Shown: positions 1 through 64,000 of the stretch, piece by piece
Numbering within the stretch: position 1 is the first letter of the stretch
Layout: every line of letters starts with the position of its first letter
From: Paenisporosarcina antarctica
GTDB taxonomy: Bacteria > Bacillota > Bacilli > Bacillales_A > Planococcaceae
Assembly (NCBI RefSeq): GCF_004367585.1
Contig: NZ_CP038015.1
Span: 1,060,001 to 1,124,000, forward strand
Direction of reading: 5' to 3'
DNA length: 64,000 nt
The notes under the pieces: generated by a model
Database searches by the model: none
The model's input: the letters and a program-made list of their open reading frames with translations, nothing else
What the model was told of the DNA's origin: nothing
Made by a program: the position numbers and the translations under genes

Positions 1-1957
<1,957 letters not shown>

Positions 1958-2031
1958 AACAAATATGAATGGCTTTCAATGGCCCGTTTATCCAGTTTTG
2001 AGCGAACAAGCATATATTTTTTAAAAAAAGC

Positions 2032-2059
2032 TTGTAAATCTCATCAGACTTGGTATAAT
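2032..2059 (+). promoter_or_regulatory. candidate extended -10 promoter between 23S and 5S
   Basis: TTGTAA (2032-2037), a 16-base spacer and TATAAT (2054-2059), with TG one base upstream of the -10 (TGGTATAAT). A start near 2066 would precede the 5S gene by about 17 bases, so this could give independent transcription of 5S and the tRNA array. It is a sequence match only. Confidence 0.45.
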
Positions 2060-2082
2060 AAGTCTTGTCGTTAAAAAAGAAT

Positions 2083-2204
<122 letters not shown>

Positions 2205-2214
2205 GAAAAAATTT

Positions 2215-2290
2215 GGAGGATTAGCTCAGCTGGGAGAGCATCTGCCTTACAAGCAGAGGGTCGGCGGTTCGAGCCCGTCATCCTCCACCA
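2215..2290 (+). tRNA. tRNA-Val (TAC), CCA encoded
   Basis: Acceptor GGAGGAT pairs with ATCCTCC, the anticodon loop has TAC, and the T-loop is standard. First gene of a 20-gene array on one strand. Confidence 0.97.
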
Positions 2291-2308
2291 TGTTTTTTTC
2301 TACATATT

Positions 2309-2384
<76 letters not shown>

Positions 2385-2391
2385 CTATTTA

Positions 2392-2467
2392 GAGCCATTA
2401 GCTCAGTTGGTAGAGCATCTGACTTTTAATCAGAGGGTCGTAGGTTCGAATCCTACATGGCTCACCA
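2392..2467 (+). tRNA. tRNA-Lys (TTT), CCA encoded
   Basis: Acceptor GAGCCAT/ATGGCTC; anticodon loop CTTTTAA. Likely a substrate of the wobble-uridine pathway that includes the mnmM gene of this window (27897-28460). Confidence 0.97.
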
Positions 2468-2483
2468 TTTTTATTACTAAGTT

Positions 2484-2568
2484 GCGGGTATGGCGGAACT
2501 GGCAGACGCACTAGACTTAGGATCTAGCGCCGCAAGGCGTGGGGGTTCGACTCCCTTTACCCGCACCA
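2484..2568 (+). tRNA. tRNA-Leu (TAG), CCA encoded
   Basis: Class II tRNA with a long variable arm. Acceptor GCGGGTA/TACCCGC; anticodon TAG in stem CTAGA/TCTAG. Confidence 0.96.
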
Positions 2569-2586
2569 TTTTACATTTACATACGA

Positions 2587-2661
2587 GCGGAAGTAGTTCA
2601 GTGGTAGAACACCACCTTGCCAAGGTGGGGGTCGCGAGTTCGAACCTCGTCTTCCGCTCCA
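2587..2661 (+). tRNA. tRNA-Gly (GCC), CCA encoded
   Basis: Acceptor GCGGAAG/CTTCCGC; anticodon GCC in stem CCACC/GGTGG. Confidence 0.97.
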
Positions 2662-2675
2662 TAGATTCTTATAAT

Positions 2676-2764
2676 GCCGGGGTGGCGGAACTGGCAGACG
2701 CACAGGACTTAAAATCCTGCGGTAGGTGACTACCGTACCGGTTCGATTCCGGTCCTCGGCACCA
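2676..2764 (+). tRNA. tRNA-Leu (TAA), CCA encoded
   Basis: Class II tRNA. Acceptor GCCGGGG/CCTCGGC; anticodon TAA in stem CAGGA/TCCTG; long variable arm. Confidence 0.96.
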
Positions 2765-2787
2765 TTTTTTATAAAACAGCATATTTA

Positions 2788-2864
2788 GCGCCCGTAGCTC
2801 AATTGGATAGAGTACTTGACTACGAATCAAGCGGTTAGAGGTTCGAGTCCTCTCGGGCGCGCCA
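2788..2864 (+). tRNA. tRNA-Arg (ACG), CCA encoded
   Basis: Acceptor GCGCCCG/CGGGCGC; anticodon ACG, whose A34 is normally deaminated to inosine by TadA. Confidence 0.97.
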
Positions 2865-2877
2865 TTATTATTAACTT

Positions 2878-2954
2878 CGGGAAGTAGCTCAGCTTGGTAG
2901 AGCACTTGGTTTGGGACCAAGGGGTCGCAGGTTCGAATCCTGTCTTCCCGACCA
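2878..2954 (+). tRNA. tRNA-Pro (TGG), CCA encoded
   Basis: Acceptor CGGGAAG/CTTCCCG; anticodon TGG in stem CTTGG/CCAAG. Confidence 0.97.
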
Positions 2955-2974
2955 GTTTATTTTATCCCTTTTAA

Positions 2975-3050
2975 GGGGCCTTAGCTCAGCTGGGAGAGCG
3001 CCTGCCTTGCACGCAGGAGGTCAGCGGTTCGATCCCGCTAGGCTCCACCA
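2975..3050 (+). tRNA. tRNA-Ala (TGC), CCA encoded
   Basis: Acceptor GGGGCCT/AGGCTCC; anticodon TGC in stem CCTGC/GCAGG. Confidence 0.97.
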
Positions 3051-3075
3051 ATTATCTTATGAATTATTATATCCT

Positions 3076-3149
3076 GGCGGCCTAGCTCAGCTGGCTAGAG
3101 CGTACGGTTCATACCCGTGAGGTCGGGGGTTCGATCCCCTCGGCCGCCA
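3076..3149 (+). tRNA. tRNA-Met (CAT), elongator, CCA not encoded
   Basis: Acceptor GGCGGCC/GGCCGCC; anticodon loop TTCATAC. It lacks the C4-G69 and C5-G68 pairs that mark lysidine-modified tRNA-Ile2, and it occupies the Met slot of the trnB order, so elongator Met is preferred. The discriminator A is followed by TTT, so CCA must be added post-transcriptionally. Confidence 0.85.
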
Positions 3150-3156
3150 TTTTTTA

Positions 3157-3233
3157 GGACCTTTAGCTCAGTTGGTTAGAGCAGACGGCTCATAACCGTC
3201 CGGTCGCAGGTTCGAATCCTGCAAGGTCCACCA
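3157..3233 (+). tRNA. tRNA-Ile2 (CAT, lysidine type), CCA encoded
   Basis: Acceptor GGACCTT/AAGGTCC with C4-G69 and C5-G68, the pairs known as TilS identity elements in E. coli. Anticodon CAT. Its place between Met and Ser-TGA matches tRNA-Ile2 in B. subtilis trnB. Plain gene finders often label it Met. Confidence 0.75.
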
Positions 3234-3245
3234 CTTATATATCTC

Positions 3246-3338
3246 GGAGGTATACCCAAGTTCGGCTGAAGGGATCGGTCTTGAAAACCGACAGGGGAGT
3301 TAAATCCCGCGGGGGTTCGAATCCCTCTACCTCCTCCA
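3246..3338 (+). tRNA. tRNA-Ser (TGA), CCA encoded
   Basis: Class II tRNA. Acceptor GGAGGTA/TACCTCC; anticodon TGA in stem TCGGT/ACCGA; long variable arm. Confidence 0.96.
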
Positions 3339-3496
3339 TTTTTATTAAGTGATTGGTGAAATTTACTACATAGCAATTATTTTATCGTGGTGTGGAACAA
3401 ATCGCCAAACGAAGATGGCGATTTAACATCGAAGCTGATGAAGATGTCCAATAAGCAATAAGTGTAGGAATTTAGTCTTTGAAACAATAATATTAT
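3339..3496 (+). other. long tRNA spacer with a probable decayed fMet tRNA start
   Basis: At 158 bases this spacer is far longer than its neighbours (about 3-24 bases; only the Asp-Phe spacer, 76 bases, is also long). Bases 3382-3400 match the first bases of the downstream fMet gene and its lead-in at about 15 of 19 positions. An 8-bp inverted repeat (AAATCGCC/GGCGATTT, 3399-3424) follows. Shared words (AATAAGCAAT, GAAGCTGA) link it to the 3653-3728 spacer, suggesting past recombination within the array. No gene seen. Confidence 0.4.
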
Positions 3497-3574
<78 letters not shown>

Positions 3575-3576
3575 AT

Positions 3577-3652
3577 GGTCCCGTGGTGTAGCGGTTAACA
3601 TGCCTGCCTGTCACGCAGGAGATCGCCGGTTCGATCCCGGTCGGGACCGCCA
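3577..3652 (+). tRNA. tRNA-Asp (GTC), CCA encoded
   Basis: Acceptor GGTCCCG/CGGGACC; anticodon GTC in stem CCTGC/GCAGG. Starts three bases after fMet. Confidence 0.97.
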
Positions 3653-3690
3653 TTTTTATAAAGTATTAAGAATTGGAATAAGCAATGAAG

Positions 3691-3720
3691 CTGACAAAGA
3701 GATTCGAATCTTAGTACAAT
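3691..3720 (+). promoter_or_regulatory. candidate internal promoter in the tRNA array
   Basis: CTGACA (3691-3696), an 18-base spacer and TACAAT (3715-3720) lie directly upstream of tRNA-Phe in the 76-base Asp-Phe spacer. The match is moderate and the spacing one base long. It could boost the last six tRNAs. Confidence 0.3.
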
Positions 3721-3728
3721 TTGATAGT

Positions 3729-3804
3729 GGCTCAGTAGCTCAGTCGGTAGAGCAAAGGACTGAAAATCCTTGTGTCGGCGGTTCGATTCCGTCCTGAGCC
3801 ACCA
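3729..3804 (+). tRNA. tRNA-Phe (GAA), CCA encoded
   Basis: Acceptor GGCTCAG/CTGAGCC; anticodon GAA. Followed after four bases by Gly-TCC; the His tRNA usually found here in trnB is absent. Confidence 0.97.
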
Positions 3805-3808
3805 TATT

Positions 3809-3882
3809 GCGGGTGTAGTTTAGTGGTAAAACCTCAGCCTTCCAAGCTGATGATGAGAGTTCGATTCTCTTCACCCGCTCCA
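3809..3882 (+). tRNA. tRNA-Gly (TCC), CCA encoded
   Basis: Acceptor GCGGGTG/CACCCGC; anticodon TCC in stem TCAGC/GCTGA. Confidence 0.97.
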
Positions 3883-3887
3883 AATGT

Positions 3888-3964
<77 letters not shown>

Positions 3965-3965
3965 T

Positions 3966-4040
3966 TCCGAAGTAGCTCAGTGGTAGAGCACCGCACTGTT
4001 AATGCGATGGTCGTAGGTTCGAGTCCTACCTTCGGAGCCA
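3966..4040 (+). tRNA. tRNA-Asn (GTT), CCA encoded
   Basis: Acceptor TCCGAAG/CTTCGGA; anticodon GTT. One base separates it from the tRNA-Ile CCA. Confidence 0.97.
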
Positions 4041-4044
4041 ATCT

Positions 4045-4135
4045 GGGGAAGTACTCAAGCGGCTGAAGAGGCGCCCCTGCTAAGGGTGTAGGTCGGGTGA
4101 CCGGCGCGAGGGTTCAAATCCCTCCTTCTCCGCCA
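4045..4135 (+). tRNA. tRNA-Ser (GCT), CCA encoded
   Basis: Class II tRNA. Acceptor GGGGAAG/CTTCTCC with one G-U pair; anticodon GCT; long variable arm. Confidence 0.95.
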
Positions 4136-4139
4136 GATA

Positions 4140-4211
4140 GGCCCCTTGGTCAAGCGGTTAAGACACCGCCCTTTCACGGCGGTAACACGGGTTCGATTCC
4201 CGTAGGGGTCA
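4140..4211 (+). tRNA. tRNA-Glu (TTC), CCA not encoded
   Basis: Acceptor GGCCCCT/AGGGGTC with one G-U pair; anticodon TTC in stem CCGCC/GGCGG. The 3' A is followed by TTT, so CCA is not encoded. Last gene of the array. Confidence 0.96.
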
Positions 4212-4221
4212 TTTAAAAAGG

Positions 4222-4252
4222 TGCGCTATCTTCGGGATAGCGTGTTTTTTTA
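4222..4252 (+). terminator. terminator of the rRNA-tRNA operon
   Basis: Seven-bp stem CGCTATC/GATAGCG with a TTCGG loop (4224-4242), then TGTTTTTTTT. It follows tRNA-Glu by 10 bases. Confidence 0.9.
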
Positions 4253-4345
4253 TGCATAAATGTCGAAATATAGCGAATTGTGACAAGTGGAAATGAAAGC
4301 TCTTAAAATTAGCATTAGAATTGGATAATTTACAAATACAAAATA

Positions 4346-4382
4346 AAAACCGCAACTGCTTATAGAAGCATTGCGGTTTTTC
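4346..4382 (-). terminator. terminator of menA
   Basis: Long inverted repeat with AAAACCGCAA on one arm and TTGCGGTTTT on the other, bordered by A and T runs, directly after the menA stop. It works for the minus strand and can also stop read-through from the tRNA side. Confidence 0.85.
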
Positions 4383-4384
4383 TG

Positions 4385-5299
4385 TTATTTAAGTAAATAA
4401 CTAATTAATAATCCTAATCCGAGCAAGAAACCAAATATAGTATTTGTTAATGCAGTATCTTTCATAGCTGGTGCTACTTCAAAATTATGTACTTTCCTCT
4501 TAAAAATTAGAATTGCACGTACTGGTTTTTTTACGCTTAACATAATAAGAAGAGCCCAAGGTGTAACTACGCCAAAAATAACTAAAACTATTATCCACAC
4601 ATATGAAACTACGAACAACGCTAGTAATACATCAATGGCTCGTTTACGACCAATTAAAATGGCCATTGTTTTACGACCGCTTTCTTTATCGCCATCTAAA
4701 TCTCGAATATTGTTAGATAGCATAATTGCTGCAACAAGAAGCATACTTGGAACAGACAGTAATAGAGCAATCGTTGTAATGTCACCTGTTTGAATAAAAA
4801 AAGCAATTAAAACAATTAACATGCCCATGAATATTCCAGAGAACAATTCACCAAAAGGAGTATAAGCAATTGGATATGGACCACCAGTATATAAATAACC
4901 AATGGCCATTGCCACAGCTCCAACAACAGCTAATAGCCAAGTGGTTTGGATACATATATATATGCCCAATAAAATCGAAATTGCATAAAGCAATAATGCA
5001 AGTTGCATAACTGTTTTAGGCTTAACACCGTTTCTTACGATGGCACCACCAATTCCAACTGACTTTTCATTATCTAACCCTCGTGTAAAGTCGTAGTACT
5101 CATTAAACATATTTGTTGCAGCTTGGATATGCATACTTGCAAATAACATGGCAAAAAATAAAGTCCAGTGTATTTCAATATAAGAAATTGCAATCATTGT
5201 TCCTAAAAATACTGGGACGAATGATGCAGTTAATGTATGAGGCCTTGTTAATTGCCACCATATACGCCAGCCAGTATCAGCTTTTAATTCGTGTGACAT
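4385..5299 (-). CDS. menA: 1,4-dihydroxy-2-naphthoate polyprenyltransferase
   Basis: Membrane prenyltransferase of the UbiA family. It joins a polyprenyl chain to 1,4-dihydroxy-2-naphthoate, giving demethylmenaquinone. The 304-residue protein has about eight to nine hydrophobic segments. It has two Asp-rich prenyl-diphosphate/Mg sites: NEYYDFTRGLD at about 66-76 and NNIRDLDGDKESGRKT at about 196-211. The start is the ATG at 5299 after AAGGAGAGG; a longer ORF to 5350 has no better ribosome site and adds a non-family N-terminus. It is divergent from menF, the usual arrangement in Bacillales. The functional call rests on the motifs and on the men cluster beside it. Confidence 0.96.
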   Translation of the reverse strand: MSHELKADTGWRIWWQLTRPHTLTASFVPVFLGTMIAISYIEIHWTLFFAMLFASMHIQAATNMFNEYYDFTRGLDNEKSVGIGGAIVRNGVKPKTVMQLALLLYAISILLGIYICIQTTWLLAVVGAVAMAIGYLYTGGPYPIAYTPFGELFSGIFMGMLIVLIAFFIQTGDITTIALLLSVPSMLLVAAIMLSNNIRDLDGDKESGRKTMAILIGRKRAIDVLLALFVVSYVWIIVLVIFGVVTPWALLIMLSVKKPVRAILIFKRKVHNFEVAPAMKDTALTNTIFGFLLGLGLLISYLLK

Positions 5300-5473
5300 G
5301 TAGCTTCCTCTCCTTATTCTTTTTTCACCTCCCTTATTGTACTTCATCAACTTAATTATAGGTAGATTGTTTGCTTATCTGATGCTGAATCGTGAATAAA
5401 GAGGTATGATAGAAGGTAGGATATTGAAGGATCTTTACATTTTTGTGAAGACCTATTTACGGAGGGAAACTGG

Positions 5474-6856
5474 ATGATTCAGAAGTCAATTACATCCATA
5501 GGTTACGCAATCGAAGATCTATCTTCGGGCGTACATTTTTATACAGAAACAATTGAAGTAAGTAGATTATCCTCTATTGCTTTTTTTGAAGCAGGGGAGT
5601 CATATAAAGGACAGCGATTTTATTGGCAAAACCGTGAAAAAACATTTACCTTAGTTGGACTTGGTCATGCCCATGTTATTACAAGTTCCTCAGAGGACAA
5701 ACGCTTTGAGGAAGTTGATAAACAATGGAGTGAACTATGTTCTAAAATTGTAAATGAGGAACATGATTTACAACCAATTTTATTTGGTGGTTTTTCATTT
5801 GACCCGGCAAACCAATTATCTTCTGAGTGGGACATGTTCCCTTCAGCTTACTTTGCTGTTCCTTCATTTCAACTGGTTATTCGAGACGACAGAGTTTTTA
5901 TTAGTATTCATTTAGTAACGAAGGAGAAAGACTCACAACATCGATTTGATCAGTTGCGCTCTGAACGAGATGATTTAATTCATGCAGCGCAAGTAAGAGA
6001 ATTAAAGCCATATGCAAAACCGTTGTTAACGAACTTAGAAGAGCGTTTTAAAGAACTCTATTTAGATGCGGTTTCTCATGTTACTAAATTGATACGTACT
6101 GGAGAAGCTCAGAAAGTCGTGATCGCACGTTCGTTAACCTTAACATTTGCTGAAGATGTCAGTTCGCCTTCAGCCATGTACCATGTGTCAAAAGAACAAC
6201 CAGAAAGTTTTCTGTTTGGTTTAGAGCTTGCTGACAATTTATTCTTTGGGGCTACACCTGAAAGATTAGTGAAGGTAGAAAATCGAAGAGCACTTTCTAC
6301 ATGTTTAGCAGGTTCTATTAAACGAGGTCAGACTGCAACAGAAGATCAGCAACTTGGCAATGAACTATTGCAGGATTTAAAAAACCTTGAAGAACATCAA
6401 TACGTGGTTGATATGATTACCAAAGTATTTACTAAATATTGTGAGGCTGTTAAAGTACCAAAATATCCAAAACTGATGAAAATTAGAGATATTCAGCATT
6501 TATATACTCCAGTTGAAGGTCAATTGCAAAAAGGTCAAGGTCTATTGCAACTTGTGAAAGACTTGCATCCAACTCCAGCTTTAGGCGGAGAACCACGTGG
6601 CGATGCCATGGCCATTATTCGAATGGTTGAGCAAATGAATCGCGGTTATTATGCTGCTCCAGTTGGTTGGATTGATGCTGCAGGTAATGGAGAGTTTGCT
6701 GTTGCCATTAGGTCAGCTTTATTAAACAAACAAAATGCGTACTTATATGCTGGTGGGGGAATCGTAGCAGATTCAGACCCAACTTCGGAATATGCTGAAA
6801 CCTTAGTGAAATTCAGACCGATGTTACGAACTCTTGGGGGCAAGTTAAATGGATAA
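5474..6856 (+). CDS. menF: isochorismate synthase (menaquinone-specific)
   Basis: Chorismate-binding enzyme that converts chorismate to isochorismate, the entry step of menaquinone synthesis. The 460-residue length is normal. The C-terminal chorismate fold carries EEHQYVVDMI at about 305 and GGEPRGDAM at about 370. Start ATG follows GGAGGG at 5461. The end overlaps menD by 8 bases (ATGGATAA), implying translational coupling. A -10-like TATGAT at 5405 and a small hairpin at 5428-5454 precede it, but no convincing -35 is seen. Other chorismate-binding enzymes (TrpE, PabB) are unlikely given the men operon. Confidence 0.96.
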   Translation: MIQKSITSIGYAIEDLSSGVHFYTETIEVSRLSSIAFFEAGESYKGQRFYWQNREKTFTLVGLGHAHVITSSSEDKRFEEVDKQWSELCSKIVNEEHDLQPILFGGFSFDPANQLSSEWDMFPSAYFAVPSFQLVIRDDRVFISIHLVTKEKDSQHRFDQLRSERDDLIHAAQVRELKPYAKPLLTNLEERFKELYLDAVSHVTKLIRTGEAQKVVIARSLTLTFAEDVSSPSAMYHVSKEQPESFLFGLELADNLFFGATPERLVKVENRRALSTCLAGSIKRGQTATEDQQLGNELLQDLKNLEEHQYVVDMITKVFTKYCEAVKVPKYPKLMKIRDIQHLYTPVEGQLQKGQGLLQLVKDLHPTPALGGEPRGDAMAIIRMVEQMNRGYYAAPVGWIDAAGNGEFAVAIRSALLNKQNAYLYAGGGIVADSDPTSEYAETLVKFRPMLRTLGGKLNG

Positions 6857-8567
6857 TCGTGCAAACTTAACCGAGTACGTTCATACTATCGTGCAAACTT
6901 TTCTTCAAGCTGGTGTTCAGGACGTTGTGATCAGTCCAGGTTCTCGCTCTACACCTCTAGCTTATGCGTTTAGTCAAACACAAGCTTTTAACACATATAT
7001 GCAAATTGACGAGCGTTCAGCTGGATTCTTTGCTTTAGGATTGGCAAAAGTTAAACAAAATCCAGTGTTGTTGCTTTGTACTTCTGGAACTGCAGCGGCT
7101 AACTATTTCCCGTCAATTGTGGAAGCTAACTATGCAAGAATTCCACTCATTGTCTTAACGGCAGACAGACCTCACGAGTTGCGAGAAGTTGGCGCACCGC
7201 AAGCTATAGATCAAGTTCATTTATATGGGAATCACGTTAAATGGAGTGTGGATTTTCCTTTAGCGGACGGCTACAAAGAAACGATCCCTTTTGTTGAGAG
7301 ACATACTGGACGAGCAGTTACTTTGGCAAAGGCTGCACCAATGGGTCCCATACATATAAACATCCCGTTTCGCGAGCCGTTACTACTCGACTTTGATTAC
7401 GAAGTACAACCATCAACGTACCAACAGTCGATTTCAGGGTCAATTGTTGCTTCTCAATCATCCATTAAGTTGGTTGAAGAGATGATTGTGAATACCAAGA
7501 GGGGATTCATAATTGTTGGTGAACTATCTGGTGATTTTTCAAAACAAGATTTTTGGACTTTCGCTAAATCACTTCAGTGGCCAATAATAGCTGATGCACT
7601 TTCCCAACTTCGCACGGAAGTTCCTGAAGGATGCCAACATTTGTTGATAGATCAGTACGATGCTCTGTTGAAAAGTGAGAATTTTAAAAAGACAGTAAAT
7701 CCAGAATTAGTCTTGCGATTTGGTGCACAACCTGTGTCAAAACCACTTTCCCTTTTCTTGAAAGAATATAGACCTGCTGTCTATATTGTTATTGATGAAA
7801 ATCCTTTATTCCGCGATTCTTTAGGTGTAGCAACTCATCATATACATTCAATTCCACAAGTATTTTGGAATGAAGTAAATCAAGTACAAATCAATGAAAC
7901 ACTGAACATCTGGACACAAGCGAATTCGATTGCAACGGAACATATTGAACGTTACATTGACGAACAACAAGATGAAGGCGCATTTGCCGGAAAGTTATTT
8001 AATCTATTACCTGATGGTAGTGATTTAATATCAGGAAGCAGCATGCCAATTCGTGATGTCGATACATTCTTTAATCAAACAACTAAAGATATCGCCATCT
8101 ATGCAAATCGTGGAACAAATGGAATAGACGGAGTAGTATCAACTGCTCTAGGCATACAACAAGCTAGAAAGCGACCAGCTACCCTTTTAATTGGTGACAT
8201 TTCCTTCTTACATGATAGCAATGGCTTATTGGTCTCCCGTTTTCACGAGACAGATCTCACCATCGTTGTGATGAATAATGACGGAGGGGGAATTTTCTCA
8301 TATTTACCGCAGTCCAAGGAAGAAACATATTTTGAGAAGCTGTTCGGCACGCCAACAGGTTTAACATTTGACTCTATCGCAACTATGTATCAAGCAGAAT
8401 ATTTTGCAGTAGATTCAAAGGAAACATTTGAAGATGCTTTTACTACCCGTAAGCTCACGGATTTACGCATCATTGAAGTGAAGACGAATCGTCAAGAAAA
8501 TGTGATAGCGCATCGTCATTTATGGAGCGGCATCACCGAGGAGTTAGATCAACTGTGGAGCAATTAA
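6849..8567 (+). CDS. menD: SEPHCHC synthase (MenD)
   Basis: Thiamine-diphosphate enzyme that adds decarboxylated 2-oxoglutarate to isochorismate, making SEPHCHC. The protein has 572 residues, with the three-domain layout of the family: N-terminal pyrimidine-binding domain (SPGSRSTPLA at about 29, conserved Glu in QIDERSAGF at about 57) and C-terminal ThDP domain (GDISFLHDSNG at about 448). It overlaps menF by 8 bases and runs past the start of menH, so the operon is tightly packed. The start is fixed by the overlap; I see no alternative. Confidence 0.97.
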   Translation: MDNRANLTEYVHTIVQTFLQAGVQDVVISPGSRSTPLAYAFSQTQAFNTYMQIDERSAGFFALGLAKVKQNPVLLLCTSGTAAANYFPSIVEANYARIPLIVLTADRPHELREVGAPQAIDQVHLYGNHVKWSVDFPLADGYKETIPFVERHTGRAVTLAKAAPMGPIHINIPFREPLLLDFDYEVQPSTYQQSISGSIVASQSSIKLVEEMIVNTKRGFIIVGELSGDFSKQDFWTFAKSLQWPIIADALSQLRTEVPEGCQHLLIDQYDALLKSENFKKTVNPELVLRFGAQPVSKPLSLFLKEYRPAVYIVIDENPLFRDSLGVATHHIHSIPQVFWNEVNQVQINETLNIWTQANSIATEHIERYIDEQQDEGAFAGKLFNLLPDGSDLISGSSMPIRDVDTFFNQTTKDIAIYANRGTNGIDGVVSTALGIQQARKRPATLLIGDISFLHDSNGLLVSRFHETDLTIVVMNNDGGGIFSYLPQSKEETYFEKLFGTPTGLTFDSIATMYQAEYFAVDSKETFEDAFTTRKLTDLRIIEVKTNRQENVIAHRHLWSGITEELDQLWSN

Positions 8568-9373
8568 TTAAAAGTGTTCGAGGAGTAAAGATTGGTTATT
8601 CCATCATGAATAAAGAAGCATCTGAGACGATGGTTTTTTTACATGGTTTTACAGGGAGCATGAAAACTTGGGAACCCATAATAGAATGCCTTCCTTCAAC
8701 AGTCAGATGTATTGCAGTGGATTTATTGGGACATGGTAAGACGGATGCTCCGCAAGAAACACGACGCTATGAAATGAAAGAGCAACTTCTTGATTTACAT
8801 GCGCTGTTTGTTTCGCTTCAAGTAACTAATTTTACGCTCGTTGGTTATTCGATGGGGGGACGTATTGCCCTTGCTTATACGCTTACTTATCCAAAATATG
8901 TTAGACGCTTAGTATTGGAAAGCGCGTCTCCAGGACTGCAATTAGTAATTGAACAACAAGCAAGATTAAAGGCAGATGAATTGTTAGCGATAAAAATAGA
9001 AGGTGAAGGATTACTAGCATTCGTTGACTTCTGGCAGAACATACCGCTATTCCAATCACAAAAGAAACTTTCTGATTTGAAACAACAGGCCATCCGACAA
9101 GAACGGCTTCAGCAATCTTCTTTAGGATTAGCGAGTAGTTTAAAAGGGATGGGAACAGGAAGCCAACCATCCTATTGGTCACAATTAAATCAATTAAAAA
9201 TACCGGTAACAATTATTACTGGAGCGCTCGATGAAAAATTCCAGTTAATTGCGCAACAAATGAAAAATTGCATAGAAAACAGCCAACATCTTGAAGTTTT
9301 AGCTGTTGGACATGCGATTCATGTGGAAAATCCCGTTCAGTTTGCTACAATAATAATGGAGCAAATGAAATGA
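8555..9373 (+). CDS. menH: SHCHC synthase, alpha/beta hydrolase
   Basis: Alpha/beta-hydrolase that removes pyruvate from SEPHCHC to give SHCHC. The catalytic triad is visible: Ser in GYSMGG (about residue 99), Asp in TGALDEKF (about 226) and His in VGHAIH (about 252). I chose the GTG at 8555 because GAGGAG lies at 8538-8543; an in-frame ATG at 8522 has no ribosome site. With this start the protein is 272 residues and overlaps menD by 13 bases. It sits between menD and menB in the standard order. Confidence 0.93.
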
Positions 9374-9392
9374 TTATTTTAGGAGGAAGAGT

Positions 9393-10211
9393 ATGACACG
9401 TCAATGGGTATCAGAACGTACATATGAAGATATTAAATATGAAACATATAACGGAATCGCAAAAATCACAATTAACCGTCCGGAAGTTCGCAACGCGTTC
9501 CGTCCAAAAACAGTTAAAGAATTACTAGAAGCATTTACATATGCAAGAGACGATTCTAAAGTTGGAGTGATCGTCTTAACTGGTGAGGGTGAAAAAGCTT
9601 TCTGTTCAGGTGGAGACCAATCAGTACGAGGCCACGGTGGATATGTTGGGGAAGATGAAATTCCTCGCTTAAACGTTCTTGACTTGCAACGTTTAATTCG
9701 TGTAATTCCGAAGCCAGTTGTTGCAATGGTAGCTGGTTATGCAATTGGTGGCGGACATGTCCTTCACGTTGTATGTGATTTAACAATTGCTGCTGACAAT
9801 GCAATCTTTGGACAAACAGGTCCTAAAGTTGGTTCATTTGATGCGGGTTATGGTTCAGGATATCTTGCTCGTATTATCGGCCATAAAAAAGCACGTGAAA
9901 TTTGGTACTTATGCCGCCAATATGATGCACAAGCGGCACTTGATATGGGCTTAGTTAATACGGTTGTCCCTTACGCACAATTAGAAGATGAGACCGTACA
10001 ATGGTGTGAAGAAATGCTTTCCATGTCTCCGACAGCGCTACGTTTCTTAAAAGCAGCGATGAATGCAGATACAGATGGTTTAGCAGGTTTACAACAATTA
10101 GCAGGAGATGCTACTCTTCTTTACTATACAACTGATGAAGCGAAAGAAGGTCGCGATGCCTTTAAGGAAAAACGTAAACCTGACTTCGGTCAATTCCCTC
10201 GTTTCCCTTGA
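9393..10211 (+). CDS. menB: 1,4-dihydroxy-2-naphthoyl-CoA synthase
   Basis: Crotonase-family enzyme that closes the naphthoate ring from o-succinylbenzoyl-CoA. The 272 residues match the family length. The oxyanion-hole glycines are in CSGGDQ and [11 protein letters not shown], and the typical [10 protein letters not shown] and WYLCRQY segments are present. It starts ATG after a strong AGGAGG. A terminator-like hairpin (10227-10256) follows, separating it from menE and menC. Confidence 0.98.
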
Positions 10212-10226
10212 TAACAACATTTCTCA

Positions 10227-10256
10227 AGCTGTCCTTAAAAGAAGGGCAGCTTTTTC
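10227..10256 (+). terminator. intrinsic terminator or attenuator inside the men operon
   Basis: Ten-bp stem AGCTGTCCTT/AAGGGCAGCT with an AAAAG loop, followed by TTTTC, 16 bases after the menB stop. menE starts only 17 bases later with no room for a promoter, so read-through is probably partial and lowers menE-menC expression. Confidence 0.75.
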
Positions 10257-10272
10257 TAAAGGTGGGTTAAAC

Positions 10273-11721
10273 ATGTATCCAAACTGGTTAGCACAACGTG
10301 TCCAAATGACACCCAATCGATTAGCTTTAACATTTGAGGGCAAATCATGGACTTTTAAACAGTTGTTTGATGAAGTCATGAATACAGCAGGTACAATAAA
10401 AACTGCTGGTCTTGAACATGGTGCTCGAATTGCCATACTTGCACCTTCTCACCCTCAATTAATTATTACAATTCATGCTTGCTGGCAATTGGGTTGTGAA
10501 GTCGTTTTATTAAATGAGCGATTATCTGATGAGGAATTGGCTTATCAAATTGAAGATGCACAGCCAACTCTTGTCCTTGTGAAAGAAAATTTTCAGGGAA
10601 GAATAGGTATATACAAAAAAATCACGCTAGAAGACTTGTCTAAGATGAATTCAAGCACAATCAATATAGAAGAAGAGTGGCCACTTAAACGCACGATGTC
10701 TATTATGTATACGTCTGGTACAACAGGGAGTCCAAAAGGTGTTAGACAAACCGTATTGAATCATACGACGAACGCGACTGCTTCCGCTTTTAATATGGGC
10801 GTTCAAACCGATGACGTGTGGTTATGTACCATGCCAATCTTCCATATAAGCGGGCTATCCATTTTAATACGTTCGGTTTTATATGGAATGGAAGTTACCC
10901 TTTATTCGAAATTTGATGTAGTTCGCGTAGTAGATGATTTAGTAAATGGCAACGTCACTCGAATGTCTGTCGTGTCTGTTATGTTAGAACGTATTTTGAG
11001 AGAACTAGAAGAGCGCGGAGAGAATGTCTCGTCTCGCTTTTTGACCATGCTTGTAGGTGGTGGCCCTGTTCCAAGTCATTATTTAGAAAGAGCGATTGCA
11101 AGGGGAATTCCTATATTGCAAACTTACGGAATGACAGAAACAGCATCCCAAACAGCCACACTAGCTCCTGAAGATGCTGCTAGAAAATTAGGATCTTCCG
11201 GAAAACCTTTGTATTTGAGTTTTATTCGAATTGATAAGACGAATAAACCTTTTGAAGAAGGGGAAATTTGCATTCGAGGTGGGCATGTAACACCTGGCTA
11301 TATTGGTAAATATGAACAAACAACTTCTCAAGAAAAGGGATGGCTTTACACGGGAGATATTGGCTATTTAGATGATGAAGGCTATTTATTTGTAGTTGAT
11401 CGCCGTTCAGATTTGATCATTTCAGGGGGAGAAAATATTTACCCAGCAGAAGTGGAGAATGCGATTTTGCAACATCCAATGATTCGAGAAGCTGGCGTTT
11501 GTGGCGTGGATGATGAACAGTGGGGACAAGTTCCTATTGCCTTTATCGTTAGTGATGCAGAAATATCGTTGGAGTCTTTACGAGAGTTTTTACAAACAAA
11601 ATTAGCCCCATATAAATTGCCAAGAAAGTTACATCACATAAAGGAAATGCCTAGAAATGCTTCTAATAAATTATTAAGAAGAGAGCTGAGAGAGTGGGTA
11701 ACATCCAAATCCAACGAGTAA
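10273..11721 (+). CDS. menE: o-succinylbenzoate--CoA ligase
   Basis: Adenylate-forming ligase that activates o-succinylbenzoate with ATP and CoA, feeding MenB. The P-loop-like A3 motif YTSGTTGSPKGV is at about 146, TYGMTETAS at about 285, YTGDIGYLD at about 359 and the hinge DRRSDLIISGGENIYPAE follows. The ATG at 10273 after AAGGTGG gives 482 residues, the family norm; the open frame extends upstream into menB but lacks a ribosome site there. It overlaps menC by 28 bases. In B. subtilis menE lies after menB in the same way. Confidence 0.96.
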   Translation: MYPNWLAQRVQMTPNRLALTFEGKSWTFKQLFDEVMNTAGTIKTAGLEHGARIAILAPSHPQLIITIHACWQLGCEVVLLNERLSDEELAYQIEDAQPTLVLVKENFQGRIGIYKKITLEDLSKMNSSTINIEEEWPLKRTMSIMYTSGTTGSPKGVRQTVLNHTTNATASAFNMGVQTDDVWLCTMPIFHISGLSILIRSVLYGMEVTLYSKFDVVRVVDDLVNGNVTRMSVVSVMLERILRELEERGENVSSRFLTMLVGGGPVPSHYLERAIARGIPILQTYGMTETASQTATLAPEDAARKLGSSGKPLYLSFIRIDKTNKPFEEGEICIRGGHVTPGYIGKYEQTTSQEKGWLYTGDIGYLDDEGYLFVVDRRSDLIISGGENIYPAEVENAILQHPMIREAGVCGVDDEQWGQVPIAFIVSDAEISLESLREFLQTKLAPYKLPRKLHHIKEMPRNASNKLLRRELREWVTSKSNE

Positions 11722-12809
11722 CGTTACATCTCGTGCGCGTGCCTCTTAAAAAACCTTTCACAACGCATTTGCAACAAGTAGAAGAACGAGAAAGTATACT
11801 AATCGAAATATTGGATTCAGTAGGACAGACCGGTGTTGGGGAGTGTGTAGCATTTTCATCTCCTTGGTACACCGAAGAAACCGTTGAGACAGCGTGGCTT
11901 GCTCTTGAAAATTGGATCATACCTGCTATGTTAAAACATACATTCTCACATCCCGATGAACTCGATACTTTATTATCATTTGTAATACGTAATCATATGG
12001 CCAAGTCTACGGTCAATCATGCATTATGGGACTTGTATGCAAAAAAACTAAATAAACCTCTTTGGCAAGTTATTGGAGGAGCATCACAACCAATTGAAGC
12101 TGGTATTGTCGTCGCTACTGCAAACAACGAAGAAATGTATAAAGAAATTGAGACTGCGGTGAAAAACGGCTATAAACGTATTAAAATTAAAATTTCACAA
12201 ACATCAGATCCAAAGCAGTTTAAAAAAATGATTGCACATTATCCTCAAATATTATTCTTTGCAGATGCGAATGGAGCATTTACTGAGCATACGATAGTAC
12301 TGTTACAGACTTTTGACGAATGTGGTTTTACCTTGATTGAGCAACCCTTTTCAGAACAACATAATGCCGTTTCTGCAGTAGCTCAAAAAACGATGAAAAC
12401 ACCCTTTGCATTGGATGAAAGTATTGGCAGTCTTCAAGATGTTGAAGACATGATTGAACGGAACTCAGGGAAAATAATTGTCATGAAACAGGGTAGAGTA
12501 GGTGGACTTTCAAATGCTCTTCGCATTCATGAACATTGTGTCAAAAAAGGTATTCCTATTTGGGTAGGAGGGATGATTGAGTTTGGCGTATCAAAAGCGT
12601 TTAATTTAGCTTTTGCTTCTTTGCCAGGTGTTACTTTCCCAGGAGACTTTAGTTCATCCACACACTTTTGGAATCAAGATTTAGCTGAACCATCAATCAA
12701 CGTAGTCGATGGAGAAATTTTTCTCGCAAGCGAATCAGGTGTTGGTTTCAAGTGGAATTATAAGGTAATGGAGCAATTCGAAGTAAGAAAAAAATTTTTT
12801 GAGGCATAA
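11694..12809 (+). CDS. menC: o-succinylbenzoate synthase
   Basis: Enolase-superfamily enzyme that dehydrates SHCHC to o-succinylbenzoate. Catalytic features are in place: KIKIS (KxK, about 164), metal ligands in DANG (about 190), IEQP (about 215) and ALDES (about 240), and the second base Lys in MKQG (about 265). Length is 371. The frame opens with GTG at 11694 inside the menE end, with AGAGAG upstream, so coupling to menE is likely. The family can also act as an N-acylamino-acid racemase, but the operon argues for MenC. Confidence 0.93.
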   Translation: MGNIQIQRVTLHLVRVPLKKPFTTHLQQVEERESILIEILDSVGQTGVGECVAFSSPWYTEETVETAWLALENWIIPAMLKHTFSHPDELDTLLSFVIRNHMAKSTVNHALWDLYAKKLNKPLWQVIGGASQPIEAGIVVATANNEEMYKEIETAVKNGYKRIKIKISQTSDPKQFKKMIAHYPQILFFADANGAFTEHTIVLLQTFDECGFTLIEQPFSEQHNAVSAVAQKTMKTPFALDESIGSLQDVEDMIERNSGKIIVMKQGRVGGLSNALRIHEHCVKKGIPIWVGGMIEFGVSKAFNLAFASLPGVTFPGDFSSSTHFWNQDLAEPSINVVDGEIFLASESGVGFKWNYKVMEQFEVRKKFFEA

Positions 12810-12843
12810 AAAACCACGGAAGGTTTACCCATTCCGTGGTTTA
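12808..12843. terminator. bidirectional terminator, menC / zinc-binding lipoprotein
   Basis: Perfect 11-bp stem AAACCACGGAA/TTCCGTGGTTT (12811-12842) between two convergent genes whose stops are 4 to 5 bases away. Confidence 0.8.
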
Positions 12844-12846
12844 TCT

Positions 12847-13860
12847 TTAATTTGCAGATTGTAAGGCTTTCTCTAATGTCTCTAAATTATGATTCATTAA
12901 TGTGAAATAAGTTTCTTTATTATCAATATCTTGTTGTGTTAAAACACCTAGGTTATGCATAGTTAATGAATCAGCACCGAGTTCATTTTGAATTACTTTT
13001 GTTAAATTAGAAGAGACATTTTGTTCAAATAATATCGTTTTAATATTTTTATCTTTTGCTATTTCCACAATTTTAGTTAATTCTTTTTGAGAAGGTTCAT
13101 CTTGAGAATTCAAACCTGCAACTGCTACTTGCTCTAGTCCATAGGTTCCAGCTAAGTAACCAAATGCCGAGTGTGATACAAAGAATGTTTTATTTTTTGA
13201 AGCATTTGTCATCTCTTTGAAGTCTGTATCTAATTGTTCAAGCTCTTCTACTAAAGCTTCATAGTTTTCTAAATAAGTTACTTCATTCTCTGGGTCTTTT
13301 TTAATTAGTGAATCTTTTATTGAAGATGCAAGACTCACACTAATTTTTGGTGAAATCCAAAGGTGAGGATCAATCGCTCCATGTTCATGGTCATCGTGAC
13401 TTTCTGCTTCATGAGCGTCTTCTTCATGAGCGTCTTCTTCATGAGTGTCTTCTTCAAGACCTTCACTTATTGCTAATTCTTGATCAGAAACGGCATCAGC
13501 AGTTGCAACCATTGTGACATCTTGCTTTGCCAACGTTTTTTTCGCATTTTCAACGAATCCTTCAAGTCCTAAACCAATATAAAAAAACAAGTCAGCATCT
13601 GCTAAAGCCATCATATCCTGCTGTGTGGGGTCAAATGTATGCTCATTGGCACCTGCAGGATAAACGGATTTGACATTTACTTTGTCTCCCCCAATACGTT
13701 CTGTGAAATAAGCGAGGGGATATACCGTAGTATAAATAGTTAAAGCATCCTTGGTTTTAGAATCACTAGTAGATTCACTAGTTACTAAATTATTATCACC
13801 ACAAGCAGCTGTAAATAATACTAATACAGCAACTAAACTTAATAAGAAAAATTTCTTCAT
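12847..13860 (-). CDS. znuA: zinc ABC transporter substrate-binding lipoprotein
   Basis: Cluster A-I (TroA-like) metal-binding protein of 337 residues. It has a lipoprotein signal peptide (FTAACGDN, lipid-modified Cys at 20) and a His/Asp/Glu-rich loop at about 137-163, typical of zinc carriers (AdcA/ZnuA). Metal ligand histidines are expected in GANEHTFDP, DPHLWIS and SHSAFGY. A near-perfect Zur box lies between the promoter and the start, which supports zinc over manganese. No permease or ATPase gene is adjacent, so the rest of the transporter must be elsewhere. Confidence 0.92.
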   Translation of the reverse strand: MKKFFLLSLVAVLVLFTAACGDNNLVTSESTSDSKTKDALTIYTTVYPLAYFTERIGGDKVNVKSVYPAGANEHTFDPTQQDMMALADADLFFYIGLGLEGFVENAKKTLAKQDVTMVATADAVSDQELAISEGLEEDTHEEDAHEEDAHEAESHDDHEHGAIDPHLWISPKISVSLASSIKDSLIKKDPENEVTYLENYEALVEELEQLDTDFKEMTNASKNKTFFVSHSAFGYLAGTYGLEQVAVAGLNSQDEPSQKELTKIVEIAKDKNIKTILFEQNVSSNLTKVIQNELGADSLTMHNLGVLTQQDIDNKETYFTLMNHNLETLEKALQSAN

Positions 13861-13874
13861 AAATAAACTCCTTT

Positions 13875-13895
13875 AAATAGTAATGATTACGATTT
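13875..13895 (-). promoter_or_regulatory. Zur box upstream of znuA
   Basis: On the minus strand the site reads AAATCGTAATCATTACTATTT, a near-palindrome centred on 13885. It agrees with the B. subtilis Zur consensus AAATCGTAATNATTACGATTT at all but one defined position. It lies about 18 bases downstream of the -10 box and would block transcription when zinc is plentiful. Confidence 0.8.
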
Positions 13896-13912
13896 GATTT
13901 AAGAACATTGTA

Positions 13913-13941
13913 AGTATACTAGAAATGAAATTAAAACACAA
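13913..13941 (-). promoter_or_regulatory. SigA-type promoter of znuA
   Basis: On the minus strand: TTGTGT (13936-13941), a 17-base spacer, TATACT (13913-13918). The Zur box follows immediately downstream. Confidence 0.65.
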
Positions 13942-13943
13942 GA

Positions 13944-13978
13944 AAAAAATGACTCTTTTTCAAGAAGTCATTTTTTTT
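13944..13978. terminator. terminator overlapping the yidD stop
   Basis: Stem AATGACT/AGTCATT with A and T runs on both sides. The TGA stop of yidD is part of the stem on the minus strand. Confidence 0.75.
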
Positions 13979-14198
13979 CTGGCCACTCTTCAGGAACAGG
14001 GTCATAACCACCTTCATCAAATGGGTGGCATCGTAAAATACGTTTCCCTGCTAAGTAACTTCCCTTTAATGCTCCATGTTTTTCGACTGCTTCAACACCG
14101 TAATGAGAGCATGTTGGATAAAAGCGACAACTAGGCGGAGTCAAAGGAGAAATGAATTTTTGATAAAAACGAAAAACTCCAATCACAATGATTTTCAA
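13968..14198 (-). CDS. yidD: membrane protein insertion efficiency factor YidD
   Basis: Small YidD-family protein (76 residues; B. subtilis YtjA) that helps YidC/Oxa1-type insertion of membrane proteins. Signature: FYQKFISP, then C-R-F-x-P-T-C-S-x-Y (24-34) and the RILRCHPF segment. It starts with TTG, inferred from the frame and from AAGGAG 11 bases upstream. The start overlaps the TGA stop of the 49-aa ORF above it (CTTTGA), so the two are almost certainly translated together. Confidence 0.93.
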
Positions 14199-14344
14199 AG
14201 ATCTTCATCTCCTTGGAACGTTTTCTTTGGTTTAGGGTCGATAGAGTGTTTACTTGACCGTAATTTACTTTGTGTTAAAAATAACATTAAAACCATTCCA
14301 AGAACACTAAAAACAGCAACTATTAATAAAATCCACAATGCCAT
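14195..14344 (-). CDS. 49-aa single-pass membrane protein, upstream partner of yidD
   Basis: Not recognised. ATG at 14344 opens a 49-residue frame: about 23 hydrophobic N-terminal residues ([16 protein letters not shown]), then a charged tail rich in Lys, Ser and Asp ending GDEDL. The tail sequence also supplies the ribosome site of yidD, and its stop overlaps the yidD start. The overlap and operon position support a real gene; function unknown. A role beside YidD in membrane biogenesis is only a guess. Confidence 0.6.
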
Positions 14345-14363
14345 ACTTTACACCACTCTTTAG

Positions 14364-14389
14364 GTTTATTTTAGTGACTTTAGTGGTAA
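14364..14389 (+). promoter_or_regulatory. candidate SigB-type promoter of dps
   Basis: GTTTAT (14364-14369), 14 bases, TGGTAA (14384-14389), against the SigB pattern GTTTAA-N12-15-GGGTAT. The -35 and spacing equal those of the ytxG site at 56850. B. subtilis dps is known to be SigB-dependent. Confidence 0.4.
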
Positions 14390-14436
14390 AGTGAAAGGAA
14401 AGAAGCTTAAATAAAAATTAGGAGTGTGAAGATTTT

Positions 14437-14886
14437 ATGTCAGCATCATTAAATATTGAACTTAACAAGCAAGTTGCAACTTGGTCCGTTGTGTATACAA
14501 AATTACATAATTTCCATTGGTATGTTAAAGGACCACAATTCTTTACTTTACATGCTAAGTTTGAAGAACTTTACAATGAAGCAACTCTTCATATGGATGA
14601 AATTGCAGAGCGTTTGTTAACACTAGGTGGAAAACCAGTTGCAACATTAAAAGAGCATTTAGAATTATCGGATGTAGCAGAAGCAACTGGTGAAGAGTCC
14701 ACTGACCAAATGGTTGAGACTGTTGTACAAGATTTCGACAAAATTATGCAATCCTTGAAAAAAGGGATGGGCGAAGCTGCAAAAGATGAAGATGATATGA
14801 CGGAAGATTTACTAAATGCCGTCTACCAATCAATTGAAAAACATCAATGGATGCTAAAGGCATTTCTTGGGGAGACAAATAAATAA
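14437..14886 (+). CDS. dps: Dps-family DNA-protecting ferritin-like protein
   Basis: Dps mini-ferritin (149 residues) that forms a dodecamer, oxidises and stores iron with peroxide, and protects DNA under stress. The ferroxidase ligands characteristic of the family lie in LHNFHWYVKGPQFFTLH (about 23-39) and in the MDEIAERLL helix (about 54-62). Start ATG after TTAGGAG. A SigB-like promoter is present and a strong terminator follows. In B. subtilis both Dps and the paralogue MrgA exist; the SigB-type promoter and the absence of an evident PerR box favour Dps. Confidence 0.95.
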   Translation: MSASLNIELNKQVATWSVVYTKLHNFHWYVKGPQFFTLHAKFEELYNEATLHMDEIAERLLTLGGKPVATLKEHLELSDVAEATGEESTDQMVETVVQDFDKIMQSLKKGMGEAAKDEDDMTEDLLNAVYQSIEKHQWMLKAFLGETNK

Positions 14887-14891
14887 GCTTT

Positions 14892-14925
14892 AAAGCAAAT
14901 TCCTTTATAGGAGTTTGCTTTTTTA
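14892..14925 (+). terminator. terminator of dps
   Basis: Twelve-bp stem AAAGCAAATTCC/GGAGTTTGCTTT with loop TTTATA and a T run. Confidence 0.9.
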
Positions 14926-14992
14926 AATTCAATTATTTTTTGATGCATGAAATGTTTAGTTAATGACATGCTAAAAAAAAGGGGTTGAAAAA

Positions 14993-15295
14993 ATGCCGAA
15001 AGTGTTTGTATCCGTCAGTCATCATCGTTATTATTTAAACCCAGATGATTCACCCTGGGAATATGAAATTGAAGCCAATCCTTCAGATTTAACCGTACTT
15101 GATCAATTATTTGATCAAAAAGATCAACATGAATGGAAAAATTTTTGGAGAGCTCATTTACCTTATGTTCCTTATCATTTGGATCCGGAAAATGATGAGA
15201 TAGATTTACGCTTGAAAAAATTATATGCTTTCATTCATGAATACGGTAATGAAGAAGCAAAACAACAAATTGAGACTATGCATTATTATAGTTGA
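14993..15295 (+). CDS. conserved 100-aa protein of unknown function
   Basis: I do not recognise a named family with certainty. The 100-residue protein is soluble, acidic and rich in Tyr, His and Trp (start MPKVFVSVSHHRYYLNPDD, later WRAHLPYVPYHLD), with no signal or membrane segment. Start ATG lies after AAAGGGG. It sits between dps and the ytkD-like nudix gene, with 47 bases to the nudix start, so co-transcription is likely. Good codon use and context support a real gene. Confidence 0.75.
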   Translation: MPKVFVSVSHHRYYLNPDDSPWEYEIEANPSDLTVLDQLFDQKDQHEWKNFWRAHLPYVPYHLDPENDEIDLRLKKLYAFIHEYGNEEAKQQIETMHYYS

Positions 15296-15342
15296 ATGCT
15301 TTGCATGCCTTCGATACACTAATTGAAAGGAGTGTAGAAGGC

Positions 15343-15816
15343 ATGTTTTCTTTTGTAGATCAGCACGGGATTAAAGTTACGTTATCATTCAATAAAAATG
15401 TCTTCTCAATTCCTACAACACATGTGCTTGTGTTAGCAAATATTCAAGAGAAGTGGTTGCTTACTAAACACACAAAAAGGGGTCTTGAATTCCCTGGAGG
15501 AAAAGTAGAGCCTAACGAGACAATAGAACAAGCAGCAAAACGGGAAACAACAGAAGAGACGGGTGTGCTAATCTCGCATCTGGAATGGTTTGCTGAATAT
15601 ATGGTCCATGATGAAAAGCCATTTTGTAAAGTGGTTTTTCGTGCAACTGTAGACTCTGTCGAAACAAATTTCGAGAAGTTTGAGACGGAAGGACCGGTAT
15701 GGGTTACGTTACAAGAATTCTTTAAATCAACTAATCTTAGTTTTCATATGAAAGATGAAGGAATGAGAAAAATGTTGAAGCAGGTGATGATAGATGAAAG
15801 AAGACGCCACAATTGA
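15343..15816 (+). CDS. ytkD: nudix hydrolase, YtkD-like (RNA pyrophosphohydrolase / 8-oxo-dGTPase type)
   Basis: Nudix enzyme of 157 residues. The Nudix box is complete: G-K-V-E-P-N-E followed by REttEEtGV (about 48-71). B. subtilis YtkD hydrolyses 8-oxo-dGTP and has RNA 5'-pyrophosphohydrolase activity; a similar role is inferred here. The ATG at 15343, preceded by GAAAGGAG, is better than the upstream frame extension to 15292, which has no ribosome site. Its last 23 bases overlap the next gene, so it probably forms an operon with the hydrolase downstream. Confidence 0.9.
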   Translation: MFSFVDQHGIKVTLSFNKNVFSIPTTHVLVLANIQEKWLLTKHTKRGLEFPGGKVEPNETIEQAAKRETTEETGVLISHLEWFAEYMVHDEKPFCKVVFRATVDSVETNFEKFETEGPVWVTLQEFFKSTNLSFHMKDEGMRKMLKQVMIDERRRHN

Positions 15817-16573
15817 ACAAAAACGTTGTTACCCCAGTCCGAATCCTCAAGTAAAGTTAACTGAAATTATCTATTGGTCATGTGGATTTCGAGTAAAGGG
15901 GTTACTTGCAGAGCCTGTAAAAGAAGGCACCTATGAAGGCATACTTTATTTACGTGGAGGTATACAAAGCATTGGTATGGTAAGACCCGCTCGAATTGCA
16001 CAATTTGCTGCACAGGGATTTATTGTGTTTGCTCCTTACTACCGAGGAAATCGAGGAGGAGAAGGGCGCGATGAATTTGCTGGTGAAGATCGTTATGATG
16101 CGGTGAATGGAGTAGACGTATTAAAACAGTTTCTTTCTGTCGATCGAATTCATTTATTTGCTTTCTCAAGAGGTGGAATTATGGCGTTATGGACAGCCAT
16201 TTTACGTAATGATGTTACGTCAGTCGTTACATGGTCTGGAGTGTCAGACGTTATTCTTACCTATGAAGAACGAAATGATATGCGACGTATGATGAAACGA
16301 GTAATTGGTGGAAATCCGAATAATGCTAGTGTAGCTTATGAAAACCGACAACCTTTACCTTGTATAAATGATATCACTTGCTCGTTATTAATTATTCATG
16401 GGGAAAAAGATCGAAATGTAGGTATTGAGCATGCTTTCCGATTAGAAAAAGCGCTTGAAAAAGAAAAGAAAGTGTTTGAAACAATGTATTTTAAAGAACT
16501 AACACATTTTTTTGAAGCAAAAATTAATTCGCAAATTGTTCATAACCTTACCACTTGGATGAAACAACAATGA
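15794..16573 (+). CDS. ytmA: prolyl-oligopeptidase-like alpha/beta hydrolase
   Basis: S9-type alpha/beta hydrolase of 259 residues. Nucleophile Ser in the elbow FSRGG (about residue 121), Asp in HGEKDRNVG (about 202) and His in ELTHFFE (about 236), so the triad is intact. No signal peptide; cytosolic. It matches B. subtilis YtmA in size and place, next to ytkD and near pckA. The substrate is unknown (peptidase or esterase). Confidence 0.88.
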   Translation: MKEDATIEQKRCYPSPNPQVKLTEIIYWSCGFRVKGLLAEPVKEGTYEGILYLRGGIQSIGMVRPARIAQFAAQGFIVFAPYYRGNRGGEGRDEFAGEDRYDAVNGVDVLKQFLSVDRIHLFAFSRGGIMALWTAILRNDVTSVVTWSGVSDVILTYEERNDMRRMMKRVIGGNPNNASVAYENRQPLPCINDITCSLLIIHGEKDRNVGIEHAFRLEKALEKEKKVFETMYFKELTHFFEAKINSQIVHNLTTWMKQQ

Positions 16574-16584
16574 GGATGATATAA

Positions 16585-17034
16585 ATGAAACATATTAGGA
16601 TTCATTTAGAAACTACCCATACAGCAAATAAATCTTCAATTCCAATAAATACATTTTATTGGGAAAAAATGTGGGATTCATATACGATTGACTTTGCTTC
16701 AGTCGAAATTCTATGTTGGAAAGAAGAAGTGAAACAGATTCATGAACTTTCTACCATTTCTGCTCAATCTGACGACCAAGGTCTAGTAAAGTTATTCACT
16801 ATCTCATTAAATAAAGATAATAGATCCTACTTACGTAATCAGTCAGTTGATTCAAATGGTGGATTAAAATGGTTCACTTTGCACTTCTATAAAAAAGATA
16901 TTCAAATGCTTGAAATTGGTCAATATGGTTCTGAAATTGTTTTGTATGGTGTGGAAAAAAAAGAAGCAGATGAATTTCAAGAACTATTTTTTAAAATCAA
17001 ACACGCTGAATACTTCACTGAGCACTTGATATAA
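16585..17034 (+). CDS. hypothetical protein, 149 aa
   Basis: Not recognised. It is a mixed alpha/beta, aromatic-rich soluble protein without signal peptide or membrane helix. It starts 11 bases after ytmA with GAGGATG as ribosome site, so it is the last gene of that operon. It ends before the convergent pckA. Trp and Tyr content and normal codon use suggest a genuine, lineage-restricted gene. Confidence 0.7.
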   Translation: MKHIRIHLETTHTANKSSIPINTFYWEKMWDSYTIDFASVEILCWKEEVKQIHELSTISAQSDDQGLVKLFTISLNKDNRSYLRNQSVDSNGGLKWFTLHFYKKDIQMLEIGQYGSEIVLYGVEKKEADEFQELFFKIKHAEYFTEHLI

Positions 17035-17140
17035 GTAGAAGAGGGTTCCTTAAGGGGATTTTACATATTGGAAAAACACGCAAAGTATATGAAGTAGATG
17101 ACTTTTAGTTTCTCATAATAAATTGTTTGTCACTATAAGA

Positions 17141-17175
17141 AAAAAAGGGCCTGCACAAGAAGTGCAAGCCCTTTA
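17141..17175 (-). terminator. terminator of pckA
   Basis: On the minus strand AAAGGGCTTGCAC pairs with GTGCAGGCCCTTT, followed by a T run. Confidence 0.85.
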
Positions 17176-17178
17176 TAT

Positions 17179-18765
17179 TTAGTTAATTGGACCGCCTTTA
17201 GAAACGATTTCTTCAGAAACTGATCCGAATTTATTAAAGTTTTCACGGAATTGATTTGCTAATTCATTTGCTTTTTTATCATATGCTAATGGGTCTGCCC
17301 AAGCATCGCGTGGGTTTAATACAGTAGAAGGGACACCAGGTACTTCTGTAGGGATAGCTAAAGCGAAAACAGAACCTGAATCTGTTTTTACATTGTCTAA
17401 TTGCCCTTTTAGTGCAGCACGAACCATTGCACGTGTATAAGAAAGTTTCATACGTTTGCCAACGCCATATTCGCCGCCAGTCCAGCCTGTATTAACCAAG
17501 AATACTTGTGCATTATGCTGATCAATTTTCTTGCCTAGCATTTCTGCATAAACTGTAGCAGGCAATGGTAAGAATGGAGAGCCAAAGCAAGTTGAGAATG
17601 TTGCTTGTGGAGTTGTAATTCCTCGTTCAGTTCCCGCAAGTTTCGATGTGAAACCACTTAAGAAGTGATACATAGCTTGCTCTTTTGTTAGCTTACTGAT
17701 TGGTGGTAACACGCCAAAAGCATCAGCTGTTAAGAAAATGATCGTATTTGGATGACCGGCTACAGAAGGGTCAACGATATTATCAATTGCTTGTAATGGG
17801 TATGCAGCACGTGTATTCTCAGTCAATGATATATCGTCGTAATCTGCAATACGTGTTTCAGGATCCACGACAACGTTTTCTAATACTGAACCAAAACGGA
17901 TAGCATCGAAAATTTGTGGTTCATTTTCACGTGTTAGGTTGATTGCTTTTGCATAACAGCCACCTTCAATGTTGAATACACCATTATCTGACCAGCCATG
18001 CTCATCATCACCGATTAACTTGCGATCAGCATCAGCTGATAACGTCGTTTTTCCAGTTCCAGATAAACCGAAGAATAAGGCAACATCACCTTTTTCACCA
18101 ACGTTTGAAGAACAATGCATAGACAAAATACCTTGCTCAGGAAGCAAATAGTTCATGATAGTGAAAATTGATTTTTTCATTTCCCCAGCATACTCTGTAC
18201 CACCAATTAAAATAATTCGTTTTTCCAATGAAACAATTATAAACGTTTCAGAATTTGTACCATCAATTGCAGGATCTGCTTTAAATGAAGGTGCACATAA
18301 AATAGTGAATTGTGCTTCATGAGACGTTAGCTCTTCTTCAGTAGGGCGAATGAACAATTGATGTACAAATAGATTATGCCACGCATATTCAGTGAAGACT
18401 TGTAGAGAGAGGCGAGATTCTTTGTCAGCTCCTGCAAAGCCTTTGAAAACATATAACTCATCTTTTAACTTTAAATGATTAATAACCTTATTATATAAAG
18501 ATGAAAAAATTTCAGACGAAATTGGAAAGTTTACTGAACCCCAATCAATCTTGTCTTTTGAAATATCTTCTTCAACAAAAAACTTATCTTTAGGAGATCG
18601 ACCCGTATACTTTCCTGTCTCCGCTTTTACAGCACCAGTTGATGTTAAGACAGCTTCTCCACGTGATGTCGCTTTCTCCACTAATTGTGGTACTGAAAGT
18701 TGAATATGCACGTTTTGGCCATTTAACAAGTCGTTCAGCTCGTTACTAGTGTTCACTGAATTCAT
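17179..18765 (-). CDS. pckA: phosphoenolpyruvate carboxykinase (ATP)
   Basis: Converts oxaloacetate and ATP to phosphoenolpyruvate and CO2, the first step of gluconeogenesis. The 528-residue protein shows [12 protein letters not shown] near the N-terminus, the P-loop [13 protein letters not shown] at about 228-240 and the metal-site DDEHGW just after. The ATG at 18765 follows AAGGAAGG and matches the usual Bacillus N-terminus; the frame runs to 18819 without a ribosome site. A CcpN-type site overlaps its -10 region. It is divergent from metK, as in B. subtilis. Confidence 0.98.
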
Positions 18766-18824
18766 GTATATGTACCTTCCTTTTTCGAATATTCCCGTAT
18801 ATAGGGTCAATTGATTCATGAATT

Positions 18825-18835
18825 AGTATAACACA
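18825..18835 (-). promoter_or_regulatory. candidate CcpN operator over the pckA -10
   Basis: Minus strand TGTGTTATACT fits the pattern TRTGHYATAYW that I recall for CcpN boxes at B. subtilis gapB and pckA. It overlaps a -10-like TATACT (18825-18830). CcpN represses gluconeogenic genes under glycolytic conditions, independently of CcpA. Confidence 0.5.
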
Positions 18836-18927
18836 TTACGCTCAATAATCTACACTCATAGCCTCAATAATTTCACGTTTTTTCCATATATTTAATTTGT
18901 ACATTTATATCGAAAGCAAACAAATAT

Positions 18928-18956
18928 TTGACATCAGAGGATTAGTTTATTATGAT
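18928..18956 (+). promoter_or_regulatory. SigA promoter of the metK leader
   Basis: TTGACA (18928-18933), a 17-base spacer, TATGAT (18951-18956). The start near 18963 is 10 bases before the S-box aptamer. Confidence 0.85.
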
Positions 18957-18972
18957 ATTAAATTGAACGGAT

Positions 18973-19098
18973 ACTCTTATCCCGAGCTGGTGGAGGGGTC
19001 AGGCCCTATGAAACCCGGCAACCTGCAGTTATGAACCAATTAGTAATTGGCAAAGGTGCTGAACCTGAAGCAAGGTGAATTCCTTGGATGATAAGAGT
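18973..19098 (+). promoter_or_regulatory. SAM-I (S-box) riboswitch controlling metK
   Basis: P1 is ACTCTTATC (18973-18981) pairing with GATAAGAGT (19090-19098). Core S-box words are present: CTGGTGGAGGG, GGCCCTATGAAACCCGGCAACC, and GGTGCTGAACC with the final AAGGTG. With SAM bound the aptamer folds and lets the terminator at 19119-19158 form. It is the standard control of metK in Bacillales. Confidence 0.97.
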
Positions 19099-19118
19099 GA
19101 AAGGTGTCTATTAATCAT

Positions 19119-19158
19119 ACCGTTCCTCATGTGTTCTACGTGAGAGAGGGTTTTTTTT
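19119..19158 (+). terminator. S-box expression-platform terminator
   Basis: CCTCATG pairs with CGTGAGAGG around a short loop, followed by eight T. About 140 untranslated bases with no further recognised element lie between it and the metK start. Confidence 0.8.
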
Positions 19159-19299
19159 ATGACATCTCCCTTTATCCTCGTGTGCAGAAGCCTGATTAGG
19201 CGGAAGGTTTTATTCGACTGAATGAGGCTTGGCATGGGAAATGAGTACCGTTTGAATTTTCCGAGAGCAATCTCGAAGGATAATAGGAGGAAATACTAA

Positions 19300-20496
19300 A
19301 TGACAAATCGTCGTCTATTTACATCAGAATCAGTAACAGAGGGGCATCCAGATAAAATTTGCGATCAAATCTCAGATGCAATTTTAGATGCAATTTTAAC
19401 CGATGATCCAAACGCACGAGTAGCGTGTGAAACTACAGTAACAACAGGTCTAGTACTTGTTGCTGGTGAAATTACAACATCAGCATATGTGGATATTCAA
19501 AAGGTAGTACGTCAAACTGTTCGTGATATTGGTTATACACGTGCAAAATATGGTTTTGACTCAGAAACATCTGCAGTACTAACTGCAATTGATGAGCAAT
19601 CTGCTGATATTGCAATGGGTGTTGACCAAGCACTAGAAGCCCGTGAAGGATCGATGACTGAATCAGACATCGATGCAATTGGAGCGGGTGACCAAGGCTT
19701 AATGTTCGGGTATGCTTGTAATGAAACACCTGAGTTAATGCCACTTCCCATTAGTATGGCTCATAAGTTAGCACGTCGTTTGGCAGAAGTTCGTAAAGAA
19801 GAAATTCTTCCATATTTACGTCCAGACGGTAAAACACAAGTAACTGTTGAATATGATGAAAATAATAAACCATTGCGTATTGACACAATCGTTATTTCAA
19901 CTCAACATCATCCAGAAGTAACGCTTGAACAAATTCAACGCAACATAAAAGAATACGTTATTAAACCTGTTGTGCCTTCAAATTTAATTGACGAAAATAC
20001 AAAATACTTTATAAATCCAACTGGTCGCTTCGTAATTGGTGGACCACAAGGGGATGCTGGATTAACGGGTCGTAAAATTATAGTTGATACTTATGGTGGG
20101 TATGCACGTCACGGTGGTGGTGCATTTTCAGGTAAGGATCCGACTAAAGTTGACCGTTCAGCAGCATATGCAGCACGTTATGTAGCGAAAAACATCGTAG
20201 CAGCAGGGCTTGCTGATCGTGTTGAAGTGCAGCTTGCGTATGCGATTGGTGTTGCACAACCTGTATCAATTGCGATTGATACATTCGGTACAGGTACAGT
20301 AGCAGAATCCAAACTAGTTGGTTTAGTTCGCGAATTATTCGACCTACGACCAGCTGGGATTATTAAAATGTTAGATCTTCGTCGACCAATTTATAAGCAA
20401 ACTGCTGCTTATGGGCACTTTGGTCGAACAGACATAGATTTATCTTGGGAAAAAACTGACAAAGCAGCAGCTTTGAAAGAAAAAGCAAACAACTAA
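19300..20496 (+). CDS. metK: S-adenosylmethionine synthetase
   Basis: Makes SAM from methionine and ATP. At 398 residues it has the expected length. Signatures: [13 protein letters not shown] (about 17-29), [12 protein letters not shown] (about 127-138) and [19 protein letters not shown] (about 264-282). Start ATG after ATAGGAGG. It is monocistronic: S-box leader in front and a long hairpin terminator behind. asnB, which follows metK in B. subtilis, is not here. Confidence 0.99.
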
Positions 20497-20500
20497 CATA

Positions 20501-20538
20501 AAAATGCCGTTCCAGTTAATTCTGGAACGGCATTTTTA
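20501..20538 (+). terminator. terminator of metK
   Basis: Fifteen-bp stem beginning AAAATGCCGTTCCAG with loop TTAATT and a trailing T run. Confidence 0.95.
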
Positions 20539-20616
20539 TGGGGAAATTGATTTGTACAGGAATAAACCAAGTCGTCAATAATTCCTCATCACATGTAGCA
20601 AGCATTTAAACATAAG

Positions 20617-20648
20617 ATGACCGGTGTATATTAAGCACCGGTCATTTC
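20617..20648. terminator. hairpin terminator after ytoA
   Basis: Ten-bp stem ATGACCGGTG/CACCGGTCAT, 18 bases beyond the ytoA stop on the minus strand; weak T tracts on both sides. Confidence 0.65.
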
Positions 20649-20663
20649 TAGTTCATGCGAAGA

Positions 20664-21182
20664 TTAGGTTGTTATTTGCATACTTTTATAAATCTGTCCT
20701 TTTTCCGCGTACTCTTGTATAATTCGCTCCATATCTAGTAAGTCCTCAGTATTTAATTCGCGAACTACTTTTGCGGGTCTCCCAAAAGCTAGCATCCCTG
20801 GTGGGATAATTTTACCTTGAGGCACTAAACTACCAGCGCCAATAAATGCACCTTCGCCAATTTCAGCTCCATCTAGGACAATTGAACCCATTCCAATCAA
20901 GGCTCCTTTGCGAATCGTACAACTATGTAAAGTTACTTGATGGCCAATTGTTACTTCATCCTCTAAAATTAGTGGAGCGGTTGGGCTTTGGTGTAGGCAA
21001 CATAAATCTTGAATGTTCACTTTACGACCAATCCGAGTTGCGTTCACGTCGCCGCGAATTACTGTATTAAACCAAATTGTAGACTCTGGACCGATTGTCA
21101 CATCACCACTAATTGTGACATAATCAGCAATATATACAGACGAATCAATAATAGGTGTCTTATCTTTAAACGGGTAAATCAT
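20664..21182 (-). CDS. ytoA: gamma-class carbonic anhydrase-like hexapeptide protein
   Basis: Left-handed beta-helix protein of 172 residues built from hexapeptide repeats (for example ITIGPESTIW, IEGAFIGAGSL-type turns). Three likely zinc-binding histidines occur in CLHQ, IGHQ and LHSC, matching the Cam/CaiE/PaaY family. True carbonic anhydrase activity is not proven for YtoA. Start ATG after ATGAGG. It is a single gene between metK and the ytpA-like gene, on the opposite strand. Confidence 0.9.
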   Translation of the reverse strand: MIYPFKDKTPIIDSSVYIADYVTISGDVTIGPESTIWFNTVIRGDVNATRIGRKVNIQDLCCLHQSPTAPLILEDEVTIGHQVTLHSCTIRKGALIGMGSIVLDGAEIGEGAFIGAGSLVPQGKIIPPGMLAFGRPAKVVRELNTEDLLDMERIIQEYAEKGQIYKSMQITT

Positions 21183-21285
21183 TTTATAACCTCATTTCTT
21201 TATTGGGATATGGTTTCATTATACAAAAAAAGAGGAATATAAAGAAGATAACTTTATAGAATGTAAGAGAGAAGGGGCGATGTTC

Positions 21286-22086
21286 ATGTGGAAATGGGAA
21301 GCTGATGGACAAGCTAAAGCTGTCATTGCAATAATTCATAGTGCGTATGAGCATCATCGTAGATACGCATGGTTAATTGAAAAGTTTAGAAGTTCGGGTT
21401 TTCATGTCGTAATGGGAGACTTGCCAGGGCATGGAGAAGCTGCTCGAGCCAAAAATGCCCATGATGAAGATTTTAAATCGTATAATGCGTATATCGATCA
21501 ATTGGTAGAAGCCTCTCTTTCGTATAACTTGCCAGTATTTGTTATGGGACATGGGTTAGGAGCAACACTAGTGATGCATGCACTTCAAGAAAAATCAATT
21601 GAATGTGCGGCAGTAATACTAACTTCTCCATGGTTACACTTACAAATCCACGCATCTAAATTATCGAGTGCTCTGTCGAGTATGGGCAAGTTAACTGGAA
21701 ATGTAAAAAGCACACATGAAGTGACGATAAAACAGTTGACGAGAAATTATGATGTATATACGCAAGATAAAGATGATCATCTCTATAAAACAACCATTAC
21801 ATTGAAATGGTATCGTGAGTTACAAAACTTAATGAAAGTTACTTCTACAAAATCAGAAAGTATTCAAAACTTACCGGTCTTAATGATGACGGCAGAGCGA
21901 GATAAAATAACTGATCGCACATACTCAAGGCATTGGTTGCAAAAACAACAACTTTCTGAAATTCAATATAAAGAGTGGGAAAATTGCTTCCATGATTTAT
22001 TTCATGAACCGGAACGTGAAGATGTATTTTTATATACTGAATCTTTTATGAACAATGTTTTGCGTTCAATTGGTTATATTGTGTAG
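21286..22086 (+). CDS. ytpA: YtpA-like alpha/beta hydrolase lacking the catalytic serine
   Basis: Serine-aminopeptidase/monoacylglycerol-lipase fold, 266 residues, matching the length and position of B. subtilis YtpA, a phospholipase linked to bacilysocin synthesis. The nucleophile elbow, normally G-H-S-x-G, reads MGHGLGAT: codon 21553-21555 is GGG (Gly). The oxyanion HG near the N-terminus also reads HS (IAIIHSAYEHH). Asp (TAERDKITD) and His (CFHDLFHE) of the triad remain. It is thus probably catalytically dead or altered; the frame is intact. ATG 21286 (MWKWEADG) sits 8 bases from GAAGGGG; ATG 21280 is too close. Confidence 0.85.
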   Translation: MWKWEADGQAKAVIAIIHSAYEHHRRYAWLIEKFRSSGFHVVMGDLPGHGEAARAKNAHDEDFKSYNAYIDQLVEASLSYNLPVFVMGHGLGATLVMHALQEKSIECAAVILTSPWLHLQIHASKLSSALSSMGKLTGNVKSTHEVTIKQLTRNYDVYTQDKDDHLYKTTITLKWYRELQNLMKVTSTKSESIQNLPVLMMTAERDKITDRTYSRHWLQKQQLSEIQYKEWENCFHDLFHEPEREDVFLYTESFMNNVLRSIGYIV

Positions 22087-22118
22087 ACCCTCTAAATAAG
22101 AGTGTCTACTTTTTTTGA
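22083..22118 (+). terminator. terminator of ytpA
   Basis: Eleven-position stem GTAGACCCTCT/AGAGTGTCTAC with one mismatch, then seven T. The stem begins in the last codons of the gene. Confidence 0.85.
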
Positions 22119-22208
22119 CTAAAGCTAACGAGATTCATAGAAAGATATTCTTTTTCTGCTTACACATAATATTTTAATAAATCAAGAAATTTATTTCTGC
22201 TCCTAGTC

Positions 22209-22237
22209 TTGTACACATATACATTTTGTAATATAGT
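22209..22237 (+). promoter_or_regulatory. SigA-type promoter of the symporter gene
   Basis: TTGTAC (22209-22214), a 17-base spacer, TATAGT (22232-22237); the start codon follows 44 bases later. Confidence 0.6.
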
Positions 22238-22281
22238 GAATTGTGTGACAAACTTGTGAACTAGACAAAGGGGGAAAAAAG

Positions 22282-23742
22282 GTGGAAAATTTCATTGGTA
22301 CATTAAATGATTTTCTTTGGGGACCATGGATGATTTATGGATGTTTAGCAGTTGGACTTTTATTTTCAATACTTACTCGTTTTGTACAAGTAAGATTATT
22401 TAAAGACATGGTTCTTCAAATTTTTAAAGGGAAAAAATCGGATGCTGGGGTTTCTTCATTTCAAGCTTTAGCAATAGCATTATCTGGTCGAGTGGGAACA
22501 GGTAATATTGCAGGTACCGCAACAGCGATTGCGTTTGGTGGACCGGGTGCTGTTTTTTGGATGTGGGCTATAGCTTTCATCGGAGCATCTTCTGCATTTA
22601 TCGAATCAACACTAGCTCAAATATATAAAGTGAAGGACGAGGGACAATATCGTGGTGGACCTGCCTATTACATAGAAAAAGGTATTGGTATTAAGTGGTA
22701 TGCAGTTCTATTTGCGCTAGCAGCGTTATTAGCAATGTCAGTATTAATGCCAGGTATTCAATCAAATTCAATTGCAATCGGTATGGAAAATGCATTTGGA
22801 CTTGAACGTTGGATTACAGGTGCAGCTATTGTCGTTATTCTTGGGATTATCATTCTTGGTGGAGTAAAACGAATTGCAAACGTCGCTCAATTAGTAGTAC
22901 CGTTTATGGCAATTGCATATATGATCATGGCAGTTATCATTATCGGTATGAATATTACTGAGCTTCCAGGAGCAATTAAATTAATCTTCTCAAGCGCATT
23001 TGGTTTTGATTCTACTTTTGGTGGGATGATTGGTGCTGCAATTGCTTGGGGCGTAAAACGAGGAATTTATTCTAATGAAGCCGGTCAAGGTACTGGTCCT
23101 CACGCAGCAGCAGCAGCAGAAGTATCTCATCCAGTTAAGCAAGGTTTAGTTCAAGCCTTTTCAGTGTATATTGATACACTATTAGTGTGTTCAGCAACTG
23201 CTTTCATGATTATATTTACAGGCATGTACAATGTTCAATTAGATTCTGGAAAAGGAGATTTCGTATATGAGGGACTCTCTGGAGTAGAAGCTGGACCAGG
23301 TTATACACAAGCAGCAATTGACTCAGCATTACCAGGTGTGGGTATTGGAGCTGGATTTGTAGCTATTGCATTATTCTTCTTTGCTTTCACTACAATTATG
23401 GCTTATTACTATATGGCAGAAACAAATGTTGTGTACTTATTAAGAGGGAATGCTAAGCGGGTAGGAATTTTTGTTTTAAAAATTGTTATCTTAATCACAG
23501 CATACTTAGGAACAGTTCGTGAAGCGGGTCTTGCGTGGGCACTAGGCGATGTTGGTTTAGGATTAATGGTGTGGCTAAACTTAATAGCGATTCTGATCAT
23601 TGCAAAACCAGCACTCCTAGCACTAAAAGATTACGAGGCACAGAAAAAAGAAGGAAAAGATCCTGTATTTGACCCAAGGAAACTTGGTATTAAAAATGCT
23701 GATTTCTGGATCGAATATAACGACAACTTGAAGAAAAAATAA
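22282..23742 (+). CDS. sodium:alanine/glycine symporter (AGCS family)
   Basis: Secondary transporter of 486 residues with about 11 membrane segments. Family signatures: GRVGTGNIAGTATAIAFGGPG (from about 70), the GGVKRIANV loop at about 193 and the AWGVKRGIYSNEAGQGTGPHA block at about 255. Na+-coupled uptake of alanine or glycine is the usual activity; some members take glutamine. GTG start after AAAGGGGG. It is a single gene with its own promoter and terminator. The exact substrate cannot be read from the sequence. Confidence 0.93.
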   Translation: MENFIGTLNDFLWGPWMIYGCLAVGLLFSILTRFVQVRLFKDMVLQIFKGKKSDAGVSSFQALAIALSGRVGTGNIAGTATAIAFGGPGAVFWMWAIAFIGASSAFIESTLAQIYKVKDEGQYRGGPAYYIEKGIGIKWYAVLFALAALLAMSVLMPGIQSNSIAIGMENAFGLERWITGAAIVVILGIIILGGVKRIANVAQLVVPFMAIAYMIMAVIIIGMNITELPGAIKLIFSSAFGFDSTFGGMIGAAIAWGVKRGIYSNEAGQGTGPHAAAAAEVSHPVKQGLVQAFSVYIDTLLVCSATAFMIIFTGMYNVQLDSGKGDFVYEGLSGVEAGPGYTQAAIDSALPGVGIGAGFVAIALFFFAFTTIMAYYYMAETNVVYLLRGNAKRVGIFVLKIVILITAYLGTVREAGLAWALGDVGLGLMVWLNLIAILIIAKPALLALKDYEAQKKEGKDPVFDPRKLGIKNADFWIEYNDNLKKK

Positions 23743-23743
23743 A

Positions 23744-23778
23744 CAATCGCCCAACTAAGGTTGGGCGATGTTTTTTTC
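23744..23778 (+). terminator. terminator of the AGCS symporter
   Basis: Ten-bp stem ATCGCCCAAC/GTTGGGCGAT with a four-base loop and a T run. Confidence 0.93.
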
Positions 23779-23812
23779 TGTTATAGTAAAAGGAAAAAAG
23801 GAGAATTATATC

Positions 23813-24064
23813 TTGGCAAATATTCTATCCATATTTATTATCATTACGGGAATTTGTGTATATTTTATTATGAAGAAATTTTCTCATACAAATAAAACGT
23901 ATTTAGTGAACTTTACAATTGCTTTACTTATGGCATTATTATTCATTCGCACGATGATGTTAGATCCGCTAGATTGGATTGGCTATATAGCAATTGTCTT
24001 TTGTGGCTTAGCATTTATTGCGCAAGTGATTCTGGGAATCAGAAGCTTAAAAATTTCCGAATAA
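23813..24064 (+). CDS. small membrane protein, 83 aa (possibly YtpI-like)
   Basis: Three hydrophobic segments (about 3-19, 31-46, 55-76) fill most of this 83-residue protein. The TTG at 23813 with AAAAGGAG nine bases upstream is the likely start; the ATG at 23768 lies inside the preceding terminator. Size, topology and neighbourhood resemble B. subtilis YtpI, but I cannot confirm homology. Function unknown. Own terminator downstream. Confidence 0.65.
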   Translation: MANILSIFIIITGICVYFIMKKFSHTNKTYLVNFTIALLMALLFIRTMMLDPLDWIGYIAIVFCGLAFIAQVILGIRSLKISE

Positions 24065-24067
24065 GTT

Positions 24068-24108
24068 AAACCGATATCTGGGAAAAAATCACAGGTATCG
24101 GTTTTTTC
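24068..24108 (+). terminator. terminator of the small membrane protein gene
   Basis: Thirteen-bp stem AAACCGATATCTG/CAGGTATCGGTTT with one G-U pair, then a T run. Confidence 0.85.
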
Positions 24109-24272
24109 TTATGTTCAAAATTTCTTTATATACCTATGTAACAGTCCCTACTGTTCAATCAAGAGGGAAACAAGGGCAGTTGAACAGGTAGCTCAAATAA
24201 AAAGACTAGAAGCCTTAGAAAAGGGCTCTATAAGTATGTTAGAAACTCTTATCACAAAAAAAATTGTCAAAC

Positions 24273-24310
24273 CCGTCTGCATTCTATTGTGAATGTGACG
24301 GTTTTTGTTT
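24273..24310 (+). terminator. hairpin with T tract just upstream of the amidohydrolase
   Basis: CCGTC and GCATTC pair with GAATGT and GACGG with one bulged T, followed by TTTTTGTTTT. It ends 27 bases before the next start codon, so it either ends an unseen upstream transcript or acts as a leader attenuator. The 160 bases before it contain an open frame without start or ribosome site, possibly a gene remnant. Confidence 0.6.
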
Positions 24311-24337
24311 TATTCTTAAAGAAAGAGGGGTGCTAAC

Positions 24338-25906
24338 ATGACAAAAATTTGTTTTCATCATGCAACGTTTTATACGATGAAAAATTCAGTCGATACAATA
24401 GAAGCCATATTAGTGGAAAATGGGAAAATTATTAAAATTGGTTTGTTTGAAGATTTAAAGAATCTTGCTGAGGAATTGGTCGATTTAGAGGGTTCGTTTG
24501 TCTATCCTGGATTTGTTGATAGCCATATACATATGATTGGACACGGAGATAAATTGCGGTACATCGATCTTTCTACTTACACATCTTCAGTAGAAATGAC
24601 TAAGGATTTGCAAAAACTTTTGAAGCAACATCCAAGTGGCGAATGGTTTGTTGCGGAAGGTTGGAATGAAAACAATTTTGCAGATAAAAAAATACTTTCT
24701 CGTTATGATCTAGATAAGTTGTCAACGAGCCCACTTATGTTAAAAAGAGTTTGCCGTCATGCTGTAATTGTTAATTCAGCTGCACTTGAAATAGCAGGAA
24801 TCACAAAGGATACTCCTGATCCAAATGACGGTGTCATTGTAAGAGATGAGATGGGCGAACCTACAGGTTATTTGCTGGATGGAGCAAAAGCATTTGTTGA
24901 AAAACACGTTCCAGAAGTGTCCATCACACAATTGGTTCTTTCATTAGAGGCTGCAGTAGAAGATTTAGTATCACGTGGGTTTACTGGAGTTCATACTGAG
25001 GACATGAGTTATTACGGAGATTATCCTAAACCACTTCAAGCCTTTAAACAAGTTATTGGGAATGGACGAAAATTCCGTGTAAATTTGTTGCGTCACCATA
25101 CAGTGATTGACAAAATGATGGAAGAAGCGACATACGACGAGCCATGGATTGAACCCGGTGCCATGAAAATATTTATAGATGGCGCTCTTGGTGGACGTAC
25201 AGCGTTACTTAGTAAACCGTATGCGGATGACCCGACAACTCATGGTGTGTCAATTCATTCACAAGATGAATTAAATATGCTTGTAGCAAAAGCGCGATCT
25301 TACGGACAAGCGATAGCGGTTCATGCAATAGGTGACTTAGGCATGGAAATGATTATATTGGCAATTGAAAAACATCCTGTTCCATTAGGGAAACGAGATC
25401 GTTTAATTCATGCCAATGTATTGCGTGAAGATTTAGTTATACGCTTGCAAAAACTAAATATCGTTTTGGATATTCAGCCTAGTTTTGTGTCTTCAGACTT
25501 CCCATGGGTTAAAGACCGATTAGGAGAAGCTCGACTTGACTGGGCATACGCATGGAAAAAGTTAATAAAGCGCGGAATTATATGCAGTGGTGGGTCAGAC
25601 TCGCCAATTGAAGAAGTAGATGTACGTCTAGGTCTATACGCAGCGATTGCAAGGAAAAAACCGGGAGAAACTCACGATGGCTATCAGCCCGAAGAAAAAC
25701 TTAGTCGTTATGAAGCAATTGCTCTATACACAATTGGTAGTGCGCAAGCTATTAGCAAAGAACACCAACGAGGCTATATTGATATCAATTTTGATGCAGA
25801 TTTAACAGTATTTGATCGCGACTTATTTATTGGACCAGATGAACAAGTACTAGAAGCACAAGTAATGAAAACAATTATTGCTGGCGATATTATTTTTGAA
25901 AAATAA
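24338..25906 (+). CDS. ytcJ: amidohydrolase, YtcJ-like (amidohydrolase family 3)
   Basis: Metal-dependent hydrolase of 522 residues with the composite TIM-barrel/beta-sandwich fold of the family. The metal-binding HxH is in DSHIHMIG (about 62). Further ligand regions include FIDGALGGRTALLSKPY, AVHAIGDLG and the late GGSDSPIEEVD. Substrates of YtcJ-type proteins are mostly unknown; imidazolonepropionase or N-acyl-amino-acid deamidase calls would be over-reach. ATG after GAGGGG. Single gene; strong terminator behind. Confidence 0.9.
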   Translation: MTKICFHHATFYTMKNSVDTIEAILVENGKIIKIGLFEDLKNLAEELVDLEGSFVYPGFVDSHIHMIGHGDKLRYIDLSTYTSSVEMTKDLQKLLKQHPSGEWFVAEGWNENNFADKKILSRYDLDKLSTSPLMLKRVCRHAVIVNSAALEIAGITKDTPDPNDGVIVRDEMGEPTGYLLDGAKAFVEKHVPEVSITQLVLSLEAAVEDLVSRGFTGVHTEDMSYYGDYPKPLQAFKQVIGNGRKFRVNLLRHHTVIDKMMEEATYDEPWIEPGAMKIFIDGALGGRTALLSKPYADDPTTHGVSIHSQDELNMLVAKARSYGQAIAVHAIGDLGMEMIILAIEKHPVPLGKRDRLIHANVLREDLVIRLQKLNIVLDIQPSFVSSDFPWVKDRLGEARLDWAYAWKKLIKRGIICSGGSDSPIEEVDVRLGLYAAIARKKPGETHDGYQPEEKLSRYEAIALYTIGSAQAISKEHQRGYIDINFDADLTVFDRDLFIGPDEQVLEAQVMKTIIAGDIIFEK

Positions 25907-25945
25907 TAATCTGAGTTCATCACACTTAAGCGAATCAATAATACC

Positions 25946-25979
25946 AAAAAGCAAGTAGCTAAATGCTACTTGCTTTTTC
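25946..25979 (+). terminator. terminator of the amidohydrolase gene
   Basis: Perfect 14-bp stem AAAAAGCAAGTAGC/GCTACTTGCTTTTT with loop TAAAT. Confidence 0.93.
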
Positions 25980-26031
25980 ACTTGGCAATATGACATGTAA
26001 TAAAAGTGTATTTATTGGTAAAAAATGGGTT

Positions 26032-26130
26032 AATTCGAGTTAAACATTGATAAAGCGGATAAAATCTTTGTTGAAGCCGAATAAAACTGTTGTGAAGCGG
26101 ATAAAAAATGAATCGAAGCCGATTAAACGA
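26032..26130. repeat. short tandem array, 21-bp period
   Basis: Motif starts AAGCGGATAAAA (26053), AAGCCGAATAAAA (26074), AAGCGGATAAAA (26095) and AAGCCGATTAAA (26116) are exactly 21 bases apart and alternate GCGG/GCCG; a more decayed unit sits at 26032. The linkers differ. No ORF. I believe similar AAGCGGATAAA words occur in other Planococcaceae intergenic regions. Confidence 0.7.
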
Positions 26131-26186
26131 AAGATCAACTCCTAATCAAAATAGTTGCTAAACCTAAAGCCTAAAATTCATATTAA

Positions 26187-26723
26187 TTAAAACACTTGCT
26201 TATAATTAGTCACTTCACGCAATGCCGCCTCTTCAATAGGAATACGTATGCTCAAAATAATTAAATTCAATAAAGTAAACACCAGTGCCGTAAAATAAGC
26301 TCCAAACATTAATGGGATAATAAAAATTTCACAGGATACGACAATATAATTAGGATGTTTAATGAGTCGGAATGGTCCTTTATTAACCACAGGAGCACCT
26401 GGTAAAACGATGATTTTCGTATTCCAAAATCTACCTAGAGAAGAAATAACCCACACTCTCATCATTTGCAGAACCAAAAAAATGACGAGGAATAGCAAGA
26501 AGTTAGCCGATAGACTTCGCCCCAAAATGACAAACTCAAAGATTAAACTAATAAAAAACCCAACATGTATAGCCAACATAAACGGATAGTGACTGGCACC
26601 GACTTCATAGGCACCTTGTGAACGCATCCATATTTCATTATTTCGAGCGACAAATAGTTCAACAATTCTTTGAACGATGACAAATCCTATTACACTTATG
26701 AAAACGATCATTTCTACTGCCAT
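26187..26723 (-). CDS. bpsB: isoprenylcysteine carboxyl methyltransferase-family protein (BpsB)
   Basis: Membrane methyltransferase of the ICMT/DUF1295 type, 178 residues with about five hydrophobic segments. The C-terminal SAM-binding signature is seen in NKGPFRLIKHPNYIVV (about 113-128) and IEEAAL near the end. In B. subtilis the homologue (YpbQ/BpsB) O-methylates alkylpyrones made by BpsA. Here it overlaps the end of the bpsA-like gene by 10 bases, so the two form an operon and probably one pathway. Confidence 0.88.
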   Translation of the reverse strand: MAVEMIVFISVIGFVIVQRIVELFVARNNEIWMRSQGAYEVGASHYPFMLAIHVGFFISLIFEFVILGRSLSANFLLFLVIFLVLQMMRVWVISSLGRFWNTKIIVLPGAPVVNKGPFRLIKHPNYIVVSCEIFIIPLMFGAYFTALVFTLLNLIILSIRIPIEEAALREVTNYKQVF

Positions 26724-27793
26724 TCAAGTAACACCAGCTCACCGCTAAATCCTGGACCTAGGGCTGTTAATAATCCTTTTTCTCCAGGAGAACAATCCAA
26801 CTTCATAAATGCTTCTAATACATAAAGAACTGTTGGGGAGGACATATTGCCATGTCTTTTTAAGATATCTCTTGATATAGCTGTTTTTGAAGAGTCGAAT
26901 CCAAGCGCTTTCTCGTATGCAGATAATACTTTTTTTCCTCCTGGATGTGCAATGAAATGGTCAAGTTGAATCGAAGTTAGATGATGCTCCGATAAAAACT
27001 CCGTAACAAAGGGCTCAAGCCACTTTTCTATAATCGATGGAATACTTTTAGAAAAAATTACATGCAGACCATCATTTTTTATAGCCCAGCCCATGACATT
27101 TTCTGAATTGGCCATAATTTTAGAAGAAGTTGCAATAACTACTGGACAATTTTTCTTAGAACCTATCTCGACCTCATTCCCACAAACTAAGGCACAAGCA
27201 GCACCATCAGCAAATAAAGAAGCACCAATTAAATTACTTTTGGTAAAGTCATTGGGTTGGAATGTTAAACTACATAACTCCACACATAACACGAGCACCT
27301 TCGCCGTAGGATGGGCTAAACAATAATCATTCGCTCGACTTAAACCAGAAGCACCACCAGCACAGCCCAACCCCCATATAGGAATCCGTTTAATAGAATC
27401 AGAAAAAGGGAGTTCGTTAATAATACGTGCATCAATACTAGGTGTAGAAAAACCTGTACTCGAGATAAAGAAAATGGCGTCAATTTCGGAAGGATGAACA
27501 GAATCAACCAAAAGTTCTTTATTTTGAAGGCATGCATTAATGGCCAATACTCCGTAAGAAGTGGCTAATTCAATATATAATCGATTGCGTTCTTCTAAAT
27601 CATGGGAATGTTCAAACCATTCAATTGGTACGCAAAATTGTCGGGATTGGATTTCACCATTTTCAAAAACTTTGAGCATCCGATCTAAATCTGGGTAATG
27701 GTCAGTAAATAAATGCTTTAATAAAGTGGATGCATCTTGTTGAGAGTAATTATAAGAAGGAAGAAAAGAATTGACAGATTGAATTTTTGGCAT
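26714..27793 (-). CDS. bpsA: type III polyketide synthase (BpsA-like)
   Basis: Chalcone-synthase-type enzyme, 359 residues. The Cys-His-Asn triad is visible: Cys in WGLGCAGGASG (about 143), His in IAHPGG (about 286), Asn in RHGNMSSPTV (about 319). B. subtilis BpsA condenses fatty acyl-CoA with malonyl-CoA to alkylpyrones and alkylresorcinols. The ATG at 27793 follows AAGGAG by 7 bases; the frame reaches 27835 without a ribosome site. In B. subtilis the pair lies in another part of the chromosome, so its place here is lineage-specific. Confidence 0.92.
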   Translation of the reverse strand: MPKIQSVNSFLPSYNYSQQDASTLLKHLFTDHYPDLDRMLKVFENGEIQSRQFCVPIEWFEHSHDLEERNRLYIELATSYGVLAINACLQNKELLVDSVHPSEIDAIFFISSTGFSTPSIDARIINELPFSDSIKRIPIWGLGCAGGASGLSRANDYCLAHPTAKVLVLCVELCSLTFQPNDFTKSNLIGASLFADGAACALVCGNEVEIGSKKNCPVVIATSSKIMANSENVMGWAIKNDGLHVIFSKSIPSIIEKWLEPFVTEFLSEHHLTSIQLDHFIAHPGGKKVLSAYEKALGFDSSKTAISRDILKRHGNMSSPTVLYVLEAFMKLDCSPGEKGLLTALGPGFSGELVLLEWQ

Positions 27794-27852
27794 ATGGCTC
27801 TCCTTGTATAAAGATGATACTCCTAGTTTTTCCAATTTTCATAAAGATATTC

Positions 27853-27897
27853 AAAAAAACCTAAAGGAAGCTAAATAAATAGCTTCCTTTAGGTTTT
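27853..27897 (-). terminator. terminator of mnmM
   Basis: Seventeen-bp perfect stem starting AAACCTAAAGGAAGCTA, bordered by A and T runs; it also lies just upstream of the bpsA operon and ends at the mnmM stop. Confidence 0.88.
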
Positions 27898-28460
27898 CAT
27901 TGTTGTTTTATTTTTTCAATCGCCAAAACAAATGGCGGATGGTTTTTTTGATTAATAAATTCGTATTTTAATACATTTACAAAGGATTGAGGGAGACTTT
28001 GTAAATAGTCAATTAATGCATCTCTCTCATCATCTCCACCCTCATGACCGTGATAAACAACCAGCACAACCAGTCCACCAACTTTTATTAACTTGAGACA
28101 ACTTTTAATGGCAGTAATAGTCGTTTTAGATTGAGTAATGATCGAATGGTCTGCGCCAGGCAAATAGCCAAGATTAAAAACAGCAGCTGAAATTTCTTTT
28201 GTAACATATTGCGCTATCAATTCATGACCCGCATGGATAACAGTTGCATGAGCTCTCATTTCGTCTAAACGTAAAAGCGTAGCATCAATGGCTGTTTTTT
28301 GAACATCAAAGGCGTAAACATGCCCTGTAGAGCCCACTAATTGCGAAAGGAAGAGTGTATCATGCCCATTGCCAGCTGTAGCGTCAATCACAGTATCACC
28401 TGGAGAAATTGTCCTTTTTAATAATGTTTTTACAAATGGTAGAACTCGTTCAAGTTTCAT
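27897..28460 (-). CDS. mnmM: tRNA (mnm5s2U34) methyltransferase, YtqB/MnmM family
   Basis: Class I SAM-dependent methyltransferase of 187 residues, of the family long labelled rRNA methylase YtqB. SAM motif DATAGNGHDTLFL at about 23-35, acidic end of strand 2 in YAFDVQ, and the catalytic-loop region NLGYLPG at about 96-102. B. subtilis YtqB was recently reported as MnmM, which methylates nm5s2U34 in tRNAs reading split codon boxes. The Lys and Glu tRNAs at 2392 and 4140 would be substrates. Start ATG; single gene. Confidence 0.88.
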   Translation of the reverse strand: MKLERVLPFVKTLLKRTISPGDTVIDATAGNGHDTLFLSQLVGSTGHVYAFDVQKTAIDATLLRLDEMRAHATVIHAGHELIAQYVTKEISAAVFNLGYLPGADHSIITQSKTTITAIKSCLKLIKVGGLVVLVVYHGHEGGDDERDALIDYLQSLPQSFVNVLKYEFINQKNHPPFVLAIEKIKQQ

Positions 28461-28616
28461 TAAACTGACACCTTACCTGTATCGTATTTCATTGCTAATT
28501 TCACATAAAAGTACTTTTCTATTAAGTAATTCTACCATAATTTAATTCAATTTTTGCATAATTACGTATAGTTTGGGAAAATAGAAAAGAACGAATCGCA
28601 AAGGAGGGGTGAGAAA

Positions 28617-29957
28617 ATGAATTCTGTATTTCAACATTTACCAGAGTCTGTCCTTACACAAATACTTGAAAATGCATTTCAATGGTTTGTTGTGGTCGAT
28701 AAAGATGCTCGTATTCTATATATTAATGAAGATTACTGTGAATTTTTAGAAGTTTCGCGAACTCAAGCAATTGGTCAACCCGTAGAAGAAGTTATAGAAA
28801 ACACTAAAATGCACGAAGTTATAAAATCTGGATTAGCCGATGTAGCATCCCCACATTACATTAAGGGGACATATATGCTTGCGAATCGCGTGCCATTAAT
28901 TGTAGATGGAGAGATTGTTGGTGCTTTTGGAAGTGTCGTTTTTCGTGATATGACTGATTGGAAAAAATTAAGTTCTCATGTAAGGACGACTATGGATAAA
29001 ATTCAGATGATTTCAGAAAATTCTGAACCCAAATCCCATTTAGAAGATATAAAAGGAAGCTCTAAAGCGATTCGCTCGATAAAAGAAACGATTCAAATGA
29101 TTGCACCAAGCGATTTGTCCGTCTTAATTGAAGGAGAAAGTGGAACAGGAAAAGAGCTATTTGCACAAAGTATCCATGAACAATCCGATCGAACAGATTT
29201 GCCCTTTGTGAAAATTAATTGTGCAGCTATTCCAGCTGAATTACTAGAAGAAGAGATTTTTGGTAGTTATGATGAATCCAGAAATATATTTAGAAAAGGT
29301 CGTTTTGAATTAGCCGATAAAGGTACCTTGTTTATTGATGAAATTGGTGCCATGCCACTCACCATTCAAGCGAAGCTACTTCGTGCTATTCAAGAAGGAG
29401 AGATTGAACCAATTGGCTCACATATCTCTACTCAAGTAAGTGTACGTATACTTGCAGCCACTAATCGACCAATTGAACACTTAATTGAACAAGGCAAATT
29501 CCGGGAAGATTTGTACTATCGTATCCAAACCATTACGCTACGCATCCCCCCGTTGCGAGAACGAATGGAAGATTTTACAGAACTAGCGAATACATTTTTA
29601 CAGCAATATATATTAAAAGTAGGAAAACGTAGGCTAGTACTCGCTAGCAAAACTAGAGAGTACTTACAAAGCTACCATTGGCCTGGAAATGTTCGAGAAC
29701 TACAAAATGTAATACAAGCAGCTGTGTATTTAGCCGAAGATGAAATAATTGAGCCTTCAGTTTTACCAGAACAATTAAAGCTAGCAAGGAGAAAGTCTCT
29801 TAATCAATTTGTGAATTTACAAGATGCGATTGAGGACCTGGAACGTACAATGATTCAAGAATTATTAGAAGATGAAAAAGATAAGAGAGTAATTGCTAAA
29901 CAATTAGGTCTTAGTCGTTCGACATTATATGAAAAAATAAAAAAACACAACTTATGA
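28617..29957 (+). CDS. PAS - AAA+ - Fis-type regulator without GAFTGA loop
   Basis: Architecture of a sigma-54 activator, 446 residues: PAS sensor (about 10-115), AAA+ domain (about 143-370) with Walker A GESGTGKELF (about 171) and Walker B LFIDEIG (about 238), and a C-terminal Fis-like helix-turn-helix ending the protein. The segment that should hold GAFTGA reads FGSYDESRNIFRKGRF (about 214-229): the motif is absent and the loop is about three residues short. GAFTGA contacts sigma-54, so this protein probably regulates SigA promoters instead, as TyrR does. It sits just upstream of the ketone-body operon with three palindromes between; control of that operon is inferred. ATG after AAAGGAGGGG. 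Confidence 0.9.
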   Translation: MNSVFQHLPESVLTQILENAFQWFVVVDKDARILYINEDYCEFLEVSRTQAIGQPVEEVIENTKMHEVIKSGLADVASPHYIKGTYMLANRVPLIVDGEIVGAFGSVVFRDMTDWKKLSSHVRTTMDKIQMISENSEPKSHLEDIKGSSKAIRSIKETIQMIAPSDLSVLIEGESGTGKELFAQSIHEQSDRTDLPFVKINCAAIPAELLEEEIFGSYDESRNIFRKGRFELADKGTLFIDEIGAMPLTIQAKLLRAIQEGEIEPIGSHISTQVSVRILAATNRPIEHLIEQGKFREDLYYRIQTITLRIPPLRERMEDFTELANTFLQQYILKVGKRRLVLASKTREYLQSYHWPGNVRELQNVIQAAVYLAEDEIIEPSVLPEQLKLARRKSLNQFVNLQDAIEDLERTMIQELLEDEKDKRVIAKQLGLSRSTLYEKIKKHNL

Positions 29958-29963
29958 CCTAAT

Positions 29964-30059
29964 TCCGAAAAAGCGGACTAGTTTCCGGGATTCCGGATTA
30001 TATTATTCTGCTAAAATGTGGTATTATTGAATTTTTTTAATAATATCCGATATTTCGGA
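29964..30059. promoter_or_regulatory. three TCCG-N6-CGGA palindromes, likely operators of the regulator
   Basis: TCCG-N6-CGGA occurs at 29964-29977, 29984-29997 and 30046-30059, identical arms and spacing each time. The first two centres are 20 bases apart (about two helical turns), the third 62 bases further. They lie between the regulator stop and the scoA promoter region, where enhancer sites of such regulators are usually found. Confidence 0.65.
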
Positions 30060-30102
30060 CTGGTAAGTAGTAAGTCTCGACAAAAAGTTGTCACAAGTGC
30101 TA

Positions 30103-30131
30103 TTGCGTGAATATTCCGCATCTGTTTTAAT
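30103..30131 (+). promoter_or_regulatory. candidate SigA promoter of the scoAB operon
   Basis: TTGCGT (30103-30108), a 17-base spacer, TTTAAT (30126-30131). No GG-N10-GC sigma-54 promoter was found in the same interval. Confidence 0.4.
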
Positions 30132-30137
30132 AACTAA

Positions 30138-30151
30138 TGAAAGCGCTTTTT
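30138..30151 (+). promoter_or_regulatory. cre-like site near the scoA transcription start
   Basis: TGAAAGCGCTTTTT matches the CcpA cre consensus (TGWAARCGYTWNCA) through the core and first arm; its second arm ends TT instead of CA, and TTCA follows two bases later. Its place just after the -10 suits carbon repression by CcpA, whose gene is at 59469. Confidence 0.45.
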
Positions 30152-30189
30152 CACAAAATTTTAACTAATTCTTGTAAGGAGGAAACCTG

Positions 30190-30879
30190 ATGAAGCCAAT
30201 ATATTCTTCTGCAGAAGAGGCTGTACAACAAATTCAAGATGGCATGACTTTAATGGTAGGTGGTTTCGGCTTAGTAGGAATACCTGAAAAAATGATTCTT
30301 GCACTTGTAGATAAAGGAGTAAAAGATTTAACAATCATTTCAAATAACTGTGGTGTAGATGACTGGGGTCTCGGTCTTTTATTGAAAAATAGACAAATCA
30401 AAAAAATGATTGGTTCATATGTTGGTGAAAATAAAGAATTTGAACGTCAAGTATTATCTGGTGAGATTGAAGTGGAGTTGACGCCACAAGGTACTTTAGC
30501 AGAAAAAATTCGTGCAGGTGGTGCTGGTATTCCCGCATTCTTTACACCGGCAGGCGTTGGAACAATAATAGCTGAAGGAAAAGAAATTCGTGAGTATGAT
30601 GGCAAAGAATATGTACTTGAAGAAGCGTTACGTGCTGATTTTGCTCTTGTACGTGCAGCGAAAGCTGATAAGTTTGGTAATCTTGTCTATAACAAAACAG
30701 CTCAGAACTTTAATCCGATGATGGCAGCTGCAGGGAAATTCACAATTGCAGAAGTAGAAGAAATTGTGGAAACAGGCGACTTGGATCCGCACTCTATTCA
30801 TACACCAAGCATTTATGTGCAAGGACTACTACAAGCATCACAAGAAAAACGGATTGAACGTTTAACGACTCGTTCATAG
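30190..30879 (+). CDS. scoA: 3-oxoacid CoA-transferase subunit A
   Basis: Alpha subunit (229 residues) of succinyl-CoA:3-ketoacid CoA transferase, which activates acetoacetate with CoA from succinyl-CoA. It shows the family [10 protein letters not shown] (about 23-32) and the [12 protein letters not shown] and [16 protein letters not shown] blocks. AAGGAGG precedes the ATG. scoB starts 20 bases downstream. The acetyl/butyryl-CoA acetoacetate transferase AtoD is an alternative; the order with permease and hydroxybutyrate dehydrogenase matches the B. subtilis scoA-scoB cluster. Confidence 0.95.
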
Positions 30880-30899
30880 GACAGGAGGAGACAAACAAC

Positions 30900-31562
30900 A
30901 TGGGAAAAGTAAATTCTAGAGAACGAATTGCTATTCGAGCTGAACAAGAAATTGAAGACGGGGATTATGTGAATTTAGGAATAGGGATGCCTACATTAAT
31001 TGCTAACTATATTTCTCCTAATAAAACGGTTGTTCTTCAATCAGAAAATGGATTGCTAGGTATAGGACCATATCCTACAGAAAATGAAGTTGATCCAGAT
31101 TTAATTAATGCAGGTAAAGAAACGGTGACTACTATTCCCGGTTCTGCATTTTTCACAAGTGCTGAATCATTTGCAATGATTCGCGGTGGCCACGTTGATG
31201 TTGCCATTCTAGGTGGTATGGAAGTTTCAGAGACTGGGGATCTTGCTAACTGGATGATTCCAGGGAAAATGATTAAAGGAATGGGTGGCGCAATGGACTT
31301 AGTACATGGTGCCAAGAAAATCATTGTCATTATGGATCATGTTTCAAAAGACGGTTCTGCCAAAATTAAAAAACAATGTGACTTGCCGTTAACCGGTAAA
31401 GGCGTAGTAAACAAAATTATTACGGAACGTGGATTAATTGAAGTAACTCCAAGTGGTTTAGTTTTAAAAGAAGTTTTCGAAGGATTCTCTGTTCAAGACG
31501 TCATTGATTCTACTGAAGCTTCTCTAGATGTAACTAATGTAAAAGAAAATGTTCAGTTGTAA
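30900..31562 (+). CDS. scoB: 3-oxoacid CoA-transferase subunit B
   Basis: Beta subunit (220 residues) carrying the catalytic Glu in QSENGLLG (about residue 48), which forms the glutamyl-CoA intermediate. [11 protein letters not shown] and the later [12 protein letters not shown] block are typical. AGGAGG precedes the ATG. It is followed after 34 bases by the permease, so uptake and activation of acetoacetate or hydroxybutyrate are encoded together. Confidence 0.95.
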
Positions 31563-31596
31563 ATCGTCTTAATAAAATTTCGGGGGAAATTTGTTC

Positions 31597-32937
31597 ATGG
31601 ATACTAGTATTGTGTTAGGTATGATTGGTCTTATAGGGGGACTAGCTTTACTTATTACCTTAACGTTGAAAGGTGTTAACATTCTGATCGGTGGTCCAGT
31701 CGCTGCTTTATTTGTCGCTCTGATGAGTGGATTGCCATTATTTCCTCAATTGGTTGCGGAAGGAGCTCCAAACTTCGTTACCAGTTATATGACAGGTTTT
31801 ACATCGTTCATATTAGCTTGGTATCTTATGTTCTTACTAGGTGCTGTTTTCGGGAAAGTAATGGAAGACAGTGGTGCTGCTGATGCAGTTGCAAAATGGT
31901 TTGTTGAGAAATTAGGCATGAAATTTGCTGTGCTTGCACTTGTACTTGCTTGTGCTGTTCTTACATACGGTGGAGTTAGTTTGTTCGTCGTAGCATTTTC
32001 TGTATATCCAATGGCTATTTCGTTATTTAAACAAGCAGATTTACCACGTCGTTTTATCCCAGCGACGTTAGCATTAGGGTCTGTTACATTCACGATGACT
32101 TCTGCGGGTTCTCCAGAAATTCAAAACTGGATTCCAATTCCATTTTTAGGGACTAATCAGTTTGCAGGATGGGAAGTTAGTCTTATCGTAGCTGCATTCA
32201 TGGCAGTCTTTGGGTACTGGTGGTTGAAAAAAATTATTAGTAAAGCAGTCAATAAAGGTGAGCATTTTGAAAATCGTGAGACGGATCCTACATTTGATGT
32301 CACAAGGCCATTACCTAATCCCTTCTTATCAATGATTCCATTATTGGTTGTACTGGTAATTTCGTTCATTTTCCACGATGAATTAAAAACTTCAGCGTTA
32401 ATTGTTGCCTTGCTTGGTGGAATTATTGCAACATTTATCGTTAGTTGGAAATACTTTAAAGCACCATGGGAAGCAGTTTCTGCGGGTACTGTAGGTGCGA
32501 TTATCGCAATTGGTAACACGGCTGCGGTTGTAGGTTTCGGAGGAGTAGCCAAAGCGGTTCCTGCTTTCGGTGTAGCTGTTGATGCAATGGCAAGTCTTCC
32601 TGGTTCACCATTGATTGGCGCAGCAGTAGCCGTATCGGTTATCGCAGGTATGACTGGTTCAGCTTCTGGTGGGCAAGCTATTGCTTTACCATTATTAGCA
32701 CCAGGTTATATGGATGCTGGTGTTAACCCTGAAGCGTTACACCGTGTTGTGGCCATTTCATCTGGAGCACTTGATTCACTTCCACATAATGGCTATGTTG
32801 TTACAACTATTCATTCCATCTGTGGGGAAAAATATAGTGCAGCTTACTGGGCTGTAGCAGCGACAACAGTCGTAACTCCGGTCATTGGAGTAATAATCGC
32901 TATCATATTATTCTCATTTGGTATTGGTATTAATTAA
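31597..32937 (+). CDS. yxjC: GntP-family permease, probable hydroxybutyrate/acetoacetate transporter
   Basis: GntP/citrate-type proton symporter, 446 residues with about 12 hydrophobic segments. Family blocks include GAVFGKVMEDSGAADAVA (about 84-101) and GMTGSASGGQAIALPLL near the C-terminus. In B. subtilis the equivalent YxjC lies with scoAB, so transport of short hydroxy or keto acids is inferred. ATG 31597 follows GGGGGAAA; a TTG at 31591 is possible but less well placed. Strong terminator behind. Confidence 0.9.
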   Translation: MDTSIVLGMIGLIGGLALLITLTLKGVNILIGGPVAALFVALMSGLPLFPQLVAEGAPNFVTSYMTGFTSFILAWYLMFLLGAVFGKVMEDSGAADAVAKWFVEKLGMKFAVLALVLACAVLTYGGVSLFVVAFSVYPMAISLFKQADLPRRFIPATLALGSVTFTMTSAGSPEIQNWIPIPFLGTNQFAGWEVSLIVAAFMAVFGYWWLKKIISKAVNKGEHFENRETDPTFDVTRPLPNPFLSMIPLLVVLVISFIFHDELKTSALIVALLGGIIATFIVSWKYFKAPWEAVSAGTVGAIIAIGNTAAVVGFGGVAKAVPAFGVAVDAMASLPGSPLIGAAVAVSVIAGMTGSASGGQAIALPLLAPGYMDAGVNPEALHRVVAISSGALDSLPHNGYVVTTIHSICGEKYSAAYWAVAATTVVTPVIGVIIAIILFSFGIGIN

Positions 32938-32942
32938 TTGTA

Positions 32943-32972
32943 TTCAGCCGCCTCGTGCGGCTGATTTTTTTC
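32943..32972 (+). terminator. terminator of the scoAB-permease operon
   Basis: Seven-bp GC-rich stem CAGCCGC/GCGGCTG with loop CTCGT, then A and seven T. Confidence 0.93.
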
Positions 32973-32982
32973 TTAACTTGAA

Positions 32983-33010
32983 TTGACAAGCCAATGAATA
33001 ACAATATAAG
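32983..33010 (+). promoter_or_regulatory. SigA promoter of the hydroxybutyrate dehydrogenase gene
   Basis: TTGACA (32983-32988), a 16-base spacer, TATAAG (33005-33010), directly after the operon terminator, so the dehydrogenase is transcribed separately. Confidence 0.65.
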
Positions 33011-33069
33011 AAATTATCATCAAACCCTGGATTGGGTGCAAACGGTATTTTTCGATGGAGGGACATATA

Positions 33070-33837
33070 ATGGTAAAAGATAAAGTTTTATTCATTACAG
33101 GTGCAGCACAAGGAATTGGTTTTGAAATCGCTCGCGAGTTTGCTCAAGCAGGTGCGAAAGTGGTTTTGACTGATTTGAATGAAGAAAAAGTAAAAGAAGC
33201 AGCAAATTCACTTGGATTCAATGCAATTGGTTTAAAATGCGACGTAACCATAGAATCTGATATTGTGAAATCAATTGAAGAAACGATTGCTCATTTTGGA
33301 AGACTAGATATTTTGATTAACAATGCAGGTATGCAACATGTAGCCATGTTAGAAGATTTTCCAACAGAACGTTTTGAATTACTAATAAAAATTATGTTAA
33401 CTGCTCCATTTATAGCCACGAAAAATGTATTACCACAGATGAGAAAACAAGGATTTGGACGAATTATCAATATGGCATCCATTAATGGATTAGTAGGATT
33501 TGCTGGAAAAGCAGCTTATAACTCTGCAAAACACGGAGTCATCGGTTTAACGAAAGTTGCTGCACTTGAAACAGCTACTGCAGGTATTACCGTTAATGCT
33601 ATTTGCCCAGGGTATGTAGACACGCCACTTGTACGTAATCAACTACAAGATCTTGCGACAACTCGAAAAGTTCCACTAGAATCCGTGCTCGAAGATGTGA
33701 TCTATCCACTCGTTCCTCAAAAGCGTTTGCTTGATGTGAAAGAAATTGCTGATTTAGCGATGTTCTTATCAAGTGAAGGTGCAAAAGGGATGACAGGGCA
33801 GGCAGTCGTTCTAGATGGGGGGTATACCGTCCAATAG
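33070..33837 (+). CDS. yxjF: 3-hydroxybutyrate dehydrogenase (SDR family)
   Basis: Short-chain dehydrogenase that oxidises 3-hydroxybutyrate to acetoacetate with NAD. The 255-residue protein has GAAQGIG (about 12-18), NNAG (about 87-90), catalytic Ser in MASING (about 139) and YNSAK (about 152-156). The C-terminal GMTGQAVVLDGGYTVQ is typical. The ATG at 33070 follows GGAGGG. Its product is the substrate of ScoAB, completing a ketone-body route. A general SDR call cannot be fully excluded, but context fits. Confidence 0.92.
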   Translation: MVKDKVLFITGAAQGIGFEIAREFAQAGAKVVLTDLNEEKVKEAANSLGFNAIGLKCDVTIESDIVKSIEETIAHFGRLDILINNAGMQHVAMLEDFPTERFELLIKIMLTAPFIATKNVLPQMRKQGFGRIINMASINGLVGFAGKAAYNSAKHGVIGLTKVAALETATAGITVNAICPGYVDTPLVRNQLQDLATTRKVPLESVLEDVIYPLVPQKRLLDVKEIADLAMFLSSEGAKGMTGQAVVLDGGYTVQ

Positions 33838-33840
33838 CGC

Positions 33841-33869
33841 TTGTGCTTTCTGAAAACTTCGATTACAAT
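33841..33869 (+). promoter_or_regulatory. SigA promoter of leuS
   Basis: TTGTGC (33841-33846), a 17-base spacer, TACAAT (33864-33869), about 20 bases before the T-box leader. Confidence 0.6.
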
Positions 33870-33888
33870 AAAAAACAATAGTGTTAGG

Positions 33889-34128
33889 CTGTGAAGAGGA
33901 TTAGTACATAATCTTGTGTTTACTAGAGAACCGACGGGTGGTGGAAGTCGGTAACACAACTTATCGAACTCGCCTTGGAGTCTGCAGTGGTGAAGTAGTA
34001 GTAACCGATGCCGTTTTCCGCGTTAAGGAAACAAGTTGAGCAATTCTTTGCTAATTTGGGTGGTACCGCGGGAGTATATGTATAACTCTCGTCCCTTAGT
34101 CTTTTGACTAATGGACGAGGGTTTTTTT
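33889..34128 (+). promoter_or_regulatory. T-box leader, leucine specifier, controlling leuS
   Basis: The T-box sequence GGGTGGTACCGCGGG is at 34058-34072. The specifier loop reads GAACTCGCC with CTC (33969-33971), a leucine codon, and AGTA/GAACC-type elements precede it. Uncharged tRNA-Leu would pair with the CTC and the T-box bulge, preventing the terminator at 34090-34128. Confidence 0.95.
34090..34128 (+). terminator. T-box-controlled terminator before leuS
   Basis: CTCGTCC and related bases pair with GGACGAG around TTAGTCTTTTGACTAA, followed by seven T. Confidence 0.9.
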
Positions 34129-34218
34129 ATTTTTTTGAAAATCAGCAGAAGAAAAAACATTATATTTTACTATCGTGGTATAAATATGTGTTTTTCTCAT
34201 CAATGGGAGGAAAAAAGT

Positions 34219-36633
34219 ATGAATTTTAATCATTTACACATTGAAAAGAAATGGCAAAAGCATTGGGCACAAAATAACACATTTAAAACGGGTGAAGATC
34301 CATCAAAACCAAAGTTTTATGCACTTGATATGTTCCCATTCCCGTCAGGAGCAGGGTTGCATGTGGGACATCCAGAAGGCTATACCGCTACTGATATATT
34401 AAGTCGTTTTAAGCGTATGCAAGGTTACAATGTACTACATCCGATGGGCTGGGATGCATTCGGATTACCTGCAGAACAATATGCGCTGGATACGGGTAAC
34501 GACCCTGCTGAATTTACAGCGAAAAACATCGCTACATTCAAACGTCAAATTCAAGAACTTGGATTTTCATATGATTGGGAACGAGAAGTTAATACAACTG
34601 ATCCGTCTTATTACAAATGGACACAATGGATATTCTTGCAACTTCATAAAAAAGGCTTAGCTTACATTGATGAAGTGGCTGTGAACTGGTGTCCTGCTCT
34701 TGGAACAGTTCTTGCAAATGAAGAAGTCATTGATGGCAAGTCAGAACGTGGCGGACATCCTGTTGAAAGACGTCCAATGAAGCAATGGATGTTAAAAATC
34801 ACAGCGTATGCAGATCGCTTAATTGAAGATCTTGATGATTTGGATTGGCCAGAAAGTATTAAAGACATGCAGCGTAACTGGGTGGGTCGCTCAGAAGGTG
34901 CCGAACTGACATTTAAAGTGGAAGGTTCTGACCATGCGTTCAGAGGATTTACAACACGACCAGATACAATTTTTGGTGCTACCTATGCTGTGCTGGCACC
35001 GGAACATCCTTTAGTAAAAGACATTACAACTGAAGACAAACGTGAAGCAGTAGTAAGCTATATAGATTCTGTAAAGTTGAAAAGTGATTTGGAACGGACT
35101 GATCTAGCTAAATCAAAAACGGGTGTGTTTACGGGTGCGTACGCTTTAAATCCAGTAAATGGAGAGAAAATGCCAATTTGGATTGCTGATTATGTCTTAG
35201 CTACTTATGGTACTGGAGCAATCATGGCTGTTCCGGCTCATGATGATCGTGACTATGAATTTGCGAAGCAATTTGACCTTCCAATTGTTGAAGTTGTGGC
35301 AGGCGGAGATATTACAAAAGAAGCTTATGTTGGAGAAGGCAAACACATAAACTCTGATTTCCTAAATGGACTGGATAAAATACAAGCAATTGAAAAATCC
35401 ATTGCTTGGTTTGAAGAAAATGGTGCGGGTGAAAAGAAAGTGACGTATCGCCTGCGCGACTGGTTATTTAGCCGTCAACGTTACTGGGGAGAACCGATTC
35501 CAGTTATCCACTGGGAAGATGGCACTACTAAAGCAATTGATGAAGCTGACCTTCCATTAATTTTGCCGAAAGCAACAGATATAAAACCAAGTGGAACAGG
35601 AGAATCGCCACTTGCCAAAATTGAAGAGTGGGTTAATGTAGTAGATCCGAAAACAGGTATGAAAGGTCGTCGTGAGACCAATACGATGCCAAACTGGGCA
35701 GGTAGCTGTTGGTATTATCTTCGCTATCTAGATCCAACAAACGATCAAGCAATCGCGGATCCTGAATTAATAAAGCGTTGGTTACCAGTGGATATTTATA
35801 TTGGTGGGGCAGAACATGCAGTACTTCATTTGTTGTACGCTAGATTCTGGCACAAGGTGCTGTATGACATTGGGGTTGTTCCTACCAAAGAACCATTCCA
35901 AAAACTATTCAACCAAGGCATGATTTTGGGAGAAAATAACGAAAAAATGTCTAAATCTAAAGGGAACGTAGTAAATCCTGACGACATCGTGGAAAGCCAT
36001 GGGGCTGATACTCTTCGTTTATATGAAATGTTTATGGGTCCACTTGACGCATCCATTGCTTGGTCAGAAAATGGACTTGACGGTGCTCGTCGATTCTTAG
36101 ACCGCATTTGGCGTTTGTTTATCAATGAAGACGGTTCAGTTAGTAGTAAAATTGTCAAAGCAAATGATGGGAAACTTGAAAAAGGATATCATCAAACTGT
36201 TAAAAAAGTGACTGAAGACTATGAAGGTATTCGGTTCAATACAGCAATTTCACAAATGATGGTATTTATTAATGAGGCATATAAAACGTCCCAAATTCCG
36301 ATTGAATATGCAAAAGGATTTGTTCAATTATTAGCGCCACTTGTACCGCATATAGCTGAAGAGCTATGGGAAAAGCTTGGAGCAACTGAAACAATTTCTT
36401 ATGAGACATGGCCTACATTTGATGAATCTAAATTAATTGAAAATGAAATTGAAATGGTCATTCAATTTAACGGGAAAATTCGCACCAAAATTGTCGTGAG
36501 TAAAGATCTTACGAAAGCAGAGTTGGAAAAAGTAGTGTTAGAAGATACACAAGTAATTGAAATTCTTGATGGTAAAGACATTAAGAAACTAATTGCAATC
36601 CCAGGTAAGTTAGTTAATATTGTGGTCGGCTAA
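34219..36633 (+). CDS. leuS: leucyl-tRNA synthetase
   Basis: Class I synthetase of 804 residues that charges tRNA-Leu. The HIGH-type motif reads HVGHPEGYT (about 49-57) and the KMSKS loop is intact (about 576-580). The editing (CP1) domain lies between, with TRPDT at about 250. The true start is the ATG at 34219 with GGGAGG upstream; the open frame extends into the T-box terminator and that part is not coding. Its stop overlaps the start of a 55-aa ORF. Confidence 0.98.
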
Positions 36634-36800
36634 TGGAACCAATACTTTTGGTGATTTTACTTGTAATACTCGCATTTTCCTGGAAACTTTTCACGATTTT
36701 ACGTCACCCAGAAATATCAAGACCAAATAAACGAATGGCCATAAGTGTCTTTGTCATTTCATTGATTTCATTCGCTATTGCCTTTTATTTTGCTGGGTAA
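36633..36800 (+). CDS. 55-aa two-helix membrane protein overlapping the leuS stop
   Basis: Not recognised. The ATG uses the last base of the leuS TAA (TAATG), a classic coupled start. The 55-residue product has two hydrophobic stretches (about 3-15 and 36-54, FVISLISFAIAFYF) joined by a basic loop (RHPEISRPNKR). No separate promoter. The coupling and clean membrane-protein pattern support a real gene of unknown function. Confidence 0.55.
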   Translation: MEPILLVILLVILAFSWKLFTILRHPEISRPNKRMAISVFVISLISFAIAFYFAG

Positions 36801-37135
36801 CGTAACATCGGACCAAGAGATCTAAATAAGCGAGAGGTGGCCAATGCCATCTCTCGCTTATTCGAATTCAGGTAACTAAAAGATAAGATACACGACTATC
36901 AAAATTGGCCTCTCACATTCGATTAAAGTGACGGTCACGAATACGCCACAAAATTATCTATACGAAAGACGCCTAATAAAGTAATAACGTCACTTTATTA
37001 GGCGTCTTTTATTATAGAGGCTATGGTTCATCAGGTTAAAATTCAAAGCGACCCGGAAACTCAAGTCGATAATTTGTGTAAAATCTTTTTATAGCAGGTA
37101 CATCTTAAATTATTTGTTAAAACAGTCATCTTATT
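36801..37135. other. gene-free stretch with two large hairpins
   Basis: No ORF worth reporting. A near-perfect hairpin (AATAAGCGAGAG arm) spans 36826-36862 without a T tract. An 11-base palindrome GTGACGGTCAC is at 36928-36938. An 18-bp perfect stem terminator occupies 36965-37016. Nothing recognised from there to the end of ytfP. Confidence 0.7.
36965..37016. terminator. strong hairpin terminator after leuS / facing ytfP
   Basis: Perfect 18-bp stem beginning AAAGACGCCTAATAAAGT with a nine-base loop, followed by TTTTATTATA. It lies 165 bases past the 55-aa ORF. Confidence 0.85.
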
Positions 37136-38422
37136 TCAATACTCAACTGGTTCAAAAGGAATGTTTTTTGCATATAGAGCAGCACTCATGCCTGCAATTT
37201 TCCCTGTTACGAGTGCGGATGTAATATTGTAGCCACCAGTATAGCCGTGAATATCTAAGATTTCTCCACAGAAATACAAACCTGGTTTTTTCTTAGAAGC
37301 CATTGTTTTGGGTTCAATCTCTTTAATAGACACTCCGCCACCGGTGACAAATGCTTTTTCAATCGGTTGTGTTCCATTTACTTTCATCGTAAATGATGTC
37401 AATAAGACTGCCAAATCACGAACTCTTTCGTTTGACAGATTAGCACCAATTTCATTTGGTTCTATCCCAGCACGATTAAGTAAAAATAATAACCAACGTT
37501 CTGGTGCGATACCTTTCCAAACATTTTTAAGTGATTTTTTCGCATCTTCTTTCATTAACTTAAATAATAGTTGAAAAGCAGATTCTGCATTTTCATTTGG
37601 CAAGGCGTTAATCACCATATTCACAGGTAATTCGCCATTTTTCATTCGTTCTTTGACTACATACTGACTGCAACGTAAAATGGCAGGACCACTTAAACCA
37701 AAGTGGGTAAATAACATGTCCATTTGATGTGTAATAAGTACTTTTCCTTTTTTATTTAAAACAGATACGGCTACATCACGAAGTGCCAACCCTTGAAGTT
37801 CCTTTGAACGTATGAACTGTTCATCTGACAACAAAGGAACTTCAGTCGGATATAATTTAGTGACTGTATGTCCTGCGCGTTCCGCCCAAGGATAGCCGTC
37901 GCCAGTAGAGCCAGTTTGTGGAACAGCTTTCCCACCAACCGCTAGAACAACTGACTTACTCAGTAATTCTTCGCCATTTTTAAGCTTCACACCTAGAATT
38001 TGCTCATCATTCATAAGAAGTTTCTCAACTGGACGTTCGAAGAGAACATCTACGTGTAGCTTTTCCAATTGTCGAACTAACGTATCTACTACGTCTTGTG
38101 CACGATTTGAAACAGGGAACATACGACCATGATCTTCCTCTTTTAATTCAACACCAAGACCTTCAAAGAAGGTAATAATATCTTCGTTGTTAAAAACAGA
38201 GAAGGGGCTATATAAAAATCGGCCATTTCCCGGTATATGTTTAACGATTTCTTCTTGAGTTAACCGATTTGTTACATTGCATCGTCCACCACCGGAAATG
38301 GCTAATTTTTTCCCGAGTTTTTTCCCTTTTTCAAGAAGTAATACTTTCTTTCCAATTTCACCTGCAGCAATGGCTGCCATTAAACCTGAGGGACCGCCTC
38401 CGACAATTATCACATCATACAT
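37136..38422 (-). CDS. ytfP: FAD/NAD(P)-binding flavoprotein, HI0933/YtfP family
   Basis: Aminoacetone-oxidase-like flavoprotein family (HI0933/BaiN), 428 residues. N-terminal Rossmann motif [14 protein letters not shown] (about 8-21), then the family signature [13 protein letters not shown] (about 45-57) and the C-terminal [17 protein letters not shown]. The biochemical role is unknown. The ATG at 38422 (MYDVIIVGG) matches family N-termini; an in-frame GTG at 38434 is the alternative and neither has a strong ribosome site. Divergent from ytgP. Confidence 0.9.
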
Positions 38423-38529
38423 GTCTAAACACACTTTCTCTTTTTTCTCTATTATAAACTATTTGTGGTTTTGTTGTCCTAGGGGTAGAATATCTTGTAG
38501 GTTAAAATATTTAAGTCAGGAAGTTAAAC

Positions 38530-40140
38530 ATGTCAAATAATTTTTTAAAAGGAACTGCTATTCTAACACTTGGATTATTTCTGTCAAAAATATTAGGGGT
38601 TATTTATATTATCCCATTCTATTCGATGGTCGGAGAAGACAATATTGGTCTATATCAATATGCATATATTCCATATAATCTTATGCTAGCTGTTGCGATT
38701 TCAGGAGCGCCTTTAGCTTTTTCAAAATATGTTTCTAAATATAATTCATTAGGAGACTATCAGACTGGCAGACGACTATTGAAGTCTGGACTTTTCGCAA
38801 TGATGGTCACTGGATTTATTTCATTTCTATTCTTATATTTCTTCGCTGAACCATTGGCAAAGATATTCATTAGTGAGAAGGAGAAAATATTTACAGTTGC
38901 TGATGTGGCAGATGTCATTCGATGGGTGAGCTTTGCTCTGATTGTTGTACCTTTTATGAGTTTAATAAGAGGGTTTTTCCAAGGATATAGTTTTATGATG
39001 CCTACTGCTGTCTCTCAATTGATTGAACAAATCGTGCGTATTTTATTTCTATTAGCTGGGGCTTACCTAGTATTAACCATATTTAATGGGACACCTAAAT
39101 TAGCGATTCAAGTAGCTGTATTATCTGCGTTTATAGGTGCACTTGGTGGACTTGTTGTCCTTTATTATTACTGGCGTAAAAAGAAACCAGAATATAATCT
39201 ATTACTACAGGGGTCTACCACTTCACACGATGTTAAATTGACTGATATGTATAAAGAGATTCTTGTTTATGCAGTGCCAGTTGTCTTTTTAGGCGTAGCC
39301 AATCCATTGTTTCAATTTGTTGATTTACTGACATTTAATCGAGCAATGATTGACTCGGAACAAGCAACTAAATCAAGTGTTTATCTAAGTATATTGAATT
39401 TGCAATCTCATAAATTAGTGATGATTCCCGTTATGCTTGCTACGGGGTTTTCAATGGCTTTAATTCCATTGGTTACTAAATACTTTACACTTAATGAACA
39501 TAAACAATTGTCTAACACTCTGGATAAAACCTTCCAAATGCTTTGCTTTTTAACACTTCCTGCAGTAATTGGAATGACGGTTTTAGCAAGCGAATTATAT
39601 CACTTATTTTATGAACAAAGTTTAATAGGTTCTGATATTCTTGCTCATTATTTACCAGTTGCAATTCTGTTTAGTTTATTCCCAGTAACTGCTGCAATTT
39701 TACAAGGAATCAATCAGCAGAAATGGATTATACTAAACTTACTCATTGGGTTATTGATTAAATTAGCGTTAAATACACCACTAATTGGCATGTGGGAAAC
39801 AAATGGCGCTATTGCAGCGACGATCATCGGTTACAGTGTCGCAATTTTTATGAATTTCGCGGTTTTAGTTATCACTCAAAATTATCGTTCTAAGCTATTA
39901 GTTCGAAGAATTATTCTGATTACATTGATAAATGTAGCGATGCTAATTGTGGTTGTAATTGTTCGTATGTTATTGCTTCAAATTATGCCAGCAGAATCCA
40001 AATTTGGAGCTCTTCTTATCATTTTGATTGTGGGTACTATCGGCGGATTAGTTTATGGTGCAATTGGAATTCGTTTAGGGATCGCACAAAAGTTATTTGG
40101 CGAGCGTTTAACGAAATACACGAAAAAATTAGGTCTTTAA
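38530..40140 (+). CDS. ytgP: polysaccharide/lipid II flippase, YtgP (MurJ homologue)
   Basis: MOP-superfamily flippase of 536 residues with about 14 membrane segments. B. subtilis YtgP is a MurJ-type lipid II flippase, redundant with Amj, moving the peptidoglycan precursor across the membrane. The start MSNNFLKGTAILTLGLFLSK is typical of the subfamily. ATG after AGGAAG. It is followed after 12 bases by ytzG. SpoVB-type paralogues are an alternative, but the neighbourhood (ytfP, ytzG, ytzE, pepV) fits YtgP. Confidence 0.92.
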   Translation: MSNNFLKGTAILTLGLFLSKILGVIYIIPFYSMVGEDNIGLYQYAYIPYNLMLAVAISGAPLAFSKYVSKYNSLGDYQTGRRLLKSGLFAMMVTGFISFLFLYFFAEPLAKIFISEKEKIFTVADVADVIRWVSFALIVVPFMSLIRGFFQGYSFMMPTAVSQLIEQIVRILFLLAGAYLVLTIFNGTPKLAIQVAVLSAFIGALGGLVVLYYYWRKKKPEYNLLLQGSTTSHDVKLTDMYKEILVYAVPVVFLGVANPLFQFVDLLTFNRAMIDSEQATKSSVYLSILNLQSHKLVMIPVMLATGFSMALIPLVTKYFTLNEHKQLSNTLDKTFQMLCFLTLPAVIGMTVLASELYHLFYEQSLIGSDILAHYLPVAILFSLFPVTAAILQGINQQKWIILNLLIGLLIKLALNTPLIGMWETNGAIAATIIGYSVAIFMNFAVLVITQNYRSKLLVRRIILITLINVAMLIVVVIVRMLLLQIMPAESKFGALLIILIVGTIGGLVYGAIGIRLGIAQKLFGERLTKYTKKLGL

Positions 40141-40152
40141 GGTGGTTCTATT

Positions 40153-40866
40153 ATGAGATTAGATAAATTACTTTCTAATATGGGCTACGGCTCAAGGAAA
40201 GAAGTAAAAATCTTATTAAAATCAAAAGCGGTTGAAGTAAATGGCGTTTTTGCGAAAGATGTATCTATGCATGTCGATTCGAATACTGATCAAATTATAG
40301 TATTTGGTGAAAAAGTGATTTATACAGAATTTATTTACTTAATGATGAATAAACCACCCGGAGTTATTTCGGCTACGGAAGATAAATATGACCAAACTGT
40401 CATTGATTTACTTGATCCATTAGCGCAGCACTTTAAGCCTTTTCCGGTGGGACGTTTAGATAAAGACACGGAAGGGCTGTTAATTCTAACGAATAATGGC
40501 CACTTGTCACATCAGTTGTTATCTCCGAAAAAACATGTACCGAAACTATATTTTGCTGTGATTGAAGGTAAAGTAACTGAAGATGATGTGAAGAAGTTTA
40601 AAGAAGGTGTAACTTTGGAAGATGGTTATTTTACCAAACCAGGTAAACTTACTATATTATTAAGCGGAGAAGTGTCTGAAATTGAGTTAACAATAATGGA
40701 GGGTAAGTTCCATCAAGTGAAACGAATGTTTGAATCCGTTGGGAAGAAAGTGACATATTTAAAACGTATGTCGATGGGGTCACTAAGATTGGATGAAACA
40801 CTTGAGCTTGGGGATTATCGCCATTTAACTGAGGAAGAATTAGAGACATTACAAAAAAAAGAATGA
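40153..40866 (+). CDS. ytzG: 16S rRNA pseudouridine synthase, RsuA family
   Basis: RsuA/RluB/E/F pseudouridine synthase of 237 residues. An S4 RNA-binding domain (MRLDKLLSNMGYGSRKEVK) is followed by the catalytic block GRLDKDTEGLLILTNNG (about 103-119) with the catalytic Asp. A small-subunit rRNA target is inferred from the subfamily. ATG after AAGGTGG. Co-transcribed with ytgP; strong terminator after it. Confidence 0.93.
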   Translation: MRLDKLLSNMGYGSRKEVKILLKSKAVEVNGVFAKDVSMHVDSNTDQIIVFGEKVIYTEFIYLMMNKPPGVISATEDKYDQTVIDLLDPLAQHFKPFPVGRLDKDTEGLLILTNNGHLSHQLLSPKKHVPKLYFAVIEGKVTEDDVKKFKEGVTLEDGYFTKPGKLTILLSGEVSEIELTIMEGKFHQVKRMFESVGKKVTYLKRMSMGSLRLDETLELGDYRHLTEEELETLQKKE

Positions 40867-40892
40867 CCGAGATTTCTCGGTCATTCTTTTTT
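40857..40892 (+). terminator. terminator of ytgP-ytzG
   Basis: Eleven-bp core stem GAATGACCGAG/CTCGGTCATTC with A and T runs extending it. Confidence 0.93.
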
Positions 40893-40925
40893 ATTGAAGT
40901 GCGTGTTCAAATGTTTGAACAATAT

Positions 40926-41147
40926 CTAAGATGTCATTTTCACACGTTTGCTCGTCGTTGTCCAACTGCCACGACTCGGACTGCTGACCAAGTCATTAAA
41001 GGCTAACACGTTCAAATCTCTTTGGACGGTGCGAGGAGTGATGCCGAACTCATCGACTAAATCTTGTGTCGTTACAATTCCGTGATCTCGGATGAACATA
41101 TACACATCTTTAATCCGATTAAGCATCCGATCAGTAGTTGGTTTCAT
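40926..41147 (-). CDS. ytzE: DeoR-type HTH protein YtzE
   Basis: Stand-alone winged-helix domain of 73 residues: TTQDLVDEFGITPRTVQRDLNVL (about 26-48) is the DeoR-type helix-turn-helix; the sugar-binding domain of full-length DeoR regulators is absent. Size and sequence agree with B. subtilis YtzE. The ATG at 41147 (MKPTTDRML) is preferred; AAGGAG lies 13 bases upstream, a bit far, while the GTG at 41159 is too close to it. Targets unknown. Confidence 0.88.
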   Translation of the reverse strand: MKPTTDRMLNRIKDVYMFIRDHGIVTTQDLVDEFGITPRTVQRDLNVLAFNDLVSSPSRGSWTTTSKRVKMTS

Positions 41148-41159
41148 TTGTTGAACCAC

Positions 41160-41487
41160 ACTCCTTCATCTTATGTTCTCTTGGCTAAGACTAGCGGACG
41201 ACATTGAGTCATTAGAAGACTCGGTTGATTAAATAGAGTGCCGTAAACAGCCCCTTTTCTAATTGTTCATCAGACTACTGTTGTCTGACAATTCAATTAT
41301 AAAATAAATTACTCATCTTATCTAGCATAATATCTAACTTTTACAGAGAATTTACAAAAGCGTCATAAAAAATACGAAAATTCACTCTATATATATGTTA
41401 GAAAATTAAGAAAATGATGTTTGCCCCTATGATTTTTTTTTGAAAGGTGTAGAATAGCTTTATGAAAGTGGCAGGAGGAATTTACAC
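41160..41487. other. 328-base intergenic region upstream of pepV
   Basis: Divergent promoter region between ytzE and pepV. A hairpin (TCAGAC/GTCTGA extended by AATT bases, 41260-41292) lacks a T tract. The rest is very AT-rich. A -10-like TAGAAT lies near 41451 but its -35 is poor. No ORF. Confidence 0.6.
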
Positions 41488-42885
41488 GTGATTAATTGGT
41501 TGGACGAAGCGAAAAAGAAACAACCTGAGCTTTTAAAAGAGCTTCAGCAACTTATTCAAATTCCAAGTGTTTTGGATGAAGAGCATACCTCGAGTTCACA
41601 GCCGTTTGGTCCTGAACCACTTAAAGCACTAGAGTGGATACTTAAAAAAGGTCAGGATGCTGGAATGATCGTAAAAAACGTAGATAATATGGCTGGTCAT
41701 ATTGAAATGGGAGAAGGAGACGAACTTCTTGGTATTTTAGGTCATGTTGATGTTGTTCCTGCTGGCAAAGGGTGGACGTACCCACCTTTTGAAGGGCATA
41801 TTGAAAATAATCGCTTATATGGAAGAGGCACCATTGATGACAAAGGTCCAACGATGGCTGCTTGGATGGCCATGAAAATGGTCAAAGAAGCGGGAATTCC
41901 TTTAAACAAGCGAGTGCGATTAATTATCGGCACAGATGAAGAGAGCGGTTTTCGTTGTGTGAAACGCTACTTTGAAAAAGAAGAAATGCCACATATCGCC
42001 TTTGCTCCAGATGCAGATTTTCCGATAATAAACGCGGAAAAAGGTATTGCCACCTTGCGCTTTACAACAACAAAACTAGAACAAGAGGAGCAACTGCAAT
42101 CATTTCAATCAGGCACTCGAACCAATATGGTCCCTGACTTAGCAACAGCGGTTATTCATATAAATCATGCATCAATTGAAAAAGAATTCGAGCAATTTAC
42201 GAAACAACATAAACTTCAAGGTTCAATAAAAATTAATGAAAACGAGATTTTTCTTACCATAAAAGGTAAGTCTGCACATGCGATGGAACCGAACGATGGT
42301 GTTAATGCAGGTATCTATTTAGCTGAATTCTTAAAAGACATTGTTACTACATCAGGTTCGAAAGCATATGTAGAGTTTGTGTCCTCGTCTTTTTTCAATG
42401 ATTCAAGAGGTCAAGTATTGGCTCTTAACTATCATGACGAAATATCTGGAGAGACAACATTAAATGCAGGAATTCTTACTTTTGACCCGAAAATAGGTGG
42501 AACAATTGATGTTAGCATTCGATACTCTGTTTCATATAATTTTGATAAATATTTAACGAAGTGTCAGACAGCTTTAAGAAAAAACATTATTTCTGTGGAT
42601 GTAATATCCAATTCAAGTCCACATTATATTGAGGAGTCAGATGAACTGATTCAAAGCTTGTCTCGTGTATATGAGCGTCAAACCGGAGAAAAAGCAACGC
42701 TGCTGTCAATTGGTGGTGGAACATATGCACGTGTACTTAAAAAAGGTGTAGCTTTTGGCATGTTATTCCCAGGGGAAAAGGATGTAGCCCATCAAGTGGA
42801 TGAGTTTGTTGATATACAGAATTTAACAAAAGCAGTAGCGATTTACGCGGATGCGATTTGCGAACTCGCTTCAAAAAAATCATAG
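41488..42885 (+). CDS. pepV: dipeptidase PepV
   Basis: M20 zinc dipeptidase of 465 residues that cleaves dipeptides with broad specificity in the cytoplasm. Metal-ligand motifs: GILGHVDVVPAG (about 84), GRGTIDDKGP (about 113) and GTDEESG (about 150). The PepV lid domain fills the middle. GTG start after AGGAGG. It is followed after 15 bases by dat, as in B. subtilis and other Bacillales, where the pair links peptide use to D-amino acids. Confidence 0.95.
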   Translation: MINWLDEAKKKQPELLKELQQLIQIPSVLDEEHTSSSQPFGPEPLKALEWILKKGQDAGMIVKNVDNMAGHIEMGEGDELLGILGHVDVVPAGKGWTYPPFEGHIENNRLYGRGTIDDKGPTMAAWMAMKMVKEAGIPLNKRVRLIIGTDEESGFRCVKRYFEKEEMPHIAFAPDADFPIINAEKGIATLRFTTTKLEQEEQLQSFQSGTRTNMVPDLATAVIHINHASIEKEFEQFTKQHKLQGSIKINENEIFLTIKGKSAHAMEPNDGVNAGIYLAEFLKDIVTTSGSKAYVEFVSSSFFNDSRGQVLALNYHDEISGETTLNAGILTFDPKIGGTIDVSIRYSVSYNFDKYLTKCQTALRKNIISVDVISNSSPHYIEESDELIQSLSRVYERQTGEKATLLSIGGGTYARVLKKGVAFGMLFPGEKDVAHQVDEFVDIQNLTKAVAIYADAICELASKKS

Positions 42886-42900
42886 AGAGAAGGATTTACA

Positions 42901-43752
42901 ATGACTTGGGTATTATGGAATGATCGATTAGTAAAAGATGGAGACATTCAATTGTCGAAAGAAGACCGTGGCTATCAATTTGGAGATGGTATTTACGAAG
43001 TAATTCGTGTATATAACGGTAGCATGTTTACGGCAACAGAACATATTGATCGTTTCTACGAAAGTGCTGATAAAATAAAGATAGTCATTCCATATACAAA
43101 AGACGTTTTTCATAAAATGGTTTACGATCTTATTGAAGCGAATGAAGTCACATCTGGTCAAGTTTATATACAAATTACTCGTGGAGCAACGCCTCGTCAA
43201 CATCAGTTCCCAACGAACACCGTGGAGGCAGTTCTTACGGCATATACGAAAGAGTTGCAACGTCCTGTCTCAGAAATGACGAATGGTGTATCAGTCAAAA
43301 CAGTTGAGGATATCCGATGGTTGCGCTGTGATATAAAGAGTTTGAACTTATTAGGAAGTGTATTAGCGAAACAGGAAGCGTATGAAGACGGTTGTTTCGA
43401 AGCTCTTTTACATAGAGGAGATTCGATTACAGAAGGGTCTTCCACTAATATGTACGGTATAAAAGACGGTGTACTATACACACATCCTGCTACAAACTTA
43501 ATATTAAATGGCATTACTCGACGTGTTATTTTAGCTTGCTGTGAAGAGATTGGATTACCGGTAGTTGAAGAACCTATGTCTCTTGCCTCTGTGTTTTTAA
43601 ATGAAGAATTCTTTATGTCTTCGACAACTTCAGAAATAATACCAGTCATCATGATTAATGGACGTAAGCTCGGAAAGGGTTTACCAGGAGACTGGACCCA
43701 GAAATTACAAACAGCATTTGAAGCAAAAATTAATCAAGCTATATATGCTTAA
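42901..43752 (+). CDS. dat: D-alanine aminotransferase
   Basis: PLP fold-type IV aminotransferase of 283 residues that interconverts D-alanine and D-glutamate with their 2-oxo acids, feeding peptidoglycan. The PLP Lys is in CDIKSLNLL (about 146). YQFGDGIYEVIR, EGSSTNMYGI and SSTTSEIIPV are family blocks. AGAAGG precedes the ATG. Branched-chain aminotransferase is unlikely given the DgxYEV pattern and pepV neighbour. Confidence 0.95.
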   Translation: MTWVLWNDRLVKDGDIQLSKEDRGYQFGDGIYEVIRVYNGSMFTATEHIDRFYESADKIKIVIPYTKDVFHKMVYDLIEANEVTSGQVYIQITRGATPRQHQFPTNTVEAVLTAYTKELQRPVSEMTNGVSVKTVEDIRWLRCDIKSLNLLGSVLAKQEAYEDGCFEALLHRGDSITEGSSTNMYGIKDGVLYTHPATNLILNGITRRVILACCEEIGLPVVEEPMSLASVFLNEEFFMSSTTSEIIPVIMINGRKLGKGLPGDWTQKLQTAFEAKINQAIYA

Positions 43753-43758
43753 ATTTGA

Positions 43759-43787
43759 CTCCTCTACCTTGGTAGAGGGGTATTTTT
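43759..43787 (+). terminator. terminator of pepV-dat
   Basis: CCTCTACC/GGTAGAGG stem with a TT loop, then GG, TA and a T run. Confidence 0.85.
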
Positions 43788-43837
43788 TAAATATTTATTC
43801 CTGTAAACTGAAATGTATAATTAAGGTGGTGGAATGC

Positions 43838-44386
43838 ATGCAACATTATTTTATCGGTATTAAATTACCTAAAGATTTAGCACAGCAACTTGTTGATCTA
43901 AGAAAAGGTTGGCATTTAGAACGGTCACACAAAAGACTTCCGGTAGCCGAAGATTTACATATAACTTTGCTATATTTAGGAGCAGTTGAATCTGATTTGT
44001 TGAAACAATTACTAAGTCAGTTAGATTCTCTCTCCCAAAAATTTTCGCCAATTGATATCACACTTAACGGGGTATCTATATTCGGGAATCCTTTGACTCC
44101 TCGAGTAGTTTACACAGCAATAGAAGAACAACTAAGCTTGCAACTATTACAAAAGGCCGTTTTGGAAAAGTGCCTGGCACTTTTTTTACAAGTAGACAAA
44201 AAGCCGTTTGTTCCACATATTACGCTAGCTAAAAAGTGGAGTGGACAGCATGAGATGTTTCTAAAAGTAATGGACATCGAAAAACAGTCATTCTCTATAA
44301 CTGATTTCTCGGTATATGCCATTAATCCGAGGGAAACACCATCTTATCAAGCAATTCATACGATTATTTTAAGTGGTTCAACTTAA
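43838..44386 (+). CDS. thpR: RNA 2',3'-cyclic phosphodiesterase
   Basis: 2H phosphoesterase of 182 residues (B. subtilis YtlP). The two His-x-Thr-x motifs are clear: HITLLYLG (about 41-48) and HITLAKKW (about 126-133). It opens 2',3'-cyclic phosphates on RNA ends; 2'-5' ligase activity is seen only in vitro. The ATG at 43838 follows AAGGTGG; a longer frame to 43658 runs through dat and its terminator and is spurious upstream. Its last base is shared with the next start. Confidence 0.92.
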   Translation: MQHYFIGIKLPKDLAQQLVDLRKGWHLERSHKRLPVAEDLHITLLYLGAVESDLLKQLLSQLDSLSQKFSPIDITLNGVSIFGNPLTPRVVYTAIEEQLSLQLLQKAVLEKCLALFLQVDKKPFVPHITLAKKWSGQHEMFLKVMDIEKQSFSITDFSVYAINPRETPSYQAIHTIILSGST

Positions 44387-45306
44387 TGAAGACAACGTTT
44401 ATTGTGAATCCTGCAGCAGGGGATGGTAAATCCCTAAAACGATGGGAGAAGTTTAAAAAAGATCTAAATTTCCCTTACGAATTATATATGACTACTAGAC
44501 CTAAACATGCCACAGAATTAGCGCAAATGTGTGTGCAAAGTGGTGAACCCCAATTGATTTTTGCATTTGGTGGAGATGGAACTGTTCACGAAGTAATTGA
44601 AGGTGTTCTTAGTTGTCCTAATTGCATAATAGGCGTCATCGGAGCAGGCTCAGCTAATGACTTTGCACGAGGGTTTCAATCGTTTCAACATGCAACAGAA
44701 GTAAATCAATATGTACAATCCGACAGTAAAACGCTTAAAATGGATATTGGCAATGTGATTACCCGAAGTGAAAACTATACATTTGTTAATAATGCTGGAA
44801 TTGGTTTTGATGCATATGTTGCATATCAAGTGAATAAATCACCCGTGAAAAAGTTTCTAAATAAGTTCAGTTTAGGCAAGCTTGCTTACACATTCTTTGT
44901 CATGAAGACGTTGGCAACATTTAAAAACTTCACATTAACAGTAGAAACACCTACTAACTGTCAGATATTCGAGGAAGTATGGTTTTCGACTATAAGCAAT
45001 CAGCCTTATTTCGGCGGTGGAATGAAAATTTCTCCACAGTCTAACCCGGCAGATGGAGAGATTGAAATAACTGTAGTTCATCATTTATCACGCCTAAAAC
45101 TCATGCTACTATTTGTATCAGTCTTTTATGGTAAACATACTTCATTCAAAGAAGTTCATCAAATCACGTCCACCTCGTTTAGACTAACAACGAATGAATC
45201 CATGTACCGTCACACCGACGGAGAATATGCGAATAAAACGACACCACTTGTTGCAGACGAGTTTTCAGTTCAATCAAAAAAATGGCGAATTACAAATTTA
45301 ATATGA
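44386..45306 (+). CDS. ytlR: diacylglycerol kinase-family lipid kinase
   Basis: DAGK catalytic-domain protein of 306 residues. Nucleotide-binding GGDGTVHEVI at about 63, the preceding NPAAGDGK near the start, and the GAGSANDFARG loop at about 86 are typical of DgkB/YegS/BmrU. The substrate could be diacylglycerol or another lipid. The start overlaps the thpR stop (TTAATG). B. subtilis YtlR has the same place beside YtlP. Confidence 0.9.
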   Translation: MKTTFIVNPAAGDGKSLKRWEKFKKDLNFPYELYMTTRPKHATELAQMCVQSGEPQLIFAFGGDGTVHEVIEGVLSCPNCIIGVIGAGSANDFARGFQSFQHATEVNQYVQSDSKTLKMDIGNVITRSENYTFVNNAGIGFDAYVAYQVNKSPVKKFLNKFSLGKLAYTFFVMKTLATFKNFTLTVETPTNCQIFEEVWFSTISNQPYFGGGMKISPQSNPADGEIEITVVHHLSRLKLMLLFVSVFYGKHTSFKEVHQITSTSFRLTTNESMYRHTDGEYANKTTPLVADEFSVQSKKWRITNLI

Positions 45307-45376
45307 ACTTGACGATAGGCAGAAATTCTATGATAATTTGTAATTGAAAAGCATGTATGAAAGAAGGAATAAAGTA

Positions 45377-46021
45377 ATGAGATTACGTAATAAACCTTGG
45401 GCAGAAGATTTTATCACTGCACACCCACATATTGTCATTCCAAATCCACAAGATTATAGAGGAAATTGGGGAGAAGTCTTTCAAAATAATAACCCACTAC
45501 ATATCGAAGTTGGAACTGGTAGAGGCCAATTTGTAACGGAAATGGCAAGAGCAAATCCTGGTATTAATTATTTGGGAATCGAGTTATATGATAGTGTCAT
45601 AGTGTCAGCTCTAGAAAATGCTATTAAAGCTGGCTTGCCAAACTTAAAATTATTAAAAGTTAATGGCGAACATTCGGCCAAGTTTTTTCAGAAGAACGAT
45701 GTAAGCCGAGTTTATTTGAATTTCTCAGATCCATGGCCAAAAATTCGACATGCTAGAAGAAGGCTGTCACACGAGAATTTTTTGAAATTGTACGAGTCGT
45801 TCCTGATTGATAACGGAGAAGTTCATTTTAAGACAGATAATCGTGAGCTTTTTGAATTTTCTTTAATAAGCATGTCTGAATATGGCATGTTATTAAAATA
45901 TCTATCGTTAGATTTACATGTAAATCAACCAAAGGATAACATCATGACAGAATATGAAGAAAAATTTTCTGCAAAAGGACACCCGATTTATCGTCTAGAA
46001 TCTCAATTTGTTACTAAATAG
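45377..46021 (+). CDS. trmB: tRNA (guanine-N7)-methyltransferase
   Basis: Makes m7G46 in tRNA. The 214-residue protein has the SAM motif EVGTGRGQF (about 44-52) and the TrmB signature [13 protein letters not shown] (about 118-130). The ATG at 45377, 8 bases after AAGGAAT, gives the normal MRLRNKPWA start; the frame extension to 45344 uses a TTG without a ribosome site. It equals B. subtilis YtmQ. Confidence 0.96.
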
Positions 46022-46113
46022 AGAAGCAAAATTGAAATCTTAAGGACTTTGTCAAGAGATTAAAATAGTGTTTTTTTGTTACACTAAAAATATTACATAA
46101 AGGAGGGTACAAA

Positions 46114-46962
46114 ATGGATCAATATACATTTCACGACATGAAGTTAAGCTGGTTAAATGGAGGATTTACATTATTAGATGGCGGTGCAATGTTTGGTGTT
46201 GTTCCAAAAGCTTTATGGTCAAAAAAATATCCTGTCAATGAATTAAATCAAATTGAATGTAGTACAGACCCAATTTTGATTCAATTTGAAGGTAAGAATT
46301 TATTAATTGATACAGGTGTGGGCTTTAACAAAATGAATGAAAAGCAGCTAAGAAATAATGGGATAAAAGAACAATCACATCTTGACGATTCATTAGCCTT
46401 TTTAGGGTTACTTACAGAGGACATAGACTTTGTTCTTATGACACATATGCATTCTGATCATGCAAGTGGTTTGACTAAGTGGGAAAATGACAATCTCGTA
46501 TCATCATTTCCTAATGCGAAAATCTTTGTATCTGCAATTGAATGGGATGAAATCAGAAATCCTAACATTCGATCAAGAAATACATATTGGAAAGAAAATT
46601 GGGAAGCTATCCAAACCCAAGTAGTAACATTTGAAGAAGAATTAGAAGTATTACCAGGTATTCGAATGATTCATACTGGGGGACATAGTGATGGCCACAG
46701 TATTATTAGGTTAGAACAAAATGGAGAAACACTTATTCATATGTCAGATATAATGCCTACTCATGCTCATCAAAATCCACTGTGGGTCTTGGCATATGAT
46801 GATTACCCAATGACATCTATTTTCGCAAAAGAGAAAATAATGGCTGAAGCACTAGCGAATGGTTATTCATTTATTTTCTATCACGATGCTCATTACCGTT
46901 TAATTAAATGGGATCAGACAGGAAAAGAAATTATTAATAAACTTGAACGCACGAGAATATAA
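46114..46962 (+). CDS. ytnP: metallo-beta-lactamase-fold hydrolase, YtnP-like lactonase
   Basis: MBL-fold enzyme of 282 residues. The zinc motif is HMHSDHASG (about 110-118), followed by GGHSDGHS (about 189) and a later YHDAHY. B. subtilis YtnP is a lactonase with quorum-quenching activity that interferes with Streptomyces signalling; a similar role is inferred here. AAAGGAGGG precedes the ATG. Single gene. No signal peptide. Confidence 0.9.
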   Translation: MDQYTFHDMKLSWLNGGFTLLDGGAMFGVVPKALWSKKYPVNELNQIECSTDPILIQFEGKNLLIDTGVGFNKMNEKQLRNNGIKEQSHLDDSLAFLGLLTEDIDFVLMTHMHSDHASGLTKWENDNLVSSFPNAKIFVSAIEWDEIRNPNIRSRNTYWKENWEAIQTQVVTFEEELEVLPGIRMIHTGGHSDGHSIIRLEQNGETLIHMSDIMPTHAHQNPLWVLAYDDYPMTSIFAKEKIMAEALANGYSFIFYHDAHYRLIKWDQTGKEIINKLERTRI

Positions 46963-47077
46963 GTGCTGTTTTAATGTATAAAATCATATAATATTGACAA
47001 TTCTAATTGTTGAAACAGCATGGTAGAAATGATAACTAAACCATTAACATGGGTCTATAAATCAAAAAAACAGCAAT

Positions 47078-47112
47078 AAAAAAGCGATCCCATTAATCGG
47101 GATCGTTTTCAT
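47078..47112. terminator. terminator of ytzB (minus) and ytnP side
   Basis: CGATCCC/GGGATCG stem extended by A-T pairs, loop ATTAATC; T runs on both strands; two bases from the ytzB stop. Confidence 0.8.
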
Positions 47113-47113
47113 T

Positions 47114-47428
47114 TTAAAGTTTAATTAATTCAACAACAGTTCCTGTTCGTGCATCAGCAAAGAACTCGAATTGTTCTATCTCTCCTTCACGGACTCGTGA
47201 AATGCCTCCACGATAAACATCCGATGAAATGGCTTGACGGGTAAAAGGTTCTGTTTTCATATAAATCCAAGAACCATCAATCAATCCTTCCGATTTAAAG
47301 GATTCTTTAATGCCGTGTAAAACAAGTTCTGCTGGTTTCGTTGGATCGATACGATGTGCAACTTCACGAATTAAAAATCCTGCTGCAATGCCGGTAGAAA
47401 AACCAATAATCAAATCTTTCGTCTTCAT
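47114..47428 (-). CDS. ytzB: membrane-anchored PepSY-like small protein YtzB
   Basis: The 104-residue protein has an N-terminal hydrophobic helix (about 6-22, IIGFSTGIAAGFLI) and a C-terminal segment ending FEFFADARTGTVVELIKL, which resembles a PepSY domain. It is probably anchored in the membrane. Its place between ytnP and ytoP matches B. subtilis YtzB. ATG after AGGAGG. Function unknown. Confidence 0.8.
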   Translation of the reverse strand: MKTKDLIIGFSTGIAAGFLIREVAHRIDPTKPAELVLHGIKESFKSEGLIDGSWIYMKTEPFTRQAISSDVYRGGISRVREGEIEQFEFFADARTGTVVELIKL

Positions 47429-47580
47429 TAAAATGCCTCCTAATACAATATTTTATTTAAGTTTACCATAAGTTGTTTAAACAGACTAAAAACAATTCGA
47501 CAGTCGAAATAAAAGATGGAAATGTTCTGAAAAATCAACTATAATAGGATAGACTTTTACATACATAGGGGGATATACAA

Positions 47581-48654
47581 TTGAACTCAGAAACACTTCA
47601 ATTATTTAAAACATTAACTGAACTTCCTGGAGCTCCTGGTAATGAACATTTTATGAGAAAGTTTATGAGAAGTGAACTAGAAAAATACTCTGATGAAATC
47701 GTTCAAGACCATTTAGGTGGTATTTTCGGATTAAAAAAAGGTGACGATCAAGGACCTAGAATTATGGTAGCTGGTCATATGGATGAAGTTGGTTTTATGG
47801 TGACACAAATCACTGAAAACGGCATGCTGCGATTCCAACCGTTAGGTGGTTGGTGGAGCCAAGTTTTACTAGCACAACGCGTTGAAATCATAACAGACAA
47901 TGGACCTGTAATAGGGGTTATTGGATCGATTCCACCTCATTTACTGAGTGATGAAGTTCGAAACAAACCAATGGACATTAAAAACATGCTTATTGATATT
48001 GGTGCTGATGATTTAGTCGATGCAAAGAAAATCGGTATTCGACCAGGTCAACAGATTGTTCCTATCTGTCCATTCACCCCAATGGCAAATAATAAAAAAA
48101 TATTAGCAAAAGCTTGGGATAACCGCTATGGCTGTGGCCTAGCAATCGAACTGTTAAAAGAACTAAAAGATGAAAAATTACCAAACACTTTGTATTCAGG
48201 TGCCAATGTTATGGAAGAAGTAGGCTTGAGAGGTGCTCAAACAGCTGCAACTTTAATAAATCCAGATTTATTTTTCGCCCTAGATGCAAGCCCAGCGAAT
48301 GATATGTCAGGTTCAAAAACAGAATTCGGTCAATTAGGTGAAGGTACATTACTCCGTATTTTTGATCGTTCGATGATTACACATCGTGGAATGCGTGAGT
48401 TTGTATTAGATACTGCTGAAACAAATAATATCCCATACCAATATTTCATTTCTCAAGGTGGAACAGATGCAGGACGCGTCCACATGACAAATGAAGGAGT
48501 TCCAAGTGCTGTTGTCGGTATTTGCTCTCGCTACATTCACACAGCCGGCTCTATCATCCATACAGATGACTACGCAGCCGCAAAAGAATTAATTGTAAAA
48601 TTGGTTCGCTCAGCTGATAAAACAACACTTGAAACAATTCGTCAAAATGTTTAA
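47581..48654 (+). CDS. ytoP: M42-family aminopeptidase YtoP
   Basis: Glutamyl-aminopeptidase/endoglucanase M42 family, 357 residues, cytosolic, forming large metal-dependent assemblies that trim peptides. Metal ligands are expected in AGHMDEVGF (His about 67), [10 protein letters not shown] (Asp about 182), [10 protein letters not shown] (Glu about 214) and ALDASP. TTG start after AGGGGG. Terminator directly behind. Confidence 0.93.
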
Positions 48655-48681
48655 AAAAGTGCCTTAAATGGCGCTTTTTTC
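48655..48681 (+). terminator. terminator of ytoP
   Basis: AAAGTGCC/GGCGCTTT stem with TTAAAT loop and six T; begins immediately after the stop. Confidence 0.88.
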
Positions 48682-48759
48682 ACAAAATAAGAAAGTATAT
48701 AAATTTAGTGAGCCATGAATCCAGTATTCCGAGTAATTTAAGGTGTAGATTCTAGTATG

Positions 48760-48930
48760 ATACCGCTGATTTGCGCCCCAGGCGGACGCTTTCCACGGGG
48801 CGGGCGGAGAGCCTCCTCAGGCCATCACGATGTTGGTCACAAAGGCGTTGTTAAATGATGTGACGTTCTTAGCCTTTGTTCCACCTAGCGCTCCACTGCG
48901 GGGTCTCACTTGTCCCGCTAATCCCTTAGG
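48760..48930 (-). repeat. intergenic repeat, copy A
   Basis: Read on the minus strand it contains CCCCGCAGTGGAGCGCT, then GAGGAGGCT, then GTGGAAAGCGTCCGCC in order. The same three blocks, in the same order, recur on the plus strand in copy B. Ends are approximate. Similar GAGGAGGCT...GAAAGCGTCCGCC elements are, to my knowledge, common between genes in Bacillaceae and Planococcaceae. Confidence 0.6.
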
Positions 48931-48971
48931 AAAGAATAGAATCAAATTGTCTTTGGTCCTGTTCTTTGCGA

Positions 48972-49029
48972 CGAAGCTAGCGTAGCGATGCATCGCACTT
49001 TCATGTTTCGAAGTTAGCGCAGCGGTGCA
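48972..49029. repeat. pair of 21-bp direct repeats
   Basis: CGAAGCTAGCGTAGCGATGCA (48972-48992) is split here as its first 10 and last 11 bases for reading: CGAAGCTAGC and GTAGCGATGCA. The second copy at 49009-49029 differs at three positions (CGAAGTTAGC, GCAGCGGTGCA). The period is 37 bases. No gene; function unknown. Confidence 0.65.
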
Positions 49030-49227
49030 GAAACAGAAGCAGATGTTTTTCGCCGCCTTCCGCTTCGATCAAGTAAATGTTTTCGAATTGATCATAAAAG
49101 AAAAGACCACTTAAAATTTTTAGAAATAGTGTAGAAGAAGTATACCTGTTAGCTGTGTATCGCTCAAGATTTCAAATAATTGTCACTAAAAATAGAATTC
49201 ATTGCAATGATGGATAAATTCACACTA

Positions 49228-49420
49228 GTTGATTGAAGCGCAGATGGCTACTTCTGCGGGAAAAGCTTAAGCTGAAGGCCCCGCAGGAAAGACGCTGGCC
49301 AAAAGTCAGTGTCTTTGCGACGAGTAACCGCAGGAGCACATGTTTTTACAGTGACGAGGAGACTGAAGCTAAACCCGCGAAAAGCGTCCACCGTAGCGGA
49401 AATAAACGGGTTTCTATAGT
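49228..49420 (+). repeat. intergenic repeat, copy B
   Basis: Contains GGCCCCGCAGGAAAGACGCT, GACGAGGAGACTGAAG and GAAAAGCGTCCACCGTAGC, the counterpart of copy A in opposite orientation. Several internal complementary words (CTTCTGCGG/CCGCAG, AAACCCG/CGGGTTT) suggest RNA or DNA structure. Ends approximate. Confidence 0.6.
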
Positions 49421-49432
49421 TACCCTTCTTAA

Positions 49433-49463
49433 GGACCGGGCGTACTTTGCCCGGTTTTTCTTA
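49433..49463 (+). terminator. terminator-like hairpin after repeat copy B
   Basis: CCGGGC...GCCCGG stem with a short loop and TTTTTCTT. No gene upstream within 780 bases, so it either ends read-through from ytoP or a transcript of the repeat. Confidence 0.75.
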
Positions 49464-49510
49464 TTCAGGGTTTTTAGCACCACCACCTAAATTATTTTGA
49501 GGAGGTTCTT

Positions 49511-50041
49511 ATGAAAGTTGCAATCGGAACTGAAAATCAAGCAAAAGGTCATGCTGTTCAAAATATATGTCATTTATATTTTGAAGATGTGGAATTCATC
49601 TCGCTAAATGTTCCTTCAAACGTATCTGAACAACCCATTGGAGACGAAGAAACTTTACAAGGTGCAAAGAATCGAGCGAGCATTGCTTTCATGAAAACTC
49701 AAGTTGATTTATCTTTCGGGCTTGAAGGAGGAGTTAAAGAATTAGATGGACAACTTTATATATGCAACTGGGGAGTACTCTATACAAAAATAGGACAACA
49801 GTATATAGCAGGTGGTGCTCAAATTCCTTTACCGCTAGGAGTGGGTCATGCCATCCGAAACGGTGAAGAATTAGGACCAGTAATGGATCGTTACACAAAG
49901 AGAATTGGAATACGTCATCACGAAGGGGCAGTGGGAGTATTGACTAACGGATTTGTGAAGCGGGGAGAGATGTTCGAACACGTTGTCAAACTCTTACTAG
50001 GTCAATATTTCAAAGAAAACCCTATCAGAGAAATGACTTAA
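49511..50041 (+). CDS. DUF84-family inosine/xanthosine triphosphatase
   Basis: Protein of 176 residues related to E. coli YjjX, which hydrolyses ITP and XTP to keep non-canonical nucleotides out of nucleic acids. Family features: N-terminal VAIGTENQAKGHAV, the NRASIAF helix, and FGLEGGV (about 76). AGGAGG precedes the ATG. It is the first gene of a run of five co-directional genes up to ytpR. Confidence 0.88.
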   Translation: MKVAIGTENQAKGHAVQNICHLYFEDVEFISLNVPSNVSEQPIGDEETLQGAKNRASIAFMKTQVDLSFGLEGGVKELDGQLYICNWGVLYTKIGQQYIAGGAQIPLPLGVGHAIRNGEELGPVMDRYTKRIGIRHHEGAVGVLTNGFVKRGEMFEHVVKLLLGQYFKENPIREMT

Positions 50042-50105
50042 GTTGCAAGGATAAGGGAACCATATTAAAATAGACACAGTACTTACATGGAATGGAGGGT
50101 AAACC

Positions 50106-50624
50106 ATGAGCCGAAACTGGTTGCGAATTGCTATCGCACCATTCATAGTAATCACTTTAGTTGCTTGTTCTGATTCTGCTGAAGAACAGACAGGAGAAGG
50201 AATTAAAGTAGCCAAAGAGCTATTTCAAAATGAGCCAGTTGAACCGAACGAACAAATAAAAAGTGTTGAATTATTTGTTCCTGGTGGTTTTTCTATACAA
50301 GAAGATTCGGATGATACGAATATCATCTTGAATAGTAAAAGTGATTTATATGTTTTATTTATTAACCCGAATGAAGAACAAGATAGCCATTTGTTTTATG
50401 ACCTGTTAAACGCTGAAAAGAAAAATGGTATCTACGCTTTAGAAACTTTTGAGCAAAATGGTCGCTTTGGATTCATAGCTGTTTTACCATCAGGTGATGA
50501 GCAGTTTGAAATTATGGCTAGCATAGGTGGCTTGAAATTGACGACAATCTCTAAAAAAGCTAATATTTATAAAAACATTGAACAAATGATGAAAATTGTT
50601 CGTTCTGTTAAAATCGACGCATAG
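50106..50624 (+). CDS. hypothetical lipoprotein
   Basis: 172 residues with a lipoprotein signal peptide: basic MSRNWLR, a hydrophobic core and lipobox LVAC (Cys at 21). The mature part is acidic, with no domain I can name; it may be lineage-specific. ATG after GGAGGG. The next gene starts 13 bases downstream, so co-expression with the thioredoxin-like ytpP is likely. Confidence 0.8.
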   Translation: MSRNWLRIAIAPFIVITLVACSDSAEEQTGEGIKVAKELFQNEPVEPNEQIKSVELFVPGGFSIQEDSDDTNIILNSKSDLYVLFINPNEEQDSHLFYDLLNAEKKNGIYALETFEQNGRFGFIAVLPSGDEQFEIMASIGGLKLTTISKKANIYKNIEQMMKIVRSVKIDA

Positions 50625-50637
50625 GGGAGAGTTTAGA

Positions 50638-50949
50638 TTGAGAGACTTACAATCAGTTGAAGAGTTTCAAGCTTTAAAAGTAGCAGAAGACGTGGTGTTT
50701 TTATTTACAGCTGCCTGGTGTCCGGATTGTCACTTTATCGATCCTTTTATGCCTGAAGTTGAAGAGAAACTTGAATCTTTTACATTTGTTTCTGTTAATC
50801 GCGATCAATTTATTGATATATGTGCAGAACATGAGATTTACGGAATTCCGAGTTTTCTAGTATATAAAAACGGTATTGAAGCAGGACGCTTTGTCAGTAA
50901 AGATCGAAAAACTCAAGAAGAAATCGAACAATTCTTACTGAAATTATAA
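50638..50949 (+). CDS. ytpP: thioredoxin-like protein YtpP
   Basis: Small thioredoxin-fold protein of 103 residues with active site WCPDC (about 27-31) and the cis-Pro loop GIPSFLVY. It has no signal peptide, so it is a cytosolic thiol-disulfide exchanger. The TTG at 50638 follows AGGGGAGAG; the frame extends upstream only into the preceding gene. Matches B. subtilis YtpP in size and place before ytpQ-ytpR. Confidence 0.92.
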   Translation: MRDLQSVEEFQALKVAEDVVFLFTAAWCPDCHFIDPFMPEVEEKLESFTFVSVNRDQFIDICAEHEIYGIPSFLVYKNGIEAGRFVSKDRKTQEEIEQFLLKL

Positions 50950-51074
50950 ATATTTATTTGAAAAGTTATACCAAATTGAATGAGTAACTTAGATATTGTC
51001 ACAACAAGTAACCAAAAAACATAATAAATGTTCTCATAATTTGAGTACTTTAAATAAAGGCTACCAAGGAATGC

Positions 51075-51125
51075 AAAAAAAAAAGAGCGGTTCCGCCCAA
51101 AAGGTGAGAACCGTCTCCTTTTGTT
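51075..51125. terminator. asymmetric terminator between ytpP and ytpQ
   Basis: A hairpin with CGGTTC/GAACCG core (51085-51117) is flanked on its left by ten A, so on the minus strand it is a hairpin followed by T10, a strong terminator. On the plus strand only CTTTTG follows. No minus-strand gene is evident to its right. Confidence 0.65.
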
Positions 51126-51139
51126 AGGGATGTGAAATT

Positions 51140-51955
51140 TTGAACTCAAAGCAATTAGTTGAACTATTAAAGCAGAAGCTTACTAATCCTGCATTTACAT
51201 GGCAACATGACGAAAAAACAGATCGTGTAAGACTGCATCATAAGGTTCTAAATAAAGGAATGGAAATATCACTTCCTGAAATATTATCAAAATATGAAAT
51301 GAAAAAAGATAAAGCAATTAACGAAGTGGTTTATACAATTAGCCAAACATTTGAAGCTATGGAACAAGAAACACAAGGTTTAGACCGATCAACCTCACAT
51401 ATTTACCCTGTCATTCGTTCTACATCTTTTCCTGTAAAATCGAATGAAGGACACGATTTAGTAGTAACAGACCATACTGCTGAAACACGTATTTTCTATG
51501 CATTAGATCTTGGAAATACGTACCGATTACTGGATGTAAATATGTTAATTGAAATGAATGTAACAGATTCAGAAGTTAAAGAAGCAGCGAGGTTTCAAAT
51601 AAGAAAACTTTCAACAGATTTGAAAGAAGATCATGTAGCTGGTAATATTTTTTATTTTCTAAATGCAAACGATGGATATGACGCCACTCGTATATTAAAT
51701 GAACAATTTTTAAAAGACATGCAAACTAAAATTGAAGGGGATATGACGTTATCCGTTCCCCATCAAGATGTATTAATTATTGGAGATATTAGAAATGAAG
51801 CAGGATATGATGTACTGGCACAATTAACAATGCATTTCTTTACAACAGGTAAAGTTCCAATTACTTCCTTATCATTTATTTATGAAGATGGGGACTTGGA
51901 ACCAATATTTATTATGGCGAAAAATCGATTGCAAAAGGAGAACAAAGATAAATGA
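51140..51955 (+). CDS. ytpQ: DUF1444 protein YtpQ
   Basis: Conserved cytosolic protein of 271 residues, clearly similar to B. subtilis YtpQ (IYPVIRSTSFP, DHTAETRIFYALDLG and VPITSLSFIYEDG blocks). Function unknown. TTG start; TAGGGATG upstream is a modest ribosome site. The end overlaps ytpR by four bases (ATGA). A terminator hairpin directly upstream raises the question of where its promoter is. Confidence 0.92.
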   Translation: MNSKQLVELLKQKLTNPAFTWQHDEKTDRVRLHHKVLNKGMEISLPEILSKYEMKKDKAINEVVYTISQTFEAMEQETQGLDRSTSHIYPVIRSTSFPVKSNEGHDLVVTDHTAETRIFYALDLGNTYRLLDVNMLIEMNVTDSEVKEAARFQIRKLSTDLKEDHVAGNIFYFLNANDGYDATRILNEQFLKDMQTKIEGDMTLSVPHQDVLIIGDIRNEAGYDVLAQLTMHFFTTGKVPITSLSFIYEDGDLEPIFIMAKNRLQKENKDK

Positions 51956-52557
51956 ATATTTTTTACAATATGAAAGGTGTAGGGGACGTACTTTTGGTTC
52001 AACTCACTACAACTACAGTTGAAGAAGTAGAAACACAATCTAAAGGTGACATTACACTTATTAAGGATTCTAAAACAGGTGAAGTGGCAGCATTTAACGT
52101 CTTTAATGCTAGTAATCATTTAGAATTAAAAGAACAAGGCTCTGTTAAAGTGACGAAAGAAATCGTTGCGACTTTGCAATTATTAATTAATAATAGCGAA
52201 TTGGACCTTGTATTAGAGGTTGATTTTACACCTAAATTTGTAGTGGGATATGTTTTATCTAAAGAACAACATCCAAATGCAGATAAATTAAACATCTGCA
52301 AAGTCGATGTTGTTGAAGAAACACTCCAAATCGTTTGTGGAGCTCCTAATGTAGAAGTCGGGCAAAAAGTGGTTGTAGCTAAGGTAGGTGCTATTATGCC
52401 ATCTGGTTTAGTTATACGTGATGCAGAACTTCGTGGCATTGCCTCTAGTGGGATGATTTGTTCGGCTAAAGAACTAGCTTTACCAGATGCACCAACAGAA
52501 AAAGGTATTTTAGTATTAGATCAAAGTGCTGAAATAGGTTCAGCTTTCAAAGCATAA
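51952..52557 (+). CDS. ytpR: YtpR, tRNA-binding (EMAP/OB-fold) domain protein
   Basis: 201 residues: an N-terminal DUF4479 part (about 1-85) and a C-terminal tRNA-binding OB fold (about 95-200) like that at the start of PheT, with VLSKEQHPNADKLNICKVD and GMICSAKEL. It may bind tRNA or act as a trans factor; true function unknown. Coupled to ytpQ by a four-base overlap. Terminator after. Confidence 0.93.
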   Translation: MNIFYNMKGVGDVLLVQLTTTTVEEVETQSKGDITLIKDSKTGEVAAFNVFNASNHLELKEQGSVKVTKEIVATLQLLINNSELDLVLEVDFTPKFVVGYVLSKEQHPNADKLNICKVDVVEETLQIVCGAPNVEVGQKVVVAKVGAIMPSGLVIRDAELRGIASSGMICSAKELALPDAPTEKGILVLDQSAEIGSAFKA

Positions 52558-52564
52558 ACTAGGT

Positions 52565-52608
52565 AAAACTCTGTGTACTCAAGAATTTAGGTACACAGAG
52601 TTTTTTTA
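52565..52608 (+). terminator. terminator of ytpQ-ytpR
   Basis: Stem AAAACTCTGTGTAC/GTACACAGAGTTTT with a 12-base loop and seven T. Confidence 0.93.
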
Positions 52609-52671
52609 TCCGTTTGAATTGAATCTCAAACCTGTTAAAATGGAAACATTGATATGAAAAGAGGGTTTGAA

Positions 52672-55314
52672 GTGAATTGGTTGACAACAGCATTTAATAA
52701 ATTATTTTCTAATGAACAACAGGACAAACAAGATGATCTAGATAAAAATGAGCTACCAACATATAAACAGTCGAAAACACCGTTTCGATTTCCCCTTATT
52801 AGCGATAAAGAGAAAGATCAATTAGTAGATGACGAATTAGAGGAAACTCAACAAGAAGAAGAGTTCATGCCTTTATATATGCATAAACAATGGCAGCAAC
52901 AACGGGAGAATGCAATTGTTCATCATGCAACGAAGCCAAATATGGACAAATCTAGTAAAAAAATAGTAGAACCCAAAGCTAAACCTAAAGTAAGAGAAAG
53001 CTATCAAGAAGTAAAACCAAGAATAACAAAAGTGCCTGTTCAGTCTAAAAAGTTCATACCATCAGACGTTCCATCTCCAATTCATGGCTTCACTCGAACA
53101 AAAATATCACCTATTAATGAATTGTTAGCAAAAAAGAATTCAGATGAAGTTGTTGCAACAGTTGAAAGTAGCATAAGCCCAAGTGAATCTGCTATTTTCA
53201 AGCCAAGCGAACCAACCATTCAAACTTCAAGTGAACCAATTACAATTAAGCCAAGAGAACCAGACATTCAAACTTTAAATGAATCAATTACAATCAAGCC
53301 AAGCGAACCAGACATTCAAACTTTAAATGAATCAATTTCAATTAAGCCAAGAGAACCAGACATTCAAACTTTAAATGAATCAATTACAATCAAGCCAAGC
53401 GAACCAGACATTCAAACTTTAAATGAACCAATTACAATCAAGCCAAGCGAACCAGACATTCAAACTTTAAATGAACCAATTACAATCAAGCCAAGCGAAC
53501 CAGACATTCAAACTTTAAATGAATCAATTACAATCAAGCCAAGTGAATTAGTCACATTGAAGGAACAAAACATAGCAGAACATGTAGTGAGTCAAGATTT
53601 TCATGGGAAAGTTGATGTTGAACCTAATAGCACCATTGAGAATGAGAAATCTGTTGCTTCATTACAAATAGCTGAAATTCAAGCACCTGAAATAAAAAAG
53701 AAATCACTCCCATTTAATGTTTTAATGTTAAATTCAGATAAAGAAAAATATAATAAAAAGAAAGTCCAAACGGCTACCCCCGATGCGGTTACTCAAGTGC
53801 GTCCTGCAAAGACAATTGTTGAACCAATTATTGAGTCAAATGAAGAAAAGTTAACGGTCATTCAAAATGTTCAAGTTGACCCAGTATTGGACGATTTACA
53901 GTCTGGTTACGTCTTTCCTGAAAACAGTTATTTAGTACCGCCTGAAGAGAAGACTCAAGATTATGAATGGATGCAAATGCAAGCAGATCGCTTAATTGAA
54001 TCGTTATCCTACTTCCAAGTGAAAGCGGATATTGTGAACATGGTTCAAGGTCCCGCTGTAACTCAATTTGAAATGACAGTAGGACAAGGAACAAAAGTAA
54101 GTAAAATTCGTAATTTAGCAGATGATTTAAAATTAGCACTGGCAGCTAAAGATATTCGGATTCAAGCCCCTATTCCTGGGAAAAGTTCAATTGGAATAGA
54201 AATACCAAATCAAACATCGAGACCAGTAAGATTATCAGAAGTTGTAGGTAGTTCTAATTTTAAGGACTCTGATTCTCCACTTGAAGCAGCTCTTGGATTA
54301 GATTTAACTGGAAAACCTGTAACTATTGATTTGCGCAAAATGCCACATGGGTTAATTGCAGGAGCTACTGGGTCAGGTAAATCAGTATGCATTAATTCAA
54401 TATTAATTAGCTTATTGTATAAGGCAACGCCGAAAGAATTAAATTTATTGTTGATTGATCCAAAAATGGTGGAATTAGCTCCTTTTAACCATATTCCTCA
54501 TCTTGTAAGCCCAGTTATTACAGACGTAAAGGCAGCTACTGCTGCACTTAAATGGGCAGTTGAAGAAATGGAACGAAGATATCAGCTGTTTGCTCATACT
54601 GGCGTGCGTGATATTTCTCGATATAATGCCATGGCAGAAGAGAAGAGACAATTTGCTCAGAAACTGCCATATTTGTTAATCGTTATTGATGAGTTAGCTG
54701 ATTTAATGATGATGGCTCCAACTGAAGTGGAAGAATCTATTTGTAGGATTGCTCAAAAAGCTCGTGCCTGTGGAATTCATTTAATCGTGGCTACACAGCG
54801 CCCTTCTGTAGATGTCATTACGGGTCTTATTAAAGCGAATATCCCAACTCGAATCGCATTTTCAGTTTCATCTCAAATCGATTCTCGAACAATTCTTGAT
54901 GGCCAAGGTGCAGAACGATTACTTGGAAGAGGCGATATGTTGTACTTAGGAAATGGGATGTCTGCACCTATTCGTTTACAAGGTACTTATGTAACAGATG
55001 AAGAAATGGAAGAGATTATTGATCACGCACGTAGTCAAGGTGAACCTTCTTATTTATTTGAACAAGAGGAGCTAGTTCGTCGTTTAGAAGTTGCTGAAGA
55101 TCAAGATGAGTTGTTTGAAGAAGCATGTCGTTTTATTTTAGAGCAAGGCTCAGCTTCGACTTCATTACTACAAAGGAAATTCCATATGGGATACAACCGT
55201 GCTGCAAGACTAGTTGATTTAATGGAACAACATGGTTATGTTTCAGAATCAAGAGGAAGCAAAGCGCGTGAAGTCTTTATTACAGAAAATGATTTACAAC
55301 AACTTTTTAATTAA
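52672..55314 (+). CDS. sftA: DNA translocase SftA (FtsK/SpoIIIE family)
   Basis: Soluble FtsK-like ATPase, 880 residues, that clears chromosome DNA from the closing septum. No N-terminal membrane helices, unlike SpoIIIE. A long low-complexity linker (about 1-430) contains a 16-residue unit repeated seven times at about 178-289. The motor has Walker A GATGSGKSV (about 561), Walker B LLIVIDELADLMM (about 665) and a C-terminal gamma winged helix (about 815-880) for KOPS-like sites. GTG 52672 follows AGAGGG; an ATG at 52654 has no ribosome site. Lies between ytpR and murC, as in B. subtilis (YtpS). Confidence 0.95.
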   Translation: MNWLTTAFNKLFSNEQQDKQDDLDKNELPTYKQSKTPFRFPLISDKEKDQLVDDELEETQQEEEFMPLYMHKQWQQQRENAIVHHATKPNMDKSSKKIVEPKAKPKVRESYQEVKPRITKVPVQSKKFIPSDVPSPIHGFTRTKISPINELLAKKNSDEVVATVESSISPSESAIFKPSEPTIQTSSEPITIKPREPDIQTLNESITIKPSEPDIQTLNESISIKPREPDIQTLNESITIKPSEPDIQTLNEPITIKPSEPDIQTLNEPITIKPSEPDIQTLNESITIKPSELVTLKEQNIAEHVVSQDFHGKVDVEPNSTIENEKSVASLQIAEIQAPEIKKKSLPFNVLMLNSDKEKYNKKKVQTATPDAVTQVRPAKTIVEPIIESNEEKLTVIQNVQVDPVLDDLQSGYVFPENSYLVPPEEKTQDYEWMQMQADRLIESLSYFQVKADIVNMVQGPAVTQFEMTVGQGTKVSKIRNLADDLKLALAAKDIRIQAPIPGKSSIGIEIPNQTSRPVRLSEVVGSSNFKDSDSPLEAALGLDLTGKPVTIDLRKMPHGLIAGATGSGKSVCINSILISLLYKATPKELNLLLIDPKMVELAPFNHIPHLVSPVITDVKAATAALKWAVEEMERRYQLFAHTGVRDISRYNAMAEEKRQFAQKLPYLLIVIDELADLMMMAPTEVEESICRIAQKARACGIHLIVATQRPSVDVITGLIKANIPTRIAFSVSSQIDSRTILDGQGAERLLGRGDMLYLGNGMSAPIRLQGTYVTDEEMEEIIDHARSQGEPSYLFEQEELVRRLEVAEDQDELFEEACRFILEQGSASTSLLQRKFHMGYNRAARLVDLMEQHGYVSESRGSKAREVFITENDLQQLFN
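53203..53538 (+). repeat. 48-bp minisatellite, seven units, inside sftA
   Basis: Unit starts at 53203, 53251, 53299, 53347, 53395, 53443 and 53491, exactly 48 bases apart, each beginning CCAAG(C/A)GAACCA. Six units are nearly identical at DNA level; the first is more diverged, and a partial eighth follows. They encode P-S-E-P-D-I-Q-T-L-N-E-S-I-T-I-K with S/R and S/P exchanges. Confidence 0.97.
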
Positions 55315-55462
55315 TAATTTTATTAACGTTTAAAGTGGTAAAAAATGTAATAAAGTAATTGCGAGAAAATTAGTTCATTTCTATGCTAGATTAAATGATG
55401 ATATAATCGGGTAAGGAAGTATATATATAAGTACAGGCACCTTTCCCAGGAGGATTAAACAA

Positions 55463-56758
55463 ATGACAGTGTTTCATTTTACAGGAATAAAAGGATCAGG
55501 CATGAGCTCACTTGCACAGATCTTGCATGATTCAGGAAATCAAGTACAGGGCTCTGACATAGATAAACATTTCTTTACAGAAGACCCTTTACGTAAATTA
55601 GGAATCTCAATTTTGCCATTTGATGCAAATAATATTCAAAAGGGTATGACCGTTATCGCTGGTAATGCGTATCGAGATGATCATGAAGAATTAACTCGTG
55701 CAAATGAATTAGGTGTTGATGTTATTCGCTATCACAAGTTTTTAGGTAATTTAATGGGTCAGTTTATATCAGTAGGAATTACAGGGTCTCACGGTAAAAC
55801 ATCGACTACTGGATTAATGTCACATATCTTAAGTGGCTTTGCGCCAACTTCATACTTGATTGGAGATGGCACAGGACACGGTGAATCACAAGCGGAGTAC
55901 TTTGCATTTGAAGCATGTGAATACCGTCGGCACTTTTTAGCTTACCATCCTGACTATATGATTATGACAAATATTGATTTTGATCATCCTGATTATTTTA
56001 AAGGTATTGATGATGTTGTCGATGCATTTCAATCAATGGCATTACAAGTAAATAAAGCTATTTTCGCTTGTGGTGATGATGTACATCTTCAAAAAATTCA
56101 AGCGAATGTTCCGGTAGTTTTTTACGGGTTTGGCTCAGAAAATGACTTTGAGGCACGTAATGTGGTAAAAAACACTTTAGGTTCTACCTTTGATGTGTTT
56201 GTACGCAATGAATTTTATCATACATTCGAGATACCTTTATTCGGAGATCATGCCGTTTTAAATGCAATGGCTGTAATTTCTTTGAGTAGTTATGAGGGTA
56301 TTCCAGCTGATGTTATTCACCAACAATTACTATCATTTGGTGGTGTTAAACGCCGTTTTACTGAAAGAATTAAAGGTGATAAGATTTTAATTGATGATTA
56401 TGCCCATCATCCAACTGAAATTAAAGCAACGCTTCAATCAGCTCGTCAAAAATATCCAGAGCGTAATATTATTGCGATTTTTCAACCACATACATTTTCA
56501 CGTACACGAACATTTTTAAATGAATTTGCTGAAAGCTTAGAAATTGCTGATTTTGTCTATCTATGTGATATTTTCGGCTCGGCACGTGAGAACGCAGGAG
56601 ATTTAACTATCCAAGATTTATGTGATTTAATTGAGAATTGTGTTATTCTAAAAACAGAAGAAATTGATGTTTTACTTGAATATGAAAATGCTGTTTATTT
56701 ATTCATGGGGGCTGGGGATGTTCAAAAATTCCAGGCTGCATTTGAAAAAATAATATAA
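55463..56758 (+). CDS. murC: UDP-N-acetylmuramate--L-alanine ligase
   Basis: Mur ligase of 431 residues that adds L-Ala to UDP-MurNAc. N-terminal [17 protein letters not shown] loop [11 protein letters not shown] (about 110-120), then the central [10 protein letters not shown] and C-terminal [10 protein letters not shown] and FQPHTFSR blocks. AGGAGG precedes the ATG. It follows sftA, linking wall synthesis and division as in B. subtilis. A TATAAT-like -10 (about 55400) suggests its own promoter. Terminator behind. Confidence 0.97.
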
Positions 56759-56760
56759 GT

Positions 56761-56799
56761 TAATAAAAACTCTAGTTAATATTTAACTGGAGTTTTTAT
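56761..56799 (+). terminator. terminator of murC
   Basis: AATAAAAACTC and AGTTAA pair with TTAACT and GAGTTTTTATT with one mismatch; loop TAT. Confidence 0.85.
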
Positions 56800-56849
56800 T
56801 ATTTTTAGCAGGAATTTAAATATTTTTGTAGAATATTAGTAACTGGAAC

Positions 56850-56875
56850 GTTTATTTGCAGTTGTGTAAGGGAAT
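56850..56875 (+). promoter_or_regulatory. SigB-type promoter of ytxG-ytxH
   Basis: GTTTAT (56850-56855), 14 bases, GGGAAT (56870-56875), a good fit to GTTTAA-N12-15-GGGTAT. The B. subtilis ytxGHJ operon is known to be transcribed by SigB, which supports the call. Confidence 0.6.
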
Positions 56876-56910
56876 ATAGAAAGTATAAGTGATTTCAAGG
56901 AGGAGATTGA

Positions 56911-57363
56911 GTGGAAATAGTACTATACATAGCAGCCTTAGTTGCAGCTATAGGTTTTCTCGTTCTCTGCGTAAGTCTTGCGATGACATTAACTTCATTA
57001 AAGAAAACATTAAATGAAGTATCAGGAACAATGTCTGGATTAGAGGGACAACTACAAGGAGTAACAAGAGAAACAACGGAACTATTGCATAAAACAAATG
57101 AATTAGCTTCAGATATTCAATCTAAATCTGAAAAATTAAACAGTGTTGTTGATGCAGTTAAAAACGTAGGGGAGTCAGTGAATGGCTTAAACACTTCAGT
57201 TCGACGTATTACTTCTTCAGTTGCTAATGAAGTTGAGAAAAACGAAGAAAAAATTTCACAAGTAATACAATGGAGTAACGTTGTTCTTGAAATCCGTAAC
57301 AAATGGAAAGAACGAAAAGCGATTGATGAAGGCCGTTCTGGTTACTCGAACTTTAAAGACTAA
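56911..57363 (+). CDS. ytxG: DUF948 membrane protein YtxG
   Basis: 150 residues: an N-terminal membrane helix (about 3-25, YIAALVAAIGFLVL) followed by a long coiled coil (about 30-120) rich in Ser, Thr, Glu and Lys. General stress protein family with unknown biochemical role. GTG start after AAGGAGG. Followed by ytxH after 52 bases. A SigB-type promoter lies upstream. Confidence 0.88.
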   Translation: MEIVLYIAALVAAIGFLVLCVSLAMTLTSLKKTLNEVSGTMSGLEGQLQGVTRETTELLHKTNELASDIQSKSEKLNSVVDAVKNVGESVNGLNTSVRRITSSVANEVEKNEEKISQVIQWSNVVLEIRNKWKERKAIDEGRSGYSNFKD

Positions 57364-57415
57364 CCTACTGAATTCATATAATGGAAACGAAACCCAAAAA
57401 TTAGGAGGAAACAAA

Positions 57416-58021
57416 ATGACACAATATAAACCAAATTATAACGAAGCTAAGTATAATCGTGAATTCTATACAAACAAATCAAATGAAGAGGAAGCATATC
57501 TTCCGCAAGCTCTAGAATATACAAATGATCCCCAATACCGTGATCCGATTTATGTGAGCGATGAAGTGAATTCAAAAGACTTCTTAATCGGCGCATTAGT
57601 AGGAGGTATCATTGGAGCAGCAACTGCTTTATTCCTTGCACCAAAATCAGGTTCTGAACTTCGTGAGGATGTCACAACACAAGCAAGTCACTTAAAAGAA
57701 AAAACAGTCGATTTATCTTCAACTGCTAAAGAAAAAACTGTACAATTTTCAAATCAATTAAAAGAAAAAACAGTTGATTTATCAACTGTTGCTAAAGATA
57801 AAACATCTCAAATATCAACACAGTTAAAAGAAAAATCAGGTCCTTTGGTTGAAAAAGTAAAATCTATCAAATCGAAAATGCCTACCTTAATGGATGATGG
57901 CACTACTTCTTCCGAAGGTGAAGAGCCAATTGATTTTATGGAAACTGTTAATAACACAGTTGAAGAAGTCGTAAATGAAATTAATGAAAATTCAACAGTT
58001 ACTGCAAAAGCACTAAAATAA
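57416..58021 (+). CDS. ytxH: YtxH-family stress protein with LEA-like repeats
   Basis: 201 residues, about 50 longer than B. subtilis YtxH. A YtxH domain (about 55-90) contains the Gly-rich membrane segment IGALVGGIIGAATALFLAPKSG. Three 22-residue repeats follow (about 93-158), starting LKEKTVDLSSTAKEKTVQFS, LKEKTVDLSTVAKDKTSQIS and a diverged LKEKSGPLVEKVK; they resemble the 11-mers of LEA desiccation proteins. ATG after AGGAGG. The third operon gene of B. subtilis, ytxJ, is missing here. Confidence 0.88.
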   Translation: MTQYKPNYNEAKYNREFYTNKSNEEEAYLPQALEYTNDPQYRDPIYVSDEVNSKDFLIGALVGGIIGAATALFLAPKSGSELREDVTTQASHLKEKTVDLSSTAKEKTVQFSNQLKEKTVDLSTVAKDKTSQISTQLKEKSGPLVEKVKSIKSKMPTLMDDGTTSSEGEEPIDFMETVNNTVEEVVNEINENSTVTAKALK

Positions 58022-58049
58022 GCAGTAGCATATAATATAATAAAATAAA

Positions 58050-58087
58050 ATAAAAGACTCACATATTAATATGTGAGTCTTTATTTC
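58050..58087. terminator. terminator of ytxG-ytxH
   Basis: Perfect 30-base palindrome AAAGACTCACATATT and its complement without a real loop, then a T run. Confidence 0.85.
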
Positions 58088-58119
58088 ATCAATAAATAGT
58101 ACACAATGAACTATAATTA

Positions 58120-58143
58120 CTTTAGCGCGTTGAAGCGTTAAAG
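58120..58143. promoter_or_regulatory. 24-base imperfect palindrome upstream of the aroA promoter
   Basis: CTTTAGCGC-GTTGAA-GCGTTAAAG: nine-base arms with one mismatch, seven bases upstream of the -35 box. Candidate operator; regulator unknown. Confidence 0.4.
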
Positions 58144-58150
58144 AAAATGC

Positions 58151-58179
58151 GTGACAATATGAAACTTGCGTACTATAAT
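58151..58179 (+). promoter_or_regulatory. SigA promoter of aroA
   Basis: GTGACA (58151-58156), a 17-base spacer, TATAAT (58174-58179). Confidence 0.7.
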
Positions 58180-58262
58180 AAGTCTATTATCAAAAATAAA
58201 GCGCCATACTTTTTACGTTACCTCTTCGTAAATAAGATATGAGTAGGAGAGGAGATCATAGT

Positions 58263-59348
58263 ATGAGCAATCAAGAATTAGATAACTTACGCTCAAATGT
58301 AGATGAATTGAACTTAGAAATTCTTCGTTTAATCAATGAACGTGCAGCAGTCGTTCAAGAAATTGGAAAAGTAAAAGAAAAGCAAGGTGTCAACCGATAT
58401 GACCCTCTTCGTGAACGTCATATGTTGAACTTAATCAAAGAAAATAATACTGGTTTACTACCTCAATCAACAGTAGATCACATTTTTAAAGAGATATTTA
58501 AAACAGCATTAGAACTTCAAGAAAACGATCACCGTAAAGCACTACTTGTATCGCGTAAAAAGAAAGCAGAAGATACAATTGTAGTCGTTAATGGAGAACG
58601 TATTGGAGAAGGCAAACCAACTTTCATTTTCGGACCATGTGCAGTCGAATCTTATGACCAAGTTGCAGCAGTAGCTGGAGCGATACAACAAAAAGGATTA
58701 AGAATGATTCGAGGAGGAGCATATAAACCTCGTACTTCACCTTATGATTTCCAAGGCCTAGGACTTGAAGGCTTAAAAATTCTTAAACGAGTAGCACAAG
58801 AATATAACCTTGCTGTTGTCTCAGAAATCGTCACACCTCATCATCTTGAGGAAGCGTTAGATTACATTGATGTAGTTCAAATCGGTGCTCGTAACATGCA
58901 AAACTTCGAGTTGTTAAAAGCAGCTGGTTCAATAAATAAACCCATACTATTAAAACGTGGAATGGCTGCAACTATTGATGAATTTATCCATGCTGCAGAG
59001 TACATTATTTCACAAGGGAATGACCAAATTATTTTATGTGAACGTGGAATTCGTACTTACGAGAAAGCGACACGTAACACACTTGATATTTCATCGGTTC
59101 CAATATTAAAACAAGAAACACATTTACCTGTATTTGTTGACGTAACGCATTCTACAGGACGTCGCGATTTATTACTTCCTGCAGCGAAAGCAGCAATTGC
59201 GATTGGTGCTGATGGTGTTATGGCTGAAGTTCATCCAGATCCAGCAGTAGCATTATCGGATGCAGCACAACAAATGAACTTACAGCAATTTGATGAATTT
59301 TATGATTCACTTCAAAAGTTTATGAAATCTTATGAAATTCATGCATAA
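58263..59348 (+). CDS. aroA: bifunctional chorismate mutase / DAHP synthase
   Basis: Fusion of an N-terminal AroQ-type chorismate mutase (about 1-90, [20 protein letters not shown]) and a type I-beta DAHP synthase (about 110-361, [31 protein letters not shown]). The second makes DAHP from PEP and erythrose 4-phosphate; the mutase domain mediates feedback by chorismate/prephenate in Bacillus. 361 residues. The ATG at 58263 is 13 bases from GGAGAGG; the frame upstream to 58239 lacks a site. Followed by ccpA, as in B. subtilis, but with a terminator between. Confidence 0.97.
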
Positions 59349-59352
59349 TCTT

Positions 59353-59386
59353 CATGCCGGTTCAATTACTGAACCGGTATTTTTCT
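59353..59386 (+). terminator. terminator of aroA
   Basis: CCGGTTCA/TGAACCGG stem, extended by three pairs, with TTTTT tail. Confidence 0.9.
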
Positions 59387-59468
59387 TTCGTTTGAAGTAA
59401 AAATGGAAAATGTCATAAAACTGTTATATGATGGTAAGAGATAGTGAACGAGCAGGGAGTGAATACAT

Positions 59469-60467
59469 ATGACAATTACAATTTATGACGTTGCACGTGA
59501 AGCCAATGTATCAATGGCAACCGTATCTCGTGTGGTCAACGGCAATCCAAATGTAAAACCCGCGACTAGGAAAAAAGTATTGGATGTAATAAAACGGTTA
59601 GAATATCGTCCGAACGAGGTTGCAAGAGGTCTAGCAAGTAAGAAAACGACTACTGTTGGGGTTATTATTCCAGATATGTCCAATATATTTTATGCAGAAC
59701 TAGCTAGAGGGATTGAAGATATTGCGACGATGTATCGCTATAATATTATCTTATCGAACTCCGATCAACGTGAGGACAAAGAGTTACAGCTTCTTGAAAC
59801 AATGTTTGGCAAGCAAGTAGATGGAATTGTCTTTATGAGCGAACATGTATCTATTGATTTACTTAATATGATGGAACGTTCTCCTGTACCTATTGTTTTA
59901 GCAGGTACAATTGATGCTACCGGTCATATGCCTTCTGTTAATATTGATTATCATCAAGCAGCATTTGAAGCGGTAAATCGCTTACTTCAAAATAACCACA
60001 AACGAATCGCTTATGTTTCAGGTTCATTGTCATCTACAATAAATCGTGCATTTAAATTTACTGGATATGAAAAAGCTTTGGCACAAGCCGGTATTGAACT
60101 TGATAATGATTTAGTAGTGGAAAGCGAAGCGACATACGATGCTGGATACACAGCGTTTAACAAACTGAAGAGCATTAATGATGCACCTACTGCTTATTTT
60201 GCTGGTAATGATGAACTTGCAATTGGGTTAATTCATGGAGTTCAAGATGCTGGTTTAAACGTTCCAAATGACGTAGAAGTGATTAGTTTCGAAAATTCAA
60301 AACTTGCACGTATGGTGCGTCCAGAATTAACAAGTGTTGTATTACCGCTGTATGATATTGGAGCAGTTTCAATGCGACTGTTAACTAAGTATATGAACAA
60401 AGAAAAAATTGAAGAAAAGACTGTAATTTTGCCACATCGGATTTGTGAAAGAAATTCTGTGAAATAA
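59469..60467 (+). CDS. ccpA: catabolite control protein A
   Basis: LacI/GalR-family global carbon regulator, 332 residues. The N-terminal helix-turn-helix [20 protein letters not shown] and the hinge with [11 protein letters not shown] are CcpA-like; the core binds HPr-Ser46-P. It represses or activates genes through cre sites; a cre-like site lies near scoA, and a weaker one in acsA. ATG after AGGGAG. It is convergent with the acu genes and shares a terminator with acuC. Confidence 0.95.
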
Positions 60468-60470
60468 ATA

Positions 60471-60510
60471 AAAAGGAGTGAACTATGATTTTTCATAGTT
60501 CACTCCTTTT
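60471..60510. terminator. bidirectional terminator of ccpA and acuC
   Basis: Perfect 18-bp stem AAAAGGAGTGAACTATGA and complement with a TTTT loop. The acuC stop codon and last codons lie inside the stem. Confidence 0.93.
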
Positions 60511-61693
60511 CGTAATGAGGTCGTATGTGATAAAGAGCTTTATCTAGAACTTGTTTATTTTTCTCCGTAATCTCTTCCTTGCGTGGTATGGGCTCATATA
60601 AGTTTTCTGGGTCCATCCAAGTAGGAATTAATTGTACAGGTGAATCTTTCTGCCATTGATCTAGCCATTCTTTTGGAAGTTTACCTTGTGGAAGTTCCAT
60701 ATCATTCATTTCCATCCACAACAACGACCAAGCTCTAGGAACCACGCGCCAAATATCATAGCCACCACCACCAACCGCAATCCATTTCCCATCACAAAAT
60801 TCATGTGCAAGTTGATGTGCAAGTTTAGGGATTTCTTGATAGAGTTTCATAGTCCCATATAAATGCGTGAGGGGATCGAGATAATGAGCATCGGCACCAT
60901 TTTGAGTAATAATGACATCCGGTTTAAAATGCGTAGCAATCTCACGAAAAGCTGTCATATATAGGTCTAAAAAAGACTCATCTTCTGTAAATGCATCAAT
61001 TGGTAAATTAAATGAAGTGCCATAGCCTAGACCAGAACCTCTTTCAGTAACATTGCCTGTCCCAGGAAACAAATAGCGACCCGTTTCGTGTATTGATATG
61101 GTACAAACATCTGGATCTTCGTAAAAACTCCACTGTACACCGTCACCATGGTGAGCATCCGTATCTATATAGAGAACTCGAGCCTTATATTTTTGTTGTA
61201 TATATTTAATAGCTACTGAACTATCATTGTAAATGCAAAAGCCTGATGCTCGCCCATGAAAGCCGTGATGGAGTCCACCACCAAGGTTAAGAGCATGCAA
61301 AGCTTTATTCTCCATTACATAATCAACTGCAGTTAACGTTCCACCAACAAGACGTGCGCTTGCTTCATGCATGTTTGGAAAGATAGGAGTATCTTCTGTC
61401 CCTATGCCGAAGCTTTCAGTTTGTGAAGACGTCATAAGCCCTTTACTGGCTTTTTTGACTATATCAACGTATCTTGGGTCGTGAGCAAGTAATAACTCGT
61501 CGTCAGTTGCAATACGAGGTATCACAATATCTTGGTCTGAAAGCGCATTCATTTTACGTAATAAATCAGTGGTCAAAATAAGCCTTTTCTGATTGAATGG
61601 ATGGGTCTCAGAAAATTTATAGCCTAGTTGCTCCTCTGAATATACGTAAACGGCATGTTTTTTTAATTTGTCATTCCCGGTATGTTTGGCCAT
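60500..61693 (-). CDS. acuC: acetoin utilization protein AcuC (class I histone-deacetylase fold)
   Basis: Zinc-dependent deacetylase of 397 residues. Active-site region: GGGLHHGFHG (about 142-151), zinc ligands in DTDAHHGDG (about 176-184) and in NGADAHYLDPLTH (about 267). In B. subtilis AcuC removes the acetyl group that AcuA places on acetyl-CoA synthetase, re-activating it. The start overlaps acuB by 31 bases; GAAGG lies 13 bases upstream of the ATG. Last gene of the acuABC operon. Confidence 0.95.
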   Translation of the reverse strand: MAKHTGNDKLKKHAVYVYSEEQLGYKFSETHPFNQKRLILTTDLLRKMNALSDQDIVIPRIATDDELLLAHDPRYVDIVKKASKGLMTSSQTESFGIGTEDTPIFPNMHEASARLVGGTLTAVDYVMENKALHALNLGGGLHHGFHGRASGFCIYNDSSVAIKYIQQKYKARVLYIDTDAHHGDGVQWSFYEDPDVCTISIHETGRYLFPGTGNVTERGSGLGYGTSFNLPIDAFTEDESFLDLYMTAFREIATHFKPDVIITQNGADAHYLDPLTHLYGTMKLYQEIPKLAHQLAHEFCDGKWIAVGGGGYDIWRVVPRAWSLLWMEMNDMELPQGKLPKEWLDQWQKDSPVQLIPTWMDPENLYEPIPRKEEITEKNKQVLDKALYHIRPHYEKE

Positions 61694-62310
61694 AGCACAT
61701 CAAAACCTTCTTTGCGAATATCTTCAATAATCCCTAAAGGATTCATTGTTTTCACTCTGAATACTAAAATTTTATTTTCATTATTTACTAAGTCTGGATA
61801 AACAAGAACACTTAAGACATTTGATTTGTGATCATGAAAAACTTTGGATACTTCAAATAATGTCCCAGGTCTATTAGGAACACGCACTTCGATTTGAGAC
61901 CCAGGTTGGTGAGCACCAGTAAGCTCAATATATTTATACAATAAGTCAGTCTCTGTTACGATGCCAACTAATTTTCCACCACTAACAATTGGCAAACATC
62001 CAATTTGTTGATCATAAAAAGTTGTTGCAATTTCTTCGACAAAGTCGAGTGGATGACCGATAATTGGATTTTTAGTCATAATTTCTTTAATCTTAGTTTC
62101 ATAAATATCTTGATTTTGATCTTCCATTAAATAAGAAGGAATGGCTTCTTTAATATCCCTATCCGTTACAATTCCAACTACAGAGCCAATTTCATTGGTG
62201 ATTGGTAGATGACGAATTTTATTTTCTTGCATTAAGGTGATTGCATCCTTAATTGAATGAGATGGTTGAAGAGTAAATACATTTGTTTTCATCATTTGTT
62301 CCACAATCAT
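61663..62310 (-). CDS. acuB: AcuB, CBS-pair and ACT domain protein
   Basis: 215 residues: two CBS motifs (about 1-60 and 70-130; the first ending VVGIVTDRDI, the second LVGIVTETDLL) and a C-terminal ACT domain (about 140-212). CBS pairs bind adenine nucleotides, so AcuB is a likely energy or ligand sensor of the acu system; its exact function is unknown. The end overlaps the acuC start. It follows acuA after 22 bases. Confidence 0.95.
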   Translation of the reverse strand: MIVEQMMKTNVFTLQPSHSIKDAITLMQENKIRHLPITNEIGSVVGIVTDRDIKEAIPSYLMEDQNQDIYETKIKEIMTKNPIIGHPLDFVEEIATTFYDQQIGCLPIVSGGKLVGIVTETDLLYKYIELTGAHQPGSQIEVRVPNRPGTLFEVSKVFHDHKSNVLSVLVYPDLVNNENKILVFRVKTMNPLGIIEDIRKEGFDVLWPNIPGMTN

Positions 62311-62332
62311 TAGTCAAGAACTCCTTCATTGT

Positions 62333-62965
62333 TTAGTACATAAAACGATTCATAAAGCGTAGTTGATCAAATCGTTGAATGGATTCATTATCGATTCGCG
62401 ATCCTATTTTTGCCATTAAACAATTGGCTGGATGAGAGCTAATTTCAGGATCATCAGTTGCAAAGTATTCTAGACCACCTGCAGTCATCATTTTTTCCAT
62501 GATTTTGCGGTATTCCCATACATTTAGACCAGTCCCTTTTAAATCCCAGTGCCAATAGTATTCAGTTGTAATAGTAATGTAGTCTTCCATTTTATCATCC
62601 ATCATGGAGACGCGAAGCAGGCTTTTTCCTACCCCTGTTCCACGGTACTTAGGAATTACTTCTATAGCACCTAACTCAATTAAATTACTCATTTGCCCTT
62701 GTGACCAGCGTTCAAGAGGATCTGGGTATAAAAATGTTACATAGCCGACGATTGTCATATTGTCACGAGCAATTAATATGCGTCCTTCGGGAAGTTTAGC
62801 AATCCCAATTACTGCTTTATGTTGTTGAGCTGGTGGACGAAATGCCACCAAATGTTCGTGAAAATCATATCGAGCAATATCTGATGCTGAAATAGGTCCT
62901 TCAATAATTAACTGGCCATGTTTCGTTTTTAATTCCATGGCATTATATGTTTTCTTATGTTCCAT
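62333..62965 (-). CDS. acuA: protein acetyltransferase AcuA (GNAT)
   Basis: GNAT acetyltransferase of 210 residues that inactivates acetyl-CoA synthetase by acetylating its active-site Lys. Acetyl-CoA loop EVIPKYRGTGVGKSLL at about 107-122. ATG after AGGTGG. It heads the acuABC operon and is divergent from its target gene acsA, the B. subtilis arrangement. Confidence 0.95.
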   Translation of the reverse strand: MEHKKTYNAMELKTKHGQLIIEGPISASDIARYDFHEHLVAFRPPAQQHKAVIGIAKLPEGRILIARDNMTIVGYVTFLYPDPLERWSQGQMSNLIELGAIEVIPKYRGTGVGKSLLRVSMMDDKMEDYITITTEYYWHWDLKGTGLNVWEYRKIMEKMMTAGGLEYFATDDPEISSHPANCLMAKIGSRIDNESIQRFDQLRFMNRFMY

Positions 62966-63138
62966 TAGTACACCACCTGAAAAGAATTACAATAAATTCT
63001 ATTATACATGAAAAATGTAGAATAAGACCTTTTTCAAAACTTTCCAAGTAATAATATTCGAAAAAGTTAAATTATTCGCCAAATACTCTCAATTTAAGGT
63101 AAACTAGTATTTGTATTGTAATTGAGAGGGTGGTAGAA
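62966..63138. promoter_or_regulatory. acuA-acsA divergent regulatory region
   Basis: 173 very AT-rich bases. A nine-base inverted repeat CTCTCAATT/AATTGAGAG (63086-63094 and 63120-63128) spans the likely acsA start, and its right arm covers the acsA ribosome site. A -10-like TAAACT is at about 63101. No clear cre site within the intergenic bases. Confidence 0.45.
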
Positions 63139-64000
63139 ATGAAACTTGAGGAACTTCCGGTCGTTCAAGGAGATTACTTACTCCAAAACTACGACGAAAC
63201 TGCAGCTAACTTTGATTGGAAAGACACTGAAAAAGCTTTCAGCTGGCATGAGACTGGTCGCCTAAATATGGCACATGAAGCCATAGATCGCCATGCAAAT
63301 TCGGATAGAAAAAACAAAATTGCTCTTTATTATAAAGATGCAAATCGTAAAGAATCTTATACGTTTAATGAAATGAAAAAATGGACAAACAAAGCAGCAA
63401 ATTTATTTAAAACGCATACCAATCTTGAGAAAGGAGACCGTTTATTTATTTTTATGCCACGTTCTCCTGAATTGTATTTCTCATTACTTGGAGCTCTTAA
63501 GATGGGTGTCATTGTAGGACCATTGTTTGAGGCGTTTATGGAAGGTGCAGTTTATGATCGTTTAGCTGATAGTGAAGCAAAAGTGCTTGTAACTACACCA
63601 GAACTTTTAAAACGTATACCTGTTGATAAATTACCACATTTGGAAACGATTTTTTTAGTCGGAGATCATGTTGAAGAAGATAAAAAAACAGTTGACTTTT
63701 TAAAACATATAAATACTGCTTCACCTTATTTTAAAGTTGAATGGCTTGATAAGGAAGATGGTTTAGTCCTTCATTATACGTCGGGCTCTACGGGTAAACC
63801 TAAAGGTGTTTTACATGTACAAGAAGCTATGGTTCAACATTATCAATCTGCTAAATGGGTATTAGATTTAAAAGAGCAAGATATTTTCTGGTGTACAGCT
63901 GATCCAGGTTGGGTCACTGGCACATCTTACGGTATTTTTGGACCATGGTTAACGGGCACAACGATGGTTGTTTTAGGTGGACGCTTTTCACCAGCTGCTT
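63139..64000 (+). CDS. acsA: acetyl-CoA synthetase, N-terminal part (runs off the window)
   Basis: Adenylate-forming enzyme that activates acetate to acetyl-CoA. The first 287 codons are present; the family length is about 570. The ATP-binding A3 motif YTSGSTGKPKGV is at about 213-224, followed by CTADPGWVTGTSYG. ATG after GAGAGGGTGG. The missing C-terminus would contain the Lys controlled by AcuA and AcuC. A cre-like palindrome lies within codons 30-35. Confidence 0.96.
   Translation, partial: MKLEELPVVQGDYLLQNYDETAANFDWKDTEKAFSWHETGRLNMAHEAIDRHANSDRKNKIALYYKDANRKESYTFNEMKKWTNKAANLFKTHTNLEKGDRLFIFMPRSPELYFSLLGALKMGVIVGPLFEAFMEGAVYDRLADSEAKVLVTTPELLKRIPVDKLPHLETIFLVGDHVEEDKKTVDFLKHINTASPYFKVEWLDKEDGLVLHYTSGSTGKPKGVLHVQEAMVQHYQSAKWVLDLKEQDIFWCTADPGWVTGTSYGIFGPWLTGTTMVVLGGRFSPAA

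Follow-up and report, generated by a model that had tools for sequence, protein, structure and literature searches.

Decoupled, GAFTGA-less activators that work with sigma70 are already known as a kind, and the sigma54-decoupled regulators of the NtrC type, TyrR and DhaR among them, make up a functional kind rather than one clade. One account describes TyrR and DhaR of E. coli and HupR of Rhodobacter capsulatus as sigma70-dependent NtrC-type proteins, counts VpsR and YplP, by their sequences, among the NtrC-type proteins whose GAFTGA is deleted or changed, and records that GAFTGA-less NtrC-type proteins also occur in species free of sigma54 (PMC3162934). For the GAFTGA-less NtrC of Rhodobacter capsulatus and Caulobacter, in which loop 1 carries a deletion, regulation of sigma70 promoters is reported (PMC10274813). 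The eight activators listed for Bacillus thuringiensis all carry GAFTGA (PMC4428206), and PrdR is described as a regulator that controls proline catabolism genes through sigma54 (PMC6615313). A search of open-licence papers found no report on the GAFTGA-less clade considered here.

The window, by which we mean the whole stretch of 64,000 nucleotides of Paenisporosarcina antarctica DNA that was analyzed, holds a member of this clade. Its gene is followed, after a 232-bp gap, by scoA, scoB and the genes for a GntP-family permease and a 3-hydroxybutyrate dehydrogenase (Table 1), a set by which 3-hydroxybutyrate or acetoacetate is taken up and used. Three copies of one palindrome lie in the gap. 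Our reading, drawn from sequence comparison and held with a probability of roughly 80%, is that they are the operators of the adjacent regulator, that GAFTGA and the -24/-12 promoter were lost and a sigmaA promoter was gained while the array was kept, and that the regulator would now act as an activator of sigmaA-dependent transcription.

Table 1. Genes, predicted operators and promoter elements of the regulator-scoA region (window positions)
Feature	Position	Strand	Remarks
Regulator gene	28617..29957	+	PAS, AAA+ (Sigma54_activat) without GAFTGA, Fis-type helix-turn-helix
Operator 1 (predicted)	29964..29977	.	TCCG-AAAAAG-CGGA
Operator 2 (predicted)	29984..29997	.	TCCG-GGATTC-CGGA; as RNA, weak terminator-like hairpin
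Operator 3 (predicted)	30046..30059	.	TCCG-ATATTT-CGGA; 57 bp start to start upstream of the -35 box
TTGTCACAA element ahead of the -35 box	30088..30096	+	conserved in part of the relatives
-35 box TTGCGT, predicted sigmaA promoter	30103..30108	+	
Extended -10 box TG-T-TTTAAT	30123..30131	+	hexamer 30126-30131
cre-like site TGAAAGCGCTTTTTCA	30138..30153	.	
scoA, 3-oxoacid CoA-transferase subunit A	30190..30879	+	
scoB, 3-oxoacid CoA-transferase subunit B	30900..31562	+	
GntP-family permease	31591..32937	+	
3-hydroxybutyrate dehydrogenase	33055..33837	+	

The array consists of three exact matches to TCCG-N6-CGGA, with TCCG and CGGA arms and six-base spacers throughout. A first, sequence-only reading of this DNA had picked out these identical, equally spaced palindromes, the first two 20 bp apart, and had judged them more ordered than chance predicts; both statements are borne out. 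The half-sites of sites 1 and 2, four in all, repeat every 10 bp exactly, and from site 2 to site 3 there are 62 bp, about six helical turns. The window contains four matches in all, whereas 100 dinucleotide shuffles give a mean of 0.23 and none of them reaches four. A genome scan, which had been suggested as a check, speaks for local clustering and not for an overall excess: across 3.97 Mb the motif stands at chance level, because it occurs 13 times and the backward-read pattern 14 times, while 3 of the 13 copies are packed into 96 bp. The remaining 10 copies lie within ORFs (7), between convergent ORFs (2) or directly past an ORF (1), and after this genome-wide placement of all copies the idea that the exact motif marks a wider regulon here was rejected. 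A chance origin of the three-site array was rejected as well, with the shuffles, the genome scan and the ortholog counts against it. The fourth copy in the window, at 41079, falls within a 77-aa ORF (40926-41159, minus strand) that resembles a lone helix-turn-helix, and it is probably due to chance; an Rfam search of window positions 40000-43000 returned no match.

Comparison with relatives reveals that sites of this kind follow the regulator gene in every ortholog taken. From 261 genomes of the family, the best 54 GAFTGA-less orthologs were kept (at least 53% identity); rows L075-L110, which largely repeat the genomes of L001-L054, were not recounted. The 130 bp past the 54 stop codons contain 64 exact sites (mean of 300 shuffles, 0.007), or 146 when up to one mismatch is allowed (shuffles, 0.46). 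An exact site is present in 37/54 loci and absent from 17/54; at up to one mismatch, this footprinting finds at least one site in every locus (54/54), and all three positions are occupied in 40/54. The sites recur at about +8 after the stop codon in 49 of the 54 loci, at about +28 in 47 and at +70-96 in 49, with a step from site 1 to site 2 of 20 bp in 40/43 loci and of 21 bp in 3. When all four-base inverted repeats with spacers of 0-16 are ranked, TCCG-N6-CGGA comes first (37/54 loci), and the second, CCGA-N4 (21/54 loci), is nested inside it.

Control loci without this regulator largely lack the motif. These are 30 gntP loci in 27 family genomes where the regulator is represented only by a distant paralog or is absent; they were drawn from the 35 gntP matches listed (30 loci, in 27/65 genomes, examined), and a bdh homolog stands directly next to gntP in some of them only. 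Within 400 bp upstream of gntP, 0/30 have an exact site and 1/30 has one at up to one mismatch. Set against 54/54 regulator loci, this 1/30 ties the sites to the regulator. Judged by this distribution, the three palindromes are very probably operators of the adjacent PAS-AAA+-HTH protein, in agreement with the earlier proposal that the neighboring Fis-type regulator binds them. The companion proposal of autoregulation through these sites was rejected, because the sites follow the regulator gene on its 3' side, and none at up to one mismatch occurs in the 300 bp before any of 53 regulator genes (0/53).

Seen as RNA, sites 1 and 2 resemble a terminator in many relatives. They are reverse complements of each other in at least 12/14 bases in 27/43 loci that have both, RNA folding of three relatives gives the pair a hairpin with z of -5.4 to -8.1, and the one terminator-like hit in a scan of the window falls on site 2. 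All this would suit palindromes that act as RNA, ending transcription of the regulator gene by hairpins, and not as DNA operators. Such an explanation is very unlikely for the array as a whole: the window's own folds are weak (z -1.7 for sites 1 and 2, -0.9 for site 3), site 3 stands apart as one palindrome at a fixed distance from the promoter, and the arms and six-base spacing persist where the stem does not. Sites 1 and 2 are likely to serve both purposes, which is compatible with their being operators. In relatives the two sites probably also end the regulator transcript, and they may be conserved partly for termination. At L028-L035, an inverted repeat with a T-run (GCAAACC...GGTTTGC), found by eye, overlaps the -35 box and looks as if it were a relocated terminator of the regulator gene.

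The regulator combines an AAA+ Sigma54_activat domain (PF00158, E 9e-59) with a Fis-type HTH (HTH_8, 5.5e-8; HTH_50, 1.5e-8) and a PAS domain, the AAA+ and HTH pairing being that of sigma54-dependent enhancer-binding proteins. Its NtrC-type domains would fit classical sigma54 enhancer sites, from which the protein reaches a -24/-12 promoter by looping and remodels the sigma54 polymerase, as would the GAFTGA and -24/-12 elements that orthologs of other families do carry and the presence of sigma54 in its own genome. However, the GAFTGA loop, which makes the sigma54 contact, is absent from all 54 clade orthologs, the window protein included (by deletion in 53/54, by other residues in L026), and is present in 18/18 proteins from outside the clade, which are orthologs and near paralogs. 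Of the GAFTGA-less proteins, 21/54, again including that of the window, retain the Walker B D-E pair, versus 18/18 GAFTGA proteins. A structure model of the regulator (mean pLDDT 80, pTM 0.54) has two short paired strands in the place of loop 1, and the AAA+ portion of the model matches FleQ, NtrC1 and LuxO (TM ∼0.9 by target length); the model adds little to the sequence.

The promoter and sigma factor point the same way. A -24/-12 promoter is found in 18/18 GAFTGA loci and in 0/54 clade loci within 300 bp past the stop codon at up to two mismatches; the 300-bp scan recovers 12/13 GAFTGA loci, the promoter of L192 sitting at the scan edge. A sigma54 gene over cut-off (PF04552, TIGR02395) was not found in 19/54 clade genomes, three of which show weak fragments and one of which (G077) is only 81% complete, whereas it is present in 20/20 genomes tested with GAFTGA copies (Fisher p 0.002, uncorrected for descent). 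All 19 genomes carry operator sites at up to one mismatch, 13 of them an exact one. The sigma54 enhancer function implied by the sequence-only reading is therefore not borne out in this lineage, with GAFTGA and the -24/-12 promoter at 0/54 each and the sigma54 gene lacking in 19/54 genomes, and classical enhancer sites are hardly credible here. Sigma54 in the same genome is not required in the clade, yet it is present in that of the window, as three full-length genes (C1:257680-258954, 964182-965399 and 2462076-2463350; L239, L240 and L241). Two of these share 93% identity over 1316 bp, their neighbors being unlike, and six genomes of the same genus that have the regulator have no sigma54 gene, against three here. 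Because this genome keeps all three, we infer that the sigma54 contact was lost first and sigma54 itself later in some lines.

At the target of the GAFTGA-less clade stands, by its sequence, a promoter of the sigma70/sigmaA type. TTGnnn-N17-TGnTTWAAT occurs in 46/54 clade loci versus 0/18 GAFTGA loci (shuffles, 0.025 of 54); the other 8/54, all of group g18, have no recognizable TGnTTWAAT promoter. A scan tool's candidate at 30088, TTGTCA-N16-AATATT, was set aside because relatives keep TTGnnn-N17-TGnTTWAAT. Transcription is predicted to start near 30138, about 7 bp after TGTTTTAAT, which would place the operator centers at about -167, -147 and -85. The enhancer-like placement claimed at first stands in that all sites precede the likely promoter of the operon; the distances then given, -65 to -160, do not match these centers. 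From the start of site 3 to the -35 box there are 55-58 bp in 43/43 measurable clade loci, a spacing that is constant even in loci whose upstream gap is shorter by 10 or 20 bp. In GAFTGA loci, the last site and the -24 element are 54-84 bp apart in 14/18 and 110-146 bp apart in 4/18. The cre-like site, a candidate CcpA site judged by the cre consensus, starts 3-6 bases past the -10 box in 38/46 loci. GTCACA/GACACA is found upstream of the -35 box in 30/46 promoters (L001-L054), singly at -13 in 19, as an 11-bp direct repeat in 10 and singly at -22 in 1, and is missing in 16.

This geometry also bears on the direction of control. A regulator that represses the sigmaA promoter, either by looping the DNA or by getting in the way of activators, until a ligand releases it could use sites that are well spaced on one DNA face, and decoupled relatives such as TyrR are described as both repressing and activating (PMC4374768). 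Repression is unlikely, given that the sites are centered far upstream of the predicted start and that GAFTGA orthologs have the same array on homologous genes in an activator layout. Ancestry and position together suggest that the regulator activates.

The GAFTGA-bearing state survives outside the clade. In Bacillus infantis (L109), the regulator (49% identity) is followed by operators at +4, +24 and +145, by TGGCACACATCTTGCA at +212, and then by gntP and bdh, homologous to the window's genes (72% and 71%). As in the window, two operators lie 20 bp apart past the stop codon and a third lies farther on; unlike the window, GAFTGA is present and the TGGCACACATCTTGCA promoter is canonical. Elsewhere in the class, twelve orthologs of other families (L185-L196) each combine GAFTGA with -24/-12 and with 1-4 sites when up to one mismatch is allowed. 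Within 1.5 kb downstream, each has a homolog of gntP, bdh or scoAB, which in L196 is only a distant gntP (37%). Within the window's own family, a GAFTGA paralog shows the same array and a -24/-12 promoter at five loci (L055-L058, L060), where the ORFs examined are acyl-CoA synthetase-like and enoyl-CoA hydratase-like genes (named from sequence reading). In G128, G131 and G141, this paralog and the GAFTGA-less regulator occur together (L055-L060; L014, L017, L020), and cross-talk is possible because both loci have the same operator consensus.

Two sets of GAFTGA rows were excluded from the 18. Among eight family rows, these are L059 (one site at +506, -24/-12 at +584), L062 (without a site, -24/-12 at +725) and L061 (neither site nor -24/-12 within 1500 bp). 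The other set is formed by twelve distant rows, L197-L208, whose proteins share 47-53% identity with that of B. infantis: 10/12 have no exact site in the stretch examined, L207 has one at +105 and L198 two far downstream, and a -24/-12 match lies in the first 900 bp of 6/12.

Phylogenetic analysis places the switch within this background. In a tree built with the loop columns removed and 27 of the 54 GAFTGA-less rows sampled, these 27 rows group as a single clade (100/100) that is nested in the GAFTGA rows and so descends from GAFTGA proteins. The nearest neighbor is L188, followed by L109, L185 and L186, all of them before gntP. Since the GAFTGA neighbors carry arrays and the clade is nested among them, the array is older than the switch; since the GAFTGA-less rows form a single clade, one loss would have accompanied a sigma swap under the old array.

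The ancestors would have been sigma54 enhancer-binding proteins with the same type of array, driving a gntP/bdh operon from a -24/-12 promoter. In the clade ancestor, GAFTGA would have been lost and an extended -10 sigmaA promoter would have replaced the -24/-12 element, with the operator array retained. In the present state, the regulator with its PAS ligand would occupy all three sites, its dimers probably joining into an oligomer; from site 3, at about -85 and a fixed promoter distance, it may activate the sigmaA RNA polymerase by contact, and CcpA would repress from the cre at the start. Regulator binding, activation over repression, the contact mechanism, the oligomers, CcpA and the PAS ligand are the parts of this scheme that we infer. 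Sequence comparison itself shows the array and its link to the regulator, the lack of GAFTGA and of -24/-12, the conserved promoter of sigmaA type, the lack of sigma54 in about a third of the genomes and the single clade. The points that weigh against our main reading are the exact site missing in 17/54 loci, the unrecognizable promoter in 8/54, the possible conservation of sites 1 and 2 partly for termination and the three sigma54 genes in the genome of the window.

A more specific form of the idea is tentative, and we hold it with somewhat less than even confidence: under the kept array, a sigma54 state with 54-146 bp to the -24 element may have given way to a sigmaA state, in which the distance to the -35 box is a rigid 55-58 bp. 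If true, a sigma54 remodeller became a docked, long-range activator of the housekeeping polymerase, and part of the hosts could then lose sigma54. That the old TTGGCAC...TTGC decayed in place to TTGTCAC...TTGC, whose TTGC is now in the -35 box, is left as speculation because site 3 lies 43 bp from TGTCAC in the window versus 54-84 bp from TGGCA in 14 GAFTGA loci.

For annotation, the label ‘sigma54-dependent’ is wrong for this clade, and the operator motif allows target prediction within it. States before and after such a change, on homologous genes with the same operators, are seldom seen. Here GAFTGA orthologs with the same type of array on homologous genes still exist, so that the two states can be compared: the GAFTGA-less side is found in Paenisporosarcina, Psychrobacillus, Sporosarcina and Ureibacillus, and the GAFTGA side in Bacillus infantis. 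With both states in named bacteria, it becomes testable how the activator changes its sigma factor and whether such a change makes sigma54 loss possible.

Among described proteins, PrdR (NF041552) is the best NCBIfam match of the regulator and, like it, spans PAS, AAA+ and HTH, but the match of 368 bits is far under the model cut-off of 795 bits. The GAFTGA-less NtrC of R. capsulatus and Caulobacter resembles the window's regulator in that a loop 1 deletion removed GAFTGA (PMC10274813); it belongs to NtrB-NtrC two-component nitrogen control, whereas the regulator described here has a PAS domain and one evident target operon in its genome. With TyrR, DhaR and HupR, as these are described, it shares a deleted or changed GAFTGA and descent from sigma54 activators (PMC3162934). 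It differs from them in lineage and operator, and in its setting at 3-hydroxybutyrate/acetoacetate genes in Bacillota.
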